From NCBI RefSeq assembly GCF_000613725.1, contig NZ_BAJN01000001.1, positions 124,001 through 188,000 of the forward strand: 64,000 nucleotides of DNA. The letters are read 5' to 3'. The notes under the pieces are model-generated. The model saw only the letters and a list, made by a program, of their open reading frames with translations. It did not search any database and was not told where the DNA came from. The DNA comes from Hoylesella pleuritidis JCM 14110. GTDB taxonomy: Bacteria > Bacteroidota > Bacteroidia > Bacteroidales > Bacteroidaceae. This document shows positions 1 through 64,000 of this stretch, piece after piece. Position numbers and translations under genes: made by a program. Within the stretch, counting starts at the first letter, position 1. Each line of letters begins with the position of its first letter.

Positions 1-68
1 AGGTTCCTCTGTCTACTTTCAATCCCGTGAAAACAGTCAATGACCTCCTGCGCGAGCAGCATCAATAA
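1..68 (+). CDS. 3' end of an unidentified gene (partial)
   Basis: Frame 3 is open from the window edge to a TAA at 66-68 and gives a 21-residue tail ending LLREQHQ. A strong terminator hairpin follows 20 bases later, which supports this frame as the end of a plus-strand gene. The fragment is too short to assign a family. The other two plus frames stop earlier. Confidence 0.5.
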   Translation, partial: VPLSTFNPVKTVNDLLREQHQ

Positions 69-87
69 AGTTGAATGAAATATAGAT

Positions 88-135
88 AAAAGACTGATAA
101 CCTGCTTCTTGCAAGTTATCAGTCTTTTGTCTTTT
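88..135 (+). terminator. Rho-independent terminator
   Basis: A perfect 14-bp stem (88-101 pairing with 115-128, arm GACTGATAAC) is followed by a T-rich tail on the plus strand. It ends the transcript of the partial gene at the window start. Confidence 0.85.
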
Positions 136-159
136 CTCAGTAAGATATAAAGAATCCTG

Positions 160-262
160 CAATTAGATGCTTTTCACTTTGCGATTAACGGTTAACTACC
201 CGCCGTTTAACCGTTAGTTACACGGTGAAAAGCCGTTAATCATAATGCGAAAAGCATCTAAT
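160..262. repeat. 22-bp-period palindromic array, TTAACGG type
   Basis: Cores related to TTAACGGTTAA are centred near 190, 212 and 234, with weaker outer elements near 168 and 257, a spacing of 22-23 bases. The outer parts also form an inverted repeat: ATTAGATGCTTTTC at 162-175 recurs reversed at 249-262. The array lies between two convergent genes (the partial gene and the permease) and may also help end the permease transcript. The same core recurs at 34.8, 40.4 and 24.3 kb. Confidence 0.65.
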
Positions 263-290
263 CGTTTCCAATCTTTCTAATGTTTGAATT

Positions 291-1595
291 TTACCCGAAA
301 ATAAAATTGATGATAAACAATACAGAGAGGATGAGAAGGGTGGGATTGAGCTGCTTGAATTGGAGGGTACAGAGCTTGACAATGACATAGCTGAGAATAC
401 CGAGACAGATACCGTCGGCAATGCTGTAACATAGTACCATCGTAATCATTGTGATGAAAGCAGGGAATGCTTCGCTCACATCGCTGAGATCAATCTTCTT
501 GACCGAGTCGATCATCAACACACCTACTAATACCAAAGCACCACTGGTGGCAGCACTGGGGATGAGCAGGAAGATAGGAGAGAGGAATAAAGCGATGATG
601 AAAAGTAGTCCGACGAAAAATGAAGTAACACCCGACCGACCGCCTTCTGCTATTCCTGATGCACTTTCTACGTAGGTCGTAATGGTCGACGAACCGAGCA
701 TTGCACCGCAGGTCGTACCGATGGCATCGCTCATCATCGCTTCTTTCACGTGTGGTATACTACCGTCAGCCCGCACAATACCGGTTTTATAAGCGAGGCC
801 TACGATGGTTCCGATCGTATCAAACACGTTAACGATGAGCAGACTGAATATTACGAGTAACGTCTGTAAGGTGAAAAAGTCTTTGAAATCGAACATACAG
901 AAAATGGGTGACAAGCTTTGCGGAGCTGAAACGGGTATCCAACCATTTGGAATTTGCGTCACTCCGAGCGGAATTCCGACCAAAGTAGCCACGATAATGC
1001 CGTAAAACAATGAGCCTTTGACATTTTTAGCCATTAAAATTCCACTCATCAGAATGGCCACAATACCGAGAATGCAGGTGGGAGTAAATTTACCTAATCC
1101 TACGAATGTGGCTTCTTTGGCTACGATAATATCAGCATTTTTCAGTCCGATAAAGGCGATGAACATACCGATTCCAGCTGAAATAGAAAACCGCATATTC
1201 TTAGGAATACTCTCCAAAATGAGTTCACGGATATTGAAAAAGGTGATCAGAATGAAGATTACACCCTCGGCCAGCATTATGGCCAATGCTTGTTGCCACG
1301 TGTAACCCATCGCTAAACAGAGTGTGTAAGCAAAAAACGCATTAAGCCCCATACTCGGTGCTTGTGCAAATGGTAGTTTGGCCATAAACGCCAACAGTAA
1401 AGTGGCGATGGCGGAGGCTAATGCCGTAGCTGTGAACAGTGCCCCTTTATCCATTCCGGTACTTGATAAAATGGTAGGATTGACAGCTAAAATGTAGCTC
1501 ATTGTGAGAAAAGTGGTGGCGCCCGCAATGAGTTCGGTACGCAGTTTCATTGACTTGGCATCAAAGCCGAGTACTTTTTCTAAAAGATTTTTCAT
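291..1595 (-). CDS. NCS2/AzgA-type purine nucleobase permease
   Basis: This 434-residue inner-membrane protein is almost entirely hydrophobic, with about 12-14 predicted helices. It carries the GLNAFFAY motif (residues 83-90) typical of AzgA/PbuG/GhxP-type NCS2 transporters, which import adenine, guanine or hypoxanthine by proton symport. The length is normal. Its ATG overlaps the stop of nudC by one base (TAATG), so it is translationally coupled as the third gene of a nucleotidase-nudC-permease operon. That context fits purine salvage, but the exact base transported cannot be read from the sequence. Confidence 0.9.
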   Translation of the reverse strand: MKNLLEKVLGFDAKSMKLRTELIAGATTFLTMSYILAVNPTILSSTGMDKGALFTATALASAIATLLLAFMAKLPFAQAPSMGLNAFFAYTLCLAMGYTWQQALAIMLAEGVIFILITFFNIRELILESIPKNMRFSISAGIGMFIAFIGLKNADIIVAKEATFVGLGKFTPTCILGIVAILMSGILMAKNVKGSLFYGIIVATLVGIPLGVTQIPNGWIPVSAPQSLSPIFCMFDFKDFFTLQTLLVIFSLLIVNVFDTIGTIVGLAYKTGIVRADGSIPHVKEAMMSDAIGTTCGAMLGSSTITTYVESASGIAEGGRSGVTSFFVGLLFIIALFLSPIFLLIPSAATSGALVLVGVLMIDSVKKIDLSDVSEAFPAFITMITMVLCYSIADGICLGILSYVIVKLCTLQFKQLNPTLLILSVLFIINFIFG

Positions 1596-2380
1596 TATTT
1601 TTCTGTATTAAAATGGTCGAGCCAATGATCGATCAGCTTACGGGCGATGCTCAATTTTTCCGGAATCTGCGGTAGATGGTCCTTCTTATACCATCCGCCC
1701 GCAGCCAATTCAGAACGTTGCAGACGGATGTCGCCACTGTCGTATTCGGCAAAGAATCCTACCATCAGCGCGCTGGGATAGGGCCAGGGTTGGCTTCCGA
1801 AATAGTGAAGATGCTTGATTGCGAGACCGGTTTCTTCTTTTACTTCTCGTCTTACGGCTTCTTCTAAGGTCTCGCCGGTCTCTACAAAGCCTGCAACAAG
1901 TCCGTAGAAGTTGCCTCGAAAATTCTTGGCGTGCACGAGTAAAATTTCATCTCCGCGGCTCACTAACACGATAACGGCCGTTGCTAAGTGTGGCCAAACT
2001 TCTTTACCGCATACGGTACAACGTTTGGAAATATCGGTATGGAGTTTCATCGGACCGCCACATACACCGCAAAAGCGTGTATTTTGATCCCAATAAAGAA
2101 TTTCTTGGCACTTCCCGGCTTTATTGTATAGATTGATGTTGAGCTTGTAATAAGATGCGCGAAGCCCGCACATCTCATATTGCGGATCGTCGGTTATGGG
2201 TTGGTCGATACGCACAGCCCGCACTTCTGTGCCGTCGCTGAATGGTGTGATGGTATGAACAGTTGCAGAAGATTTTACAAAGGCGGGCGCGTCTTCGCTG
2301 AAAGGGATGGTATAAGTGCCGTCGGTTACCTTTTCAAGAATAAGATCTGATTGGCAAAACGCAAACCAATATCGTTTCAT
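1595..2380 (-). CDS. nudC: NAD+ pyrophosphatase / RNA NAD-decapping Nudix hydrolase NudC
   Basis: The 261-residue protein has a four-cysteine zinc ribbon (C104, C107, C121, C124). A Nudix box follows at about 164-186 (GFVETGE...REVKEETGL). The NudC-specific SQPWPYPS motif is at 196-203, and its length matches the family. NudC proteins hydrolyse NAD(H) to NMN(H) plus AMP and remove NAD caps from RNA. The gene starts directly after the 5'-nucleotidase stop and overlaps the permease start. AMP or NMN it releases could feed the neighbouring nucleotidase if the compartments allow: NudC is cytoplasmic while the nucleotidase is exported, so direct channelling is only an inference. Confidence 0.93.
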   Translation of the reverse strand: MKRYWFAFCQSDLILEKVTDGTYTIPFSEDAPAFVKSSATVHTITPFSDGTEVRAVRIDQPITDDPQYEMCGLRASYYKLNINLYNKAGKCQEILYWDQNTRFCGVCGGPMKLHTDISKRCTVCGKEVWPHLATAVIVLVSRGDEILLVHAKNFRGNFYGLVAGFVETGETLEEAVRREVKEETGLAIKHLHYFGSQPWPYPSALMVGFFAEYDSGDIRLQRSELAAGGWYKKDHLPQIPEKLSIARKLIDHWLDHFNTEK

Positions 2381-4144
2381 TTATTTACTGTCTTTTGGGT
2401 CGATAGGTTTTCCGAAAATCAAGTTTTTATCTCGTTCGATAGCTGTTTTTGCCCAATCGTCGGGTACAAAACGCCAGTTTCCGTGTGCTTTCGGATCCAT
2501 TACGCCGATTTTCTCAATCTCTTTCATCAGGTAATAACGCAGATCTCGCTCGCTCTCAAAGATGATACGGCGCTTCAACTCGTTGTGAGGTATGCCTGCT
2601 CCTTTGGTCAACAGCTCGCCACCTCCATTGCCTCGATAACTGTTCATGGCTACTTTATACCAGCGATTTTCATCGAATGGCTGTCCGTTGCTCATCCGCA
2701 GAATGCGTACTTTATGGCCATTGGACTTGGTAACATCAACTTCATAGTCAATGCCTGCAGCACTGTCGAAGTTGAAAGCAAGATTTTTGAATCCGAATCT
2801 TTGTTGATCTTCTTTGGCATTATTATTCATCAGCACGATGTGGTCATCAGGACTTGTCATCGTATTACACCAAAGATCGTAGCTCATCTCTAAGTGTTTA
2901 CGAATCTCTTTACCTGTCATCTGGAGCACATAGATTTGATTTTCGTATTTGTAGAGGTTGAACATATCGCTCACGTGGACATTGCCTGCCTGGATACTCG
3001 TATCGAACAACAAGGGTGCATTGAATGAAATATCGGCTCCGGTGATACTTAATTGCAAGTCGTGAATAAAATCTGTGAACGGAGCACTGCCGAAATAGCA
3101 GTCGCGTGTGTATATCGAGCGTTTGAAATGACCGATTTTGCGATTCACAAAGGCATTTACACTGTCAATCTCAGGCTTGAAATGGGCCATATAGTCAGCA
3201 TCTATGGCTTGCTTGCTGATGTCGACAAGGTCGCCTGTTACATCTTTCCTGACTATTTTCCTGCCGTCTTTCTTGATCGTGATCATCGCATCGCTCACGA
3301 GATAAGCATTGCAGGAAGGGTCTAAACACAGTACTTTCTCCCCCCGTATGTTCTCTACTACGTCACGATGCCGTGTGTGATCGTGTCCGTAAAGAATCAA
3401 GTCGAAGCCTGGTACCTGCTTAGCTACTTCAAGCGAAGCATCTTCGGCATAATTGGCTGTTTTGATTCCGCCGTCTTTCCCTGAGTGAAACAAACCGATG
3501 ATGACGTCGGGATGCTCGTTTTTCTGTAAATAATCTACCCAATATCGGGCTGTTTTCACCATCTCATCAAATCTTAATCCATTCCACAGACTCTCATTGA
3601 GCCAATTGGGAATAGCCGGAGTGAGCATCCCGATAACAGCTATCTTCACGCCATCTCGGTCGAGAATGGTGTACGGATGTACGTAAGGCTGCCCTGTCTT
3701 CGTGTCGATGATGTTAGCACCCAGCATCGGACATTTCACTTCACTAATCCATTTGTCATACACCTGGTGTCCTGTTTCGATGTCGTGATTGCCTATTGTC
3801 TCTGCATCATACCGCATATAGTTGATCACTGAGGCCGCTATATTGGGTATTTGGGGCTTAACGAAGTTGCAATAATAACACGTGGGTTGGCCTTGTAAGA
3901 TGTCGCCGTTGTCTAAAAGAATCAAGTTGCGACCGTAGGTCTTGCGCAATGAATCTACATATGTGATGACCCGAGCCAGCGAACCACCGCGTTCTTTGCG
4001 ACCGATAAAGTCGTACGGGAAGAAACTTCCGTGCACATCGCTGGTCTGAATGACGCGCAACCGCACCGTTTTAGTCTTTGCCATTGTTGTAGATGAAGGT
4101 AAAACACCGAACGCCAAGATAGACGCCAAGATCAGATTTTTCAT
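2381..4144 (-). CDS. Exported bifunctional metallophosphatase/5'-nucleotidase
   Basis: The 587-residue protein has a signal peptide (MKNLILASILAFG, first ~22 residues). A calcineurin-like domain follows with TSDVHG, LDNGD, GNHD and GHDH metal-binding motifs, then a 5'-nucleotidase C-terminal domain. Family members dephosphorylate extracellular nucleotides to nucleosides in the periplasm. The frame is open upstream to 4258, but the start at 4144 is preferred: AGGAG sits 8 bases upstream, the signal peptide begins there, and a -7 box (TATCTTTG on the minus strand, 4167-4174) puts the transcript start near 4161. It is the first gene of the operon with nudC and the permease. Confidence 0.92.
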   Translation of the reverse strand: MKNLILASILAFGVLPSSTTMAKTKTVRLRVIQTSDVHGSFFPYDFIGRKERGGSLARVITYVDSLRKTYGRNLILLDNGDILQGQPTCYYCNFVKPQIPNIAASVINYMRYDAETIGNHDIETGHQVYDKWISEVKCPMLGANIIDTKTGQPYVHPYTILDRDGVKIAVIGMLTPAIPNWLNESLWNGLRFDEMVKTARYWVDYLQKNEHPDVIIGLFHSGKDGGIKTANYAEDASLEVAKQVPGFDLILYGHDHTRHRDVVENIRGEKVLCLDPSCNAYLVSDAMITIKKDGRKIVRKDVTGDLVDISKQAIDADYMAHFKPEIDSVNAFVNRKIGHFKRSIYTRDCYFGSAPFTDFIHDLQLSITGADISFNAPLLFDTSIQAGNVHVSDMFNLYKYENQIYVLQMTGKEIRKHLEMSYDLWCNTMTSPDDHIVLMNNNAKEDQQRFGFKNLAFNFDSAAGIDYEVDVTKSNGHKVRILRMSNGQPFDENRWYKVAMNSYRGNGGGELLTKGAGIPHNELKRRIIFESERDLRYYLMKEIEKIGVMDPKAHGNWRFVPDDWAKTAIERDKNLIFGKPIDPKDSK

Positions 4145-4251
4145 ATCTTTCACTCCTATTTGCCTGCAAAGATACGAAAAACTCACGTCTTTTCCGCACA
4201 AAATGCGGCACAGTTTTTGCCCGATTATTAGTAAAATAAAGAGATAAAACA

Positions 4252-4941
4252 ATGGCATTCATAGACTATTACAAAATTTTGGGCGTGCAAAGGGATATTC
4301 CCCAGAAAGAGGTTCGTAAGGCTTACCTTAAACGGGCGAAGTTATTCCACCCCGATTTACATCCGGACGATCCCAAGGCTAAGGCTAAATTCCAGGCCTT
4401 GAACGAAGCTTTTGATGTGATTAACGATCCTGAAAAACGTCGAAAATACGATCAATATGGTGAGCAATGGCGCAATGCTGAAGTCTACGAGCGAGCCGGA
4501 GGTGGGGCGGGCAGCGCTTACCATTGGAGCGGAGGTAGTGGAGATTCGCCCTTTGAGGGGTTCGATTTTAGCGGATTCAGTCGTGGCGGAGGTGGTTTCT
4601 CAGACTTCTTCCGTGATCTGTTTGGTGCTTCCGGTCGTGGCGGAACATCTCAACGAGGGAGCCGAATGCGTTCGGGTGAGATGAATGCGACGGTCAACAT
4701 TGATCTTTATACTGCCCTTTTAGGTGGTGAAATGATTATTCAGCTCAGCAATGGAACAAAGATCAAACTGCGGGTAAAGGAGAACACGCAGAATGGTACA
4801 AAAGTTCGGGTACGCGGAAAAGGCTATGACCGTGGCGACGGAACATTCGGCGATCTGATCATCACCTACAATGTGCAACTCCCCACATCCCTGAATGAAC
4901 GGCAAAAAGCTCTTCTGCGCGAGATGAAAGGAGTAGAATGA
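4252..4941 (+). CDS. CbpA-like J-domain co-chaperone
   Basis: Residues 4-70 form a J domain with HPD at 33-35, the motif that stimulates the DnaK ATPase. A Gly/Phe/Ser-rich linker (about 80-140) follows, then one C-terminal substrate-binding domain ending at 229. There is no CxxCxGxG zinc finger, so it is a class B (CbpA/Sis1-like) protein. It is clearly shorter than E. coli CbpA (306 residues) and appears to have one substrate-binding lobe rather than two. It is transcribed divergently from the nucleotidase, 107 bases apart. No clear Shine-Dalgarno or -7 box could be assigned. Confidence 0.88.
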   Translation: MAFIDYYKILGVQRDIPQKEVRKAYLKRAKLFHPDLHPDDPKAKAKFQALNEAFDVINDPEKRRKYDQYGEQWRNAEVYERAGGGAGSAYHWSGGSGDSPFEGFDFSGFSRGGGGFSDFFRDLFGASGRGGTSQRGSRMRSGEMNATVNIDLYTALLGGEMIIQLSNGTKIKLRVKENTQNGTKVRVRGKGYDRGDGTFGDLIITYNVQLPTSLNERQKALLREMKGVE

Positions 4942-5098
4942 ACGTGAGTTCGATGAATTATCAATGCATGGAGCATTGCACTTCAAGTGTCTGAAAATCG
5001 GTATTCACGGAATCAAGGTTATAGTATTTATCGCTGTTCTGTGATATTATTTGTCGTTCACAATATTAAATGGTACGTCTTGTATGGATAAATAGTGG

Positions 5099-5133
5099 AT
5101 CGGCGGCTTAGATTCAAAATCTAAGTCGCCGAT
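5099..5133. terminator. Hairpin between convergent genes
   Basis: A 15-bp stem (5099-5113 with 5119-5133, arm ATCGGCG..CTTAGAT) with a 5-base loop lies between the 3' ends of the J-domain gene and the zinc-ribbon gene. It has no T-run on either strand, so it may protect 3' ends or act as a weak bidirectional terminator. Confidence 0.55.
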
Positions 5134-5160
5134 AGTGGGGATGTATTGTGTTGTTATTAA

Positions 5161-6365
5161 TTACTCCAATATCTTCACCATATTGAACTCAGAGATCTTT
5201 CCGTCGGGGCCGACTTTGGCTTTGATACGGTATTTGGCATCCTTTTCCTTAGTCGGATCAGTGCGTTCGATCTGTTGATTAGCAGAAAACTGTACTGTAT
5301 ATTCATATTGGTTATTGCCTACTTCTTTCTTGCTGATCTTGTAATCGTTGTTGATGTGCCAGTTCATATTTACAATATCGTCCTTGTAGAGCTTTTGAAG
5401 GAATGTGGCAACATCATTCTTAGTGGCATCGGCTTTACCTAAGAAAGATGTAAGTAATGTGCCGACGGTAGAAGTCAAACTCTCTTCATCTTTGGTATTG
5501 ATACTTTGAAAGAAACGTCGGAATATCGTATTGATAGCTGATTGTTCTTCGGGCTGTACTGTCTTAGCCTTCAATGCTTTCAATGCATCATTGGCTTCGT
5601 CCACGTGATCGCCGTCAGCGTGTTCTTGTAAATAGCTATTGTAAGAAGTTTGAGTATTCTCGGCTTTAGCTTGCAGCCAGTCGATAGAGTCGATTTTATG
5701 TATGGCCTCGGTTTTATGGGGACTATCCGGGTGTTTTGCAAGATAGTCTTCGAGATCACTTTTAGATCCGCTCACGATGGCATTGGTCCAGTTTTGATCA
5801 AGCTGTTGAATTCTTTGCAGATGGGCTTGGATAGAGTCCCGATGTGCGTCGGGCGCATCTTTATAAGTATCAAGATAACTTTGCAACACCACAGGGTCAT
5901 TGCTGACAATTGCATAGTCGTAAGCTTCGCGCTCCTTGCCGCTTTTTGCATCACTGTAAAAATAGAAACAAACAGCACATACAATTAAAGCTAAAATGAA
6001 AGAAACGATAAGGGTTGCGTGTCCTTTTTTTCGTGGCTGATCCATTAACGGCTTTTCGTGAAGTGATTGACTGTTAATCGGTGGCTCATTAGCGGTCTTT
6101 TGCGATGCGTTTAACGGCCTTTCATCGGGCTGTTCCCTAATGTCTTGCTGCTCAGGAACATAAGAGATCTCCTCAGCACGTGGTGTAACGCTGGGGCCGA
6201 ACGTAGCGTGGTGACAGTTGGGGCATATTTCCAAATCTTTGAAATACGCCTCGCCGCATTGTGGACATTTGATTATCTTACCGGCTATCTCCACTCCGCA
6301 CGAAAGGCATACGGGTGCTTTATCACTCACTTGGTGCCCACATTCAGGCATTTAATAATTGCCAT
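5161..6365 (-). CDS. Zinc-ribbon membrane protein (one-base deletion near the start)
   Basis: Two CxxC...CxxC zinc ribbons occupy the first ~60 residues, then a low-complexity linker, one membrane helix (LIVSFILALIVCAVCFYFY) and a ~250-residue domain with repeated helical segments. The longest open frame starts at 6351 and lacks the first cysteine of ribbon one. Just upstream, in another frame, is ATG at 6365 encoding MAIIKC. Adding one base to the GG at 6347-6348 joins them into MAIIKCPECGHQ and restores the ribbon, giving 402 codons. It lies 58 bases downstream of the GH25 gene with no -7 box between, so cotranscription is likely. The function is unknown. Confidence 0.7.
6044..6118. repeat. 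TTAACGG-type repeat units inside the zinc-ribbon gene
   Basis: TTAACGG or TTAGCGG begins at 6045, 6089 and 6111, in phase with a 22-base period, with a degenerate position near 6067. The 3' flank (GCTTTTC) matches the arrays at 24.3 kb and near 230. The units encode the linker between zinc ribbons and membrane helix. An extra related word at 6074 is out of phase, which lowers confidence. Confidence 0.4.
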
Positions 6366-6409
6366 ATTCTTAATGATTCGTTAGTTCTGATTCTTTCTCT
6401 CGTTTTCGG

Positions 6410-7105
6410 TCATCGATGTCGAAACCGGATTTCTCTTAATTTGTGGTTGCCCATAAAGCGGCTTTTATCTACATAGCCGTTAATGCCATTGATTTGACCC
6501 TTTCCTGTGTATTGCCACATTTCGAAATCGCGTCCGTCTCTCAATACGGGTTCTCGTTGCGTATATTGTGCAATCATCAGTTTATAATCGTTGATCTTAC
6601 CTATTAAATAGCGGTTATAGAAATTAGTGAAAGTATAAAGTAAGGGTTTCTGTTTGTAAGCTTTCTCTACCAGATCGATGAATTTGAATAAAGAGTCACA
6701 AAACTCGTCGGTTCTGAGCCCACTTGTAGTCTCAATATCGATCATTGGAATAAGATCCTGGTCACCAGGCAGACATTGTGTCATAAAGTTTTCTAACTGT
6801 TTCTGTTGCTCGATTTTAGGTCGATAAAAATGATAGGAACCCACTTTGAGTCCGTATTGATGGGCGAGTTCGATATTGCGTACATATTTATCATCGCGGT
6901 TATCACCTCCTTCGGTTGCTTTGAGATAAACATAGGCCATTTTGGTATTGTCTCCGATAATTTCCCAAAAAACGTTGCCTTGATAATGGCTGAGGTCGAT
7001 ACCGTGGATATGTGAGCAAGTATCTTCGCATTGAACATTGCTGTTTTGTGCGTTTGCCGATATAAAAGAAAGCAAACTTAATATGATGACTATGAATCGA
7101 TTCAT
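6410..7105 (-). CDS. Secreted GH25 lysozyme-type muramidase
   Basis: After a signal peptide (MNRFIVIILSLLSF...NAQ) comes a glycoside hydrolase family 25 domain: GIDLSHYQG at the start, KATEG, VGSYHFYRP, MIDIET and the closing MWQYT motif, in the usual order. GH25 enzymes cleave MurNAc-GlcNAc bonds of peptidoglycan. The frame is open to 7162, but the signal peptide sets the start at 7105 (231 residues). A -7 box (TACCTTTG, minus strand) ends only five bases before this ATG, so the transcript may be leaderless. A second GH25 gene lies at 27.2 kb. Confidence 0.9.
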   Translation of the reverse strand: MNRFIVIILSLLSFISANAQNSNVQCEDTCSHIHGIDLSHYQGNVFWEIIGDNTKMAYVYLKATEGGDNRDDKYVRNIELAHQYGLKVGSYHFYRPKIEQQKQLENFMTQCLPGDQDLIPMIDIETTSGLRTDEFCDSLFKFIDLVEKAYKQKPLLYTFTNFYNRYLIGKINDYKLMIAQYTQREPVLRDGRDFEMWQYTGKGQINGINGYVDKSRFMGNHKLREIRFRHR

Positions 7106-7118
7106 AGTCGCAAAGGTA
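7106..7118 (-). promoter_or_regulatory. -7 box directly upstream of the GH25 start
   Basis: TACCTTTG lies at 7118-7111 on the minus strand and is followed by five bases and the ATG at 7105. In Bacteroidota, transcription begins a few bases after this box, so the start site would fall at or next to the initiation codon. Confidence 0.6.
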
Positions 7119-7175
7119 GTAAAAAGCTGAGATATGCTGGAGTTCCGTATGGGGTTTTTCATAAATATTAAACTT

Positions 7176-7985
7176 TTACTCCTCTATCTCTGATAGAGAG
7201 TGGGTGAAATTGCTTATAAAACTACTTACGGTTTCTATCGGAGCATAGCGGATGCAGCGGATACTGCGGCGCAGATTACGTTTGAGTGTGACGGGATTAT
7301 TCTGCACAAAGCCACTGCGACTTTGTTTGAAATGCCATTCATCGGTTATTATTTCCACAGAGGTTTCAAGTGATCGAAGTGCTAATTGAGTTGCTCCTGC
7401 TTCGAGTCTTTCCACAAACGGGATTTCTGCTTGTTCAAACTGGAAAAGTGAAATGAGCAAACTGCCTTCCAAGCGGGCCATTCGGCGTAGATGTAGCTGT
7501 AATAACCAACGATCTAATTTGACGAAATCTACTTTGTTACCACGAGTTCGCAGAAAGACACCTAACTCTAAAACAGCACATAGTGCGATGTCTCGATTAA
7601 GGAGTGCATAGGTATTGCGGACGATCATATTGAGTAGTTCGATCGTTTCAACAGATGCATCGATTTCATGACGTTCATTTTCTTGAATGTTTCTCAGACG
7701 TTTATTAAGTACGGGATTACTCATCACGGTGGGCAAGCGAAGTGTGGGATGTGTGTCAGTTGCTTGTGTCAGGTCGGCTAAAAGGATTGGGGGGACATTC
7801 ATTCCCTCGTCATACTGATGATTCTTGATACCTTTTTGGACAATTGACAGTACATTTTGGGCCTTGACATATTGCATCAGTTGATTCCACTTGAATGCTG
7901 ACATTGGCTCCAAAGACTCAAATTCGTTGAGTGCCCCTGACCGGATGAGTCGAAAGAAGTTGCGTTTAATGACGTCTGTTTTCAT
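7176..7985 (-). CDS. Conserved hypothetical helical protein
   Basis: The 269-residue protein is soluble and mostly helical, with no signal peptide or membrane segment. The N-terminal part (FFRLIRSG...WNQLMQYVKAQNV) faintly recalls the uncharacterised nucleotidyltransferase (NTP_transf_5) family, but I see no GSxxxD nucleotidyltransferase motif, so I give no function. It is the third gene after the LacI-type regulator and the small membrane protein, 10 bases downstream of the latter and with no promoter box between. Confidence 0.75.
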   Translation of the reverse strand: MKTDVIKRNFFRLIRSGALNEFESLEPMSAFKWNQLMQYVKAQNVLSIVQKGIKNHQYDEGMNVPPILLADLTQATDTHPTLRLPTVMSNPVLNKRLRNIQENERHEIDASVETIELLNMIVRNTYALLNRDIALCAVLELGVFLRTRGNKVDFVKLDRWLLQLHLRRMARLEGSLLISLFQFEQAEIPFVERLEAGATQLALRSLETSVEIITDEWHFKQSRSGFVQNNPVTLKRNLRRSIRCIRYAPIETVSSFISNFTHSLSEIEE

Positions 7986-7995
7986 TGCTTTGCAT

Positions 7996-8307
7996 TTAAG
8001 AATAGTGTTTGGGATGATGCAAAAGAATGGAAAGCAGAGCTGCGATGCCGATAGCCATTGGGTAATAAAGATAAGGCAACATCTTAATAGAATTGATTTT
8101 CGCCAATTCTGTAGTTAACACCGACATCACATTTATCACGCATAGTGCCGTGATGAACACCATAATATCAGGTTGGATTTTGATATATTCCACCTTTGGG
8201 ATTTGTATCTGAGCCTGAATCTGAGCGTTGGCGATGCGATAAATCACTAAGATGGAGATGGTTGCGAGAGCTATAATGAAAGTATTTATCTTAAATTTGT
8301 CGCTCAT
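7996..8307 (-). CDS. Small three-helix membrane protein
   Basis: The 103-residue protein has hydrophobic stretches at about 8-28, 48-68 and 78-96. It starts 6 bases after the LacI-type gene and is followed 10 bases later by the helical protein, so the three form one transcription unit. I do not recognise the family. Confidence 0.75.
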   Translation of the reverse strand: MSDKFKINTFIIALATISILVIYRIANAQIQAQIQIPKVEYIKIQPDIMVFITALCVINVMSVLTTELAKINSIKMLPYLYYPMAIGIAALLSILLHHPKHYS

Positions 8308-8313
8308 TGTTGT

Positions 8314-9377
8314 TTATAATTGGGTGCGTCGATAAAAGTCCACGTTTTCTTTGAGAAGCAACTCTATCGGCATATAATTCACTGGCTCGACTTCTTTTTT
8401 GAGCACGATGGCCCGAAACAAAGTATCCACGCACGAATAGCCTTGCATATAAGCATGCTGAGCAATCAGGAAAGAGATACTACCTTGTTTGAGGCACTCC
8501 ACATTCTTACCCACCATATCATAACCCATTATTTGTACATCGCGTCGATTGGTATGCAGAAGAAACGAGCCCACAATATGGGCCTTGGAGTTAAGCGTAA
8601 TGCAGTGATGCAACTGCGGATGAGCTGTGAAGAAATCTTCTAATATCTCATCATAATTCTTGCGTTCGTATTCCAAAGGCAAATTAAGTTCGGTAATTTT
8701 TATATGCGGGAAGTGGTCATGCATATAATGTCTGAATCCTACTTCGCGGTTTTCCTGTTGCTTGCTGACTACTTTTCCGTCTTTCATTTGCTTCATCAGC
8801 ATAATCTCCTGTTCGTTGGATGCAACGAGCATCAGAACTTTTGCTGCAAATGAACCGCTACTGAAAGAGTCTTGTCCATAAAAAGAGAGAGGCCGCAAAT
8901 CGGGCATATTCGAGTCAAGCAATACAAAAGGGATATTGTGTTGGTGCAGTTTATCAGTGAATTGGCGTGTTGTTTCAAGTTCGGCAGGTACGATAATTAC
9001 GCCATCGGGGGCGGAGTCGAGACATTCAGTATATTTCTTAATAAACGAAGGAGTGTCGAATCGTTTGTAGTACATAATCTTCACGTTGATTTGGAAATCG
9101 CGCATCAGTTCACAAGCCTTCATTGCTCCCTCCTCAATTTCTTCCCAATAGGCTTCGGATTCGTGCTTCGGCATCAACAGATAGAATGTATAAGCCTTGT
9201 TATAAGCCAGTGCACTGGCATACATATTGGCTGATAATCCATCTCTGCCAAGGCTTTCTCTACCTTTTCACGTGCTTTTTGCGACACATTCGGTCGTTTA
9301 TGCAGTACACGGTCTACGGTTCCGACAGAGACACCGGCCCTTTCTGCAATGTCTTTGATTCGAATTTTTTCGTCCAT
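8314..9377 (-). CDS. LacI-family transcriptional regulator (one-base deletion)
   Basis: Residues 1-50 are a LacI-type helix-turn-helix (IRIKDIAERAGVSVGTVDRVL, shown in part). The remaining ~300 residues are a periplasmic-binding-protein-like sensor domain. The two parts lie in different frames. Adding one base to the TT at 9227-9228 gives MDYQPNMYASALAYNK and a 354-residue protein, the normal family length. A -7 box (minus strand, 9405-9398) gives a leader of about 15 bases. It heads a unit with the small membrane protein and the helical protein, not a sugar utilisation locus, so the effector is unknown. Confidence 0.8.
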
Positions 9378-9472
9378 ATCATAATGATTTTCATTGGCAA
9401 AAGTAGTGATAAAATTTGAGATATGAAAGAAAAGATTGTAATAAATATACCCTATCTGGTCAGGCTGTTATC

Positions 9473-10342
9473 TCAAATTCTTGACAGTCGTAATGTGAGA
9501 CAAATCCATTCATCTTCTTTATGCCTTCTGGTTTCAATAAGTCCGAGTTCTGAAGCTCGTTTTAATATGACAACGGCATCGGTCTCATAAAAGCCGCTTA
9601 ATATCAATATGCCGTCTTTTTCCATTACTTGTACGAAAGCAGACATATCATTGAGAAGAATGTTGCGATTGATATTAGCCATTATAATACCAAAACTCTT
9701 ATTTATATTTGTCAATATGCGTACATCTCCTGCCTGTATGTTGATATTGTCGATGCTGTTAAGAACGGTGTTATGTTGGGTGTTTTTAATACACCATTCA
9801 TCAATATCATAAGCCCATATCTCATCGGCACCCAGTTTAGAGGCTGCGATACTCAGTATCCCGCTTCCGCATCCACAATCCAAAACTCGTTTACCGGAGA
9901 TATTATTGTCTAAAAGAGCTGAGATGACTAACCGTGTTGTTTGATGAGTTCCGGTGCCAAATGCTTGTCGCACATCGATTCCGATAGCGATGTCCGTGTG
10001 TGCAACATCAGAGGAATAGTGTGCAGCATCATAGATAGTCACTTTATTTGCGATATCGATAGGAGTGAAACCTGTGGATTCCCATCGCTCATTCCAATTA
10101 CGGTCTTCTATTTCTTGAATGGTATAACTGATTTGGACATTGGGAATTGGGAATGTTTTCAGTTTCGTATCTAAAGCTTTGTAATCATACATATTTTGTT
10201 GGATATACCCTTTCAATCCGTCGGTTATCTCTTCAAATGATTCAAATCCTGCTTCCCCTGCTGCATCTGCGAGTAAGTCTTGCGCTATCTGCATTAGTTC
10301 TTCTGTACAGGTGATCTTAAAATTTGCTACTGAATATTTCAT
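9473..10342 (-). CDS. prmA: Ribosomal protein L11 methyltransferase PrmA
   Basis: The 289-residue protein has an N-terminal substrate-recognition domain. A class I SAM-dependent methyltransferase fold follows, with motif I VLDCGCGSGILS and the acidic loop YDIDEW. PrmA trimethylates lysines and the N-terminus of ribosomal protein L11. The length is typical. A -7 box (TATATTTG, minus strand, 10419-10412) predicts a leader of about 65 bases. Confidence 0.9.
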   Translation of the reverse strand: MKYSVANFKITCTEELMQIAQDLLADAAGEAGFESFEEITDGLKGYIQQNMYDYKALDTKLKTFPIPNVQISYTIQEIEDRNWNERWESTGFTPIDIANKVTIYDAAHYSSDVAHTDIAIGIDVRQAFGTGTHQTTRLVISALLDNNISGKRVLDCGCGSGILSIAASKLGADEIWAYDIDEWCIKNTQHNTVLNSIDNINIQAGDVRILTNINKSFGIIMANINRNILLNDMSAFVQVMEKDGILILSGFYETDAVVILKRASELGLIETRRHKEDEWICLTLRLSRI

Positions 10343-10530
10343 CTGTCTATTGTTTGTGTCTTATCGGTGATATTTTGTCACAAATTGGGTTGATACGTTA
10401 AAAAAACGATGCAAATATATAAAAAATAGGAGAAAACCTATCCTCGTTTAGGGTTTTTCCTTATTTTTGCATAGGAAATAGATTCTATTTTTGCTGTAAA
10501 TATTAAAAACAGATAGAAAGGAGTATATAA

Positions 10531-11414
10531 ATGAATAAGTTATTTTTAACCTTAGTCCTGTTGTCAATGCCGTCTTTCACAATGATGGCACAGGATGACG
10601 ACCTCTATTTTGTACCGAAAAAGGTGGTTGAGACAAATCATTCGATTGCTGATCGAACAGGAAAACCTACTTATTATATCGGAAGTAATCGGAATATTGA
10701 TGAATATAATCATCGTGGTAAATTCAGAAATCGTTATGGGAGGATAGAGTCTGATTCTCTCTCTGACGATATAATTGATTATGATAGTGGTCGTGTTATT
10801 TATTCGGATGCGATTTATAATTATGAGGATGATTATGCGTATTGCCGTAGAATGAGCCGTTTTGATGATTATTATGGTTGGTATGATCCCTGGTTCTACG
10901 GTCATTGGGGCTATGGAGCTTATTGGTCGGCACGTTGGGATGGTATAATCCTTGGTATTATCATTATTACGGTTATGCAGGATGGGCTGATCCTTGGTTT
11001 GATCCTTGGTATTATGGCTATTACGGATATAGATGGAGATATCCCTATCACTATGATTGGGGATGGAGTTATCCTTATTATTATGGTGGCTATACGGTTT
11101 ATCGTGGCATAACCGGTACGCGTAATCACTCTGGGGGCGTAAGTCCGCGCATTGAGGGAAGACGTGACTTCACGTTCGGAAATGGTAATCGATCTCGTTC
11201 ATTTGGTTCGCGTAATGATAATACACGCTGGAATAGACAGGAAGACAATAATTTCGGACGTTATGTCGGTTCGCGTAGCTATGACAATAATACGCCTATC
11301 CGTAGTTATACACCGATGAACGGTGGTAGAAGTTTTGGTGGAGGCGGCCGGAGTTTCGGTGGAGGTGGTAATGCTGGTGGCAGCGGTGGTCACTTTGGAA
11401 ATGGAAGAAGATAA
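10531..11414 (+). CDS. Secreted Tyr/Trp/Gly-rich protein (one-base deletion)
   Basis: A signal peptide (about 20 residues, ending MMAQ) is followed by an acidic region. Then comes a segment very rich in Tyr, Trp, Gly and Pro (repeated DPWxY and YYGYYG) and a tail of GGGGRSFGGGG repeats. The frame breaks at GGG 10937-10939; one extra G joins both halves into 294 residues with continuous YW-rich composition. AGGAG lies before the ATG. Homologues in Prevotella are secreted or envelope proteins of unknown role. The 38-base gap to the next gene suggests cotranscription. Confidence 0.75.
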
Positions 11415-11452
11415 AATACCAGTCCGTGTATTCAAAAACAATTTATATTTTG

Positions 11453-12993
11453 ATGAATATGAGATATTTATTTTTAGCGATTGCAGTTCTGTTTACAATG
11501 TCTGCTGTCGCACAGGAAACATATGAGAATACCAAACTCATTGACAACGATCTTAATGGTACTGCCCGTTATGTGGGTATGGGAGGAGCGATGGATGCAC
11601 TTGGATCTGATATATCGACGATTAGTACTAATCCTGCGGGTATCGGTCTTTTTCGTCGATCAATGGCTAATCTTTCATTTGGTTTAATATCACAACAAGG
11701 AGTAAAAAACTTTACTTCGGGACATAAAAATAATGCAAGCTTTGATCAGATCGGCTTTGTTTATGCCTTACGTAATGGTCGAAATTCATTTCTTAACTTT
11801 GCATTCAACTATCACAAGAGTCGTAACTTCGATCAGATTTTATCAGCTTCTGGCGTTTTGTCGAATGCTTCACAGAATAAGTTGACTACAACGAAAGCTC
11901 GACTCGGCATATTTAAGAGTAATAAGGATGCCACTTATAATCAGTTAGACCATCTTTATATGAACAATTTGGTACAGCAAACCAATGCTGCCGGTGGTAA
12001 AACTTTTGGATATTATCCTGCTACGGGATACACTTTTGATCAAGCGGTGAAGGGATATATTGGTGAATATGACTTCAATGTGAGTGGTAATATTCAGGAT
12101 CGTATCTATTTAGGTATGACTGTTGGGATTCACGATGTACATTATAAGCATTATGGAGAATATCAGGAAGTATTCGTGCCTAATAAAGAGAATATTCAGG
12201 GTGTTCGTATTGCTGATAATCGTGAGATTACAGGAACGGGAGTTGATCTTAAGTTAGGTGCCATTTTCCGACCAATCGAAGGATCGCCATTCCGCGTCGG
12301 TCTTTCTATTACTACTCCGACTTGGTATGATCTCACTACAAGTAATAGCACAACTGTTGATACTGGTAAGAAAAGTCAGCGTATAGGAGAATCTTATGAT
12401 TTCAAGATTTTTACTCCGTGGCGTTTTGGGGTGAGTGCCGGTCACACTGTGGTAATTGGCTTGCTCTCGGCGCAAGTTATGAGTATGCCGATTACGGTAC
12501 CACTGATACTCGTATTAATGATGGTGGCTATTATGATTCTTGGTATGGACAGTATTATGAGTCAAGTAGCAGCGACAAGGCAATGAATGATCACACCAAG
12601 CGGGTTTTGAAAGGAGTCTCTATTTTGAAGCTTGGTTTAGAATATAAGCCTTTATCTGACTTTGCCGTTCGTATGGGATATAATTATGTCTCACCGATGT
12701 TCGATCGTGATGGATTTAAAGATGGTTCTATCTCGTCGGCAGGTACTTTCTATGCTTCACAGACCGCTTATACCAATTGGCAATCGACGAATCGCTTCAC
12801 CTGTGGTTTCGGTTATATGATCGGCAAGTACAATTTTGATTTCGCTTATCAATTCAGTGCAACCAAGGGAGACTTCTATCCGTTTATGAGTTATTATGAT
12901 ACTTCTAATCCAAAAGAGAATAATATTGTAGATGCTGTGCGTGTGAATAATAAACGTCATCAACTGTTGTTTACCTTGGGTTATAAGTTTTGA
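11453..12993 (+). CDS. Outer-membrane transport protein, OmpP1/FadL-like (one-base deletion)
   Basis: A signal peptide (MNMRYLFLAIAVLF...VAQ) is followed by the ARYVGMGGAMDALGSD...NPAG signature of Bacteroidota FadL/TodX-like outer-membrane proteins. Alternating beta-strand sequence then runs to a C-terminal aromatic residue (LGYKF). Proteins of this group form beta-barrels thought to pass hydrophobic compounds. The frame breaks at GG 12451-12452; adding one G gives HTVGNWLALGASYEYADYG and a 513-residue protein. It is convergent with tilS across a strong terminator. Confidence 0.82.
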
Positions 12994-13008
12994 TTGAATT
13001 TTATTGAT

Positions 13009-13047
13009 AATTGAGAACTTATCTAATGTAAGTTCTCAATTATTTTT
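13009..13047. terminator. Bidirectional terminator
   Basis: A perfect 13-bp stem (13009-13021 with 13029-13041, arm AATTGAGAACTTA) with a 7-base loop has A/T-rich tails on both sides. It serves the convergent outer-membrane protein gene and tilS. Confidence 0.88.
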
Positions 13048-13065
13048 ATATAAATCAGAGATTTC

Positions 13066-14421
13066 TTACCCTTTCCCTGCCTTCATAAATCGAATGATTA
13101 ATTGTTTTTTTGATGAAGGCGTGATACGGAATTCATTGCTTGGACGCTGGTTGACTAACCATAATATCTTACCTTCGTCATTCGTTACGACGAGTTGTCG
13201 ACGTTTTTCAAAGAGCGGCATCTTACAATCTGTCAGATAGTCACTGACGAGTTTGGATCCAGTCATTCCGAAAGGAACAAATCTGTCACCTGCTTTTATC
13301 TTGCGGATAATTAATGGATAATGAATATTTCGTGCATCCAAGCATACGCAATTGGGCTTTTTAAACACCTCGTTATTGCTATTTATCTGTTTGGATAAGA
13401 AGTAAAACTTCATCTCTCTCCCATAAATGTAAGTGCCGTCTTCATATATTTTTAGTGGTAGTATATCTTTATCATCTATCAATTCGATCAGTAAGTGGCC
13501 TCGGTCTATCAGTGTGGTATGAGTTTTAGAATGCCACTCTTTTCCTGTTTCTACATTGAGACTTTCTGCTATTTGTTTGATTTGAGATGAATTGAAACCA
13601 TAAGTTTTGAGGATTTCATATAATGTATATTTCACAGAGATCGTTTTTTTTAATTCATCCAGTGAAATGTAACATCCTCGATCCGTGGGTTTACAAATTT
13701 GATTGACTGCTGCTTTCACACCGCTCTCTACGTATTTAGTAGCCTCACGCACGTGATCGGCTGTCTTGGCAATGCTCTCACTAACTGAGGGGTTGATGTC
13801 TGCTAAAAGTGGGAGAATACGGAGACGGATTTTATTTCGTACTACATTATCTGTAAGATTGGTGCTATCAGTCACAAAATCTTGCTTAATCGAATCAAGA
13901 TAATCTATGATTTCTTGCCTGTTAACACTCAATAGAGGACGGATGATATATCCACGTCGTGGAGCAATCCCTGCAAGTCCTGTGATACCCGTTCCTCGAA
14001 TGAGGTTGAGAAGCACTGTTTCTGCATTGTCATCACGGTGATGAGCTACACAAATAGCAGTGGCATCTATATCTTGACATAACCGTTCGAAATAGCGATA
14101 GCGGAGCTCGCGTGCTGCCATCTCAATACTTACCTTGTGCTGTCGAGCGTAGGTTATTGTGTCGAAATGCACAGAATGAAAAGTGACTCCCAATTTATTG
14201 CACAGAGTTTTGCAGAAAAATTCATCACGATCTGATTCTTCCCCGCGGAGATGGAAATTGCAATGTATTGCTTCAACAGCATATCCTAATGTTAGAAGTA
14301 CGCGTAACAAGGCAACACTGTCAGCTCCGCCTGAAAGTGCCACCAAATATTTCCCATTGACTTTAAGCAGTTTATAATGGGAAATATAGTCAGAAATTGT
14401 TTTTAGGAATTTGCCTTTCAT
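13066..14421 (-). CDS. tilS: tRNA(Ile)-lysidine synthetase
   Basis: The 451-residue protein has the PP-loop SGGADS at 30-35 and the CNFHLRG and VAHHRDDNAET motifs of the N-type ATP pyrophosphatase domain, then a TilS C-terminal domain. It converts C34 of the CAU-anticodon tRNA-Ile to lysidine, an essential step for reading AUA. It is the last gene of exonuclease-rlmI-tilS on the minus strand, 40 bases after rlmI. Confidence 0.93.
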   Translation of the reverse strand: MKGKFLKTISDYISHYKLLKVNGKYLVALSGGADSVALLRVLLTLGYAVEAIHCNFHLRGEESDRDEFFCKTLCNKLGVTFHSVHFDTITYARQHKVSIEMAARELRYRYFERLCQDIDATAICVAHHRDDNAETVLLNLIRGTGITGLAGIAPRRGYIIRPLLSVNRQEIIDYLDSIKQDFVTDSTNLTDNVVRNKIRLRILPLLADINPSVSESIAKTADHVREATKYVESGVKAAVNQICKPTDRGCYISLDELKKTISVKYTLYEILKTYGFNSSQIKQIAESLNVETGKEWHSKTHTTLIDRGHLLIELIDDKDILPLKIYEDGTYIYGREMKFYFLSKQINSNNEVFKKPNCVCLDARNIHYPLIIRKIKAGDRFVPFGMTGSKLVSDYLTDCKMPLFEKRRQLVVTNDEGKILWLVNQRPSNEFRITPSSKKQLIIRFMKAGKG

Positions 14422-14461
14422 TATGTACTATTATACGAAATACATCTTTCACATTTATCGT

Positions 14462-15649
14462 TCACTCGACATATAATACTAACCCTTTTAAATATTCGCT
14501 TTCGGGATGGTAAATATTGATAGGATGGTCGGCTGATTGGTGAAGCTGATGCAGGATGCGTATTTTACGCCCGGTTTGCGTTGCTGCTGTGAATACTGCA
14601 TTACGGAAATGATCTTTGGTTACTACTTGACTGCAACTGAATGTAAATAAGATACCACCAGATTTGATTCGTTCAAGTCCTTTTGCATTCAGACGTGTGT
14701 AGCCCTTCAACGCATTTCGTAAAGCTGTCAGTCTTTTAGCAAAAGCAGGAGGGTCAAGAATTAGTAAATCATATTTTCCCTCACTGGCATCCAAAAATTT
14801 GAAAGCATCCTCACAGAACGCTTCGTGACAAAAGTTGCCAGGAAAATTCATTTCTACATTTTTGTTAGTGAGTTCGATTGCTTTCGCACTACTGTCCACA
14901 GAGTGAACAAGTTTTGCTCCACCTCGTATCGCATAGACAGAGAAACCACCTGTATAACAGAATATATTCAAGACTCGTCGTCCACGGGCATATCGTTCTA
15001 ATAGCGCGCGATTTTCTCGTTGATCGACAAAGAATCCTGTTTTCTGTCCTTTTAGCCAGTCGATATGGAATTTCAAGCCATTCTCAACTGCTATATTCTC
15101 TCCGCTACCTCCTACAAGAAATTCGTTCTTCTGCTCAAGTTCAGCCTTAAAAGGCAATGTTGTATCACTTTTATAGTAAATATTCTTGATTCGTTCACCC
15201 ATTACCGCAACAAGTGCTTTACAAATTTCATTCCGGCAATAATGCATTCCTACACTATGGGCTTGCATTACGGCTGTGCGGCCATAACAGTCAATGACAA
15301 GTCCAGGGAGACAATCTCCTTCGCCGTGCACCAATCGATAAGTATCATTTTCATAAACGGTGTTGGCAATACCGATAGCAATGCGCATCTGGAAAGCCGC
15401 TAATAGTCGATCTTGCCAGAAAACAGCATCGATTTTCACATCTCGAAACGAAAGTACACGCACAGCAATAGATCCGATTTGATAATGTCCAATGGCAATA
15501 AAATCACCCTCAGAGGTAAGAACACGAACGATTTCTCCTTCCGTGATACCATTATCCATTCTTGTTATGGCACCAGAAAATATCCAAGGATGGAAGCGTT
15601 TAAGACTCTCATCCTTACCGTGCTTTAAAAAAATCTTTTTATAATTCAT
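14462..15649 (-). CDS. rlmI: 23S rRNA cytosine-C5 methyltransferase, RlmI family
   Basis: The 395-residue protein has an N-terminal PUA domain (about 1-80). A class I methyltransferase domain follows with NIFCYTGGFSVYA (motif I) and LDPPAFAK (motif IV), both diagnostic of the RlmI/YccW group. The E. coli enzyme makes m5C1962. It sits between the exonuclease and tilS, so the operon is centred on RNA processing and modification. The exact target position in this species is inferred from the family. Confidence 0.88.
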   Translation of the reverse strand: MNYKKIFLKHGKDESLKRFHPWIFSGAITRMDNGITEGEIVRVLTSEGDFIAIGHYQIGSIAVRVLSFRDVKIDAVFWQDRLLAAFQMRIAIGIANTVYENDTYRLVHGEGDCLPGLVIDCYGRTAVMQAHSVGMHYCRNEICKALVAVMGERIKNIYYKSDTTLPFKAELEQKNEFLVGGSGENIAVENGLKFHIDWLKGQKTGFFVDQRENRALLERYARGRRVLNIFCYTGGFSVYAIRGGAKLVHSVDSSAKAIELTNKNVEMNFPGNFCHEAFCEDAFKFLDASEGKYDLLILDPPAFAKRLTALRNALKGYTRLNAKGLERIKSGGILFTFSCSQVVTKDHFRNAVFTAATQTGRKIRILHQLHQSADHPINIYHPESEYLKGLVLYVE

Positions 15650-15739
15650 ACTTGTATTTTAGTCTATTTGTTTTTGAGTTCAAGTTTATGAGTCTATAAG
15701 CTTTCGTATTAAATAAAGAATTATCGTAGAACTTAAAGA

Positions 15740-16354
15740 CTAACTTGTTATCAATTCATATTCTCCTGTGGCTTTTAGTCGACAGATTTCCTCGTAAAGA
15801 TTAATGCATGCCCACGCATCTGTGGCAGCATAAGTTTTCTGTTTTTCAGTTAACACAGGCGCATCCCAATTCGTTAAGCGTTGACGTTTACTGATTTTTC
15901 TGCTGAAAAGGTTAGCGTAGAGCTTCTGTAAACTCTGATCTTGAATACCAAGATCACCTACTACATCCTGTAAATCGATAAAGTGTCCTGGCTTGAAATC
16001 AATACTTTTATGCAGAGATAAAATATCATCGTGCAGCGAAAGCCCGATCATCGGTATCTCCTTATTTTCGAGGAGCCGCAGAATAGCAGATGTTATTCCC
16101 GTATATTTCAGTCGAAAAAGGAAACATGTGTCGTGTGTGGAAACTTGGAGAAGTGCAACCTTGTGTTGTTCTCCTTTTTTAAAGGCCGGTCGTGTCTCTG
16201 TGTCGACACCCAAGATATCACTCTCGAGCAGATAATTCACAGCTTTCCCAGTTTCTTCGGGAGAAACAATCGTAATGATTCGCCCGGGAAAGGTGATTGT
16301 CGGCAGGTTTGTTATAGCGTGTTTATCAAATTTATCATAGATATTTTTTTTCAT
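15740..16354 (-). CDS. DEDDy 3'-5' exonuclease (RNase D / WRN-like)
   Basis: The 204-residue protein is a single DEDD exonuclease domain. It has GVDTET (ExoI), GLSHDD-like SLHDDILSL (ExoII) and YAATDAW (ExoIII, with the catalytic Tyr). There is no HRDC domain, so it is shorter than RNase D. The frame is open to 16498, but MKKNIYDKF at 16354 is the start that fits the family and lies just downstream of a -7 box (TACTTTTG, minus strand, about 16395). It is divergent from mutS2 and first in its operon. Confidence 0.85.
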   Translation of the reverse strand: MKKNIYDKFDKHAITNLPTITFPGRIITIVSPEETGKAVNYLLESDILGVDTETRPAFKKGEQHKVALLQVSTHDTCFLFRLKYTGITSAILRLLENKEIPMIGLSLHDDILSLHKSIDFKPGHFIDLQDVVGDLGIQDQSLQKLYANLFSRKISKRQRLTNWDAPVLTEKQKTYAATDAWACINLYEEICRLKATGEYELITS

Positions 16355-16505
16355 TTTTAATGCAATAGTACAACGTGATTTAGGGTGCAAAAGTAAGGAT
16401 TTATATTGGGAAAACAAAGAAAAAAGAGAAGGAAAGTCATATGAATATCTATATCGGAAAAAGATAAAATTTAAAAGAATCTTTTGTCGTTTGCCCAACT
16501 TCGCG

Positions 16506-16517
16506 TACTTTTGCAGT
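16506..16517 (+). promoter_or_regulatory. -7 box directly upstream of the mutS2 start
   Basis: TACTTTTG at 16506-16513 is separated from the ATG at 16518 by only four bases. The N-terminal sequence MIYPSNFEQKIGF is conserved in MutS2, so the start is firm and the transcript should be leaderless or nearly so. Confidence 0.65.
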
Positions 16518-19061
16518 ATGATTTATCCAAGCAATTTTGAGCAAAAGATAGGCTTCAATGATATTCGTGTGATGCTGAAAGAGCATTGTTTGTCTGCGTT
16601 GGGAAGGGAGAAAGTGGACCGAATTACATTTTCTACTGATGTCGAAACTATCAACGAGTGGTTGGAACAGGTACGGGAGTTTAGACGATTGCAGGAAGAG
16701 GCCGATGATTTCCCATTGCAATACTTCTTCGATGTGCGACAATCGGTAGCGCGAATAAGACTCGATGGGACTTATTTGGAGACAAATGAGCTTTTCGATT
16801 TACGCCGTTCGCTCGAAACGATACATCTTATCGTTCGTTATCTTAATCGTACGGATGAGCCGACAGACAGCGAGCCTGTACGTTATCCTTATCCTGCACT
16901 TCACCGATTGACACAAGATGTACTCACCTTTCCGCAACTAATACAACGTATCGATCAGCTGATAGACAAGTTCGGAAATATTCGCGATAGCGCGTCTGTC
17001 GATCTTGCACGTATTCGGAGCGAGTTAGCCAAGACCGAGGGGAGTGTTTCGCGTACATTATATAGCATTCTTCGGTTGGCTCAGAGTGAGGGGCTTGTAG
17101 AAAAAGACGTCAACCCCACGCTCAGAGACGGGCGTTTGGTGATTCCCGTTGCGCCTGGTTTGAAGCGCCGAATCAAAGGAATCGTCCACGATGAGTCTGC
17201 TACCGGTCGGACGGTTTACATCGAACCGGCCGAGGTTGTCGAGGCAAACAATCGTATCCGAGAATTAGAAGCTGAAGAAAAGCGCGAAATAATTCGTATT
17301 TTGAAAGAATTCTCAGTCGTGCTCCGACCACGGATCGACGATATACTCTATTCGTATGATTTCCTGGCTGTTATCGACTTAGTTCGCGCAAAGGCGTTAC
17401 TTGCTGCGCGTTTAACGGCTTTCGAGCCTGTGATTAACGCTTTCCCGCATATCGATTGGATACAAGCTGTTCACCCCTTATTGCAAAGCTCTTTGCAGAA
17501 GCAAGAAAAATCGGTTGTCCCCCTTGATATTATGCTGACTCGTGAACACCGAATCCTGATCATTTCAGGTCCTAATGCCGGTGGAAAATCTGTGTGTTTG
17601 AAGACTGTCGGCCTGTTACAGTATATGCTTCAATGCGGTCTTTCCATTCCTATCGGCGAACGTTCGACTGTTGGAATCTTTCAAAACATTATGATTGATA
17701 TCGGCGATGAGCAAAGCATTGAAAATGATTTGAGCACTTATTCGTCACACTTGATGAATATGAAGCAAATGATGCGGCAGGCCGACGACTGCACGCTGTT
17801 GTTGATTGATGAATTCGGGTCGGGAACCGAACCGCAAATCGGCGGTGCGATAGCCGAGTCGGTGCTGCGACAATACTGCAAGAAAGGTGTTTATGGGGTA
17901 ATAACGACGCATTATCAAAATCTGAAACATTTTGCCGAAGACCACAATGGCGTAGTCAATGGCGCAATGTTGTATGACCGGCAAGAAATGCGTGCGCTCT
18001 TTCAGTTGCAAATCGGGCAGCCCGGTAGCAGTTTTGCCATTGAAATTGCGCGTAAGACGGGTTTGCCCGAAGAGGTGATTTGTGATGCATCTGAGATGGT
18101 TGGGACTGCTTATATACAGAGCGAAAAATATCTGCAAGACATCATTCGCGACAAGCGTTATTGGGAAAACAAACGCCGAACCGTTCATCAGCGTGAGAAA
18201 GAGATGGAGAAAACCATCGCGAAATACGAGAACGCCATCAGCGAAATAGAGCAAAACCGAAAGGAAATTCTACGTAAAGCTCGAGAAGAAGCAGAAGAGT
18301 TGTTGCGCGAAAGCAATCGAAAGATCGAGCAAACGATTCGTGAGATTCGTGAGAGTCAGGCCGAAAAAGAGGAAACCAAGCGTATTCGTGAGGAGTTGAA
18401 TGCTTTCAAAGAGGAGGTTAAAGAGTTCGATGCGAAAGATAATGATGAAAAGATTGCTCGTAAAATGGTGCAGATTCAGCAGCGCAAAGAGCGTCACGAG
18501 AAACGCAAACGCGAGAAAGCCGAAGAGCGACGACGCGATGCCGACGCCGTCAAAGTGGCTGTGCAGGACAAACGATCGGCGTCTTCAGCCGGCTTTCAGA
18601 TGGGCGATGCTGTGCGCATCAAAGGTCTGTCGTCGGTGGGGAAAGTTAAGTCTGTGGATGGGAAAATCGCTACTGTCATTTTCGGAGATATGCGAACGAA
18701 GATGCGCACAGATCGTTTAGAATATGTGAAGACGGTTGAACAGGCGAAGACGGAGCCTTCGTTGCAGTCTTATTCTGTCAGTCGGTCTACACGTGAGACC
18801 ATCGACAATCGTAAGTTGAATTTCAAACAAGACCTTGATATACGCGGTATGCGAGGTGATGAAGCACTCAATGCTGTGACATATTTTATCGACGATGCCA
18901 TTCTTGTGGGTATGCCGCGGGTGCGAATCTTGCACGGAAAGGGTAACGGAATTCTCCGCCAGTTGATCCGCCAGTATCTTTCTACGGTGCCGAATGTCGC
19001 GGATTATCACGACGAACATGTGCAATTCGGCGGCGCAGGTATTACTGTCGTCGACTTTTAA
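16518..19061 (+). CDS. mutS2: Endonuclease MutS2
   Basis: The 847-residue protein lacks the mismatch-recognition domains of MutS. It has a clamp/lever region, an ABC ATPase with Walker A SGPNAGGKS and Walker B LLIDEFGSG, and a long charged coiled coil (about 500-640). A C-terminal Smr nuclease domain ends the protein (LDIRGMRGDEAL, HGKGNGILR). MutS2 proteins suppress homologous recombination or rescue collided ribosomes, depending on species. Upstream reading to 16491 adds residues not seen in the family. It is followed closely by pabB and pabC. Confidence 0.93.
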   Translation: MIYPSNFEQKIGFNDIRVMLKEHCLSALGREKVDRITFSTDVETINEWLEQVREFRRLQEEADDFPLQYFFDVRQSVARIRLDGTYLETNELFDLRRSLETIHLIVRYLNRTDEPTDSEPVRYPYPALHRLTQDVLTFPQLIQRIDQLIDKFGNIRDSASVDLARIRSELAKTEGSVSRTLYSILRLAQSEGLVEKDVNPTLRDGRLVIPVAPGLKRRIKGIVHDESATGRTVYIEPAEVVEANNRIRELEAEEKREIIRILKEFSVVLRPRIDDILYSYDFLAVIDLVRAKALLAARLTAFEPVINAFPHIDWIQAVHPLLQSSLQKQEKSVVPLDIMLTREHRILIISGPNAGGKSVCLKTVGLLQYMLQCGLSIPIGERSTVGIFQNIMIDIGDEQSIENDLSTYSSHLMNMKQMMRQADDCTLLLIDEFGSGTEPQIGGAIAESVLRQYCKKGVYGVITTHYQNLKHFAEDHNGVVNGAMLYDRQEMRALFQLQIGQPGSSFAIEIARKTGLPEEVICDASEMVGTAYIQSEKYLQDIIRDKRYWENKRRTVHQREKEMEKTIAKYENAISEIEQNRKEILRKAREEAEELLRESNRKIEQTIREIRESQAEKEETKRIREELNAFKEEVKEFDAKDNDEKIARKMVQIQQRKERHEKRKREKAEERRRDADAVKVAVQDKRSASSAGFQMGDAVRIKGLSSVGKVKSVDGKIATVIFGDMRTKMRTDRLEYVKTVEQAKTEPSLQSYSVSRSTRETIDNRKLNFKQDLDIRGMRGDEALNAVTYFIDDAILVGMPRVRILHGKGNGILRQLIRQYLSTVPNVADYHDEHVQFGGAGITVVDF

Positions 19062-19076
19062 CTCACTGTGAATACA

Positions 19077-20059
19077 ATGAAAATATACCACCGCGAAGCG
19101 GCTATACGGCGAATCGATGAGTTGGCAGCAGCTGGTTGCACGTTTATTTTTGCCATCAGTTATGACACAGAGACTGCCGTCGTCGAAGAAGCGGCAGCCG
19201 TCAACAGTTGCGAATGTCTTTTCGCCTTTCCCGGTTTGAATAATATCCCTGCCAACGCAGCCATTGATGCGCACTCGGTGATGTGGAAGGCTTATGTGCC
19301 CACGCAGCAAACTTACGCCCGTCAATTGCAAATCGTCAAAGATCATTTGCAAAAGGGGAATAGTTATTTAGTTAATCTCACGTGCCGAATCCCCGTGGAG
19401 ACCAATATTTCGCTGCGCGACATTTTTCTTCGAGCCCACGCTCCGTATCGATTTTGGCTCAAAAATCGCCTTGTCTGTTTTTCGCCCGAAACGTTCGTAC
19501 GCGTCGATGGCCGTACTATCAGTTCGTTCCCGATGAAAGGAACCATTGACGCCACCATTCCCGATGCGACTGACGTGCTATATAATAACGAGAAAGAGGC
19601 TGCCGAACATGCAACAATAGTCGACCTGATTAGAAACGATCTCAGTATCGTTGCTGATCACGTGCATGTGTCTCGCTATCGATATGTGGAGCGGTTGACG
19701 ACCAATCGAGGTGCCATTCTGCAAACCAGTTCTGAGATTAACGGTCAGCTCACCGACTATTACTTGCACCATATTGGCCAAATGCTTTACAGCCAGTTAC
19801 CGGCTGGCTCTATTACCGGTGCACCCAAGCCCAAAACGATGGCTATTATTGCCGAAGCAGAAGACTATCAGCGCGGTTTCTATTCGGGCGTTATGGGCTA
19901 TTGTGCACCAGGAAGGTTAGAGAGCGCTGTAATGATTCGTTTGATTGATGCCGAAGATGGGCAACTTTATTACAAAGCAGGCGGTGGAATCACAGCAGGA
20001 GTGTCTGCCGAGACGAATATCAAGAAGTGATTCAGAAAGTATATGTGCCCATTTATTGA
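19077..20059 (+). CDS. pabB: Aminodeoxychorismate synthase component I (one-base deletion near the end)
   Basis: The chorismate-binding domain has SFPMKGT, the IVDLIRND motif, GSITGAPK and KAGGGITA. With glutamine amidotransferase PabA it makes 4-amino-4-deoxychorismate for folate. At about 327 residues it is the short Bacteroidota form. After GGGITA the frame runs into a premature stop at 20030. Adding one G at 20015 gives AETEYQEVIQKVYVPIY ending at 20059, the expected C-terminus. The corrected end overlaps pabC by 17 bases. ATG at 19077 is preferred over GTG at 19068. Confidence 0.87.
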
Positions 20060-20639
20060 AACTCTTGCCGTTGTTGCTGGTCGGGTACGCCATTTATCTT
20101 ACCACGAGCAGCGGCTCAATGCTACCCGCCGACATTTTTGGCCCGAGGCGAAAGATATTTCTTTAGCTTCTGTACTTTCCGATGCGCCGTCAGCAGACGG
20201 TCTCTTTAAAGCGCGATTGATTTATAATGAGCACGGTGTGATAACTAAAACGTATCTACCTTACACGATGCGACAGATCAGCAGCCTGCGTCTCGTTTGT
20301 GCAGACGATGTAGATTATTCTTTCAAAAGTACCGACCGCACGTATCTTAACCAGCTCTTTGCGCAGCGAGGCACTTGCGATGACATTCTGATCATCAAGA
20401 CCGGTCTCGTTACTGACACCTCTTTCACCAATATTGCCTTGTTCGACGGATATCATTGGTTTACTCCCGACACCCCTCTTTTACCCGGAACAATGCGCGC
20501 TTGGCTGTTGGATCGTGGCTTTGTCACGACCCGGCGCATTGCTGCGAACGATCTCTCACACTTTCATTCCGTTGCGCTCGTCAACGCACTCATCGGCTTA
20601 GGTCAGTGCGTCGTACCCGTTGCGCAAATAAGGGAGTGA
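20043..20639 (+). CDS. pabC: 4-amino-4-deoxychorismate lyase (class IV aminotransferase)
   Basis: The 198-residue PLP-dependent class IV aminotransferase-fold protein has the FKARLIYNE motif, the TDTSFTNIALFDG segment and TPDTPLLPGTMR, all in family order. It overlaps the corrected end of pabB. The pair therefore completes p-aminobenzoate synthesis for folate, with PabC removing pyruvate from aminodeoxychorismate. It is shorter than E. coli PabC (269) but normal for this phylum. Confidence 0.87.
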   Translation: MCPFIETLAVVAGRVRHLSYHEQRLNATRRHFWPEAKDISLASVLSDAPSADGLFKARLIYNEHGVITKTYLPYTMRQISSLRLVCADDVDYSFKSTDRTYLNQLFAQRGTCDDILIIKTGLVTDTSFTNIALFDGYHWFTPDTPLLPGTMRAWLLDRGFVTTRRIAANDLSHFHSVALVNALIGLGQCVVPVAQIRE

Positions 20640-20671
20640 TGAATTCTGTCTGTTCTTAATAAAGGAAAGAT

Positions 20672-20738
20672 AACCGATCTACGTCCGTGGAAAAAACTCC
20701 GATGAATATCGGAGAGCTTCCATAGATGTGGATCGGTT
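20672..20738. terminator. Long two-arm stem-loop between convergent genes
   Basis: AACCGATC (20672-20679) pairs with GATCGGTT (20731-20738). The intervening arms continue the pairing with several G-U wobbles, and the apex CTCCGAT/ATCGGAG (near 20697-20713) forms an inner hairpin. The location between the pabC and ygiQ 3' ends suggests termination or 3'-end protection. There is no clear T-run on the plus strand; the minus strand continues T-rich. Confidence 0.5.
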
Positions 20739-20749
20739 GAAAATAATTA

Positions 20750-21435
20750 TTATTTCATATCTTCTTCTTTGCACGCAGGATAACTGCTAATGAAGTAAGG
20801 GATAAGCTTTTGACGTAGGTTTTCTTCGGCATTGATCTTGTCAAAGAGTTGCTTGAAAGCGTAAAACTGTTTCAAAGAGGGTTTTCGCATCAGCCTCGAA
20901 ACGCTTATCCGCAAACAATCTTCGTGACTATGGAGCACGATGGCGGCTCCGGTAATTCCGTCGTGAATGTCTTTTTCACGGACCAAATACACGGTTTACA
21001 GGATGTTGTGAATCTCGTTGAACGATCACCCTGCGGCAATACCTTCGCAGAGTTGCAGTATCGACTTAGCGTCCATACCGTAAAATAAGATCGGCACCGG
21101 CATCGTAAAGGATGTATCGGCGCAATTTGTCTTGCCAATAATCGTAATGTGTGAGGTGTCACATCGAGGCTTTGATGCCAGCAAACACTACGGGGACGTC
21201 GGGAAACAGTTGTTTCAGAATATGGTTATGCACAATTGTGGGATATTCCGGTTTGCAATCGGGTTGCGAAACAATAGCCACACAATAGCCGGCAGCTTCT
21301 AAACAACGCCCGATAACAGTTGTTCCGAACGATGGATGATTTACGTAGGAGTCGCTCAAGAACAAGAAACGTATAGCTGTTGCCTGCCCCGCAGCTCGTA
21401 TTCTTTCTTGGTTGTCGGCAAGAAGTCGGTAAGCT
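20750..21435 (-). pseudogene. Decayed remnant of YgiQ-family radical SAM protein
   Basis: Separate frames carry pieces of YgiQ in the right order: [92 protein letters not shown] and LIPYFISSYPACKEEDM. Large internal parts, including the radical SAM CxxxCxxC, are missing, and there are stops, frame changes and no clear start codon. YgiQ is normally 600 or more residues; under 230 codons remain. Multiple lesions make this a true pseudogene, unlike the single-base breaks elsewhere. Confidence 0.82.
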
Positions 21436-21449
21436 GGGTCGTGCTTAGC

Positions 21450-21764
21450 TTATTCTCCAACGGTTTTTTGTTTGGATTTCCAATCAAGATAGAGCAAAAC
21501 GAGTTGGTGAAGACCGAATGCTTTCATATTGCTGTTGTATATCACGTCAAGACAAAGGTCAAGAAGTGCCTTGTCTCTGCCCTCATCCGACTCTAACAGC
21601 GATCGCAGATTAAACTTCAATTTGTCTAAAACGGCTTCGTCGATAATACCGTTACTGTCGATGAGATTACGCAATAAGGCATATTTCTCGATACTTTCCA
21701 AATGTTCATCAGTCACTTCTATATTCCTTGTTCCGGATGTGTTGGCTTGAATTTTATAAATCAT
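21450..21764 (-). CDS. Small conserved hypothetical protein
   Basis: The 104-residue, charged, helical protein starts MIYKIQANTSGTRNIEV. Reading further upstream to 21872 overlaps the amidase-like gene and is less likely. It begins 15 bases downstream of that gene and precedes the ygiQ remnant, so it is the last intact member of the operon. No family recognised. Confidence 0.7.
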   Translation of the reverse strand: MIYKIQANTSGTRNIEVTDEHLESIEKYALLRNLIDSNGIIDEAVLDKLKFNLRSLLESDEGRDKALLDLCLDVIYNSNMKAFGLHQLVLLYLDWKSKQKTVGE

Positions 21765-21778
21765 AATCGTATGAAATG

Positions 21779-24468
21779 TTATTTTAGTAAATAAGTCAAG
21801 ATACCTCTCATTATGTCGTTTCGCACTTTCGGCGATCGGATACACTCGAACGGGAAGGCCATTGTAAAGCATTTATAGTCTGAACCGTCGTAAGCGACAC
21901 CTGCACTCTGCTCGTTCTGGTAGCGCAAAGCGCAATAGGCGGGTGTCAATGGCTCTAAAATATCGGGTGCAATGGCAGCATAATGCTTGTCATTGAGTGC
22001 CTGATAGATTTCAAACTCTTGTTCCATACCTTTTATATAAGGTAGTGTGTCGAGCCGATTCGTACCCGAAAACTTTACTTTCAACACTTCTGCAAGAAAG
22101 CGTTCACCGTTCGTATTTGTCTGATCAGAGCCCAGATAAGCTCCACTCACCATCAGTCGGCCGTGCTTCTGCGTGTAGGCACGCAGTATTTTTTGCATTT
22201 TGGGTGTGAAAGTTTTATAGAACCGCAATGCGCTTGGTGTGAATTTCTCTAATCCCAAGATCAGATCTACACAGGGATAGGTGCCAATCTGCACTTTACC
22301 TGATTCGATGGCTCGGCTCGAACAACTTACGACATTGTAGCGGGCAACACTCGCAATGGCCTCCGTATGTGTAGCAACGTAATCGAAAGTATTGCCCATC
22401 ACGAATCGGCCGGCCATTTCGTCGCCACCGAATCCTAATCCGCCAGGCCCCTCAATACCCATACACGACTTGTCAAAGCATTGCTGTGCACCGGCCCAAC
22501 CGGCTGTAAGACCCTCTGAAACGCCTGCATCTCGGTTAAGATCGAAACCTTGTTCGAACTCCGTATTGATAACGGTGGGACCTGAAAGACGATGAAATCC
22601 ATTGACGACAAGGATTGTTTTTGCCGTATTCGACCGATAAACGGCAGACAAAACCTCTGTCGGGAAACTCTCGCCGCCGTGATTGACGGCCGTAACTTTA
22701 AATCGATAGTGTACACCGGGCTCCAATTCGAGTGTCAGCGACGGCCTTTTCGTTCGCCGACCGTTGTTAAAACCACCTGTTCCAGTGGCCATATAAACAT
22801 TATAGGAAGTGGGGCTGGCTGTCGGTTCTAACGAGTCTTGTACGGCTGTCCAGCTCAATTTGATTTTGTTTTTGCCGACAAACGCGATGGCGAAGTCGGT
22901 CGGTGCCAGCGGTTCAACGGTGTAAGATTGACCGTGTTGGGTCGTGATAAACCGTAGAATGGTTTTATATATGGAGCGGGCCAACGTGAAACGGAAGTTC
23001 GGATCTTGCCCACGCAGCATATCAGGAAAGTTCTGGTGCGACATTGTTTCTAATATGGCGGAAGGTATTTCGGGGTTGCGTGTCTCCGAATAGTTGCGGT
23101 CGAGCAAATCTCTTCGGGCCCAATCATGATAAGTTTGACGAATATCGCGGGTAACATCAGATAAGAGTGCATCAGCGAAATCGCGTGAAATCATGCGCGA
23201 GATATTTGTATTCAGGCGCCCGTCGTTATAGTCGGTCGTGCAGATTGCCAACGATCCGACGAGTGAAGTGCCATTTTCGGCAAAGCCGGCATCGCTATGT
23301 ACGGCCAGAGATAGCTCTAACGGTACGCCTTTTCCCTCTAATGATGGCACGAAAACAGATCCGCCGGCCAACCAGTTCACCATATTCGATCGCGCGTTGA
23401 TGTCGTCTCCATAGTCGTCTTCACCGCCTTTGGTATTATAGACGTTGTAAGGTGCGCCGGCCCATTGGGCGTAATAGCGGGCGCCTTCTAACGAACGGGG
23501 CAGATTGCTGACGTCTCCGCCCCGTTGGATGTTGCCCATTCCGCCGCCAAATCTCACGGCATCAGCTGTTACTACGCCATGTTGAGACGATTTGTTGCTC
23601 AAAACCACTTGGTTATAAGGATTGCAGCCACGGTCGAAATCGAATGTTCCGAGATACACCCATGTGCCTCCGCCCATCTGTTGATTGACTTTGAAGACCG
23701 TCTTTTGGCCTTTGTGGAATATTGTGTATTGTGCGTCCGAAATACTTCCGGCAACCGTTTGGTAGCTCACATACACGGCATAGCGGCCAGCTTCGGGTAT
23801 CTGTGGGCGGTAAACGATTTCACTGGTGTTGCGTTCCTTGGTTGTCGTTTTCGTCATTCGTGCTGTTCCAGCCTCAAAAGGATTCTCTCCGTTGGCGTAA
23901 GCACCGTGTGTTGGGCAAAACCTCGTGTGTTTGTAGATCGCCAAATATCTTTTGCGGTTGTCTCGGTATAGACAGAAGCGTCTGTATTTCCATCATTATC
24001 GACGATGATTTCATTTTTCTGCCAGTCTCGTTCACGTGGTGTGAAAACCACGGCACCGGCATTTTGTAGCATTGGAATCAGATAAGGAACGACGATGGTT
24101 TGTGTAAACAGATCTTCATTGGTGCCGAACAAGTTAGGGCGTTGCCATTCCCATGCTCCGGTTTTGGCGTTGTAAAATCGGCCGTGACTGGCCCATAAAG
24201 CAATGTGTCGATTGTAGAGACCGTGCGTAATGGTGTTGGGACGGGAGACGTTTCGCACCCACGGATCGCCCTTGTATTCTATGTCTCCCCACATCCTATA
24301 TATACCCTGATTATCAGAAGCATCTTTTTGGCTTCTGATTAACGGCTTTTCACCTTGCGAAAAGCCGTTAATCGCAGGGTGAAAAGCCGTTAATCGAAAG
24401 CCCTCTGCATAAGAGCTGAGAATCAGGAAGTTACAAAGTAGTATGAAGCTCCATCTTTTTGTTTGCAT
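21779..24468 (-). CDS. Large secreted amidase-like/golvesin/Fn3 protein (one-base deletion)
   Basis: A signal peptide (to about SSYAEG) is followed by an Amidase_3-like region split by an inserted golvesin-type beta domain (PEAGRYAVYVSY...). The amidase part resumes with LAVHSDAG and PSAILETMSHQNFPD. A fibronectin type III domain (KLSWTAVQD...YRFKVTAVN) and a ~250-residue C-terminal domain follow. Similar Bacteroidota proteins are annotated xanthan lyase or N-acetylmuramoyl-L-alanine amidase. The frame breaks at CC 23904-23905; one extra base gives QHTGAYANGENPFEAG and 896 residues. Its ATG overlaps the acyltransferase stop (TAATG). A 22-bp repeat array lies just after the signal peptide. Confidence 0.78.
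24337..24396. repeat. Three-unit 22-bp palindromic repeat inside coding sequence
   Basis: GATTAACGGCTTTTC (24337-24351) is followed by its reverse complement at 24359-24373 and again at 24381-24395, with cores centred 22 bases apart. Three units equal 66 bases or 22 codons, so the frame is kept. It encodes residues directly after the signal peptide of the amidase-like protein. The same element occurs near 230, at 6.05 kb and, with changes, at 34.8 kb. Confidence 0.75.
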
Positions 24469-25037
24469 TACTCATCCTCCTGACCGATTTCGCCGATGGT
24501 GAAACGTTCCGGTCTTTTGCCTCGAAAGTCTTTGAAGTAAAGTTTAATCTCTCGCATTTCGCTATCAATATCACCTGTCGGAATCAGTGTTCGGGTGCAT
24601 TGAATGTGTTTTTTGCTGTAATCGACACCATATAGCAAAATGGGGATTCGGGCTTTCTGTGCAATGTAATAGAAGCCTTTCTTCCAATCGGGATTCAATG
24701 AACGGGTACCCTCGGGCGTGACACAAAGATGAAAACGAGTACTCTTTGCGGCCTCGTCGGCCAGGTTGTCGGTCATACTTGTGTGTTTGCTGCGCCACAC
24801 AGGGATGCCTCCCAAATGGCGGAAAATGGGCCCGAGTGGCCAGAAAAACCACTCTCTTTTCATCAGAAAGTTGCTTTCCAATCCTTCAGCCTGCGCATAT
24901 AGTAGTCCGATTACAAAATCCCAGTTGCTCGTATGTGGTGCAAGGCAGATGATATACTTGTCGGGATGGGGCTGGTTGACGGTTTTTGACCATCCCATAT
25001 ACTTGTATAACAGCCAGCTACATATCTTTTTCCACAT
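24468..25037 (-). CDS. 1-acylglycerol-3-phosphate O-acyltransferase-like (PlsC family)
   Basis: The 189-residue protein has the acyltransferase block I HTSNWD (HX4D), block II GGIPVWR and block III PEGTRS. The family transfers acyl chains to lysophosphatidate or related acceptors at the inner membrane. It is shorter than PlsC (about 245) and lacks an obvious N-terminal helix, as in many Bacteroidota paralogues, so the acceptor is uncertain. It starts 6 bases after the small upstream gene and overlaps the amidase-like gene start. Confidence 0.85.
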   Translation of the reverse strand: MWKKICSWLLYKYMGWSKTVNQPHPDKYIICLAPHTSNWDFVIGLLYAQAEGLESNFLMKREWFFWPLGPIFRHLGGIPVWRSKHTSMTDNLADEAAKSTRFHLCVTPEGTRSLNPDWKKGFYYIAQKARIPILLYGVDYSKKHIQCTRTLIPTGDIDSEMREIKLYFKDFRGKRPERFTIGEIGQEDE

Positions 25038-25043
25038 ACATTA

Positions 25044-25316
25044 TCAATTCAAGTTGCCGATCTGATCAATGATTTCAGACACTTGTTCGTTGAATTCTAC
25101 GATCAGATTTTTATAGTATTGCCGTTGCGGTAGTCCCGGTTCGGGATGCGAAATGCGGCGGATGAAGTCTGCGTGCGTAGTGATAATAGAGGTGAGCAAA
25201 CTCTCTACGTTATCCTTTTCGGGTGTCCCGTTGTATAGAGAAGCCCCTACGCACTCTGCAAATAAGTCGCTGCAAATGTAATTAATTGTGCGTTTTAAAT
25301 CTCGTTTATTCGTCAT
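25044..25316 (-). CDS. Small conserved helical protein
   Basis: The 90-residue protein is predicted to be all helical, with no signal or membrane segment. It is first in the operon with the acyltransferase and amidase-like genes. A -7 box (TATCTTTG, minus strand, 25355-25348) gives a ~27-base leader, and it is divergent from pfp. The pattern ([18 protein letters not shown]) is one I have seen as a conserved Bacteroidales hypothetical; no function is known to me. Confidence 0.75.
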
Positions 25317-25526
25317 AATTATATCGGTTTAGTTGCTAAATTCTGTCCAAAGATAGAAAAAAAAATGATAAGTGGTATCGTTTTGCCCGAAAAAATATTC
25401 TTAATTGTTGGTTTTCTGATGGAAACACTTCCTCATATCGCAGATTTATCGTACTTTTGTAGGGCGTTAAGCAGATGCTGGCTCGATAACAATAAAATAA
25501 TTCTCTATAATAAACAAAAAGGTAAA

Positions 25527-27167
25527 ATGAAAAAAAGTCTTTTGCAAAAAGAACGTTCTTCTTATCAGCCTAAGCTGCCTAAGGGACTTCAGGGTGCAGT
25601 AAAGGTGAAAGAAGGAGCGCCGACACAGAGTGTCTCCGACCGCGAAGAGATTCAGAAATTATTCCCGAACACATACGGAATGCCGTTGGTTGAGTTTGTT
25701 CCCGGTAATGAGGCAAACCACGAGGCAATGAATGTGGGTGTTATTTTGAGTGGAGGTCAGGCTCCCGGTGGGCACAATGTGATTTGCGGAATATTCGATG
25801 AGGTGAAGAAACTCAACCCGAACAATCGTCTGTATGGCTTTTTGATGGGGCCTGGTGGACTGGTAGAGCATAACTATATAGAGCTGACTGCCGAAATCAT
25901 TGACGATTATCGTAACACCGGCGGATTTGATATGATCGGTAGCGGACGTACCAAATTGGAGGAAGAAGACCAGTTTGAGAAGGGGTTAGAGATTATTCGC
26001 AAGCTTGATATACAGGCCATCGTTATTATCGGTGGTGATGACTCGAATACCAACGCCTGTGTTTTGGCCGAATATTATGCTGCCAAGAAGTGTGGTGTGC
26101 AAGTAATCGGCTGCCCGAAAACCATTGACGGCGATCTGAAAAACGATCAGATCGAAACCTCTTTCGGATTTGACACAGCTACGAAGACTTACGCAGAGTT
26201 GATCGGTAATATCGAACGCGACTGTAATTCGGCTCGTAAGTATTGGCATTTCATCAAGTTGATGGGACGATCTGCATCTCACATCGCTTTGGAGTGTGCG
26301 CTGCAATGTCAGCCGAATGTCTGCATTGTCTCTGAGGAAGTGCAGCAGAAAGATATGACACTCAACCAAATCGTTGAGCAAATTGCTGCGGCCGTGGCCG
26401 ACAGAGCAAGTCAGGGAATGAACTTCGGCGTGGTTTTGATTCCCGAAGGATTGATAGAGTTTATCCCCTCTATTGGTAGACTGATTGGCGAACTCAATGA
26501 TTTGCTGGCCGCTCACGGGGCCGATTACAAAGACCTTGACAAAGAAGCACAGCGCGCTTACATTCTTGCACATCTGAGTAAAGAGAATGCCGAGACTTTT
26601 GCAACACTTCCCGAAGGTGTGGCTCGTCAGCTTTCGCTTGATCGCGATCCACACGGCAACGTTCAGGTGTCGTTGATTGAAACCGAACGACTGCTCTCTG
26701 ATATGGTGGAAGCAAAACTTGTAGCCTGGAAAAAAGATGGAAAGTTCGACGGGAAGTTTGCTCCGTTGTACCACTTCTTCGGTTATGAGGGACGCTGCGC
26801 AGCACCATCTAACTTCGATGCAGACTATTGTTATGCCTTAGGTGTAAGTGCCGCGCAACTCATTGCCAATGGAAAGACCGGCTATATGGCCATTGTTAAG
26901 AATACGACGGCGCCCACCGATGAGTGGAAAGCAGGCGGTGTACCTATTACGATGATGATGAATATGGAACGCCGAAGTGGCGAGATGAAACCCGTTATAC
27001 GTAAGGCGCTTGTCGAATTAGACGGTGCACCTTTCCGTGAGTTTGCTCGTCTGCGCGACGAATGGGCTAAAGAGACCTGTTTTATTTATCCCGGTCCGAT
27101 ACAGTATTGGGGTCCTGCGGCAGTGTGCGACCGTACAACGCGCACGCTCGAACTCGAACAACAATAA
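25527..27167 (+). CDS. pfp: Pyrophosphate-dependent phosphofructokinase
   Basis: The 546-residue protein is the long PFP type. It has [13 protein letters not shown] at the nucleotide site, GGDDSNTNA and [10 protein letters not shown]. The Asp in GGDD and the Lys in PKTIDGD are the residues that mark PPi rather than ATP use. It reversibly converts fructose-6-phosphate to fructose-1,6-bisphosphate. The frame is open to 25365, but [13 protein letters not shown] at 25527 is the family start, with -7 box TACTTTTG at 25452-25459 upstream. It complements pgi at 36 kb in glycolysis. Confidence 0.93.
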
Positions 27168-27228
27168 TGATTGCATTGTTTTGCCAAAGGTTCTGAGTGT
27201 TGAACCTTTGCAAAACGCATTTATCAGG

Positions 27229-28112
27229 ATGTCTTCTGCACGTCGAACGACCCGGCGAACCTATCGCCGACACAAGCGATCAGTACGTCATCGCTCCTCG
27301 TTTCTGCCTGCTTTCCTGCACCGTTATCCCCGTTGGGCTTGGTGGGTAGGCGGTATCGGCATTGTCGTCATTTATATATGGGCTTTTTATTCGTTCTTTG
27401 TCGGACCCACAGGGTTTCGTTGGCGCGCGCTATATGGCGATGCTCGCTATCCCGAAGGCTATGAAATTCATGGTATAGATATCTCTCATTATCAAGGTAC
27501 CATTGATTGGGATGCTCTTCAAAACGCACAAATCGAGGGTAATCCGCTACGTTTTATTATCGTGAAATCAACCGAAGGGGCCGGTCAGTTGGATGAAAAC
27601 TTCAACGATAACTTCTATCAAGCACGCGAGTATGGCTTCATTCGAGGAGCCTATCATTTTTGGAGTAACAGGTCATCGGCACGTTCACAGGCTTATTATT
27701 TCCTCAAACAGGTGCACTTGGAAGATGGGGATTTACCGCCGGTATTGGATATCGAACACAAGCCTAAGGCAGATCGGTTGAAGATTTTCAGCGAGATGTG
27801 CTCACGTGGCTGCACATTGTGGAAGACAAATATCACGCAAAGCCTATTATCTATACCTATTACAAGTTTAAGGAGAGTTATCTCAGTGCTCCCGTTTTTG
27901 ATGATTACCCTTATTGGATAGCCCATTATTACGTCGATAAAGTGGAATATAAGGGGAAGTGGAAGTTTTGGCAACATACCGATGCTGGTCGCCTCCCGGG
28001 CATCAAAGGCTATGTTGATTTCAATATTTATAACGGTTCGTATTACGATTTGCGCAAACTCACCATCGGTTCACACGAAAACGAGGCTCCGAGTATATTC
28101 GATGAGGATTAG
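27229..28112 (+). CDS. Membrane-anchored GH25 muramidase (one-base deletion)
   Basis: A basic N-terminus (RRTTRRTYRRHKR) precedes a single membrane helix (WWVGGIGIVVIYIWAFYSFF) and a GH25 domain with IHGIDISHYQG, KSTEG, GAYHFW, DIEH and FWQHT. The frame breaks near 27795; one extra G gives FSEDVLTWLHIVEDKY and a 294-residue protein with all GH25 motifs. Unlike the GH25 at 6.4 kb, it is anchored by a signal-anchor rather than a cleaved signal. ATG 27229 is chosen because residues before it overlap pfp. Confidence 0.8.
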
Positions 28113-28133
28113 AATACTGTAATCCAAGCTTTC

Positions 28134-28154
28134 AAAAGTGGGCTTTCACTTTTT
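28134..28154 (+). terminator. Weak terminator after GH25
   Basis: AAAAGTG (28134-28140) pairs with CACTTTT (28147-28153) across a 6-base loop and runs into T-rich sequence, 22 bases after the GH25 stop. Confidence 0.5.
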
Positions 28155-28231
28155 CATTTATTTATCCTTTCCTTTTAGGTTGTAACTTAGCGGTGAGTTC
28201 GAAATTTCCTTTCCAAACAACTGTCAAAGTC

Positions 28232-28336
28232 GTAACTGAATTATGGCAAGTGTAGTAACGGGGGTACGGTAATAGGAGTAACCGAGTTACGACAATCGTC
28301 GCAACTGAGTTACGGCACAAAGAGTAACGGAGCAGC
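28232..28336. repeat. Five-unit 23-bp palindromic array, GTAAC type
   Basis: GTAAC or GCAAC starts at 28232, 28255, 28278, 28301 and 28324, exactly 23 bases apart. The best units are odd palindromes: GTAACCGAGTTAC at 28278-28290 and GCAACTGAGTTAC at 28301-28313. The spacers between them are not conserved. The array lies in the gap between the convergent GH25 and glycosyltransferase genes. Confidence 0.8.
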
Positions 28337-28481
28337 AATAGAGATCGCTGTCTTGGTGCTGTGAGCATTGATATTTTTGATACTTGAAGCACGATGCCCT
28401 ACGCATTCATAAATTCGTTGGACTTACTTTATCTAACGCGAGTTGGATCAAGCATTTTCTTATACGGTACATCGTTCATCT

Positions 28482-28548
28482 GCCTCCCACTCGTGGAGTA
28501 TAGAGATACCTCACAAGTGAGGCGTAGAGAGCCCTCTCTCGTGGGGTA
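28482..28548. repeat. Three-unit ~24-bp palindromic array, CTC/GAG type
   Basis: Three units share a CCTC..C...GTGAGG-like palindrome centred near 28491, 28515 and 28539, each followed by TAGAGA or TAAAT. The middle unit, CCTCACAAGTGAGG, is a perfect inverted repeat; the others differ but remain partly self-complementary. It shares the gap 28113-28582 with the GTAAC array; nothing else is recognisable in this gap. Confidence 0.65.
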
Positions 28549-28582
28549 AATACTGTCTGAACTTACTTGTTACGCTCCTTCC

Positions 28583-29560
28583 TCACTCGCAGAATACAAA
28601 TTTATCCCGAACTTGTATTAATTTACACAACATTCGTCGCCCTAATTTACTTGCCGAGAGACGTCTGAACCAATTGTACTTCCGGGTGTAATTACGGTCG
28701 GGTAGGGGAAAAAGTCCTTTTCGATATAGTCTTTCCACACATTGTTCTAAATGGTGGAAAGAGCCGGTTTGGATGATAATATTGTACAAATAATCCATTG
28801 TCAGCTGCGCCACACGTCGTTGTAACGCTTCACGGTCAGCCTCCGGTCCGGTAAAGGCTAAATTCCGGAGATTCAGAATTACGCTTTCCGTATCGCTGAG
28901 ACGTTTGACTACGTGTCGGATATCTTGATTGTGAGTGATCGAGTTAGCACGTCGACGATAGAAATAGGCCTTGGCATCGGTCGTAAACAAGCGTTCGGCA
29001 CGTAGCAACAGCTGTGGAGTGAATTCTTCATCTTCGTGGAAGATTCCCTCGCGAAATCGCAAATTGGCTAACGTTTTTCGGCGAATGATGTAACTCCAAG
29101 CGGCTGCTTTAATATTGTTTCGGCGCATATAGGAGTTACCTTCCATCGGTCCTTCGAAAGTGTAAGGTATTTCTGTCGGAATCCGATCAGCTGAATTGAA
29201 AAGCACAATATCCGGATTGTGATAACGTACGATGTCGAGACAGTGTTCATAGGGTGCTTGGATAAGGTAGTCGTCAGCATCGATGAATTGGATATATTCG
29301 CCTGTGGATACGCGGATACCAATGTTTCGGGCAGCGCTTAAGCCTATATTTCGCTGACGGATATAAATAATATCGTCTGAGTAAGGAGCCAATTCATTGA
29401 TCGGGCATTCATCTGAACCGTCATCGACGATGATGATCTCTCGCTCTCCTGCGCGTAAGGTTAAGGTCAAGATACTCTCGATACACGTGTGAAGCATCTC
29501 TACCGGGAGGTTGTAATAGGTGATGATGAAGCTTATTTTCTTTGTGAGTAGAGTTTGCAT
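28583..29560 (-). CDS. Family 2 glycosyltransferase
   Basis: The 325-residue GT-A protein has FIITYYNLP at the N-terminus, IIVDDGSDE and FIDADDY (the DxD metal site) and the HEDEEF motif seen in Bacteroidota GT2 enzymes. It probably adds a sugar to a cell-surface polysaccharide; donor and acceptor are unknown. It overlaps the upstream glycosyltransferase by 28 bases, so the two are coexpressed. Confidence 0.9.
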   Translation of the reverse strand: MQTLLTKKISFIITYYNLPVEMLHTCIESILTLTLRAGEREIIIVDDGSDECPINELAPYSDDIIYIRQRNIGLSAARNIGIRVSTGEYIQFIDADDYLIQAPYEHCLDIVRYHNPDIVLFNSADRIPTEIPYTFEGPMEGNSYMRRNNIKAAAWSYIIRRKTLANLRFREGIFHEDEEFTPQLLLRAERLFTTDAKAYFYRRRANSITHNQDIRHVVKRLSDTESVILNLRNLAFTGPEADREALQRRVAQLTMDYLYNIIIQTGSFHHLEQCVERLYRKGLFPLPDRNYTRKYNWFRRLSASKLGRRMLCKLIQVRDKFVFCE

Positions 29561-30462
29561 AATGCGTTTTCTCCTATCGTTTTGATGATAAATGCTTTTA
29601 GTTTAGTAGTTAAAGAGAGAGTCCTATCAATCAAAATACTGGCAGGAATAGGTATCCGAGGCAACGAAACATCTGTTTTACCGCCACGTATGAGATCTAA
29701 TTGAATATTGACCAAATGCAAATAGTAGATGGCCAAATCTTTTTGAGGAATCCCGTCAGTACAAAAGTATTGACGTATGGCATCAAGATGGGCAGACAGT
29801 AATTGTGAAAGTTCTTTGACACCGGCACAAGCTGTGATACCATTTGGATTTGCAACGTAGTAATAAAGGCCTTTGTCAGTCGTCGCAATATTCTGAGAAA
29901 TACTGAGCAAACGGGCCGTTGTTGTGACATCTTCAAACACTTGTCCCACAGGAAAACGGGTATTTCGGAAGAGTTCGACCCTGAAAATCTTGTTGCAAAC
30001 ATAACTATGAAGATAAGCTCTATAAGTAATCCAATAGCTATTGACATCGTGGTACTCTTTGTTTTCAAAAGTCAGCAACCGTTGTCGGGTACTTCCGTAA
30101 TGCACATACACAGGATATTCGAGGATGTTGCACGTAGGATGATTCTTGAATTCATTCATCACTTCTTGTAAAGTGCCTGTTCCGATATAATCGTCTGCAT
30201 CGAGGAATGTAACGAATGTTCCCTTAACGACGGATAATCCTGAATTTCGAGCTGCACACAGACTGCCATTTGCTTGATGAATTACACGGATTCGGTTGTT
30301 TATCAGTGACAGTTCATTGCAAATCACAGGACTGTTATCTGTCGAACCATCGTCGATAAGTATAAGTTCGTAATCTGTATACGTCTGTCCGAGCACACTT
30401 TCCACACATCTGCGCAATGTTTTCTCAGCGTTATAAATAGGTATGATAATGCTTAATTCCAT
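29533..30462 (-). CDS. Family 2 glycosyltransferase
   Basis: The 309-residue GT2 protein starts MELSIIIPIYNAEKTL, with LIDDGSTD, FLDADDY and the FEDVTT motif in order. The frame is open to 30711, antisense to the flippase, but the family start and a -7 box (TATCTTTG, minus strand, 30481-30474) fix 30462; the leader would be only about six bases. It pairs with the next glycosyltransferase and is divergent from a Wzx-like flippase, which points to capsule or O-antigen assembly. Confidence 0.9.
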   Translation of the reverse strand: MELSIIIPIYNAEKTLRRCVESVLGQTYTDYELILIDDGSTDNSPVICNELSLINNRIRVIHQANGSLCAARNSGLSVVKGTFVTFLDADDYIGTGTLQEVMNEFKNHPTCNILEYPVYVHYGSTRQRLLTFENKEYHDVNSYWITYRAYLHSYVCNKIFRVELFRNTRFPVGQVFEDVTTTARLLSISQNIATTDKGLYYYVANPNGITACAGVKELSQLLSAHLDAIRQYFCTDGIPQKDLAIYYLHLVNIQLDLIRGGKTDVSLPRIPIPASILIDRTLSLTTKLKAFIIKTIGENALCKLYSQRK

Positions 30463-30526
30463 CGTTCCGTGAGCAAAGATACGCCAAAAAAGCAATAAAG
30501 CAAGCGAATCTTCGTTTTTTATTCCG

Positions 30527-31990
30527 ATGAAACGGACAGAGGAAAACAACGGATACGGACATATTTTGAAATACACCGGAGTGTTCGGTGGAGCACAGGG
30601 ATTGTGTATTTTAATTGGAATTGTTCGGAATAAGTTGGTTGCACTGCTCCTCGGACCGGGAGGAATGGGACTTATTGCACTGTTCAACACAACGATAACC
30701 TTTGTTTCCAATACTACGAATCTTGGTTTGTCGATGAGTGCAGTAAAAGAAATCTCTGAGTCTTATGCTTCTGGTGATAAAGATAGACTGGCTCATTCTA
30801 TCAGCATACTGCGCGCTTGGGGATTTCTAACAGCAGTTTTAGGTACCTTGATTTGCTTTTTATTGAGTCCGTTTTTAAGCAAATTCACGTTCGGTTGGGG
30901 TAATCATACTATCCATTTTATGTTTTTAGCACCGGCAGTAGGGCTTATGGCCGTTACGACTTGTGAATTGGCAGTACTCAAAGGCGTGAGACAATTGCGT
31001 CATTTGGCGTTATTGTCCGTCTATAATGTAATAGGGGTGTTGTTGACAACAGTACCTTTATATTACTTTTGGGGCGAGTCGGCCATTGTTCCGTCATTGT
31101 GTGTGATGATATTGATACAAATGGGAGTGACCGTTGCAGTCTCTTATCGCCTTTATCCTTTATGTCTTTCGGGTATGAAACAGCTTTTGAATGAAGGTTT
31201 AGGGATGATTCGGTTGGGTATTGCATTTGTGATTGCCGGTATTTTGAGTAGCGGAGCCGACTTCCTGATACGTTCTTATCTGAATAATTACGGTTCGTTA
31301 GAGGTTGTTGGACTTTACAATACAGGTATGATGATGATGATGACGTATGTAGGTATTGCATTTACGGCAATGGAAACGGATTATTTTCCGCGACTGTCTG
31401 CCATAACGAATCTTGGTAAAGAGCTCAATCTGGCGGTGAATCAACAAATAGAAGTTTCTTTATTGATTGTTTCGCCGATGTTGATGGGGCTTCTCGTCTT
31501 GTTGCCTGTCTTGCTTCCGTTGCTGTATAGCAGTAAATTTATACCCGTTTTGGGGATGATACAAGCAATGGCAATCGCTTTTTTTCTTCGAGCTGTAAAA
31601 CTTCCGATAGCCTATTTGACTTTGGCAAGAGGCGAGTCAAAGTCTTATCTTTTATTAGAGAGCTTTTATTATATTCTACTCGTGCCTCTTGTTGCTGTCG
31701 GTTATGAGGTTGGCGGACTGACCGGAATAGGCGTTTCCATTGCCGTTCTGGGATTGATAGATTTCGGAGTCATCGCTTTTTATGCAAAATATCGGTATCG
31801 TTTCTGCCTGTCTCGTAATGTTTGGAAATGTATCTTGCTGCAGCTTCCTTTGCTGATAAGTGTTTATGTTGTAATTTTATGTGTTGAAGGATGGAAGTAT
31901 TGGAGCTTCGGAGCATTGCTGACAGCAGCCGATTTGCTCTTCTCCGTATCTATTTTCTATAAGAGAAGAGGCCTGTCTGTCAATCCTTGA
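30527..31990 (+). CDS. Wzx-like O-antigen/polysaccharide flippase
   Basis: The 487-residue protein has 12-14 hydrophobic helices and the N-terminal GIVRNKLVALLLGPGGMGLIALF pattern (shown in part) of the PST family of O-antigen translocases. Such proteins flip undecaprenyl-linked oligosaccharide across the inner membrane. It is divergent from two glycosyltransferases with 64 bases between starts, so shared control is likely. No Wzy polymerase or chain-length regulator is in the window. Confidence 0.88.
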   Translation: MKRTEENNGYGHILKYTGVFGGAQGLCILIGIVRNKLVALLLGPGGMGLIALFNTTITFVSNTTNLGLSMSAVKEISESYASGDKDRLAHSISILRAWGFLTAVLGTLICFLLSPFLSKFTFGWGNHTIHFMFLAPAVGLMAVTTCELAVLKGVRQLRHLALLSVYNVIGVLLTTVPLYYFWGESAIVPSLCVMILIQMGVTVAVSYRLYPLCLSGMKQLLNEGLGMIRLGIAFVIAGILSSGADFLIRSYLNNYGSLEVVGLYNTGMMMMMTYVGIAFTAMETDYFPRLSAITNLGKELNLAVNQQIEVSLLIVSPMLMGLLVLLPVLLPLLYSSKFIPVLGMIQAMAIAFFLRAVKLPIAYLTLARGESKSYLLLESFYYILLVPLVAVGYEVGGLTGIGVSIAVLGLIDFGVIAFYAKYRYRFCLSRNVWKCILLQLPLLISVYVVILCVEGWKYWSFGALLTAADLLFSVSIFYKRRGLSVNP

Positions 31991-32059
31991 TTAATGTATT
32001 TAAGGATGATAGAAGGCCATCTTATTTCTGATAATTGGTTATTTATACAATCGAATATC

Positions 32060-32956
32060 TCATTTGCAGATACCGGTAGTTAAGTCGCAAGACATTCCTT
32101 GTGAGGGAAGCTTTACAAAATAACTGTAAGTGGCAGACTGTTTTATGAGTTCACCTCTATCGAGCAATGGTCTAATAGCTTGTTCCATCTCATCAATCGA
32201 AGTGAAATCAAAAGCCTCTTTCACCTCTTCGGCAGCCATTTTAGGATGCTTCTCCATTAATGTGAACAGCGATTCAGGCGAAAAGGTAACGGGGATCGGT
32301 GTCACCGCACCGCCACTTACCGTCTTGATGAAGGCTACGAGGGTCTTGTAATCGCGGAAGTTAGCTAATTTCATCTGCTTGTTTTCATATTCAATGATGA
32401 ATGTCGGGAACACTTCGATATTTTCTTTTTCGGTGAATTGCAAGTCAGATTGAAAGGCTTCACGGGTTGACTCATCGTTCATCGCTTCCAAAAAATCGGC
32501 TAAATCGATGCCGGTTGCATCGGCAATGTCAATCAATTCGTCTTCTTTGATGGCTGGTCTTGCTTCTGCCATCGCTGCTGCCCGTAAATTATAGAGGAAT
32601 AATTCAGCTTTTCCTGCATTTGCTTTCTCTGCTGCTTTAAAAGCGATATTTGTGGGATAAGACGAACTTTCAGTCTCTGAATACAGTTGAAAATCAGTCG
32701 TTCCGATGGGCATTTTATGTTTCTGGGCCGTTTCTAAAAGGTGACGAGCTGTGCTGATATTGATTTTTTGATAATAGGATTCGGGCGTTTCATCGGTTGG
32801 TTTCTTCTTGTTTAAATCCTCGATAAGTCCTCCCATCACATAGCGAAACTCGATTTGCCCCGGGAAATGGGTTTCGATTTTGCGCAGATACGGCTCTTCT
32901 CCCCAACACCAAGGGCACAAGGGATCTGTGAAATTGGTAATAATTACTTTGCTCAT
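32060..32956 (-). CDS. DsbA-family (FrnE/YjbH-like) thioredoxin-fold protein
   Basis: The 298-residue cytoplasmic protein (no signal peptide) has an N-terminal CPWCW redox motif in a thioredoxin fold with helical insertion, a cis-Pro region (VFPTFII) and a C-terminal extension ending with two more cysteines (MSCDLTTGICK). Relatives include FrnE and the ClpXP adaptor YjbH/SpxH. A -7 box (minus strand, 32983-32976) gives a ~15-base leader. It is divergent from the DUF438/hemerythrin gene, which suggests a shared redox or nitrosative-stress theme, but that is inference. Confidence 0.83.
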   Translation of the reverse strand: MSKVIITNFTDPLCPWCWGEEPYLRKIETHFPGQIEFRYVMGGLIEDLNKKKPTDETPESYYQKINISTARHLLETAQKHKMPIGTTDFQLYSETESSSYPTNIAFKAAEKANAGKAELFLYNLRAAAMAEARPAIKEDELIDIADATGIDLADFLEAMNDESTREAFQSDLQFTEKENIEVFPTFIIEYENKQMKLANFRDYKTLVAFIKTVSGGAVTPIPVTFSPESLFTLMEKHPKMAAEEVKEAFDFTSIDEMEQAIRPLLDRGELIKQSATYSYFVKLPSQGMSCDLTTGICK

Positions 32957-33064
32957 AACAATAAATCTTGTCCCGCAAAGATACGGAAAACCATCGAGTA
33001 AAACAATTTAACTCCTCAAAAACTGTTCAACTTACAAACTGTTAGATTCTTTTAACTATTAAAA

Positions 33065-33108
33065 GTCACATTTGTGACCTGTCGATTGCGTGTGATGCGC
33101 TACCTTTG
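33065..33108 (+). promoter_or_regulatory. Promoter with Crp/Fnr-like palindrome
   Basis: GTCACATTTGTGAC (33065-33078) is a perfect inverted repeat, GTCACA-TT-TGTGAC, typical of Crp/Fnr-family sites. A -7 box TACCTTTG lies at 33101-33108, which puts the transcript start near 33113 and the palindrome centre close to -41.5, the classic class II activator position. Confidence 0.65.
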
Positions 33109-33135
33109 TCACTATAAAATTAAAACGGAAAGACG

Positions 33136-34662
33136 ATGGAAAATAAGATGAAAGACTATCTTCCGAAGATGGAACCAGCCAAGATGCAGGCACTTTTTGA
33201 GATTAGAAATGCTTATAAAGCAGGCGAGTTGTCTGTTGAGGAGGCCCGAGACCGAATCCGGCAGCACGTTGGCACAGTAAGTGCTTACCACATTGCTTAT
33301 CTCGAACAGACGATGACCGAGGAAACGGAAGATGAATGTCTGCGGGAGGATATTCACTCGTTGATTCACCTTTTAGATGGTTTTATGGATTATTCAAGAC
33401 CTAATCTGCCCGCCAATCATCCCATTACGCACTATCTGAACGAAAATGACGAGATGCGGAAGCTGTTGCTGGCAGTCGAAGACCTTGTTCAATATCCAAT
33501 GATCAAGAACCAGTGGTTGGAACTTTACGACCGAATCAGTCAATATCCGTTGCATTATAAGCGTAAGCAAAACCAACTTTACCCTATTTTGGAGCGTAAA
33601 GGCTTCTCGCGACCGACGACTACAATGTGGACATTCGACGACATTGTGCGCGACGAAATACGCGAGTCGGCACGCCTATTAGAAGCTGGCGACGAAGAAA
33701 AGTTTATCTCCTTACAGACTACGTTGATAGCCCACTGTCGCGATTTGATGGAAAAAGAGGAAGTGATTCTTTATCCTACGTCGCTTGTTTTGATTGATAA
33801 TGCAGAGTTTGAAGATATGAAATCAGGCGACCAAGAGATCGGATTCGCGTTCTTCTCAGTGTCGGCCGAACCGCAAAAGACGTCCAGCAGGCTTGTGCCG
33901 GCAGTGGATGAATTTGCCAAAGACCTGCAAGTGTTACTCAACAAGTACGGTTACAGCGCGGGAGCAACCGATCAGCTTGACGTAACAACGGGCAAATTGA
34001 CGCTCGAACAGATTAATCTCATCTACAAACACCTGCCGATCGACATTTCATTTGTGGACGAACGTGAACTTGTTTGTTTCTATTCAGACACTGATCACCG
34101 CATTTTCCCGCGCAGCAAGAATGTAATTGGCCGCGAAGTGATGAACTGCCATCCGCGAAAGAGTGCCCATATCGTGCGTGAAGTTATCGACAAGTTGCGC
34201 AGTGGAGAGCAAAACAAGGCCGAATTTTGGATTAACAAGCCTGGGATGTTTATCTATATTGTCTACGTTGCAGTGCGAGACTCGGAAGGAAAGTTTCGTG
34301 GTGTGCTCGAGATGATGCAAGACTGTACGCACATTCGGGCTTTGGAAGGGTCGCAGACATTACTCACTTGGTCGGGCGAGAAGGAGCAACAAGAGTCCCC
34401 TAAACCTGTAAATAATGTGGAAGAAGATGCCGGCAAGACAGTGCCTATTACCGAGATAACACCAGAAACACGGTTGCACGATTTGCTGAAACAATATCCC
34501 GACCTTCGGAAACGTCTTCCCGAGTTAGCTCCGGAGTTTAAGATGCTCAACTCACCATTAGGTAAACTCATTGCACGTAAGGCTGATGTGCGGATGATGA
34601 GTGAGCGTTCGGGTATTCCTCTCGATAAACTTATTGACGGGATTTGTGGTTTGATTCGCTGA
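33136..34662 (+). CDS. DUF438-hemerythrin-PAS-DUF1858 sensor protein
   Basis: The 508-residue protein combines four parts. An N-terminal DUF438 domain spans about 1-80. A hemerythrin-like HHE four-helix bundle spans about 85-225 (HYLNEND, HYKRKQNQLYP, HCRDLMEKEEVILYP). A PAS domain spans about 285-405 (VDERELVCFYSD, GREVMNCHP), and a C-terminal DUF1858 domain spans about 430-505. Hemerythrin domains bind di-iron and O2 or NO. ScdA-type relatives act in iron-sulfur repair, and DUF1858 is linked to hybrid-cluster and NO biology. It has no output kinase, so the role is probably sensing or repair. The upstream Crp/Fnr-like site fits redox or NO control. Confidence 0.88.
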   Translation: MENKMKDYLPKMEPAKMQALFEIRNAYKAGELSVEEARDRIRQHVGTVSAYHIAYLEQTMTEETEDECLREDIHSLIHLLDGFMDYSRPNLPANHPITHYLNENDEMRKLLLAVEDLVQYPMIKNQWLELYDRISQYPLHYKRKQNQLYPILERKGFSRPTTTMWTFDDIVRDEIRESARLLEAGDEEKFISLQTTLIAHCRDLMEKEEVILYPTSLVLIDNAEFEDMKSGDQEIGFAFFSVSAEPQKTSSRLVPAVDEFAKDLQVLLNKYGYSAGATDQLDVTTGKLTLEQINLIYKHLPIDISFVDERELVCFYSDTDHRIFPRSKNVIGREVMNCHPRKSAHIVREVIDKLRSGEQNKAEFWINKPGMFIYIVYVAVRDSEGKFRGVLEMMQDCTHIRALEGSQTLLTWSGEKEQQESPKPVNNVEEDAGKTVPITEITPETRLHDLLKQYPDLRKRLPELAPEFKMLNSPLGKLIARKADVRMMSERSGIPLDKLIDGICGLIR

Positions 34663-34795
34663 ATGATAAATGTGAATGGAATGAGTAATAAGGAGAAACA
34701 CCTGACTAAAACGTATTCGTTCATCTGGATGAATCAGTATTTTTATTTGCAAAAGATAATATACTGATTATCAATTATATAAAGCCGTATTGCAA

Positions 34796-34870
34796 TTAAT
34801 GGTTACTTGCCTTGCGATTAACCGTTAATTATATGCCGTTTAATGGCTTTTCTCAGTGTGTTTAACGGCA
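34796..34870. repeat. Four-unit 22-bp palindromic array, TTAACGG type
   Basis: Cores are centred near 34801, 34823, 34845 and 34867, each 22 bases apart: TTAATGGTTA, TTAACCGTTAA, TTTAATGGCTTTTC and TTTAACGGC. The rest of the 487-base gap (34663-35149) between the convergent DUF438 and HAD genes shows only a possible 30-codon gene fragment near 34930-35025, too short to assign. Confidence 0.72.
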
Positions 34871-35149
34871 AATGAGAAATGAAGAGATAATGAAGTGAAA
34901 GCGGGAAGTAAGCTCTTTACTTTTAATCGTTGTCGAGTACACGTTTGATTTCGGCTTTCTGACGTTGCTTTCGGGGGTTAGCCAATCGTTGATTCTTACT
35001 TTGATATACATTCCGTAGCTGTTAGTCGTGGCGAAAGGCACCACAGGACCGGATGGTTTATCTTAGTGAAATGTGGGGCGGGGGAGTATTCGTTTCAGGG
35101 GATTTGGTAATCCGATATTGGGTTTGAGCGTGCAAATATACGAGAATTA

Positions 35150-35851
35150 TTAACAGTCAGTTTGCTTTTTAATGGAGAAATAGAAATCATCCCACGCGTC
35201 GCACCACGCTGGCATACTGTCAAACACCAAGTTGGCACCCTCTTTTTTCAATGCACTTTGGGATAAAGGACCTGTGTTTACAGCCACTGTGAAGATGCCG
35301 GCAGCTACACCTGCCCGTACACCTAATGGTGCATTCTCTACCACAATACCTTCATTGGGACGAAAATTACCCGCTTTTTGCAGTCCCATCAAGTATGGGT
35401 CTGGAGCGGGTTTTCCACACTTTACATCGTAAGCCGTGACGATATGGCGACGGTTGACAAAATGCCGAAAGTCGGTCAATACTCGCTCGATGAGCGGGCG
35501 TTGACCACTTCCGGTCACAATACCGATTTGTAAACCGTCGCGTTTCATCTTCTGCATCAGCGAAACGACGCCATCCATAATGGGAGCGACGGGTAACAAA
35601 CCGAACTCTCGCGTCTTTTCGTCATACATTTCTTGTGCTTCGGCCTCAGAAATAACTCTTCCCTGTTGCTCTTTCACCATAATTCGGATAGTATCTACGC
35701 CTCGCATCCCTTCTGTCTGATACGCATCTAAGGCTGACATACGAATTCCGAACTTCTGCATAGCCCTTTGCCACGCAATAGCGTGATTGGGCATCGAGTC
35801 GTAAAGCACACCGTCCATATCGAAAAGAACGACTTTCAGGGAGAGTATCAT
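35150..35851 (-). CDS. HAD-superfamily phosphatase (beta-phosphoglucomutase-like)
   Basis: The 233-residue protein has the HAD motif I DMDGVLYDS, a cap domain, motif II VTGSGQ, a Lys in KCGKPAPDPYL (motif III) and motif IV VVENAPLGVRAG. It belongs to subfamily IA with a helical cap, close to sugar-phosphate phosphatases and beta-phosphoglucomutase; the substrate cannot be told. It is the last gene of lysS-gpsA-pgi-HAD, 9 bases after pgi. Confidence 0.88.
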   Translation of the reverse strand: MILSLKVVLFDMDGVLYDSMPNHAIAWQRAMQKFGIRMSALDAYQTEGMRGVDTIRIMVKEQQGRVISEAEAQEMYDEKTREFGLLPVAPIMDGVVSLMQKMKRDGLQIGIVTGSGQRPLIERVLTDFRHFVNRRHIVTAYDVKCGKPAPDPYLMGLQKAGNFRPNEGIVVENAPLGVRAGVAAGIFTVAVNTGPLSQSALKKEGANLVFDSMPAWCDAWDDFYFSIKKQTDC

Positions 35852-35860
35852 TATTTCCTT

Positions 35861-37210
35861 TTATTTCAATCGATCCTGAATAGCTTTGCTTTCAACCTCG
35901 TAACCCGGTTTGTTGAGCAGTGCAAACATATTCTTCTTATAGGCTTCTACCCCCGGTTGATTGAACGGATTTACGCCGAGAACATTGCCGCTGATGCCAC
36001 AAGCGATCTCAAAGAAGTAGATTAATTGACCGATATAATATTCATTTAACGCCGGAACGCTGATGCGAATGTTGGGAACGCCACCGTCGACGTGTGCCAG
36101 ACGTGTACCTAATTCGGCCATTTTGTTCACCTCGTCTACGTGTTTTCCAGCGAGAAAGTTCAATCCGTCAAGGTTTTCCTCATCGTTGGGGAACAGTAAA
36201 TTACGGTTAGACTGTTCAATACTGATGACGGTTTCAAAGATCGAACGCTCTCCTTCTTGAATCCATTGACCCATAGAGTGGAGATCGGTTGTAAAGTCGC
36301 AGGATGCAGGGAATATGCCTTTGTGCTCCTTTCCTTCGCTTTCGCCGAAGAGTTGCTTCCACCATTCGCTTACGAAATGAAGTTTCGGCTGATAGTTTAC
36401 CATTATTTCAATCTTCTTTCCGGTCTCATTGTAAAGAGCATTACGCACAGCAGCATACTGGGCAGCGATGTTTTGCTCGAAAGGAACTTCCTTTCCGGTT
36501 GCTTTTTCCATATCGGCAGCACCGCCGACAAGTGCTTTGATGTCGAAGCCTGCACACGCAATGGGCAGCAAACCCACGGGAGTAAGTACCGAGAAACGGC
36601 CACCCACGTTGTCGGGAATGATGAAACTCTTGTAGCCCTCTTTGTCTGCGCAGGTGCGGGCAGCCCCTTTCTTCGCATCGGTAATGGCTACAATGACATC
36701 TTTTGCTTGTTGCTTGCCGCGTTGCAGTTCGCATTGCTTTTTAAGAAGACGGAATGTAAGTGCGGTCTCTGTTGTCGTTCCTGACTTCGAAATATTGATA
36801 ACACCGAAACGTTTGTCCCGCAAATATTCGGTGAGCTCAGACAGATAATCTTCGCCGATATTGTTTCCAGCAAAGAGGATCGTGGGATTTTGCTTGTCGT
36901 TTACAAGCAAAGCGAAAGCGTTTCCCAATGCTTCGATGACTGCACGGGCACCTAAATAACTGCCGCCGATGCCTGCAACGACGATTACTTCGCATTTCTC
37001 ACGCAGCGTGTCGGCTACACACTGCACTTCATTGAGAAACTCTGGCGTAATGGATGACGGCAAATGGAGCCATCCTAAGAAGTCATTGCCCGGGCAAGTA
37101 CCGTTTTCTAAGGCCTCTTGTGCGGCTTTCACCTTGGATTCATACGCTTGAATGGCGCCCGATTGCAAGAATTGGGCGGCCTTTGTAATGTCTAAACTAA
37201 TACTTTTCAT
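35861..37210 (-). CDS. pgi: Glucose-6-phosphate isomerase
   Basis: The 449-residue protein has [11 protein letters not shown], the SIS-domain SKSGTTTET motif and the C-terminal [14 protein letters not shown] signature. It interconverts glucose-6-phosphate and fructose-6-phosphate in the cytoplasm. The length matches the short bacterial class. It lies 37 bases after gpsA in a conserved Bacteroidales order with lysS. Confidence 0.94.
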
Positions 37211-37247
37211 TATCGTTTTATTGAATGATCTCTGTCGATTGACCGAC

Positions 37248-38243
37248 TTATCGGAATGAGTCGGTGAGGAGTTTTATCTCAATTTGGGGTGCGATTTTTT
37301 CGTAGAGGATGTTGTAAACGGCATCAAGAATGGGCATATTGACGTGTAAGTGGCGATTGATTTCTTTCATACACTTCGTTCCGAAGTAGCCTTCTGCAAT
37401 CATTTCCATTTCGATTTGTGCACTCTTCACACTGTAACCTTTACCGATCATTGTGCCGAACGTACGGTTGCGAGAGAAGTTCGAGTAGCCCGTTACAAGC
37501 AAATCGCCTAAGTAAACGCTGTCAAACACACTGCGTTCCAACGGTCGGACAGCTTGCATAAAACGTGACATCTCCTGCACGGCATTGGCCATCAACACAG
37601 CTTGAAAGTTATCGCCGTATTTCAATCCACTGCAAATTCCGGCGGCAATGGCGTAAACATTCTTTAAAACGGACGAATATTCGATACCGACAACATCACT
37701 GCCCGTTTTGGTTTTAATGAAATTGCTCTGAATAATTTGTGTAAAAGCACGGGCTTTTTCTTCATCGCAACAGCCCACGGTAAGGTAAGAAAGCCGTTCG
37801 AGTGCCACCTCTTCGGCGTGAGATGGACCGCCAATACACGCCAAATTGTTGTAAGGAACGTCGTAAATCTGATGAAAATACTCTGAGCAAACTAAGTTTT
37901 CGTCGGGCACGATACCTTTGATTGCGGTTACGATAAACTTATCGTGGATACGTGTTTTCAGTTTTTTGAGATGGTTTTTAAGGTAAGGCGAGGGTGTAAC
38001 AAACACCAACGTATCGTAGGCTTGTACGATTTTGTTAATGTCACTACTAAAAAATAGCTCATCAGTATTGAAATGTACGCTCATCAGATACGCCGGATTG
38101 TGCCCCAGTCGTCGAAAATCGTCGATCCGGTCATCTCTACGCATATACCAACCAATGTGATGCGTGTGACTCACCACAATCTTAGCAATGGCCGTTGCCC
38201 AGCTACCGCCGCCGATGATCGCTATTTTTCCGCAGTTGAACAT
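37248..38243 (-). CDS. gpsA: Glycerol-3-phosphate dehydrogenase [NAD(P)+]
   Basis: The 331-residue protein has the Rossmann motif [11 protein letters not shown], the substrate motif GGPSHAEEV and the catalytic-Lys region [15 protein letters not shown]. It makes sn-glycerol-3-phosphate from dihydroxyacetone phosphate for phospholipid synthesis. It starts about 35 bases after the end of lysS and precedes pgi. Confidence 0.94.
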
Positions 38244-38278
38244 AACTTTATCTTTTCACCCTTCACCTTTCCATCGCT

Positions 38279-40017
38279 TCACTTCTTTACCTTTTCGTTG
38301 GCTCGATCAATCCACGTCTGGAAATCATTCACGCTCGGATTATCATAGCCTAACTTATATTTCTTGTTGATTCCACACACATCCATCTGGAGTTTTTGTG
38401 CTTGTGCGGATCGGATATCACTGATTAGATTGTATCCGGCTTTGTTAAATAAGGGTACCCAAGCCTCGGGAACGCCGATGGCTGACCATTCTTCAACCGA
38501 ACTCTTGGGCATTTTCTTTTCGGGACGCATCTGTGGGAAGAACAAGACTTCTTGTATATAGGTCTTGCCAGTCATTAACATTACGAGCCGATCTATACCA
38601 ATTCCAATACCCGAAGTGGTGGCATACCATATTGCAAGGCGCGAAGGAAATCTTGATCGATAATCATTGCCTCGTCATCTCCCTTATCGGCGAGTCGCAT
38701 TTGCTCCTTAAATCGTTCCTCTTGATCAATCGGATCGTTGAGTTCTGAGTAAGCATTGGCCAACTCTTTACCATTCACCATCAACTCGAAACGCTCGGTA
38801 AGACCCGGTTTAGAGCGGTGCATCTTTGTGAGCGGCGACATCTCGACAGGGTAGTCGGTGATAAACGTAGGCTGAATGAATGTTCCTTCGCAAAATTCGC
38901 CGAATATCTCGTCGATCAACTTACCTTTGCCCATTGTCTCGTCGACCTCTATTTTGAGCTGTTTGCAAATTTCGCGGATTTCATTTTCATCTTTTCCGTT
39001 CAGGTCGTAACCCGTTTTCTCTTTGATGGCATCTAATATCGACAACCGGCGATATGGTGCTTTAAAACTTATGATATGACCGTCGATTTCGCGTTCGGAC
39101 TTTCCGTTCACGGCAATGCAAATCGTTTCGAGCAGTTTCTCGGTGAAATCCATCATCCAGTTGTAGTCCTTATACTGCACATACAGTTCCATACACGTGA
39201 ACTCCGGATTATGATTGCGGTCCATTCCCTCGTTGCGGAAGTTCTTACCAATCTCATACACGCCTTCGAAACCACCTACAATGAGGCGTTTTAAATACAA
39301 TTCGGTGGCGATGCGCATATACATATCAACATCGAGTGCATTGAAATGGGTTATGAATGGACGTGCACTCGCACCGCCGGCAATAGCTTGCAGCGTGGGT
39401 GTTTCTACCTCAGTGTATCCCGCATTGTCCAAAACCTGCCGCATTGTTCGTATCACCGTGGCCCGTTGAAGAAATGTTTCCTTCACGCCATCATTGACAA
39501 CTAAGTCGACATAACGTTGCCGATAACGCAACTCAGGATCATCAAACTTGTCGTAAGCAACCCCGTCTTTGTATTTGACAATGGGCAACGGCTTGAGCGA
39601 TTTGCTCAAAAGTGTAAGTGTCTGAGCGTGAACCGAAATCTCACCTGTTTGTGTTCGGAAAACGAAACCGATCACCCCGATAAAGTCGCCGATGTCAAGC
39701 AGTCTCTTGAATACCGTATTATAAAGCTCTTTATCTTCGCCCGGGCAAACGTCGTCGCGCGAGACATAAACCTGAATACGTCCTTTCGAGTCTTGAATCT
39801 CGGCAAACGAGGCCTTACCCATTACCCGCCGACTCATCAGTCGACCCGCAATGCATACTTCTCGCTTATCATTCTCATTAAAATCAGCCTTTATATCGGT
39901 AGAGAAAGCATTTGTCGGATACTCTGCGGCAGGGTAGGGGTCGATGCCCATAGCCCGCAGTTGTTGCAGACTCTGCCGTCTGACAATCTCCTGCTCACTT
40001 AATTCTAAAACGTTCAT
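38279..40017 (-). CDS. lysS: Lysyl-tRNA synthetase, class II (one-base deletion before motif 3)
   Basis: An N-terminal OB-fold anticodon-binding domain is followed by a class II catalytic core with motif 1 (near [16 protein letters not shown]) and motif 2 ([16 protein letters not shown]). The main frame ends at VLELV just after QYGMPP. Adding one base at 38617 gives [21 protein letters not shown], restoring motif 3 and the normal C-terminus, 579 residues in all. Loss of motif 3 would abolish activity in an essential enzyme, so this is probably a sequence error. A -7 box (minus strand, 40055-40047) serves the lysS-gpsA-pgi-HAD operon. Confidence 0.92.
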
Positions 40018-40170
40018 AACTATTTACTGTCATCTTGATTATGGTTGCAAAAGTACGAAATTAATCTGAAAGGTCTCCTCTATTTCGTGTTTTTTCACCT
40101 CGACACATTCGTTTTCGCTATCTTTTGTCTATTTTACATAGTCGAATTGTGATAAGTCGATATTAGAATA

Positions 40171-40284
40171 ATGAGAGAATTTGAAACATTCTTTAAAGAA
40201 AACTATGCCCGAGCCTATTTTCTTGTCCTCAGAATCACGCACGATGCTGAGGTGAATAAGGACATTGCGGGCATCCGCTCATAA
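40171..40284 (+). pseudogene. Truncated ECF sigma factor remnant
   Basis: A 37-codon frame reads MREFETFFKENYARAYFLVL, then RITHDAEVNKDIAG and a stop. It matches the first region-2 helices of Bacteroidota ECF sigma factors (FxxFYxxNYxRxYxFxLxxxxDxxxAxDI). Nothing resembling the rest of region 2 or region 4 follows. It is best read as a gene remnant. Confidence 0.55.
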
Positions 40285-40340
40285 TAAATTACAATATGGT
40301 CATATGCTACTGATAATCAATAAGATATGACGTATGTTTC

Positions 40341-40419
40341 AATTAACGGCTAAACATAAGGCGATTAACAATTAAACGAGTGACAATTAACCGTTAGTTA
40401 CACGATGATTAATTGTTAC
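40341..40419. repeat. Four-unit 22-bp palindromic array, TTAAC type
   Basis: Cores are centred at 40348 (TTAACGG), 40370 (TTAACAATTAA), 40392 (TTAACCGTTA) and 40414 (TTAATTGTTA), exactly 22 bases apart. The array lies in the 760-base gap between lysS and degP, after the sigma remnant. Apart from these and the degP promoter I see nothing else in the gap. Confidence 0.75.
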
Positions 40420-40689
40420 TTGCAAGCTGAGAAACAGCTTTTTGCAGATGGGATGAATTTAAATGGAGAAATCTCTGATTATCAACAGATTATAAAATGA
40501 CTGTTTTGTGTGCTTCATCGTTCGGAAAAATATTATAGAATTGACAGCTGACAAACTTGTCAATAGTCGGCATTAAACGAATGTAAAAAGTTGACAAGTA
40601 CTCCATTAAGAGCCGTTAAGATGTTAAATTCGAGTGTTAAAATGGAATAAAGAAATAAGACAGATTGGCAGAAATCCGTTTTTTGCTCT

Positions 40690-40697
40690 TATATTTG
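40690..40697 (+). promoter_or_regulatory. degP -7 box
   Basis: TATATTTG matches the Bacteroidota -7 consensus and puts the transcript start about 75 bases before the degP ATG. The reading frame that runs through it from 40634 is therefore unlikely to be translated. Confidence 0.6.
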
Positions 40698-40777
40698 CAA
40701 GTGTTGCGAACAAGGGAGTGTCCCTACTCATCGCTTCAATGCAGATAGAGAAGATATTTAAACAAAATAACAAGACA

Positions 40778-42238
40778 ATGAAAAAGTATTCAAAGTATTT
40801 GCTTTCGGCAATGTGCGTCATTGCCGTTGCATTTTCGGCGGGGGCTTTTGTCAAAGCCAACGCGGCGGCAGCAACTGTTCCGGCAGGGCAGCCTGTTGAT
40901 TTAACTTATGCTGCAGAGAAAGCTTTGCCAAGCGTAGTGCATATATTGAACACTCGCAATAGCAAGGTGCAAACAGTCGATGTACAAACAGATCCATTCA
41001 GCGACTTCTTTGGTGATCCGTTCGGTTTTTTTGGGAGTCCGAATCAAGGCAATGGAGGTACGCAGAAAAGGCAAGTTCGTACGCCTAAGCAACAAGGCTC
41101 CGGGTCGGGCGTCATAATTTCTTCCGACGGATATATCGTTACAAATAATCACGTGGTTGAGGGTGCCGACGAACTTACTGTGACGACAAACGATAATAAA
41201 GAATATTCTGCTCGAATTATCGGAACAGATAAAACCACAGATTTGGCATTGATTAAGATTGAGGGAAAAAACTTTCCTGCCGTATCAATAGGTAACAGCG
41301 ACGATCTGAAAGTGGGCGAATGGGTACTTGCCATAGGTAACCCTTTCAACCTGACTAATACTGTTACGGCGGGTATTGTCAGTGCGAAAGCTCGTACTCT
41401 GTATGCAAATGGCGTGGAATCATTCATTCAGACCGATGCCGCTATTAATCGAGGCAATTCCGGCGGGGCATTGGTCAACACACGCGGTGAACTTATCGGA
41501 ATCAATGCAATGCTTTATTCGGAGACAGGTTCGTACAGCGGCTACGGCTTTGCAATCCCTACTGCTATTATGAATAAAGTGGTTTCCGATCTTAAAACTT
41601 ACGGAACTGTTCAGCGTGCATTTATCGGAATTCAAGGCGGCGATGTAAAGAACTATATCGATGAACAGAAAAACAAGGGTAAAGAAATCGATCTCGGTAC
41701 AATGGAAGGTGTTTATGTGGCTAAAGTTTCGGAAGAGAGCGGTGCACAAGCAGCCGGAATCAAGGAGGGAGATGTCATAGTTTCTGTTGATGGAAAGAAT
41801 ATTACCAAGTTCGGCGAGCTGTCTGCTATTCTCGCGAACAAACGTCCGGGTGATAAATTGACACTCACTTACCTGCACAACAAGATAAAGAAGACGACTA
41901 CTATTACCTTAAAAAATGAGCAAGGTAATACGAATATTGTCAAGAAAGCAGATTTAGATGTTCTCGGAGGTAACTTCCGTGAGGTGCCGGAAACTTTGAA
42001 AAAACAGCTGAATATCAGTTTCGGATTGGAAGTTATCAAAGTAAATAACGGGAAATTGAAGACTGCTGGTATCAACAAAGGATTCATTATCCAGAAAGTC
42101 AATGATACGCCGGTGAAGTCGATAGATGCTATGCAACAGTTGGTGAAAGACGCATCGACAAGCAAAGATCCGGTATTATATATTCAAGGAATTTATCCTA
42201 CGGGCAAGAAAGGCTACTTCGCTGTTCCGCTTGAATAA
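40778..42238 (+). CDS. degP: DegP/HtrA-type periplasmic serine protease-chaperone
   Basis: The 486-residue protein has a signal peptide (MKKYSKYLLSAMCVIAVAF), a trypsin-like domain with TNNHVVEG (His), TDLALIKI (Asp) and GNSGGAL (Ser), and two PDZ domains. HtrA proteins degrade or refold misfolded envelope proteins. The start at 40778 is set by the signal peptide and lies downstream of the promoter box. Confidence 0.93.
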   Translation: MKKYSKYLLSAMCVIAVAFSAGAFVKANAAAATVPAGQPVDLTYAAEKALPSVVHILNTRNSKVQTVDVQTDPFSDFFGDPFGFFGSPNQGNGGTQKRQVRTPKQQGSGSGVIISSDGYIVTNNHVVEGADELTVTTNDNKEYSARIIGTDKTTDLALIKIEGKNFPAVSIGNSDDLKVGEWVLAIGNPFNLTNTVTAGIVSAKARTLYANGVESFIQTDAAINRGNSGGALVNTRGELIGINAMLYSETGSYSGYGFAIPTAIMNKVVSDLKTYGTVQRAFIGIQGGDVKNYIDEQKNKGKEIDLGTMEGVYVAKVSEESGAQAAGIKEGDVIVSVDGKNITKFGELSAILANKRPGDKLTLTYLHNKIKKTTTITLKNEQGNTNIVKKADLDVLGGNFREVPETLKKQLNISFGLEVIKVNNGKLKTAGINKGFIIQKVNDTPVKSIDAMQQLVKDASTSKDPVLYIQGIYPTGKKGYFAVPLE

Positions 42239-42260
42239 ATAATGACCGTATAAAGCCATC

Positions 42261-42316
42261 AGGAGTTCGGTATGACTCATTTGCTTACAGTAGCAGAGAG
42301 GGCCTATCGAACTCCT
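42261..42316 (+). terminator. Possible terminator after degP
   Basis: AGGAGTTCGGTA (42261-42272) pairs with TATCGAACTCCT (42305-42316) with one wobble, about 20 bases after the degP stop. The 32-base loop is long and the T-run is short, so it may be a weak terminator or 3' stabiliser. Confidence 0.45.
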
Positions 42317-42441
42317 TATTCCACTGAAACGCTTGTACAATATGGATATTTCGGAGTCATTTTCTCAAATAAACTATAAAATATTTGCAGAAGTGCAGGA
42401 AAACCATTAAATTTGCATCAGGCATAAATAAGTAGAACTTA

Positions 42442-43305
42442 ATGAGACAACTGAAAATCACGAAATCAATCACTAATCGAGAAAGTGCGTCACTCGACAA
42501 GTATCTTCAAGAGATAGGACACGAAGAACTCATCTCGATTGAAGAAGAAGTGGAATTGGCTCAACGTATTAAGAAAGGAGATAAGGAGGCTCTTGAACGA
42601 TTGACCAAAGCTAATTTACGATTCGTGGTGTCTGTTGCAAAGCAGTATCAAAATCAAGGACTGAGTTTACCCGACCTCATCAATGAAGGCAATCTGGGAC
42701 TTATCAAAGCCGCGGAAAAGTTTGATGAAACGCGGGGATTTAAATTTATATCCTATGCCGTATGGTGGATCAGACAGAGTATTCTGCAAGCCATTGCCGA
42801 GCAGAGCCGTATAGTACGGCTTCCTTTGAATCAAGTAGGGTCGGTCAATAGAATCAACCGCATTCTGAATAAGTTTGAACAGGAAAACGAACGGCGGCCA
42901 AGTGTTGATGAAATTGCCGATAAAGTGGATTTGCCGGAAGACAAAATCGTGGATGCGATGAAAGCACCCAGTAAACACATTTCCGTAGATGCTCCTTTTA
43001 TTGAAGGTGAAGATAACAGTCTTTTGGATGTCTTGCCCAATGCGGATTCGCCGATGGCTGACAATGAATTGGTGATGGAGTCGCTCCGTGCTGAAATTTC
43101 GAGTGCCTTGAATGTGCTGAACGAACGCGAACGAAACATCATTGAAGCCTTTTTCGGTATCAATCAGCCGGAAATGACACTTGAAGAAATCGGTGATAAG
43201 TATGGACTTACCCGTGAAAGGGTACGACAAATCAAAGAAAAAGCTATCCGACGGCTCAGGCATAACACCAAAAATAAGATGCTGAAATCTTATCTCGGAC
43301 AATAG
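42442..43305 (+). CDS. rpoD: Primary RNA polymerase sigma factor RpoD/SigA
   Basis: The 287-residue protein has region 1.2 ([10 protein letters not shown]), region 2 ([20 protein letters not shown], and [14 protein letters not shown]), region 3 and region 4.2 ([17 protein letters not shown]). It lacks the long 1.1 region, as is usual for the Bacteroidota primary sigma, which recognises TTTG-N19/20-TAnnTTTG promoters like those in this window. A -7-like TAAATTTGC lies about 30 bases before the ATG. Confidence 0.95.
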
Positions 43306-43340
43306 AATCATACATAATATAAAGATACAATTAAGGTAAA

Positions 43341-43781
43341 ATGAGATTGAACAAACATTTTCTGATAGCATTTTTCGTTTGCACGCTGTTGACATTTTCA
43401 AATATGTCGGCCAAGAATAAACAAGCAATAATATATGCTTATGGGGTTTCGATGTCTTTTAATGACTCAACCGTTTACTTCACCGATATTCAATCTATTA
43501 AGACAGCATACGTAAGTGATAAGTCGCACTTTCTTTATGGCAGAGAAAGTTATGCAAATCAATTGCGTGATTATTTGTCTGATAAAGGGTTGCAACATCG
43601 TACTTGTATTATCGTGTACAAGGAAAAGCGTAGAGATATCGAAAAGAAGTTTCTCGCAATGCGTAAAAAATATACGGATAAAGGCCGTTTTGATGTCAAA
43701 TATATCAATGTTTCCGATTTCCGATTTCAAGCCGTAAGCCCTACGGATGATGAAATCCAGGATGCCGTTTTGGGCAAATAA
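43341..43781 (+). CDS. Secreted conserved hypothetical protein
   Basis: The 146-residue protein has a signal peptide of about 24 residues (MRLNKHFLIAFFVCTLLTF..MSA) and a small alpha/beta domain with a charged C-terminal half. It follows rpoD by 35 bases and precedes the HprK-like cassette, which has its own -7 box, so it may be cotranscribed with rpoD. No function known to me. Confidence 0.75.
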   Translation: MRLNKHFLIAFFVCTLLTFSNMSAKNKQAIIYAYGVSMSFNDSTVYFTDIQSIKTAYVSDKSHFLYGRESYANQLRDYLSDKGLQHRTCIIVYKEKRRDIEKKFLAMRKKYTDKGRFDVKYINVSDFRFQAVSPTDDEIQDAVLGK

Positions 43782-43880
43782 GATGGGAACGATAGGTTAC
43801 AGACCATCAGCACTATATTTGCAACAGAAATCGATTGAGGCAGATTTGATCTTTATTTGTTTGTAGGAAGCAAAACGAAA

Positions 43881-44774
43881 ATGGCAAATAACAGTACCAA
43901 TTACTATTGTATAGCGGATTTATATATCCGCATTATTTTTCAGGATACCGCAATTGATAATGTGGATTTACTCCCTTCTTTCAAGCCTTTCAGGGTCTTA
44001 AATGAACCGAAAGATTTGTTTTTTCAGCTTGTTGTTAATGATACGTTGACTGAAGTTTCCGAAGAGCATTGTAAAAGAATTCGTGCTTTCGATACAGGTA
44101 ATGGCGATACGATTGTTGACCGACTCAATAATGGCGGTTATCAATATATCATCAAAGATCTTGAAGGGAAGATTTGCTGTTTATTACAGACCAATAAGGA
44201 CTTTTCAGACTGTACTTGCAAACTTTGGGGCAATTATAATATGCGTTGCTTCGGCTTACAGAATGCACTGATGATGATATTTTCCTTTGGCGGAAGTTTT
44301 CATCAGACGCTGCTCATCCACGCTTCTCTTGTTAGACAAAACGGATATGGCTATGCTTTTAATGCCAAGAGCGGGACAGGAAAAAGCACACACGTCAGTC
44401 TCTGGCTCCGTTATATTCCAGGTTGCGATTTGATGAATGACGACAACCCGATCATACGTATTGTTGATGGCGAACCATATATTTATGGAAGCCCGTGGAG
44501 CGGAAAAACTCCCTGTTATCGTAATGTAAAAGCGCGATTAGGCGCTATCACACGAATTGATCGGGCTCCGGAGAATCGTATAGACAGGCTTTCTCCCATC
44601 GAGGCATTTACTTCATTGCTTCCTTCCTGTTCATCAATGAAATGGGATTCGGACATTTTCAACAGAGCGTGTGATACCATTACCCGAATCGTCGAGACCA
44701 CAGCTATCTACACATTACACTGTTTACCCAATAAAGAGGCTGCCATCTTATGCAACAAGACCATAGCGAAGTAA
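43881..44774 (+). CDS. HprK/PEPCK-like P-loop kinase
   Basis: The 297-residue protein has Walker A SGTGKSTH in its middle, preceded by LLIHASLV, and NDDNPIIR and GSPWSGK motifs. This is the layout of HPr kinase/phosphorylase-like proteins, including the peptide-modifying kinases of some lasso and other RiPP clusters. It lacks the N-terminal domain of true HprK. ATG 43881 is preferred over the in-frame TTG at 43857, and TATATTTG near 43813 is a likely -7 box. It overlaps the peptidase gene by 25 bases. Confidence 0.8.
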   Translation: MANNSTNYYCIADLYIRIIFQDTAIDNVDLLPSFKPFRVLNEPKDLFFQLVVNDTLTEVSEEHCKRIRAFDTGNGDTIVDRLNNGGYQYIIKDLEGKICCLLQTNKDFSDCTCKLWGNYNMRCFGLQNALMMIFSFGGSFHQTLLIHASLVRQNGYGYAFNAKSGTGKSTHVSLWLRYIPGCDLMNDDNPIIRIVDGEPYIYGSPWSGKTPCYRNVKARLGAITRIDRAPENRIDRLSPIEAFTSLLPSCSSMKWDSDIFNRACDTITRIVETTAIYTLHCLPNKEAAILCNKTIAK

Positions 44775-45235
44775 AAAAGATACATTTCTCTAACACCGAA
44801 ATCTTGCCCGAGGTTGTTCGATTGATGGATGAAGGTCATACGGTTACTATCAACCTCAGAGGATTCAGTATGCGGCCGTTTTTGGAGAACGATCGAGATA
44901 AGGCTTTGCTCACTAAGGCCAAAGACATTCGAAAAGGTGATGTCGTATTAGCTGAAATAACTCCCGGACATTATGTCCTTCACAGAATTATTAAGGTAGA
45001 AGACAATAATGTTATCTTGCGAGGTGACGGAAATATCCTTGAAGAGCACTGTCGAAAAGAGGATATCAAAGGTTTTGCTATTGGTTTCTACCGTAAAGGT
45101 CGGAAGAAAATTGACAAGACCAACAGTTTCAAATGGTTGCTTTATTCGTGGCTGTGGACTTTCCTCTATCCAATCCGGCGTTATCTTTTGGCAGTTTACC
45201 GACGGATTTGGCTTAGATTTTTCAAACCCATTTAG
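44750..45235 (+). CDS. S24/S26-family signal-peptidase-like protein
   Basis: The 161-residue protein has GFSMRPFL, the Ser box of signal peptidase I, and LHRIIKVEDNNVILRGDGN, where His replaces the general-base Lys, as in archaeal/ER-type enzymes. The C-terminal third is hydrophobic and basic (WLLYSWLWTFLYPIRRYLL), probably membrane associated. It overlaps the kinase gene and is 3 bases before the PqqD gene, so the three are translated as a unit. The substrate is unknown. Confidence 0.8.
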   Translation: MQQDHSEVKKIHFSNTEILPEVVRLMDEGHTVTINLRGFSMRPFLENDRDKALLTKAKDIRKGDVVLAEITPGHYVLHRIIKVEDNNVILRGDGNILEEHCRKEDIKGFAIGFYRKGRKKIDKTNSFKWLLYSWLWTFLYPIRRYLLAVYRRIWLRFFKPI

Positions 45236-45238
45236 AAT

Positions 45239-45508
45239 ATGAAAGCAAAAAAAGGATTCAATCTCCGCACCATTTGCGGTAGACAAATTATTGTAGCCGA
45301 AGGCGAAGAAAACATTGATTTCAGTAACATTATCACAATGAATGATACTTCGGCATTCCTTTGGGAACAGATTAGTGATAAGGATTTTACCATTGAAGAT
45401 CTTGTTTGTCTCCTCACGACACATTATGATGTCAGCGAAGCAGAGGCCCGCAAAGATGTAGAAGAACTTGTCAAAAAGTTTCTCGAAATTGGAATCATAG
45501 AAGAATAA
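45239..45508 (+). CDS. PqqD-family protein (RiPP recognition element fold)
   Basis: The 89-residue protein has the PqqD pattern: basic start, FNLRTICGRQIIV, MNDTSAFLWEQI, then DLVCLLTTHYDVSEAEARKDV and a hydrophobic end. PqqD domains bind leader peptides of ribosomally made, modified peptides. It is the last gene of the kinase-peptidase-PqqD cassette. No obvious precursor peptide or radical SAM gene is next to it. Confidence 0.85.
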   Translation: MKAKKGFNLRTICGRQIIVAEGEENIDFSNIITMNDTSAFLWEQISDKDFTIEDLVCLLTTHYDVSEAEARKDVEELVKKFLEIGIIEE

Positions 45509-45607
45509 AGAACAGAACGACAATCACCCAAATACGATCTTCATTCAAATAAGTGTTAAAAGGCGGAAGTTTCATTTGATTCATTTTCCTGTCTGAACTT
45601 TTTTGAC

Positions 45608-45615
45608 TACCTTTG
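45608..45615 (+). promoter_or_regulatory. SRP RNA -7 box
   Basis: TACCTTTG ends about six bases before the predicted 5' end of the SRP RNA. Confidence 0.65.
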
Positions 45616-45620
45616 CGGTC

Positions 45621-45726
45621 GCAATACGGGTGAGTCTTGCACGGCCAGCTCCCTTCGAATCCTCCAGGACGGGAACGTAGCAAAGGTAGTTGGTTGTAGC
45701 GGCGCGATGCAAGTAGCTCACCCACC
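45621..45726 (+). ncRNA. ffs: Signal recognition particle 4.5S RNA
   Basis: The core has the universal helix 8 features: CAGG-ACG-GGAA-CGT-AGCA, a GGAA tetraloop on a three-base stem flanked by the CAGG/AGCA symmetric loop. The ends pair as GGGTGAG (45628-45634) with CTCACCC (45717-45723) and CTTGCA with TGCAAG, giving one long hairpin of the short bacterial type. The RNA binds Ffh to target membrane proteins. The exact ends are estimated from the promoter and the stem. Confidence 0.9.
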
Positions 45727-45728
45727 CC

Positions 45729-45802
45729 GCCTCTTTAGCTCAGTTGGCCAGAGCACGTGATTTGTAATCTCGGGGTCGTTGGTTCGAATCCGACAAGAGG
45801 CT
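45729..45802 (+). tRNA. tRNA-Thr (anticodon TGT)
   Basis: The 74-base cloverleaf has acceptor stem GCCTCTT/AAGAGGC with discriminator T, D arm GCTC/GAGC, anticodon loop TTTGTAA and T arm with TTCGAAT. The anticodon stem CGTGA/TCTCG holds a central T-T mismatch. CCA is not encoded. It starts only three bases after the SRP RNA, so the two are probably one transcript. Confidence 0.94.
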
Positions 45803-45808
45803 CGCAAA

Positions 45809-45843
45809 ACAGGGAGACATCTTCGGAGATGTCTCCCTGTTTC
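45809..45843 (+). terminator. Terminator after tRNA-Thr
   Basis: A perfect 14-bp stem (45809-45822 with 45827-45840) with a 4-base loop is followed by TTT. It ends the SRP RNA/tRNA-Thr unit. Confidence 0.85.
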
Positions 45844-45885
45844 GATGAATAAAGGTCGGCAATAAATTTATTTTAATGCAAAGTT

Positions 45886-46632
45886 ATGCAGATATTACTG
45901 GCATGTGCAAAGGATATGACAACAGAGTGCGAAATTGCTCCGAGGTATCGTACCCTTCCGAGATTTCAACGTGAGGCAGAGGCGAATGCCGTACAGTTGA
46001 TGGATTATTCAAGTGAAGAACTGCAACAAATGTTGAGATGCAATATGCAAATTGCAACACTCAATAAGTTGAGATATACCGAATTTCTCAATCCGAATCA
46101 GCGACTCGCCGCGGTATTGTCATATACCGGCATTGCGTATAAGTATTTAAAGCCTGATGAATTCAGCAATACCGATGCAGAATTTGCCCAACAACACCTT
46201 TGGATTACTTCCTTTTTATATGGTCTGCTCAGGCCATTCGATGGAATCAAAACTTATCGTTTGGAGGGAAACGTCGTGTTACCGGAGAATGATTGTAGTA
46301 TGTTCGACTATTGGAAACCGCTTCTCACCGATGTTCTCATCGAATCTGTGCAAGCCGATGACGGTATTTTAATCAATTTAGCCAGCGCAGAAATGAAGCG
46401 ATTATTCGATTGGCGTAAAGTAGAGAAAGCCATTCGGGTAATTCATCCAGAGTTTGTGGTGCGTCGGGGAGGGAGATTGAAAACCGTGGTAGTATATGCC
46501 AAGATGTGTCGCGGAGCAATGGCTCGACATCTGATAACCAATCGATGTGTACAGCCTGATGACTTATTCGATTTTAATTTTGAGGGATTCGCATATAGTC
46601 CTGCCGATGAATGTTGGGTACTTGACGAATGA
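45886..46632 (+). CDS. yaaA: Peroxide stress resistance protein YaaA (DUF328)
   Basis: The 248-residue protein starts MQILLACAKDM and has YTGIAYKYL, LYGLLRPFDGIKTYRLE, NLASAEM and the C-terminal GFAY motif of the YaaA/DUF328 family. In E. coli YaaA lowers free iron and DNA damage under hydrogen peroxide. The family binds DNA through a helix-hairpin-helix-like fold. Length is normal. Confidence 0.88.
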   Translation: MQILLACAKDMTTECEIAPRYRTLPRFQREAEANAVQLMDYSSEELQQMLRCNMQIATLNKLRYTEFLNPNQRLAAVLSYTGIAYKYLKPDEFSNTDAEFAQQHLWITSFLYGLLRPFDGIKTYRLEGNVVLPENDCSMFDYWKPLLTDVLIESVQADDGILINLASAEMKRLFDWRKVEKAIRVIHPEFVVRRGGRLKTVVVYAKMCRGAMARHLITNRCVQPDDLFDFNFEGFAYSPADECWVLDE

Positions 46633-46724
46633 GTTGCTTTGCACAGATGTCGAGACAGACGCAGACTTTTAGGTGTTTTGATGATGCTGGCGGTAAGAGC
46701 GTGTCTCGGGGGCTCTCTTTCTCG

Positions 46725-46830
46725 TTTCCTTAGGGAAGCCTAATACCATCCCTAAGGGTTGGCAGGTGTGTATCCTTAGGGTAGACTGAAGTGTACCCCT
46801 GGGGTAGACCAATGCCTACCCCAGGGGTTG
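46725..46830. repeat. Five-unit 23-bp palindromic array, CCCTAGGG type
   Basis: Units are centred at 46731, 46754, 46777, 46800 and 46823, exactly 23 bases apart: TTCCTTAGGGAA, ATCCCTAAGGGTT, TATCCTTAGGGTA, TACCCCTGGGGTA and TACCCCAGGGGTT. Both arms change together between units, so symmetry is kept. Spacers are unrelated. It lies in the 310-base gap between convergent yaaA and the fimbrillin gene; a 69-codon frame running through it is an artefact. Confidence 0.85.
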
Positions 46831-46942
46831 ATTTCGTATCATTCTCTTTCGAAGACCATATCTTGTCGAAGATAGTTTTGAGAGAATGTCTGTCGCTCCT
46901 TTTAGAGTAACAGGAAACTATGGTTCTTACAAAAGACAAGGA

Positions 46943-48460
46943 CTATTGGGCGGTCCATACTTTGAACGCCTTGAAACGGTCTTCACTGCTCACCCCTACA
47001 CTGTTTTCATCTAATGCTAAGTAATATGAAAAGCGTTGGTGCTTAGATTCCTTATGGCTGGGTGTTTTCGACCAATATTCTCCATATACTCCTACATAAA
47101 GAAGAGCACCTTGGCTTGAGTAACAACCCAAAGTTGGAAGATAAAAATAATTGCTCGAGACTGTCGGTTTACCTTTCTTGACAGAATTATTATTTATCTC
47201 GGCTTCCTCTGAATTTGTGGTGTAATCTTTATTGTCGGGAGCTTGAGTGGAGCTGAATCCGGCTATCTCGCTCTTTTTCTTAAACCATACACCACCTTGG
47301 TATAGGTGTCCCATTGTTTCCCATATTGTCGTGCCATCCCAATGAGGGTCTCCGTTCTTAACATACCAGTGCATCTCGTTCACGTTGGGACAATCTTTGC
47401 AACTGCGAGAAGCTGACTCCGGATAACCAACATTGTCATTAAACCAACGATCGATATCTGCAGATTTGGGGTATTCAGCTTTATTGCTTTCGTTGTTAAA
47501 TTTGGGTTGCCCGGTTTCGTGGCCTTTCCAACAATGGTTAATGGCGTCCCATAGGTAATACTCTTGTCCGTAATGTGGAACGGCCAAATCGTAGGCTACT
47601 TTCTTGTTCTTTCCGACATTGAAAGTGCGCGTGCCGTAATTCTTAGTAACAGTCCCTTTTACGTGAGTCTTTTGGTCGTAGAGCGTGTATTCCACCGTGA
47701 AATCATTGTACGTGCCGGGAGATAATACCATAATGGCAGCATTCTTGTAGACGGTTTCGCTTTTCGGTATTTCAAAACCATCGTCATTGCCATTTTTGAG
47801 TATAAGCGTAATGCGCTTGGAAATGTTTGTCGCAGTAGAGGTCTGAAGTCCTGTATCGTCGAAATTGTAAGTACCTGCTATGGCCTTATCGGCAGTTACT
47901 TTGATTTGGGTTACTTTTACATCTTCTGCAAATCCGTGGCTGTAGTAAGGCACAAAGGTGATGTATGACGCTTTGTGACTGAGCCGGAATTTATACCGTC
48001 CTCCGCTCTTTGTGGCCGTACCTGTTCCACAGTCGCCATCTTTGCCGATATGCGATCCGTCGTTAGGTTGTTCTTGCTTTTGTATAGCTTTGATCGTCAC
48101 CTTGTCGCCGGCATTACCGCCCGTGTAACGAACAGGGTAGCTATTGGCAGTATAAGTGCCTGTAAAATAAAACTTAGCTGTTTCCGTCTTTCCGGTGATA
48201 TCGCTCTTGATACTTTTAGTCAATCCACCGTCGGCTATCCAGAGTTCATCGCCCTCTGTCCAATAGAATTTTATGCCTGTTCCCGTATATTCACCCGAAG
48301 TTCGGGTGGCATTGTTATCACCAACGGCAAATTCAGTCAATCCTTTTATATCAAAATCCTGTTCTTTATCATTTTGCATCGTGTCATAATTGGAACAGGC
48401 TGTAGATAGTATGGTAGCTATGGTTAATACAGAAAAAATGCTTGTCTTCATTTTCTTCAT
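46943..48460 (-). CDS. Fimbrillin-family surface lipoprotein
   Basis: The 505-residue protein has a lipoprotein signal peptide with lipobox LSTAC (Cys near 22). A fimbrillin-like N-terminal beta domain follows (TRTSGEYTGTGIKFYWTEGDELW), then a second beta domain and a C-terminal region with DAINHCWKGHE, CKDCPN and YWSKTP motifs. The C-terminal region resembles the domains of Prevotella surface proteins with a FISUMP-like end. It is exported and anchored to the outer membrane, and may be a fimbrial or adhesive subunit. It lies downstream of a 64-codon gene in a unit with a long repeat-bearing leader. Confidence 0.82.
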   Translation of the reverse strand: MKKMKTSIFSVLTIATILSTACSNYDTMQNDKEQDFDIKGLTEFAVGDNNATRTSGEYTGTGIKFYWTEGDELWIADGGLTKSIKSDITGKTETAKFYFTGTYTANSYPVRYTGGNAGDKVTIKAIQKQEQPNDGSHIGKDGDCGTGTATKSGGRYKFRLSHKASYITFVPYYSHGFAEDVKVTQIKVTADKAIAGTYNFDDTGLQTSTATNISKRITLILKNGNDDGFEIPKSETVYKNAAIMVLSPGTYNDFTVEYTLYDQKTHVKGTVTKNYGTRTFNVGKNKKVAYDLAVPHYGQEYYLWDAINHCWKGHETGQPKFNNESNKAEYPKSADIDRWFNDNVGYPESASRSCKDCPNVNEMHWYVKNGDPHWDGTTIWETMGHLYQGGVWFKKKSEIAGFSSTQAPDNKDYTTNSEEAEINNNSVKKGKPTVSSNYFYLPTLGCYSSQGALLYVGVYGEYWSKTPSHKESKHQRFSYYLALDENSVGVSSEDRFKAFKVWTAQ

Positions 48461-48499
48461 TTCTTTTTGATTCTCTATTCTCTTTGTAACTTTCTATTT

Positions 48500-48694
48500 C
48501 TACTCTTCCCAAAGATCCTTCGAGGTTTCCTCTTCGAAGGAATCATAAGGCTTAGCATTCAACACTTCATCATCATCGGCCGGATTGTGATCGCCTTGCA
48601 AGGAGCTTTCCAACAGATGGGTGTCAGGTTCAATGTTAATAACTTTGAATTCAGGTTTACTATAAGCCTGCTTCATTAAGTGTTTTTTGTTCAT
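48500..48694 (-). CDS. Small acidic protein upstream of fimbrillin
   Basis: The 64-residue protein starts MNKKHLMKQAYSKPEFKVIN and has an acidic tail (DDDE, EEE, WEE). Short proteins with this KPxxxVxxxExxxxLLxxS layout precede surface lipoprotein genes in Prevotella; their role is unknown. It lies 39 bases upstream of the fimbrillin start. It is too short for a firm family call. Confidence 0.65.
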   Translation of the reverse strand: MNKKHLMKQAYSKPEFKVINIEPDTHLLESSLQGDHNPADDDEVLNAKPYDSFEEETSKDLWEE

Positions 48695-48760
48695 CTTATA
48701 ACTAATTTTACGGGTTTATCTTTATCTTATTTTCCTTCTTATAGATTTTTGAAGAGGCAC

Positions 48761-48793
48761 AAAAAAAGCCAGCAAAGAGAACTCTCGGGCTCC
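48761..48793 (-). terminator. Possible attenuator in the fimbrillin leader
   Basis: On the minus strand, an AGCC..GGCT stem with an inner AGA/TCT pairing is followed by seven T residues. It lies about 70 bases before the 64-codon gene and after the dinucleotide tract, so it could terminate part of the transcripts. Confidence 0.4.
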
Positions 48794-48865
48794 CTTTGTT
48801 TATGGATATGCACGGCGCTTCACGCACACGCGCGTAAAAACGTTTTGGAAAGAGGTTAGCGGCGA

Positions 48866-48896
<31 letters not shown>

Positions 48897-49016
48897 TAGC
48901 AAAATATTTGGAACTACCAAATAATCAGCCGAGAAGTTTACGGAAAAATCACTGTTTTCCTGTATCGGCATCATACCTTTATTATTTTGCACACAGTATG
49001 TCGTCATAATTGGTTG

Positions 49017-49024
49017 CAAAGTTA
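49017..49024 (-). promoter_or_regulatory. -7 box of the fimbrillin unit
   Basis: TAACTTTG on the minus strand predicts a transcript start near 49011, 317 bases before the 64-codon gene. Confidence 0.55.
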
Positions 49025-49185
49025 ATCAAATATCTTTAAATGCGCAAGTATATGGGTCAGAATGTTTAAGATTCGCCGCGAATCCTCGTATGAAACCAAA
49101 TATCATATACCTATCCGCTTCTTTTCACCGTCTCGTAGTAGCCCAACTACTTGGCCACTACATTTCAGGCAGCTACGGGTGATTC

Positions 49186-50528
49186 TTACTTCAGTTCGCC
49201 CGTTTGATAGAATTTCAGTAAGTCGATATTCAATATCGTGAGATATTTGCTTTGCAGCTTGTTTTGTTGCGCCGTGAGCAGATTGTTTTTTCCGGTCATC
49301 AACTCGACAATATTCTTCAATCCCAAACGGAATTGCTCGCTCAACAGCTCATAACTTTCTTGCGCACTGGCTACACTCGCCTGTGAAGCTCGGAACTTAT
49401 TCTGATTAGTCGTAGCTTCGAGCCAATAGTTCTCGATGTTAGAATAGAGTTGTGTCTGCTTGTCGCGCAGGTCAAGCAGACTGTTCTGCTGCCGGATTAC
49501 CGCCTTGTTGATAGCCGTTTTCTTCGAGCGGTTGTCGAAAATCGGAACACTCACCGTCACGCCTCCCATCACATCGAAGTTGGTCTTGAGCTGCGTGCCC
49601 CATACCGTGTTGCTCATTGATGTGGTGTTGGTGCCCACACCTGCATTCATACTAATGGTAGGTAGCCCTTGAGCTTTAGCTATCTTGATATCAAGACCAC
49701 TGCTCTCAATGGCCAATCGACTATTCTTGATTTCTGGTCGCTGGGCCAAAGCTGTCATATAACGTTGTTCAATGCAGGGACCTCCTGCAAGGCCATCTCA
49801 TCGGTAGCTGTCGGAATGACCACTTCGAAGTCTTCATCATCGGTGATTTGCAAAAGTTGCTTCAGCTGGCGTTTGTAGTTTCGCAGACTGCTTTCGGCGG
49901 CCACAATATTATATTCGTCTTGTGCGCGCTGCGAGGTGAGTTGTGCCAAATCAGCCCGACTCATTTTTCCCACAGCCAGCATTTCTTGTCCGCGTTCTTC
50001 GTTCTTCTTGCTTGTCTCCAAACTCTGTCGGTTTACCGCGATGGCATCCGTGGAATAGAGAATCTGCACATAGAACTGGGCGATTTGCTCCTGAATCGAA
50101 TTGGCTGTTATGGCCGAGTCGAGCTCAGCCTGGTCAGCTAAGAGCTTATTTCTCTTGACCGTATTCCGGTTTTGATTCCCGTTCCATACCGTCCAATTGG
50201 CGTTGACACCATAACTGCCGTTATAGTAAACCTTGTCGATGCTCGACTGCACATAGCCTCCTGCAACGGTCGAACTGCCTGTCTTGGGCCACGGTCGATA
50301 AGTAACCGATTGCGAAGTGGTGGCGTTCAACGAAGGCAACAGTGCAGCTCGCGATTGCCGTACGTCTTCCTCGGCACTTCGTTTGGAAAGTCGGTTTTTC
50401 TGAATGGTAATGTTGTTACGCATCGCGTAGTCGATACAATCTCTCAAAGTCCATTGTTTAGCTTGGCTTGCTGTCGGGAGGAAAGCAAACAACAGCGTGG
50501 CAATTGTAATGATTCGAGATTTCTTCAT
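49186..50528 (-). CDS. TolC-family outer-membrane efflux protein (one-base deletion)
   Basis: A signal peptide (MKKSRIITIATLLFAFLPT) is followed by two outer-membrane efflux repeats with long coiled-coil helices, ending FYQTGELK. The first frame stops at NNVI (TGA). The second continues with MTALAQRPEIKNSRLA. One extra T near 49761 gives NNVYMTALAQRPEI and a 447-residue protein, the normal length. TolC proteins form the outer-membrane duct of tripartite pumps. No membrane-fusion protein or transporter gene is adjacent. Confidence 0.88.
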
Positions 50529-50670
50529 AAATTGTTTCGTTTAGTGATTGACAAACTCCGGCACACCGAAGATCAGTTTATTGCTTAGACTTGAAATCGT
50601 TGTGAAAAGTTTATCAAGCCCGCTGTTTCTTAACAAATGTTTGTATTCCAGTGAGGTCTATAATGATATA

Positions 50671-50708
50671 GAACAAGGATGATTCCGAACCCTCGAAATC
50701 ATCCTTGT
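50671..50708 (-). terminator. Terminator after ribE
   Basis: AACAAGGATGATT (50671-50683) pairs perfectly with AATCATCCTTGTT (50696-50708). It lies nine bases past the ribE stop on the minus strand; the following sequence is moderately T-rich. Confidence 0.7.
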
Positions 50709-50716
50709 TTGTTGTC

Positions 50717-51322
50717 TTAGTTGTTGAAACTTTGCAGACGGGCGATATATTTTCCCAAAATATCAAACTCTAAATTAACCACCGAACCTATCTGCATATC
50801 ACAAAAGTTGGTGTTCTCTCGTGTGTAAGGAATAATGGCTACTGTAACGGTATTTTCCGTGGGATTACAGACCGTGAGAGATACACCGTTAATCGTGACC
50901 GAACCCTTGTCAACAGTGAAATATCCGCGTTGTGCCATTTCCTTATCAAAGGGATATTCAAACGTGAAATAGGTTGAGCCATCGGCATCTTCCATTTTTG
51001 TGCAGACGGCTGTCTCGTCCACGTGTCCTTGCACGATATGTCCGTCTAAGCGTCCGTTCATTGGCATCGAACGCTCAATATTTACTCGATCGCCAATTCG
51101 GAGCAACCCAAGATTCGAGCGATCGAGTGTTTCTTTCATTGCGGTGACTGTGTAGACATCATCCTTTATTCTTACCACGGTCAGGCAAACACCGTTATGA
51201 CTTACGCTTTGATCGATTTTCAGTTGGTCGGTGAACGTACACCTCAAACTGAAATCAATATTCTCTTTTTCTTTATGGATAGCCACGATAGTGGCCATTT
51301 CTTCGATAATACCAGAAAACAT
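50717..51322 (-). CDS. ribE: Riboflavin synthase alpha chain
   Basis: The 201-residue protein has the starting MFSGIIEE and two lumazine-binding repeats, each with the NGVCLTV / NGVSLTV motif. It makes riboflavin from two 6,7-dimethyl-8-ribityllumazine molecules. Length is typical. The nearest -7 box is 263 bases upstream (minus strand, 51598-51591), leaving a long leader with a strong hairpin. I found no FMN riboswitch consensus. Confidence 0.93.
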   Translation of the reverse strand: MFSGIIEEMATIVAIHKEKENIDFSLRCTFTDQLKIDQSVSHNGVCLTVVRIKDDVYTVTAMKETLDRSNLGLLRIGDRVNIERSMPMNGRLDGHIVQGHVDETAVCTKMEDADGSTYFTFEYPFDKEMAQRGYFTVDKGSVTINGVSLTVCNPTENTVTVAIIPYTRENTNFCDMQIGSVVNLEFDILGKYIARLQSFNN

Positions 51323-51351
51323 AGTTATTGAAAATGAATGTTTGAAAGCTG

Positions 51352-51378
51352 AAAACGGCAGAACTTGTCTGCCGTTTT
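51352..51378. terminator. Strong hairpin in the ribE leader
   Basis: AAAACGGCAGA (51352-51362) pairs perfectly with TCTGCCGTTTT (51368-51378) with a 5-base loop, about 30 bases before the ribE ATG. It could attenuate ribE or end a transcript from upstream. The 434-base gap to the GH20 gene holds this, two divergent promoters and no supported gene. Confidence 0.6.
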
Positions 51379-51590
51379 GTAAAAAGGGTCATACCGATGA
51401 TGTGATGAAACTCCGAGTAATTAAGATTTGAGAGCTCTCCGCCTTTGTAATCCACCGGCTTTACAGCTTGTCCCCGAAGGTTGTTTGTGGCCCGCCATTA
51501 GCAAAAGAAGCATTCTCGGTTTTTCGATTTTATTTGATGAGTATCCCGATCGAATCGATACAACCCTATGTGATCTCCTTATTTCTTATG

Positions 51591-51598
51591 CAAAGATA
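51591..51598 (-). promoter_or_regulatory. -7 box far upstream of ribE
   Basis: TATCTTTG on the minus strand, followed by AAGGAG about 10 bases later but no convincing start codon in range. It implies a long untranslated leader or a lost small gene. Confidence 0.5.
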
Positions 51599-51756
51599 GA
51601 GCATTTCTGCCAATATACCAAATATTCGGAAGGGAAAAATCCATTATCACAGGTAATAACGTGAAATATTATTAAATTTCATTTCACCAATCCCAATAGT
51701 TCAATACAAAGTGCTAACTTTGAAAAAAATAATTTTTAAACTATATAACATATCGT

Positions 51757-53385
51757 ATGAAGTGTTTATTTAATTTGTTTTCGGCATTCGTGGGCACAAT
51801 GTTCTTTATGCCGGTGAATGCCGCGGAGAGTGCGGCAGATTATAATGTCGTACCACAGCCTCGTTCGATTGCGATGCAGAAGGGAGAAGCGTTTGTACTT
51901 TCCGCTGGCACGAAAATTATTTATCCCGACGGAAATGCCGAGATGAAGCGAAATGCCGAGTTTCTGGCAGAATATGTCAAAGAGTCTACGGGACTCTCGT
52001 TAAGCTTGTCGACAAAAGGGCGCAGCAAATGTGCAGACATTATTCTGGCATTGGACAAAAAGGTATCAGGAAACGAATCCTACAAATTGATTGTCAGCAA
52101 GAAAGCCGTCAACCTTTCCGGAGCTACCTCTCGTGGTGTATTTTACGGCATTCAGACCCTCAGAAAGTCGTTACCCCTTATTCAGAATGCGGCAAATGTT
52201 TCGTTGCCTGCCGTCATAATTACTGATACGCCGCGTTTTTCTTACCGCGGAATGATGTTAGACTGTGCGCGCCATTATTTCCCCGTGGATGTTGTGAAAG
52301 AGTATATAGACTTGCTCGCGCTGCACAATATGAATGTATTCCATTGGCATCTCACCGAGGACCAAGGTTGGCGTATAGAGATAAAGAAGTATCCCGAATT
52401 GACGAAAATAGGTTCGGTGCGTAAGAAAACTGTGCTGGGGCGCAATTCAACCGTATTCGACAATACGCCTTATGGCGGATATTATACACAAGATGAAGCC
52501 CGCGAAATCGTTCGTTACGCCAAGGAGCGCTACATCACTGTCATCCCCGAAATCGATATGCCGGGCCATATGCTGGGTGCGTTGGCTGCTTATCCCCGAT
52601 TAGGATGTACCGGAGGTCCGTATGAAGTGAGTCCGTTATGGGGCGTGTTCGACGACATTCTTTGTGCCGGCAACGATCAAACATTCGACTTCGTAAACAA
52701 CGTGCTCGACGAGTTATTAGACATCTTCCCCTCGGAATACATCCATCTTGGGGGAGACGAAGCCCCGAAGACCCGCTGGAAGACCTGTCCCAGATGTCAA
52801 CAGCGCATCAAAGACGAGCATATTACGGCCGACGGAAAGATGTCGGCAGAGGATAAATTGCAAGGCTATTTTATGACACGAGTAGAGAAATACCTCAACA
52901 GCAAGGGACGTAAAATGATTGGTTGGGATGAGATTCTCGAAGGGAATGTAGACAAAAGCGCCACGATTATGTCGTGGAGAGGAATGGACGGCGGTCTAAA
53001 AGCATCAGAAATGGGGCACGACGTGATTATGTCGCCCACAACTTATGCCTATTTCGACTACTATCAAGCGAAAGAACAGAGGAACGAGCCACTGTTGATC
53101 GGCGGTTATCTGCCCTTGAGCAAAGTATATTCGTTCGAGCCCGTGCCCGACAATCTCAGTGATGCAGCTAAGAAACACATCTTCGGCGTACAGGCCAACC
53201 TGTGGACAGAGTATGTAACCTGCAAAGAATTGATAGAATACCAGGTGCTCCCGCGTATGGCAGCCATCTCGGAAATACAATGGATTCCGTCAGACAAGAA
53301 GAATTATGACGCCTTCAAGCAGCGCCTCAGTCGCCTGACGGACATTTACCGGATGTACGGACTCACCTTCGGAAAAGCCGAATAA
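51757..53385 (+). CDS. GH20 beta-N-acetylhexosaminidase
   Basis: The 542-residue protein has a signal peptide, an N-terminal GH20b domain (about 30-150) and a GH20 catalytic barrel with FSYRGMMLDCARHYFP, HWHLTEDQGWR and HLGGDEAP, where Asp-Glu are the catalytic pair. It removes terminal GlcNAc or GalNAc from host glycans or peptidoglycan fragments in the periplasm. A -7 box TAACTTTG at 51715-51722 gives a ~29-base leader. It stands alone rather than in a polysaccharide utilisation locus. Confidence 0.93.
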   Translation: MKCLFNLFSAFVGTMFFMPVNAAESAADYNVVPQPRSIAMQKGEAFVLSAGTKIIYPDGNAEMKRNAEFLAEYVKESTGLSLSLSTKGRSKCADIILALDKKVSGNESYKLIVSKKAVNLSGATSRGVFYGIQTLRKSLPLIQNAANVSLPAVIITDTPRFSYRGMMLDCARHYFPVDVVKEYIDLLALHNMNVFHWHLTEDQGWRIEIKKYPELTKIGSVRKKTVLGRNSTVFDNTPYGGYYTQDEAREIVRYAKERYITVIPEIDMPGHMLGALAAYPRLGCTGGPYEVSPLWGVFDDILCAGNDQTFDFVNNVLDELLDIFPSEYIHLGGDEAPKTRWKTCPRCQQRIKDEHITADGKMSAEDKLQGYFMTRVEKYLNSKGRKMIGWDEILEGNVDKSATIMSWRGMDGGLKASEMGHDVIMSPTTYAYFDYYQAKEQRNEPLLIGGYLPLSKVYSFEPVPDNLSDAAKKHIFGVQANLWTEYVTCKELIEYQVLPRMAAISEIQWIPSDKKNYDAFKQRLSRLTDIYRMYGLTFGKAE

Positions 53386-53514
53386 AAGTCTGCAAGACAA
53401 GTCCTGAGATATATCTGTTCGCAAATAAAAAACGCCGATTCGTCGGAACAGAACGGATTACGATTCAGCCTTGAGCGAACTGCCAACAATGGTGCAGACT
53501 TCCGCTTCAACCTT

Positions 53515-53572
53515 AAAACGCTTGTTATTCGCCGCAAAGTATGACCTTTGCAGACAGAATAACAAGCGTTTT
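53515..53572. terminator. Perfect inverted repeat between convergent genes
   Basis: AAAACGCTTGTTATTC (53515-53530) repeats inverted at 53557-53572, a perfect 16-bp stem. A second hairpin, GCAAAG/CTTTGC, sits in the 26-base loop. It separates the GH20 and HU-like genes and is followed by TTTT; probably a bidirectional terminator. Confidence 0.65.
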
Positions 53573-53680
53573 CAATACACTCTTTCTCGAATTCAGCCTT
53601 ACGCTTTGAGACCCGACCGCAAGCCGCGCCGTGCTTTCTCTCGGCCGCGCGCCGTTCAATCGGTTTCCCTCACTGCGTTT

Positions 53681-54097
53681 TCAAGGCTTCGGTTTGGGTT
53701 TCTTCTTCCCCTGCTTTGCTACGCGGAAGAATTCAACATTCTTCAACTGGCGGAATTCCTGCGTAGGCGTGAAGAGAATCTGTGTCTTCGAGATGCAATC
53801 CACCGGCTTGAAGTCTTCCTCTTTCTCCACAGATTTCGAGGTGAACGTGGGGCGAAATGTGCCCAGCGGACCGGCATCGACGATGAAGCCTTGCGAACAA
53901 AGCTGGCTCAGCACCTTGCGAAACTTGTAAAACACGGCAGCCACGTCGGCATCGCCCACGGTGCTGTCTTCTGCCATCCGTTCGCAGAGTTTCTCGAACG
54001 ATACACGCTGTTTCTGGCAAACAGGGCTTGCCACAAACACTTCCTTGCCTTTCAACGGGCCTACACTCATTTTCCGTTTATTCAACGAATAGTCCAT
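53681..54097 (-). CDS. HU-family (HU-related) DNA-binding protein
   Basis: The 138-residue protein carries an HU-like fold with the dimer helices (SFEKLCERMAEDSTVGDADVAAVFYKF...), the core GPLGTFRPTF strands and a basic Lys/Pro tail (KKKPKPKP). This is the longer, divergent HU-related group common in Bacteroidota. Such proteins bend or coat DNA. Its promoter is a textbook TTTG-N20-TATCTTTG on the minus strand, with a ten-unit 22-bp array directly upstream. Confidence 0.8.
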   Translation of the reverse strand: MDYSLNKRKMSVGPLKGKEVFVASPVCQKQRVSFEKLCERMAEDSTVGDADVAAVFYKFRKVLSQLCSQGFIVDAGPLGTFRPTFTSKSVEKEEDFKPVDCISKTQILFTPTQEFRQLKNVEFFRVAKQGKKKPKPKP

Positions 54098-54181
54098 AAT
54101 GATAAAAATTTAGTTTGTTTACAGACCACGGGGCAACGTTATCTGTACTCTTCGCAGAACCTTCCCCCCAAGTGTCTGCCA

Positions 54182-54213
54182 CAAAGATAACGAAAAGTTT
54201 TTGCTTTTCCAAA
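54182..54213 (-). promoter_or_regulatory. Promoter of the HU-like gene
   Basis: On the minus strand, TTTG (54213-54210), 20 bases, then TATCTTTG (54189-54182): a complete Bacteroidota promoter with a ~79-base leader. The repeat array begins within about six bases of the -33 element. Confidence 0.7.
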
Positions 54214-54218
54214 CAAAT

Positions 54219-54428
54219 GGGAGTACTTTTATTCTGTATGTATAGTACTTTTATTTTAACCCGATACTATCTTTCATAAAAAACGATACTATCTTTCATA
54301 AAAAAACGATACTATCTTTCATAAAAAACGATACTATCTTTCATAAAAAACAATACTATCTTTCCTCAAAAACGATAGTACTTTTTCGTAAAAACGATAG
54401 TACTTTTTTAATGGAACGATAGTACTTT
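54219..54428. repeat. Ten-unit 22-bp palindromic array, GATACTATC type
   Basis: Cores are centred at 54223, 54245, 54267, 54289, 54312, 54334, 54356, 54378, 54400 and 54422: a 22-base period with a single 23. Five central units carry the odd palindrome GATACTATC (one as AATACTATC) followed by TTTC and an A-run. The outer units carry AGTAC (TAGTACTTTT or GATAGTACTTTT). The array lies upstream of the HU-like promoter. The remaining sequence to the HD gene (54429-54692) holds nothing I recognise. Confidence 0.9.
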
Positions 54429-54692
54429 TCTACAAGACGTTGGGATGACTTTTCCTGGATTGTCCGATAATTTTTGTAAATTACTTATTTACAAGGTGTT
54501 AGAAGTTTCCTTTTAATGTCGTTTTTTTGCCGGAAATTCGTCCTTTTTCTATCGCATATTTGTATACTTAATATCGGACTCAAATGATGAAAAGTCTGAC
54601 CGATAGGCAGTGTTGTTTGCTCTTGCAGATGGCCGGACAGGTAAAAATAAACTGAAAGATAGGGGGTAGATTGTGTGGTGCTCCACTCTTGC

Positions 54693-55352
54693 TCATGGGC
54701 AGATGGGCGGGTCAGCAGCGGGGGCGCTTTCGTATATCTGTTCGAATCTCTCCCGCAGCAGTGTTTTGTCGTTAATGATTTCACGAATCTTTTTGAGGTT
54801 CGCCTCATTCGGAGAATTCGGAATCCATAACCGGACGTATCCGTGGGTGGAATACTTGTTTTCCAGATGGCTGACAAAACGCTTCCATTGCGCCTCTTTA
54901 TTCTTTTCGGGATAGCGGTCTAAACCGTATTCTACCGTGCGACGAAACACGACGTCGGGCTCTAAGTCGCGGTTGGCTTCGGCAATGATCTTTCCGTAGA
55001 TGTTTCTCGGAGCGTGCGAGGCCGATGCCCGATGGTCTTCTACGGCTTCTTTCATTATCTTGATTTGCTGAGACGTGAACCACCTGCGCAGTCGGGCATC
55101 GGCTCCGAGAATCTTACCACTTGTGAGGTGATGTACGGCTCGTGGCCCGGCGAGCCCCAGATCGTGGTAGGCGGCGGCAACATAGGTCATATTGCAGTCG
55201 GCTCCGATCTTCTTCGCCAATTCCAGTGCACGCCGAATTATACGCGTAATGTGGGGTAGTCGGTGTGCCTTGTCAAAGGCTGCGTAGCGGGGAAGTATGT
55301 TTTGTTCGACAAACTCCATTAAATCGAGTGTGACATCGGGGGTAGGCATCAT
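54693..55352 (-). CDS. HD-domain phosphohydrolase
   Basis: The protein of about 219 residues has H..R in HRLPHITRI, the HD pair in AAAYHDLGL, HHLTSGKIL and EDHRAS, in the order of the HD metal-dependent phosphohydrolase superfamily. Substrates may be nucleotides; none can be assigned. Reading starts at ATG 55352 or 55349; the frame upstream begins inside the -7 box (TATTTTTG, minus strand, 55378-55371). It is divergent from menA. Confidence 0.82.
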   Translation of the reverse strand: MMPTPDVTLDLMEFVEQNILPRYAAFDKAHRLPHITRIIRRALELAKKIGADCNMTYVAAAYHDLGLAGPRAVHHLTSGKILGADARLRRWFTSQQIKIMKEAVEDHRASASHAPRNIYGKIIAEANRDLEPDVVFRRTVEYGLDRYPEKNKEAQWKRFVSHLENKYSTHGYVRLWIPNSPNEANLKKIREIINDKTLLRERFEQIYESAPAADPPICP

Positions 55353-55418
55353 TGCGTTTCGTTTTGTTTGCAAAAATAATGTTTTATCCGTAACTTTGCA
55401 AGAAAATAGAACGGAGAT

Positions 55419-56324
55419 ATGAATGATAATGTTGTCGAGACGAACTCGGTAAAGGCTTGGGTGCTGGCCTCACGCCCCAAAACACTTACGGGAGCAGCTG
55501 TTCCGGTGATGATTGCTACGGCACTGGCTCTGCGAGATTCGGTATGGCAAATCAATACGATGCCGGTTGTTTTGTGTTTTTTATTCGCTTTCATTATGCA
55601 GATCGATGCTAACTTCATCAATGATTATTTTGATTTCGTCCGACATAATGATGATGAAACTCGTTTGGGCCCGAAACGGGCTTGCTCGCAAGGTTGGATT
55701 ACCGTCGGGGCAATGCGTCGAGGTATTACCGTTGCCACTGTTTCGGCTTGTCTGGTGGGAGCTCCGCTCATTGCGTGGGGGGGTGTTTGGATGGTTGTTT
55801 TTGGTCTGCTATGCGTTGTGTTCTGTTTCCTTTATACCACACATTTGTCTTATATTGCGATGGGCGATGTCCTTGTTCTGCTGTTTTTCGGTATTGTGCC
55901 GGTCACATTAACTTACTATCTCGAAATGCCGACAGGTTCTCAACCGGTTACTTGGGAGGTTTTTATCGCGGCACTGGCTTGCGGAATCGTTATAGACGCC
56001 CTCTTGGTGGTCAATAACTACCGTGATCTTGCCGGCGATCGGCGGGCCGGTAAACGAACTTTGGCCGTTGTACTCGGTCCTGCTCTTACACGGCGGCTTT
56101 ATTCTTACTTGGGTGTCGCCGCTTATCTGATGAGTTTTGTGTTTATGGCAGTCGATAGTTTGTGGGGCGCATTGCTTCCGCTGATCTACCTTTTATTGCA
56201 TCTAAAAACGTATCAAAAGATGGTTCGAATCAATGAGGGGTATGCCTTGAACGGAATTCTCGGCGAAACTGCCCGCAATATTTTTATCTACGGACTTCTC
56301 GTATCCATCGGCCTTCTGCTGTAA
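55419..56324 (+). CDS. menA: 1,4-dihydroxy-2-naphthoate polyprenyltransferase
   Basis: The 301-residue UbiA-family membrane protein has about 8-9 helices, NDYFDFVRHNDD (first Asp-rich motif) and NNYRDLAGDRRAGKRTLAV (second). It joins the polyprenyl chain to DHNA in menaquinone synthesis. The -7 box TAACTTTG at 55391-55398 and GGAG before the ATG support the start. Confidence 0.92.
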   Translation: MNDNVVETNSVKAWVLASRPKTLTGAAVPVMIATALALRDSVWQINTMPVVLCFLFAFIMQIDANFINDYFDFVRHNDDETRLGPKRACSQGWITVGAMRRGITVATVSACLVGAPLIAWGGVWMVVFGLLCVVFCFLYTTHLSYIAMGDVLVLLFFGIVPVTLTYYLEMPTGSQPVTWEVFIAALACGIVIDALLVVNNYRDLAGDRRAGKRTLAVVLGPALTRRLYSYLGVAAYLMSFVFMAVDSLWGALLPLIYLLLHLKTYQKMVRINEGYALNGILGETARNIFIYGLLVSIGLLL

Positions 56325-56383
56325 ATGGGATGTCTGTCAATGAGAAGTCTTTTTTCGAAGAGAAATTTGTTGTCAAACTTACG

Positions 56384-58710
56384 TTAATTGAAGAAATTCC
56401 AGCTCAGACCGAAACGAAATACACGGTCGTTAAGAGGGTAGTAGGGGGTGAGAAAATAGTTCTGATTGCCCAATCCCGCATTAATATGACTCATCATCAC
56501 AAAGAATCGAGTACGCTTTAAATGGAAATTGGCGTAAACATTCACGATTGGGTAATTGCCCACTTCAGTCTTATTGTTGCCTGTCTGAATAACGAACTGT
56601 CCCAAAGCTGGACTGTAATCGGGAGCATAGTACTTGGTGAAGAAACGCATATCAGCACCGAAGTCGCAGTGCAAAACTTTCGCTATCTTGAATCGCAGAT
56701 AGAGATTGGTGTAGATGTTGATGCGCGGAACTGGGAGAACATCTTCTTTGGTCGACTTCTGATAGGTGATAAGGTTTTCCCAATTGAAAGGACCGAGAGT
56801 GATATCTTGACCGAGCGAGGCTGTGATAAGACTGATCATATCGTTGTTTTGCATCGGACTGACAGTGTTTCCGGTACGCTCGAAAGTAGAGGTGATGGTG
56901 TAAGCTCCACTGAAATACGTGTAGTTTTTGATTCCGTCTACGGCTACACGCAATGTGGTGCGCGTTTTGCGATAGCTGAAAAGTCCCTCGATGCGGGAAT
57001 GGATAATTTTATTCAGATTGCCGTCGTCCCACCAATAATGGCGTGCGTGGTAGTGTCGATAGTAGAAAGTGGGATTCAGTCGGTGGAGGAATGCTCCTGC
57101 CGCCAGTGTTACCGTATCGCCGAAGAGGGGAAAATTGACATCGGCCGTAGCATCGATTTTCATTTGTCCGGCATCTTCGCCCGTCAACCAAGTCTCGGCC
57201 AATAAATTATAGTGAAGTGTTCGGCCTCTGTCTTACTTAACTGACCACCGATACTTAAATTATGCTCATTATATGCCGTGGTGGCTTGGGTAGAATCGGG
57301 GAGTGTGAAATGGCGGAAATCACTCGTGATAAAGGCCTTCAGTCCCGCCTTTGCCCATTTATTGAAACCTTCGAGCAGGGAGATAGCAAAAGTGTTTTGT
57401 ATGCGATAATGATTGGTCTTATCGTAGAGGGAATCTCCGGAGAACTTTCCAATACTACGATAAGTATTCGCATAGAATTTGCTTGGTGTGGCATAGGCTG
57501 TGTAAATTCGGCGATAATTGTCTAACTTCAAAGTATGGATGAAGCTGGTGACGGGTACATATTCGTCTTTCAGCCACAATGTGTCTTCACGTTGTTTCTT
57601 TTCCACGGTCAGAAGACTGTCTGCCGCAGCCTTGCTTCTTACTGCAATGCGGTTACTTTTTTGTACAGTCGAGTCCATAGGTTCGGCTCCTGCAATAGTG
57701 GCTCCGTCCGGTCGACCACTGAAAGTCTTCTTTTCTGTGAAGCTTTTTTCGTCGAATTTCTTACCGCTTCGTTTTGCTTCTTTCTCCGCCTTCTCTTTAC
57801 TTTTACGCTTTTCTTGGTCTCTTTGCGCTTCCATCGCAAATTTCTTGGCCTTGATTTCTTCGTCGGTCATTTTCACCTTTCTGTTAAAACCGAAACTATA
57901 GCGTTGTGTGAAAAACGCGTGCTGGTTATCGTTCCGATTCCAGTTCTGACTCAATACTGTCGGGATTTCAGATGTTTGGAAGTCTTCGTTGAAACTTTCG
58001 GGATGTGTAATATAATTGTCATTAGTGATGCCTCCGTTCTCCGCAACTTTTTGGTGATTGGTAGAGATCAGAAGATGTGCCTGATAGCGGTCGCCGAGAT
58101 AATAACCATACATAGAGTAATTGAAGTGAGCCGTACTCTGATTTTGGTAATATCCGCGGCCGTAAAGATAGTCAAACTTGAATCCGGCACCAATTCTCTT
58201 ACCGGCATTCACACCGAATTTGGCTGTAAGATGGTCTTCGCCGTTTGTGCGGTCGCCACAGTTGTCGTATGATATATTGGTAAATGGCGATAGTGTATTG
58301 GTGAATTGAAACTTGTCTGTCGGTGTAATGAAAAAGCTATAAGGATGTGTGAATATGAATTGTCCGCTTTCACGTCGGTCGATGAATATGCGATTGATAC
58401 GTGGCGAACCGAGATTGCCTGTTGTATTATATTCTCCTCTGAGTCCGGAAGTGAATATTGTATTCATAAACATATGTGAGAGCGTGTCTACTTGGGCAGG
58501 TCTTCGGTCGCCGAAACGCGTATCCACAGTCCAGACTTTGATACCGATAGGTATTTCTTTATCACTACCCAGCGAGTCGGTTGTATTGCGGCGTTGATCG
58601 GATGTCGTTATTCGGCCACCGTTATCAATTTGGTTGAAATCCGTTTGCGCTTTCATCACAGGATGAAAAGCTACGAACGAGAAAAGTGCCGATATGAAGG
58701 TCTTATTCAT
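56384..58710 (-). CDS. Putative porin, Bacteroidota type (one-base deletion)
   Basis: After a signal peptide (to about MKAQ), the protein shows continuous beta-strand patterns, a charged insert (KEKAEKEAKRSGKK) and a C-terminal Phe (SWNFFN), as in outer-membrane beta-barrels annotated putative porin in Bacteroidales. The first frame ends at PRLG. Adding one base at 57214 gives EHFHYNLLAETWLTGEDAG and a 775-residue protein. Its ATG overlaps the stop of the small membrane protein (TAATG). Confidence 0.83.
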
Positions 58711-58910
58711 TAATGGAAAAATCGTAAAATACTTTCAATCATCTTGAACACCATTGCAGCAAGAATGGTAATTGTGCCGGCTGTCTGATCAGTATAGAAA
58801 TAGAGTAAAATGCCCACGATGGCACCTGCCATAAAGATGATATTCAGGACATTTCGTATTTTCAGAAACTTATCTTGATTGCCCGATAATTGAAGATTAT
58901 TCTTTGCCAT
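58710..58910 (-). CDS. Small two-helix membrane protein
   Basis: The 66-residue protein has a charged N-terminus and two hydrophobic helices (about 19-40 and 45-62). It lies between the DUF4468 gene (10 bases) and the porin gene (overlap), so it is expressed with them. Similar small proteins occur next to this porin in Prevotella; function unknown. Confidence 0.75.
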   Translation of the reverse strand: MAKNNLQLSGNQDKFLKIRNVLNIIFMAGAIVGILLYFYTDQTAGTITILAAMVFKMIESILRFFH

Positions 58911-58920
58911 AAGTATTGTT

Positions 58921-59553
58921 TTATTTTAAAGCGTTGGTGATTGCCGAAAAGATTTCGTCTTTACGGTCAATCGTTTTACGACGAAACTTGGCTGAACCTT
59001 TGGATAGTCGAGTCTTACGTTTATTGAGTGCGACAGCATCCGTAATCCACTTCTCGGCTGTGGTGTCAAATCCTGTATTCCGATTCTTTTCGTATGAGTA
59101 GCTGATCCGGCTCAATGTGAGGTGCAGATGATTGTCTGCACATTTGGCAATAATCGTGTAACTCAATTCTGTTCGGTCAAGAGAGATGAAGTTATTGGTA
59201 AAGATGAGCCACTCCTTATAATGTGCAGCAATGATATGATCGCGTTTATTGATGAGTGTAATCCCGCTTCCCTTAAATTGGTTCTCCTCTTTCGCCATTC
59301 TGTCAAGCAGTGTATAAACCCGTTCATAGATATCTTGTGCACTCCGTCCGGGAAGATTTAGGTCAAGTGTAAAAACAACTTTACCGTCTATCTCGGGAAC
59401 AGTGCCAGCAAGATATTTGGCATCATCCTGATTGAATTCATTCTGTTTCGGTTTCTTTACTTCTTGCTTAGTATCTTGTGGTCTTTCCCATACATCTTGT
59501 GCGAAAGTTGACAAGGGTAAGAGCGTCAACAAGAAGATAATTATTTTCTTCAT
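58921..59553 (-). CDS. Secreted DUF4468 protein
   Basis: The 210-residue protein has a signal peptide (MKKIIIFLLTLLPLSTFAQ), a linker, and a DUF4468 (TBP-like fold) domain with VFTLDLNLPGRSAQDIYERV, the family's entry motif (shown in full length limit). Bacteroidota use this domain in envelope proteins of unknown role. A -7 box (TAATTTTG, minus strand, 59590-59583) starts the DUF4468-membrane protein-porin operon. Confidence 0.82.
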   Translation of the reverse strand: MKKIIIFLLTLLPLSTFAQDVWERPQDTKQEVKKPKQNEFNQDDAKYLAGTVPEIDGKVVFTLDLNLPGRSAQDIYERVYTLLDRMAKEENQFKGSGITLINKRDHIIAAHYKEWLIFTNNFISLDRTELSYTIIAKCADNHLHLTLSRISYSYEKNRNTGFDTTAEKWITDAVALNKRKTRLSKGSAKFRRKTIDRKDEIFSAITNALK

Positions 59554-59634
59554 AAATCGATACTTTGTAAATGTTTATGTAGGCAAAATTACGAAATAAA
59601 GTCTTATCAGTGTGTGATTATTCAATATTTAACG

Positions 59635-61662
59635 TTATTTCAAATCGAGTTGTGCTTGCAAACGGATGATTTCATCGCGGTATTGAGCAGCCTGTAAGAA
59701 ATCGAGATTCTTGGCTGCCTGTTTCATCAGAGCAGTCGTATCGGCAATACTCTTTTCTAATTGTGATCTTGTCATTCGTTGGACAATGGGATCTGCGGCG
59801 AATGCGGCTGTATCAGTATCCATATATATGGATGATGGATAAGCAGTCGGTTCCTGTCCGACTTTCCGATTAATCGTCAGAGTGCCTTTGATTTCTTTTA
59901 CAATCTGTCGGGGAGTAATATGATGGTCTTCGTTGTATTTCAGTTGGATCGATCGCCTTCTTTCGGTTTCATCAATTGTTTTCCGCATACTCTCTGTAAT
60001 GTTATCAGCATACATAATGACTTTCCCGTTTACGTTACGGGCCGCTCGCCCTACTGTCTGTGTAAGTGAACGATGACTGCGTAGAAAGCCCTCCTTATCT
60101 GCATCGAGTATGGCTACAAGTGATACTTCGGGCAAATCGAGTCCTTCTCTGAGTAAATTGACACCTACAAGTACGTCAAACACACCGGCTCGGAGGTCGG
60201 CCATTATTTGCACTCGGTCAAGTGTGGCTACATCACTGTGGATATAGTTGGCTCGTACATCGTGTTCGAGTAAGTATTCGGTTAGTTCTTCGGCCATTCT
60301 TTTGGTCAATGTCGTGACCAAAACGCGTTCTTTCTTTTGACATCGCTCAACAATCTCATTCATCAAATCATCGATCTGATTGTCGCTTGGACGCACTTCT
60401 ATCTTTGGGTCGAGCAGTCCTGTGGGACGAATGATCTGTTCAACGACAATGCCACCAGCTTCTTGCAATTCATAGTCTGCGGGAGTCGCCGATACATAAA
60501 TCACTTGATTGACCATCTGATCGAACTCTTCAAAACGCAGCGGACGATTATCAAATGCAGCAGGAAGACGAAATCCGTATTCTACAAGATTCTGTTTCCG
60601 AGCTCTATCGCCGCCATACATCGCACTGATCTGAGGAATACTGACGTGGCTTTCATCTACAACAAGGAGATAATCCTTAGGAAAAAAATCGAGCAAACAG
60701 TAGGGGCGTTGTCCGACTTCGCGCCCATCGAAATAACGAGAATAATTCTCAATTCCTGCACAGTGTCCCAATTCTTTGACCATTTCCATATCATACTCCA
60801 CACGCTCTTTGATTCTCTGTGCCTTGACAGCATCTCCCAAATCGTTAAAATATGCCACTTGCTTTACCAAGTCATCTTGAATCAGTCGAATAGCACATTC
60901 TGTTTGCTCCTTGGATGTGACGAAAAGGTTGGCCGGATATATCTGATATTCTTCGAACGCGGTTACTCGGTGATAAGTTATATTGTCTACCTCTTCGATA
61001 GAATCGATTTCATCATCCCACCAAGTCACACGGAGAATATTGTCACTGTATGCCATTGCGATATCTACGGTGTCGCCTTTCACTCGAAAGTTACCGCGTT
61101 GCAGATCCACATCGTTACGCATATAAAGGGCATCGACGAGCTTTCGTAGAAACTCATTACGATCTAATCTCAAGCCTTTTTTGATAAAAATGATACTATT
61201 CTGCATCGCAATAGGGCCACCCATACCGTAAATGCACGAGACGGACGAGACAACGATGATGTCTTTCCGACCTGAAAGCAGAGCAGAAACGGCGCCTAAC
61301 CTCAATTTATCTATATCATCGTTGATAGCCAAATCCTTTTCAATATATGTGTCGGTCGTGGGTAGATAAGCTTCGGGCTGGTAATAATCATAATAAGAAA
61401 CATAATATTCCACTGCATTCTCAGGAAAGAAACTTTTCATTTCTTCATAAAGTTGAGCAGCCAATGTCTTGTTATGACTGAGGATGAGCGTTGGTTTGTT
61501 AATATTATTGATCACGTTTGCCACAGTGAAAGTTTTTCCTGAGCCAGTCACTCCAAGTAACACTTGTGCTCGATCACCGTTTTTAATACCATTTGTCAAT
61601 TGTCGTATGGCTTCGGGTTGATCGCCTGTGGGAGAATATTGTGATGTTAACTTGAAATCCAT
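59635..61662 (-). CDS. uvrB: Excinuclease ABC subunit B
   Basis: The 675-residue protein has Walker A GVTGSGKTFT, the beta-hairpin (YYDYYQPEAYLP), helicase motifs (DESHVS, SATPADYE, RAARN) and a C-terminal UVR domain (LQAAQYRDEIIRLQ) that binds UvrC. It verifies damage in nucleotide excision repair. TAAATTTG about 35 bases upstream is a plausible -7 box. Confidence 0.96.
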   Translation of the reverse strand: MDFKLTSQYSPTGDQPEAIRQLTNGIKNGDRAQVLLGVTGSGKTFTVANVINNINKPTLILSHNKTLAAQLYEEMKSFFPENAVEYYVSYYDYYQPEAYLPTTDTYIEKDLAINDDIDKLRLGAVSALLSGRKDIIVVSSVSCIYGMGGPIAMQNSIIFIKKGLRLDRNEFLRKLVDALYMRNDVDLQRGNFRVKGDTVDIAMAYSDNILRVTWWDDEIDSIEEVDNITYHRVTAFEEYQIYPANLFVTSKEQTECAIRLIQDDLVKQVAYFNDLGDAVKAQRIKERVEYDMEMVKELGHCAGIENYSRYFDGREVGQRPYCLLDFFPKDYLLVVDESHVSIPQISAMYGGDRARKQNLVEYGFRLPAAFDNRPLRFEEFDQMVNQVIYVSATPADYELQEAGGIVVEQIIRPTGLLDPKIEVRPSDNQIDDLMNEIVERCQKKERVLVTTLTKRMAEELTEYLLEHDVRANYIHSDVATLDRVQIMADLRAGVFDVLVGVNLLREGLDLPEVSLVAILDADKEGFLRSHRSLTQTVGRAARNVNGKVIMYADNITESMRKTIDETERRRSIQLKYNEDHHITPRQIVKEIKGTLTINRKVGQEPTAYPSSIYMDTDTAAFAADPIVQRMTRSQLEKSIADTTALMKQAAKNLDFLQAAQYRDEIIRLQAQLDLK

Positions 61663-61829
61663 CTTTTTCTTTTCTGTCGTTATCTTAAATCTGCAAATTT
61701 AGCAAAAAACAATATAATAAGAATGGTTAGTAATGATCTTTTTATATTTTATGTTCTTAAATGTCTTATAATATCAGATCATAATAGGGATTCTTTTAAA
61801 TGCTGTTATCAGAAAAAAACAAGAAAATG

Positions 61830-61861
61830 TTTGGCTGTTTGCTGAAAAACACCTACCTTTG
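61830..61861 (+). promoter_or_regulatory. Promoter of the tRNA-Lys pair
   Basis: TTTG (61830-61833), 20 bases, then TACCTTTG (61854-61861): a full Bacteroidota -33/-7 promoter about 43 bases before the first tRNA. Confidence 0.8.
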
Positions 61862-61904
61862 CACTCGCAAATTTAAGGAGTAGTCCTTGTTTGTAATGAA
61901 TTGA

Positions 61905-61980
61905 GCGCCCTTAGCTCAGCTGGTAGAGCAACTGACTCTTAATCAGTGGGTCTAGGGTTCGAGTCCCTAAGGGCGCACCA
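61905..61980 (+). tRNA. tRNA-Lys (anticodon CTT), copy 1
   Basis: The 76-base cloverleaf has acceptor GCGCCCT/AGGGCGC, discriminator A and encoded CCA. The anticodon loop is CTCTTAA on the stem ACTGA/TCAGT, and the T loop is TTCGAGT. Confidence 0.98.
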
Positions 61981-61994
61981 ATTCGTTTTGAAGA

Positions 61995-62070
61995 GCGCCC
62001 TTAGCTCAGCTGGTAGAGCAACTGACTCTTAATCAGTGGGTCTAGGGTTCGAGTCCCTAAGGGCGCACCA
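61995..62070 (+). tRNA. tRNA-Lys (anticodon CTT), copy 2
   Basis: Identical in all 76 bases to the copy 14 bases upstream, including the encoded CCA. Both share one promoter and one terminator, so they are a tandem duplication in one transcript. Confidence 0.98.
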
Positions 62071-62074
62071 ATGA

Positions 62075-62103
62075 GGCTAACCAAATATCGGTTAGCCTTT
62101 TTT
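62075..62103 (+). terminator. Terminator of the tRNA-Lys unit
   Basis: GGCTAACC (62075-62082) pairs with GGTTAGCC (62090-62097) and is followed by six T residues. Confidence 0.93.
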
Positions 62104-62200
62104 CTTCATTAGACTGTGGCACAGAGTTTGCTTTTTGTCTCGGGAAGAGTTACAAAGTAGATAATAACGAACAATTAAAGAAAGGTAAGAGGATAAATAT

Positions 62201-64000
62201 ATGACGAGTCAGTTTTCACCTAAGGTGTCAGAAATACTTGCTTTCAGCAGGGAAGAAGCTGCGCGGCTGGCCAGCCGTTCGGTTGGTCCCGAGCATCTTT
62301 TGCTCGGTATTATCCGCGAAAAAGACAGTCCGATAACTGAACTTTTCATTCGGATGGATATTGATCTCAAATCTGTCAAGACTGAACTTGAAAATAAGGT
62401 GAGAGAAGATGAGGTCAGTGAGGTTATCAATACCTCTGAACTCGTATTGAATGAGAAAGCAAGTAACATTCTGAAACTTGCTGTTTTGGAGGCACGGATA
62501 CAGCATACCCAATTGGTGGATGTGCAACATTTGTTGCTTGCTATCCTTCACGATCAAGTTAATAATGGTGCAAAAGAAGTCTTGGAGTTCAATAATATGA
62601 CATACGAAAACGCTTTAGCAGTTCTCCAAAAAGAAGTAAGTCCGACGCAAGATGGCATCGGACTACCTGACGAAGACGAAGAAGAGTTTGAAGAAAGCAG
62701 GACGACAGGCAGTGGGAATCAGTCTACCGGGAGTCACTCTACAACTCAAACGCATAAGTCTAATGCCAAGACACCGGTACTTGACAATTTTTCGACGGAT
62801 TTGACACAAGCTGCCGTAGAAGGAAAACTTGATCCTGTGGTAGGCCGCGAGAAAGAAATACAACGCGTAACAGAGATATTGTGTCGCCGAAAGAAGAATA
62901 ACCCGATATTGATTGGTGAACCCGGCGTGGGTAAAAGTGCTATTGTTGAAGGTTTGGCACAGCTCATTGCCAAGCATCATACATCTCCGGTGCTCTATAA
63001 CAAACGATTGGTAAGTTTAGATATGACGGGTATTGTGGCCGGAACAAAATACCGCGGACAGTTCGAAGAGCGTATTCGGGCATTAATTAAAGAGATTGAA
63101 CAGAACCCTGATATCATTGTTTTTATTGACGAAATCCACACATTGATCGGTGCAGGAAGTACACCTGGCAGTATGGATGCAGCCAATATTATGAAGCCGG
63201 CATTAGCGCGCGGTACGATTCAGTGTATCGGTGCCACTACGCTTGATGAATATCGCAACAGTATTGAGAAAGATGGCGCCTTGGAAAGACGTTTTCAGAA
63301 GGTACTCATTGAGCCTACAACAGCCGATGAGACATTGCAAATCCTTGTGAATATTAAAGACAGATATGAGTATCACCACCACGTAAGCTACACTGATGAG
63401 GCGTTGAAAGCGTGTGTCAAGTTGACAGAACGCTATATTACTGACCGTTCTTTTCCCGACAAAGCGATAGATGCGATGGACGAAGTTGGTGCACGCATCC
63501 ATCTACAACACGCAGAAGTACCGCAGACGATTGTCGATAAAGAGAAAGAAATAGAGCATATCAAGCAGAAGAAACAGGCTGCTGTCAAGAATCAAAACTT
63601 CGAATTGGCTGCCGGTTATAGGGATACGCAGACGCAATTAGAACAGGAACTGGAAGAGTTAAACCGTCAATGGACCAGCGGAGAAAGTGAGACTCGTGAG
63701 ACTGTAACGGATAAAGATGTTGCGGATGTGGTCTCAATGATGACTGGTGTGCCTGTCCAACGAATGGCAGAAGCCGAGGGTGTGCGTCTGAAAGGAATGG
63801 CTACAGAGCTTAAACGGTCGGTAATTGCACAGGATACGGCTATTGACAAGATGGTGAAAGCCATTCAACGTAATCGCGTCGGACTTAAAGATCCCAACCA
63901 CCCGATAGGTGTTTTTATGTTCTTGGGTCCCACCGGCGTGGGCAAAACTTATTTAGCCAAAAAGTTGGCAGAGTTTATGTTCGGAAGTACTGATGCCTTA
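62201..64000 (+). CDS. clpC: ClpC-type AAA+ unfoldase (partial, runs off the window)
   Basis: The first 600 residues are present. They comprise two Clp-N repeats (1-145), an acidic linker (EDEEEFEES) and NBD1 with Walker A GEPGVGKS near 242. A UVR-like middle segment (NFELAAGYRDTQTQLEQEL) follows, then the start of NBD2 with GPTGVGKT near 578. The UVR-like middle region marks ClpC rather than ClpA or ClpB. It unfolds substrates for ClpP. AAGAGG precedes the ATG. Confidence 0.92.
   Translation, partial: MTSQFSPKVSEILAFSREEAARLASRSVGPEHLLLGIIREKDSPITELFIRMDIDLKSVKTELENKVREDEVSEVINTSELVLNEKASNILKLAVLEARIQHTQLVDVQHLLLAILHDQVNNGAKEVLEFNNMTYENALAVLQKEVSPTQDGIGLPDEDEEEFEESRTTGSGNQSTGSHSTTQTHKSNAKTPVLDNFSTDLTQAAVEGKLDPVVGREKEIQRVTEILCRRKKNNPILIGEPGVGKSAIVEGLAQLIAKHHTSPVLYNKRLVSLDMTGIVAGTKYRGQFEERIRALIKEIEQNPDIIVFIDEIHTLIGAGSTPGSMDAANIMKPALARGTIQCIGATTLDEYRNSIEKDGALERRFQKVLIEPTTADETLQILVNIKDRYEYHHHVSYTDEALKACVKLTERYITDRSFPDKAIDAMDEVGARIHLQHAEVPQTIVDKEKEIEHIKQKKQAAVKNQNFELAAGYRDTQTQLEQELEELNRQWTSGESETRETVTDKDVADVVSMMTGVPVQRMAEAEGVRLKGMATELKRSVIAQDTAIDKMVKAIQRNRVGLKDPNHPIGVFMFLGPTGVGKTYLAKKLAEFMFGSTDAL

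Follow-up and report, generated by a model that had tools for sequence, protein, structure and literature searches.

Phased 22-bp repeat arrays accompany HU-HIG genes in Hoylesella pleuritidis and related genomes and may form functional pairs with them

The stretch of DNA that we analysed (the window, 64,000 nucleotides; G000:C49:124001-188000 of a 2.56 Mb assembly in 49 contigs, with G000 denoting the window's own genome) carries on its minus strand a gene for a 138-residue HU-HIG protein (53681-54097; Pfam PF18291), the presumed binder of a repeat array upstream of it. Between gene and array lie a 5' leader (54098-54181, minus strand) and a Bacteroidetes-type promoter (54182-54213, minus strand), whose -7 element TATCTTTG (54189-54182) is separated by N20 from the -33 element TTTG (54213-54210). 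The array (54219-54429, plus strand) stands beside this promoter and consists of ten 22-bp units starting at 54219, 54241, 54263, 54285, 54308, 54330, 54352, 54374, 54396, and 54418; the spacing is 22 throughout, apart from a single step of 23 between 54285 and 54308. TRF detects the array independently (period 22, score 209), and its lag-22 identity is 0.785 across 130 bp, compared with a maximum of 0.49 when the same 500 bp was shuffled 1000 times under a first-order Markov model. An earlier note on this DNA had described ten 22-bp units with AGTAC and a related core, set against a TTTG-N20-TATCTTTG promoter; our analysis bears this out, with one 23-bp step, the promoter on the minus strand, and a gap of 8 bases from the -33 TTTG to the first core (AGTAC, 54222-54226).

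The units share the frame AAAA-N8/9-CTTTT around cores of four kinds: two AGTAC, four GATACTATC, one AATACTATC, and three GATAGTAC. GTAC-type units lie on the outside and five GATACTATC/AATACTATC units in the center. The units are contiguous, with the central ones near-identical and no unique spacers, which argues against a CRISPR. The four nearest scanned genes encode HU-HIG, HD-domain, GH20, and UbiA proteins, with no replication initiator among them by Pfam; the HD-domain gene is the upstream neighbor of the locus and does not look like a lipoprotein gene. Elsewhere in the window, two tandem tRNA genes lie inside a perfect 90-bp direct repeat (61903-62072), and Rfam identifies a Bacteroidales-1 (6S-like) RNA (51381-51565, minus strand) and a Bacteroidales small SRP RNA (45621-45727, plus strand).

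The window protein matches PF18291 at 68.6 bits (cut-off 26.2, E 6.6e-19), its sole Pfam family at E<=0.001; it has no transposase domain. The product had been called HU-like, and it does belong to an HU-type DNA-binding family, HU-HIG rather than canonical HU. A phmmer search of the PDB returned no match at E<=1, and AlphaFold gave a poor model from 8 sequences (mean pLDDT 39.7). Two paralogues in the same genome are 86% (contig C26) and 52% (C32) identical to it. The C26 paralogue (L071) adjoins frames that resemble a conjugative element, presumably encoding topoisomerase-like and helicase-like proteins. We found no phage link for the group of close relatives that we call family I, since viral contigs yielded neither an exact tandem pair of the window word nor a confirmed relative of the family.

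A scan of named genomes recovered seven loci whose proteins are 70-85% identical to the window HU-HIG: two in Alloprevotella tannerae, two in Prevotella dentasini, and one each in P. micans, P. brunnea, and P. aurantiaca. The window word recurs at both A. tannerae loci and in P. micans, and the word at the P. aurantiaca locus is of GATGGAAC type. Some GTACGTAC units can be made out by eye at the P. dentasini loci, yet both fail the array test, as does the P. brunnea locus, where 307 bp was examined. The promoter and array keep an identical register at five family-I loci in three species (the window, C26, the A. tannerae pair, and P. micans), with TTTA standing in place of the -33 element at C26. 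In all 12 family-I genes listed, a -7-type site, CAAANNTA, starts 86-90 bases away from the end of the sequence that adjoins the start codon. The leader is partly conserved in 13 family-I sequences and contains a short possible hairpin; this hairpin looked conserved, but its covariation is not clearly above that of shuffles (55/500).

The same relatives bear on how the window array was built. At the A. tannerae and P. micans loci, unit three belongs to the GATATTAGC/AATATTAGC or GATATTAGC/AATATTGGC type, and in the window the GATACTATC run begins at this very position. Given that unit three is already of this type in both species, the central GATACTATC block looks like a local amplification of a conserved third unit, instead of the merger of two half-arrays that had been suggested.

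Matches to PF18291 number 18 in the window's own genome and are many in 19 relatives. We tested 92 loci for arrays: 17 from the own genome (L120 was omitted because it and L123 are two halves of one split locus; L121, L122, and L123 were tallied separately as fragments or other), 68 from relatives (28 + 40, a part of the PF18291 matches listed for them), and the 7 named-genome loci. The shuffle test compared the 500 bp upstream, and at most 500 bp downstream, with 200 Markov shuffles at any period of 14-40. The threshold test required an identity of 0.58 over 66 bp at lag 20-24 and dropped five of the 92 loci having less than 400 bp upstream (L078, L131, L144, L174, and L185). As background, we used 326 ordinary genes from home-made gene calls in 464 kb of the own genome.

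Arrays are strongly enriched at HU-HIG genes. By the threshold test, 10 of 12 in the own genome have an array with a 20-24-bp period within 500 bp upstream, whereas among the 326 ordinary genes 24 do (p 1.6e-9 by Fisher's test; 9/11 and p 1.3e-8 without the window locus); the two HU-HIG genes lacking one are on C43 and C35. Downstream arrays are found by the same test at 37 of the 326 ordinary genes. Upstream sequence of 400 bp or more was available for 69 HU-HIG loci; an array lies upstream in 39 of them and downstream in 5, or on either side in 44, near-identical copies being counted separately; among HU-size proteins the figure is 2 of 15, namely L119 (a plain HU) and L183 (a truncated HU-HIG). 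Collapsing copies at least 85% identical within one genome left 59 HU-HIG loci, and here the shuffle test (p<=0.01, lag 20-24) detects arrays on either side of 42, upstream in 38, and at one of 14 HU-size proteins, again L119.

The association reaches beyond the genus. An order-wide search found an HU-HIG match at E<=1e-15 in 30 of 198 genomes, and we tested the single best locus from each of the 29 other genomes, all from other genera and two within the same family. Among the 26 loci with testable upstream sequence, 19 have an array, 11 upstream and 8 downstream (p<=0.01, lag 20-24, with the ordinary-gene background drawn from the own genome only). Downstream arrays may begin right after the stop codon. 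One genome, G005, has HU-HIG genes yet no array across 60 kb, and we saw no tracking of array density with HU-HIG gene number within the genus.

By eye, HU-HIG genes frequently lie downstream of lipoprotein-like genes (L301-L308 in the relative G003; L109, L113, and L117 in the own genome); eight of these neighbors match no Pfam family. In G003, PF18291 matches 30 proteins, which include ordinary HU, and near-identical HU-HIG copies lie at several places. Its repeated modules (L301-L308) keep the HU-HIG gene and a block about 2 kb upstream with little match between the two, as if a surface gene varied there.

Arrays of this kind are also dispersed through the genome. In our own-genome sample of 464 kb (the window and 20 further stretches), 38 arrays have lag 22 or 23, compared with 6 at lags outside 21-24; the corresponding numbers in 400 kb of G003 are 26 and 4. 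Nine sampled genomes with HU-HIG together hold 78 arrays in about 1284 kb, a sample drawn mostly from G000 and G003, with the other seven contributing 14 in about 420 kb. Ten genomes without an HU-HIG match above 45 bits, only two of them from the same genus, hold 3 in about 380 kb. Of the non-edge arrays in the own genome, 41 of 46 are intergenic: 23 lie between tandem, 13 between convergent, and 5 between divergent genes, where intergenic bases amount to 41.9, 16.1, and 20.5 kb, respectively.

Several dispersed arrays fall in the window itself. One with a 23-bp period and the word TACCCCTGGGGTA (46721-46831, plus strand) lies between convergent genes and shares its word with the array upstream of an HU-HIG gene at C49:200297. 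Another with a 23-bp period, word GTAACGGAGTTACG (28229-28330, plus strand), has no HU-HIG partner among the words tested, and a third (28481-28552, minus strand) has the CCACTCGTGG word of an HU-HIG fragment locus at C42:24514. The tandem-period scan adds three 22-bp arrays on the plus strand: one with the abundant word ATTAACGGTTAAT (176-264), one of ATTAACGG type (24311-24399), and one of ATTAACGGTTAAT type (40342-40430). Arrays of the ATTAACGGTTAAT family occur genome-wide in G000, at these three places and at L202:9297 and L193:13955. It is the commonest dispersed word here, with 49 profile matches in 464 kb at a low threshold, and it matches no HU-HIG upstream word tested. The plain HU gene L119 alone has it upstream, possibly by chance; because the word is so abundant, we excluded L119 from the word tests.

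We built profiles of 45 HU-HIG upstream arrays, three tandem units each, and searched 19 genome samples (855 word-genome pairs) with the source arrays themselves excluded. Dispersed matches appear in 14 of 40 pairs in the word's own genome, in 10 of the 28 pairs whose genome encodes an HU-HIG related at 50% identity or more, and in 1 of 787 others. The 14 correspond to 16 distinct places, one of them weak (L202, 31 bits); the 10 correspond to six places only, mostly in G003, that are reused by related words. In G008 some upstream arrays have period 21, as do two dispersed arrays with their words, and the TACCCC word has period 23 both upstream of HU-HIG and where dispersed. Up to 2 kb on each side of 17 dispersed sites, we found nothing that matches HU-HIG coding sequence. 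Two words were checked against whole genomes. That of L274 occurs in its own genome (at four places besides its own, among those listed) and in none of 11 others. That of L281 recurs at one other place in its own genome and is also present in G003, where one match lies in the array upstream of a family-I HU-HIG gene, with none in 10 others. Arrays with HU-HIG words adjoin unrelated genes as well. The earlier note had held that similar arrays next to unrelated genes only would speak against it; this is not what we observe, as HU-HIG genes have them too.

Across 200 genomes of the genus, the word goes with the gene. The window word is present as tandem pairs in 7 genomes (a reversed control pattern in none) and an orthologue of the window HU-HIG at E<=1e-25 in 6; five have both, two (G281 and G344) have arrays only, one (G319) has the gene only, and 192 have neither. 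Fisher's test gives p 4.9e-8, or 1.2e-6 without the own genome, for presence rather than abundance and with kinship ignored, and this co-occurrence may reflect common descent. The orthologue match in G214 is partial. All five genomes with both have window-word arrays listed away from the gene. The orthologue in G223 has a different promoter word, CGTACCTCCG, from which dispersed CGTACCTCCG arrays were expected, though this expectation was not recorded ahead. Indeed, there are 33 CGTACCTCCG tandem pairs in G223, at no fewer than eight places away from the gene among the matches listed, and 33 in G003 (seen earlier in the analysis), compared with 0 in the 198 other genomes.

The unit word varies between paralogues (for example ATGACGTCAT, CACCATGGTG, CTTAGGGTACCTAAG, TACCCCTGGGGTA, and AACAAACTAGCCTAGTTTGTT). 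Words match at 12 or more of 16 positions in 16/16 pairs of proteins at least 80% identical, in 61% of 28 pairs at 60-80%, and in about 2% of 606 pairs at 20-30%; close proteins thus have words in common and distant ones mostly not, a pattern that common descent alone could explain. We compared the dyad symmetry of 53 arrays, related ones included, with column shuffles; it is higher than in the shuffles for 31 at p<=0.05 and for 21 at p<=0.01; for the window word it is not significant (p 0.465). We considered a rule of one protein, one word, and dropped it as too strict, because the promoter words of orthologues in G223 (CGTACCTCCG), G272 (GTACGTAC), and G319 (GTATATAC) differ from that of the window and because G003 has dispersed CGTACCTCCG arrays while the words upstream of its two family-I genes are both not exactly CGTACCTCCG. 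Family-I proteins instead seem tied to a frame, AAAA-N8/10-TTTT per 22 bp, within which the core can change, and several cores may persist in one genome, sometimes adjacent within one composite array. Two composite arrays (L068:6830-7040 and L069:6594-6760) have many words in one 22-bp frame, and parts of them resemble, by eye, inverted copies of one another.

Our preferred reading, which we hold with modest confidence and on sequence comparisons, is that HU-HIG proteins work in functional pairs with 22-bp arrays. The spacing of two helical turns, the dyad-symmetric words, and the A/T tracts lead us to propose a dimeric, DNA-bending binder of the HU superfamily. A dimer would occupy a single site per unit, and successive dimers, placed on one face of the DNA, would build a multimeric bent complex along the array. 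At its own gene, such a complex would sit upstream of the -33 element and tune the promoter, whether by activation or repression. Matching arrays elsewhere in the genome lie mostly in intergenic DNA, with fewer between divergent genes; on these, the complex could organize or insulate the chromosome, also downstream of genes or at their ends. As paralogue words diverged, several largely separate pairs would have arisen per genome. The earlier note had suggested cooperative binding along one helix face, perhaps as feedback by the HU-like protein itself; the phasing that recurs at HU-HIG genes, the shared register, and the co-occurrence of word and orthologue agree with this. Promoter feedback cannot be the whole story, however, because arrays also lie beside unrelated genes and are downstream in 8 of the 26 loci from other genera.

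A less probable account is that the arrays spread as non-autonomous repeats, like the REP sequences mobilized by RAYT proteins, with HU-HIG as a recombination or transposition accessory and any physiological role secondary. RAYT/REP systems are reported, in the parts of two papers available to us, to show gene-adjacent cognate repeats, dispersed copies, and a correlation in presence (PMC2817692, PMC3686654), and the arrays on either side of HU-HIG genes and the near-identical copies in G003 fit such a history. In contrast, the window protein has PF18291 alone and no transposase domain, no BrickBuilt-type terminal repeat lies near the window array, and transposition needs no strict 22-bp phasing. 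The duplicated G003 blocks are accompanied by the second homologous block about 2 kb upstream, so their duplication may be by recombination. Spread of the RAYT/REP kind accounts well for the dispersal and is compatible with binding.

We consider it quite unlikely that some other DNA-binding factor reads the arrays and that HU-HIG genes merely share repeat-rich adhesin or lipoprotein islands with them. Several HU-HIG genes do lie downstream of lipoprotein-looking genes by eye, and the array at 46721-46831, which adjoins one of them, has an HU-HIG word even though the 2 kb around it contains no HU-HIG. But the words match HU-HIG genes of the same genome (14/40 compared with 1/787), the CGTACCTCCG result in G223 points the same way, and the upstream neighbor of the window locus is the HD-domain gene. 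Neutral minisatellites born of slippage in AT-rich intergenic DNA are a very improbable explanation: the intergenic location (41/46) and the local homogenization of some arrays are what slippage would give, but the period is piled at 22-23 (38 arrays compared with 6 in the 464 kb) and stays constant while the words differ, the words have dyad symmetry, and the arrays are enriched at HU-HIG genes. Tandem palindromic words acting in RNA, as hairpins that end or stabilize transcripts, are hardly credible, for although dispersed arrays avoid divergent intergenic space, the window array sits upstream of its promoter, the 22-bp phasing goes unexplained, and by reading of the sequence the window word yields no repeated hairpin in one orientation.

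If the pairing of HU-HIG proteins with phased arrays is right, it would supply a function and an address code for a family with many members per genome and explain many of the 22-bp intergenic arrays in these genomes. It would also provide a natural set of HU-type proteins with differing sequence specificity, making it testable how HU-fold proteins acquire such specificity and whether an architectural protein can take the place of a transposase in keeping up a family of repeats. More tentatively, Bacteroidales may possess a diversifying family of HU-superfamily proteins that gives a single genome many orthogonal address systems, each with a phased operator and dispersed arrays, which would pattern the chromosome and spread in the manner of RAYT/REP without a transposase; we did not find such a system described in the literature searched. 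Our search of the open literature found neither a described role for HU-HIG nor any paper that links its genes to arrays as partners, the nearest being the BrickBuilt and RAYT/REP papers. A 2017 study by Burroughs and others is said to treat the clades of the HU superfamily and may mention these repeats.

The arrangement resembles several known systems in part. In iteron-controlled replicons, direct repeats of about 18-22 bp stand in phase beside the gene for their binding protein, which is autoregulated; the window array differs in having no adjoining Rep gene, and dispersed arrays exist here. IHF and HU are architectural proteins of the HU superfamily that bend DNA, and their known sites are single or few. 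The A/T-tract frame around a core and the HU-superfamily protein are common to both cases, whereas private phased arrays by the presumed binder's own gene are particular to this one. Porphyromonas gingivalis belongs to the same order as the window genome. Its BrickBuilt MITE forms dispersed intergenic tandem arrays of a 23-nt unit, and one copy, BrickBuilt_14, adjoins a PF00216 DNA-binding gene, according to the sections of that report available to us (PMC4596501). The arrays here are likewise intergenic and dispersed, with a unit of 22 at the window locus and 23 in a minority. BrickBuilt is, however, a single family of repeats that has a leader, a tail, and inverted repeats at its termini, and for which those sections describe no paired protein or word set (PMC4596501); GAGACCTTTGCA-type terminal repeats with up to 2 mismatches occur 7 times in the window, where 5.1 would be expected, and the 600 bp around the array contains none of them.

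The likeness to RAYT (TnpA-REP) and REP-BIME systems goes further. In the parts of the reports available to us, cognate extragenic palindromic repeats flank the gene, copies are dispersed, gene presence tracks repeat abundance, and there are several classes per genus (PMC2817692, PMC3686654). The protein is HU-HIG here and an IS200/IS605-type transposase there, with no REP-associated tyrosine transposase in the window protein, and the HU-HIG array units run head-to-tail at 20-24 bp. Like RAYT genes as portrayed in those parts, HU-HIG genes have adjoining repeats and dispersed cognate copies, and the presence of the gene goes with the presence of its repeats, kinship being ignored.
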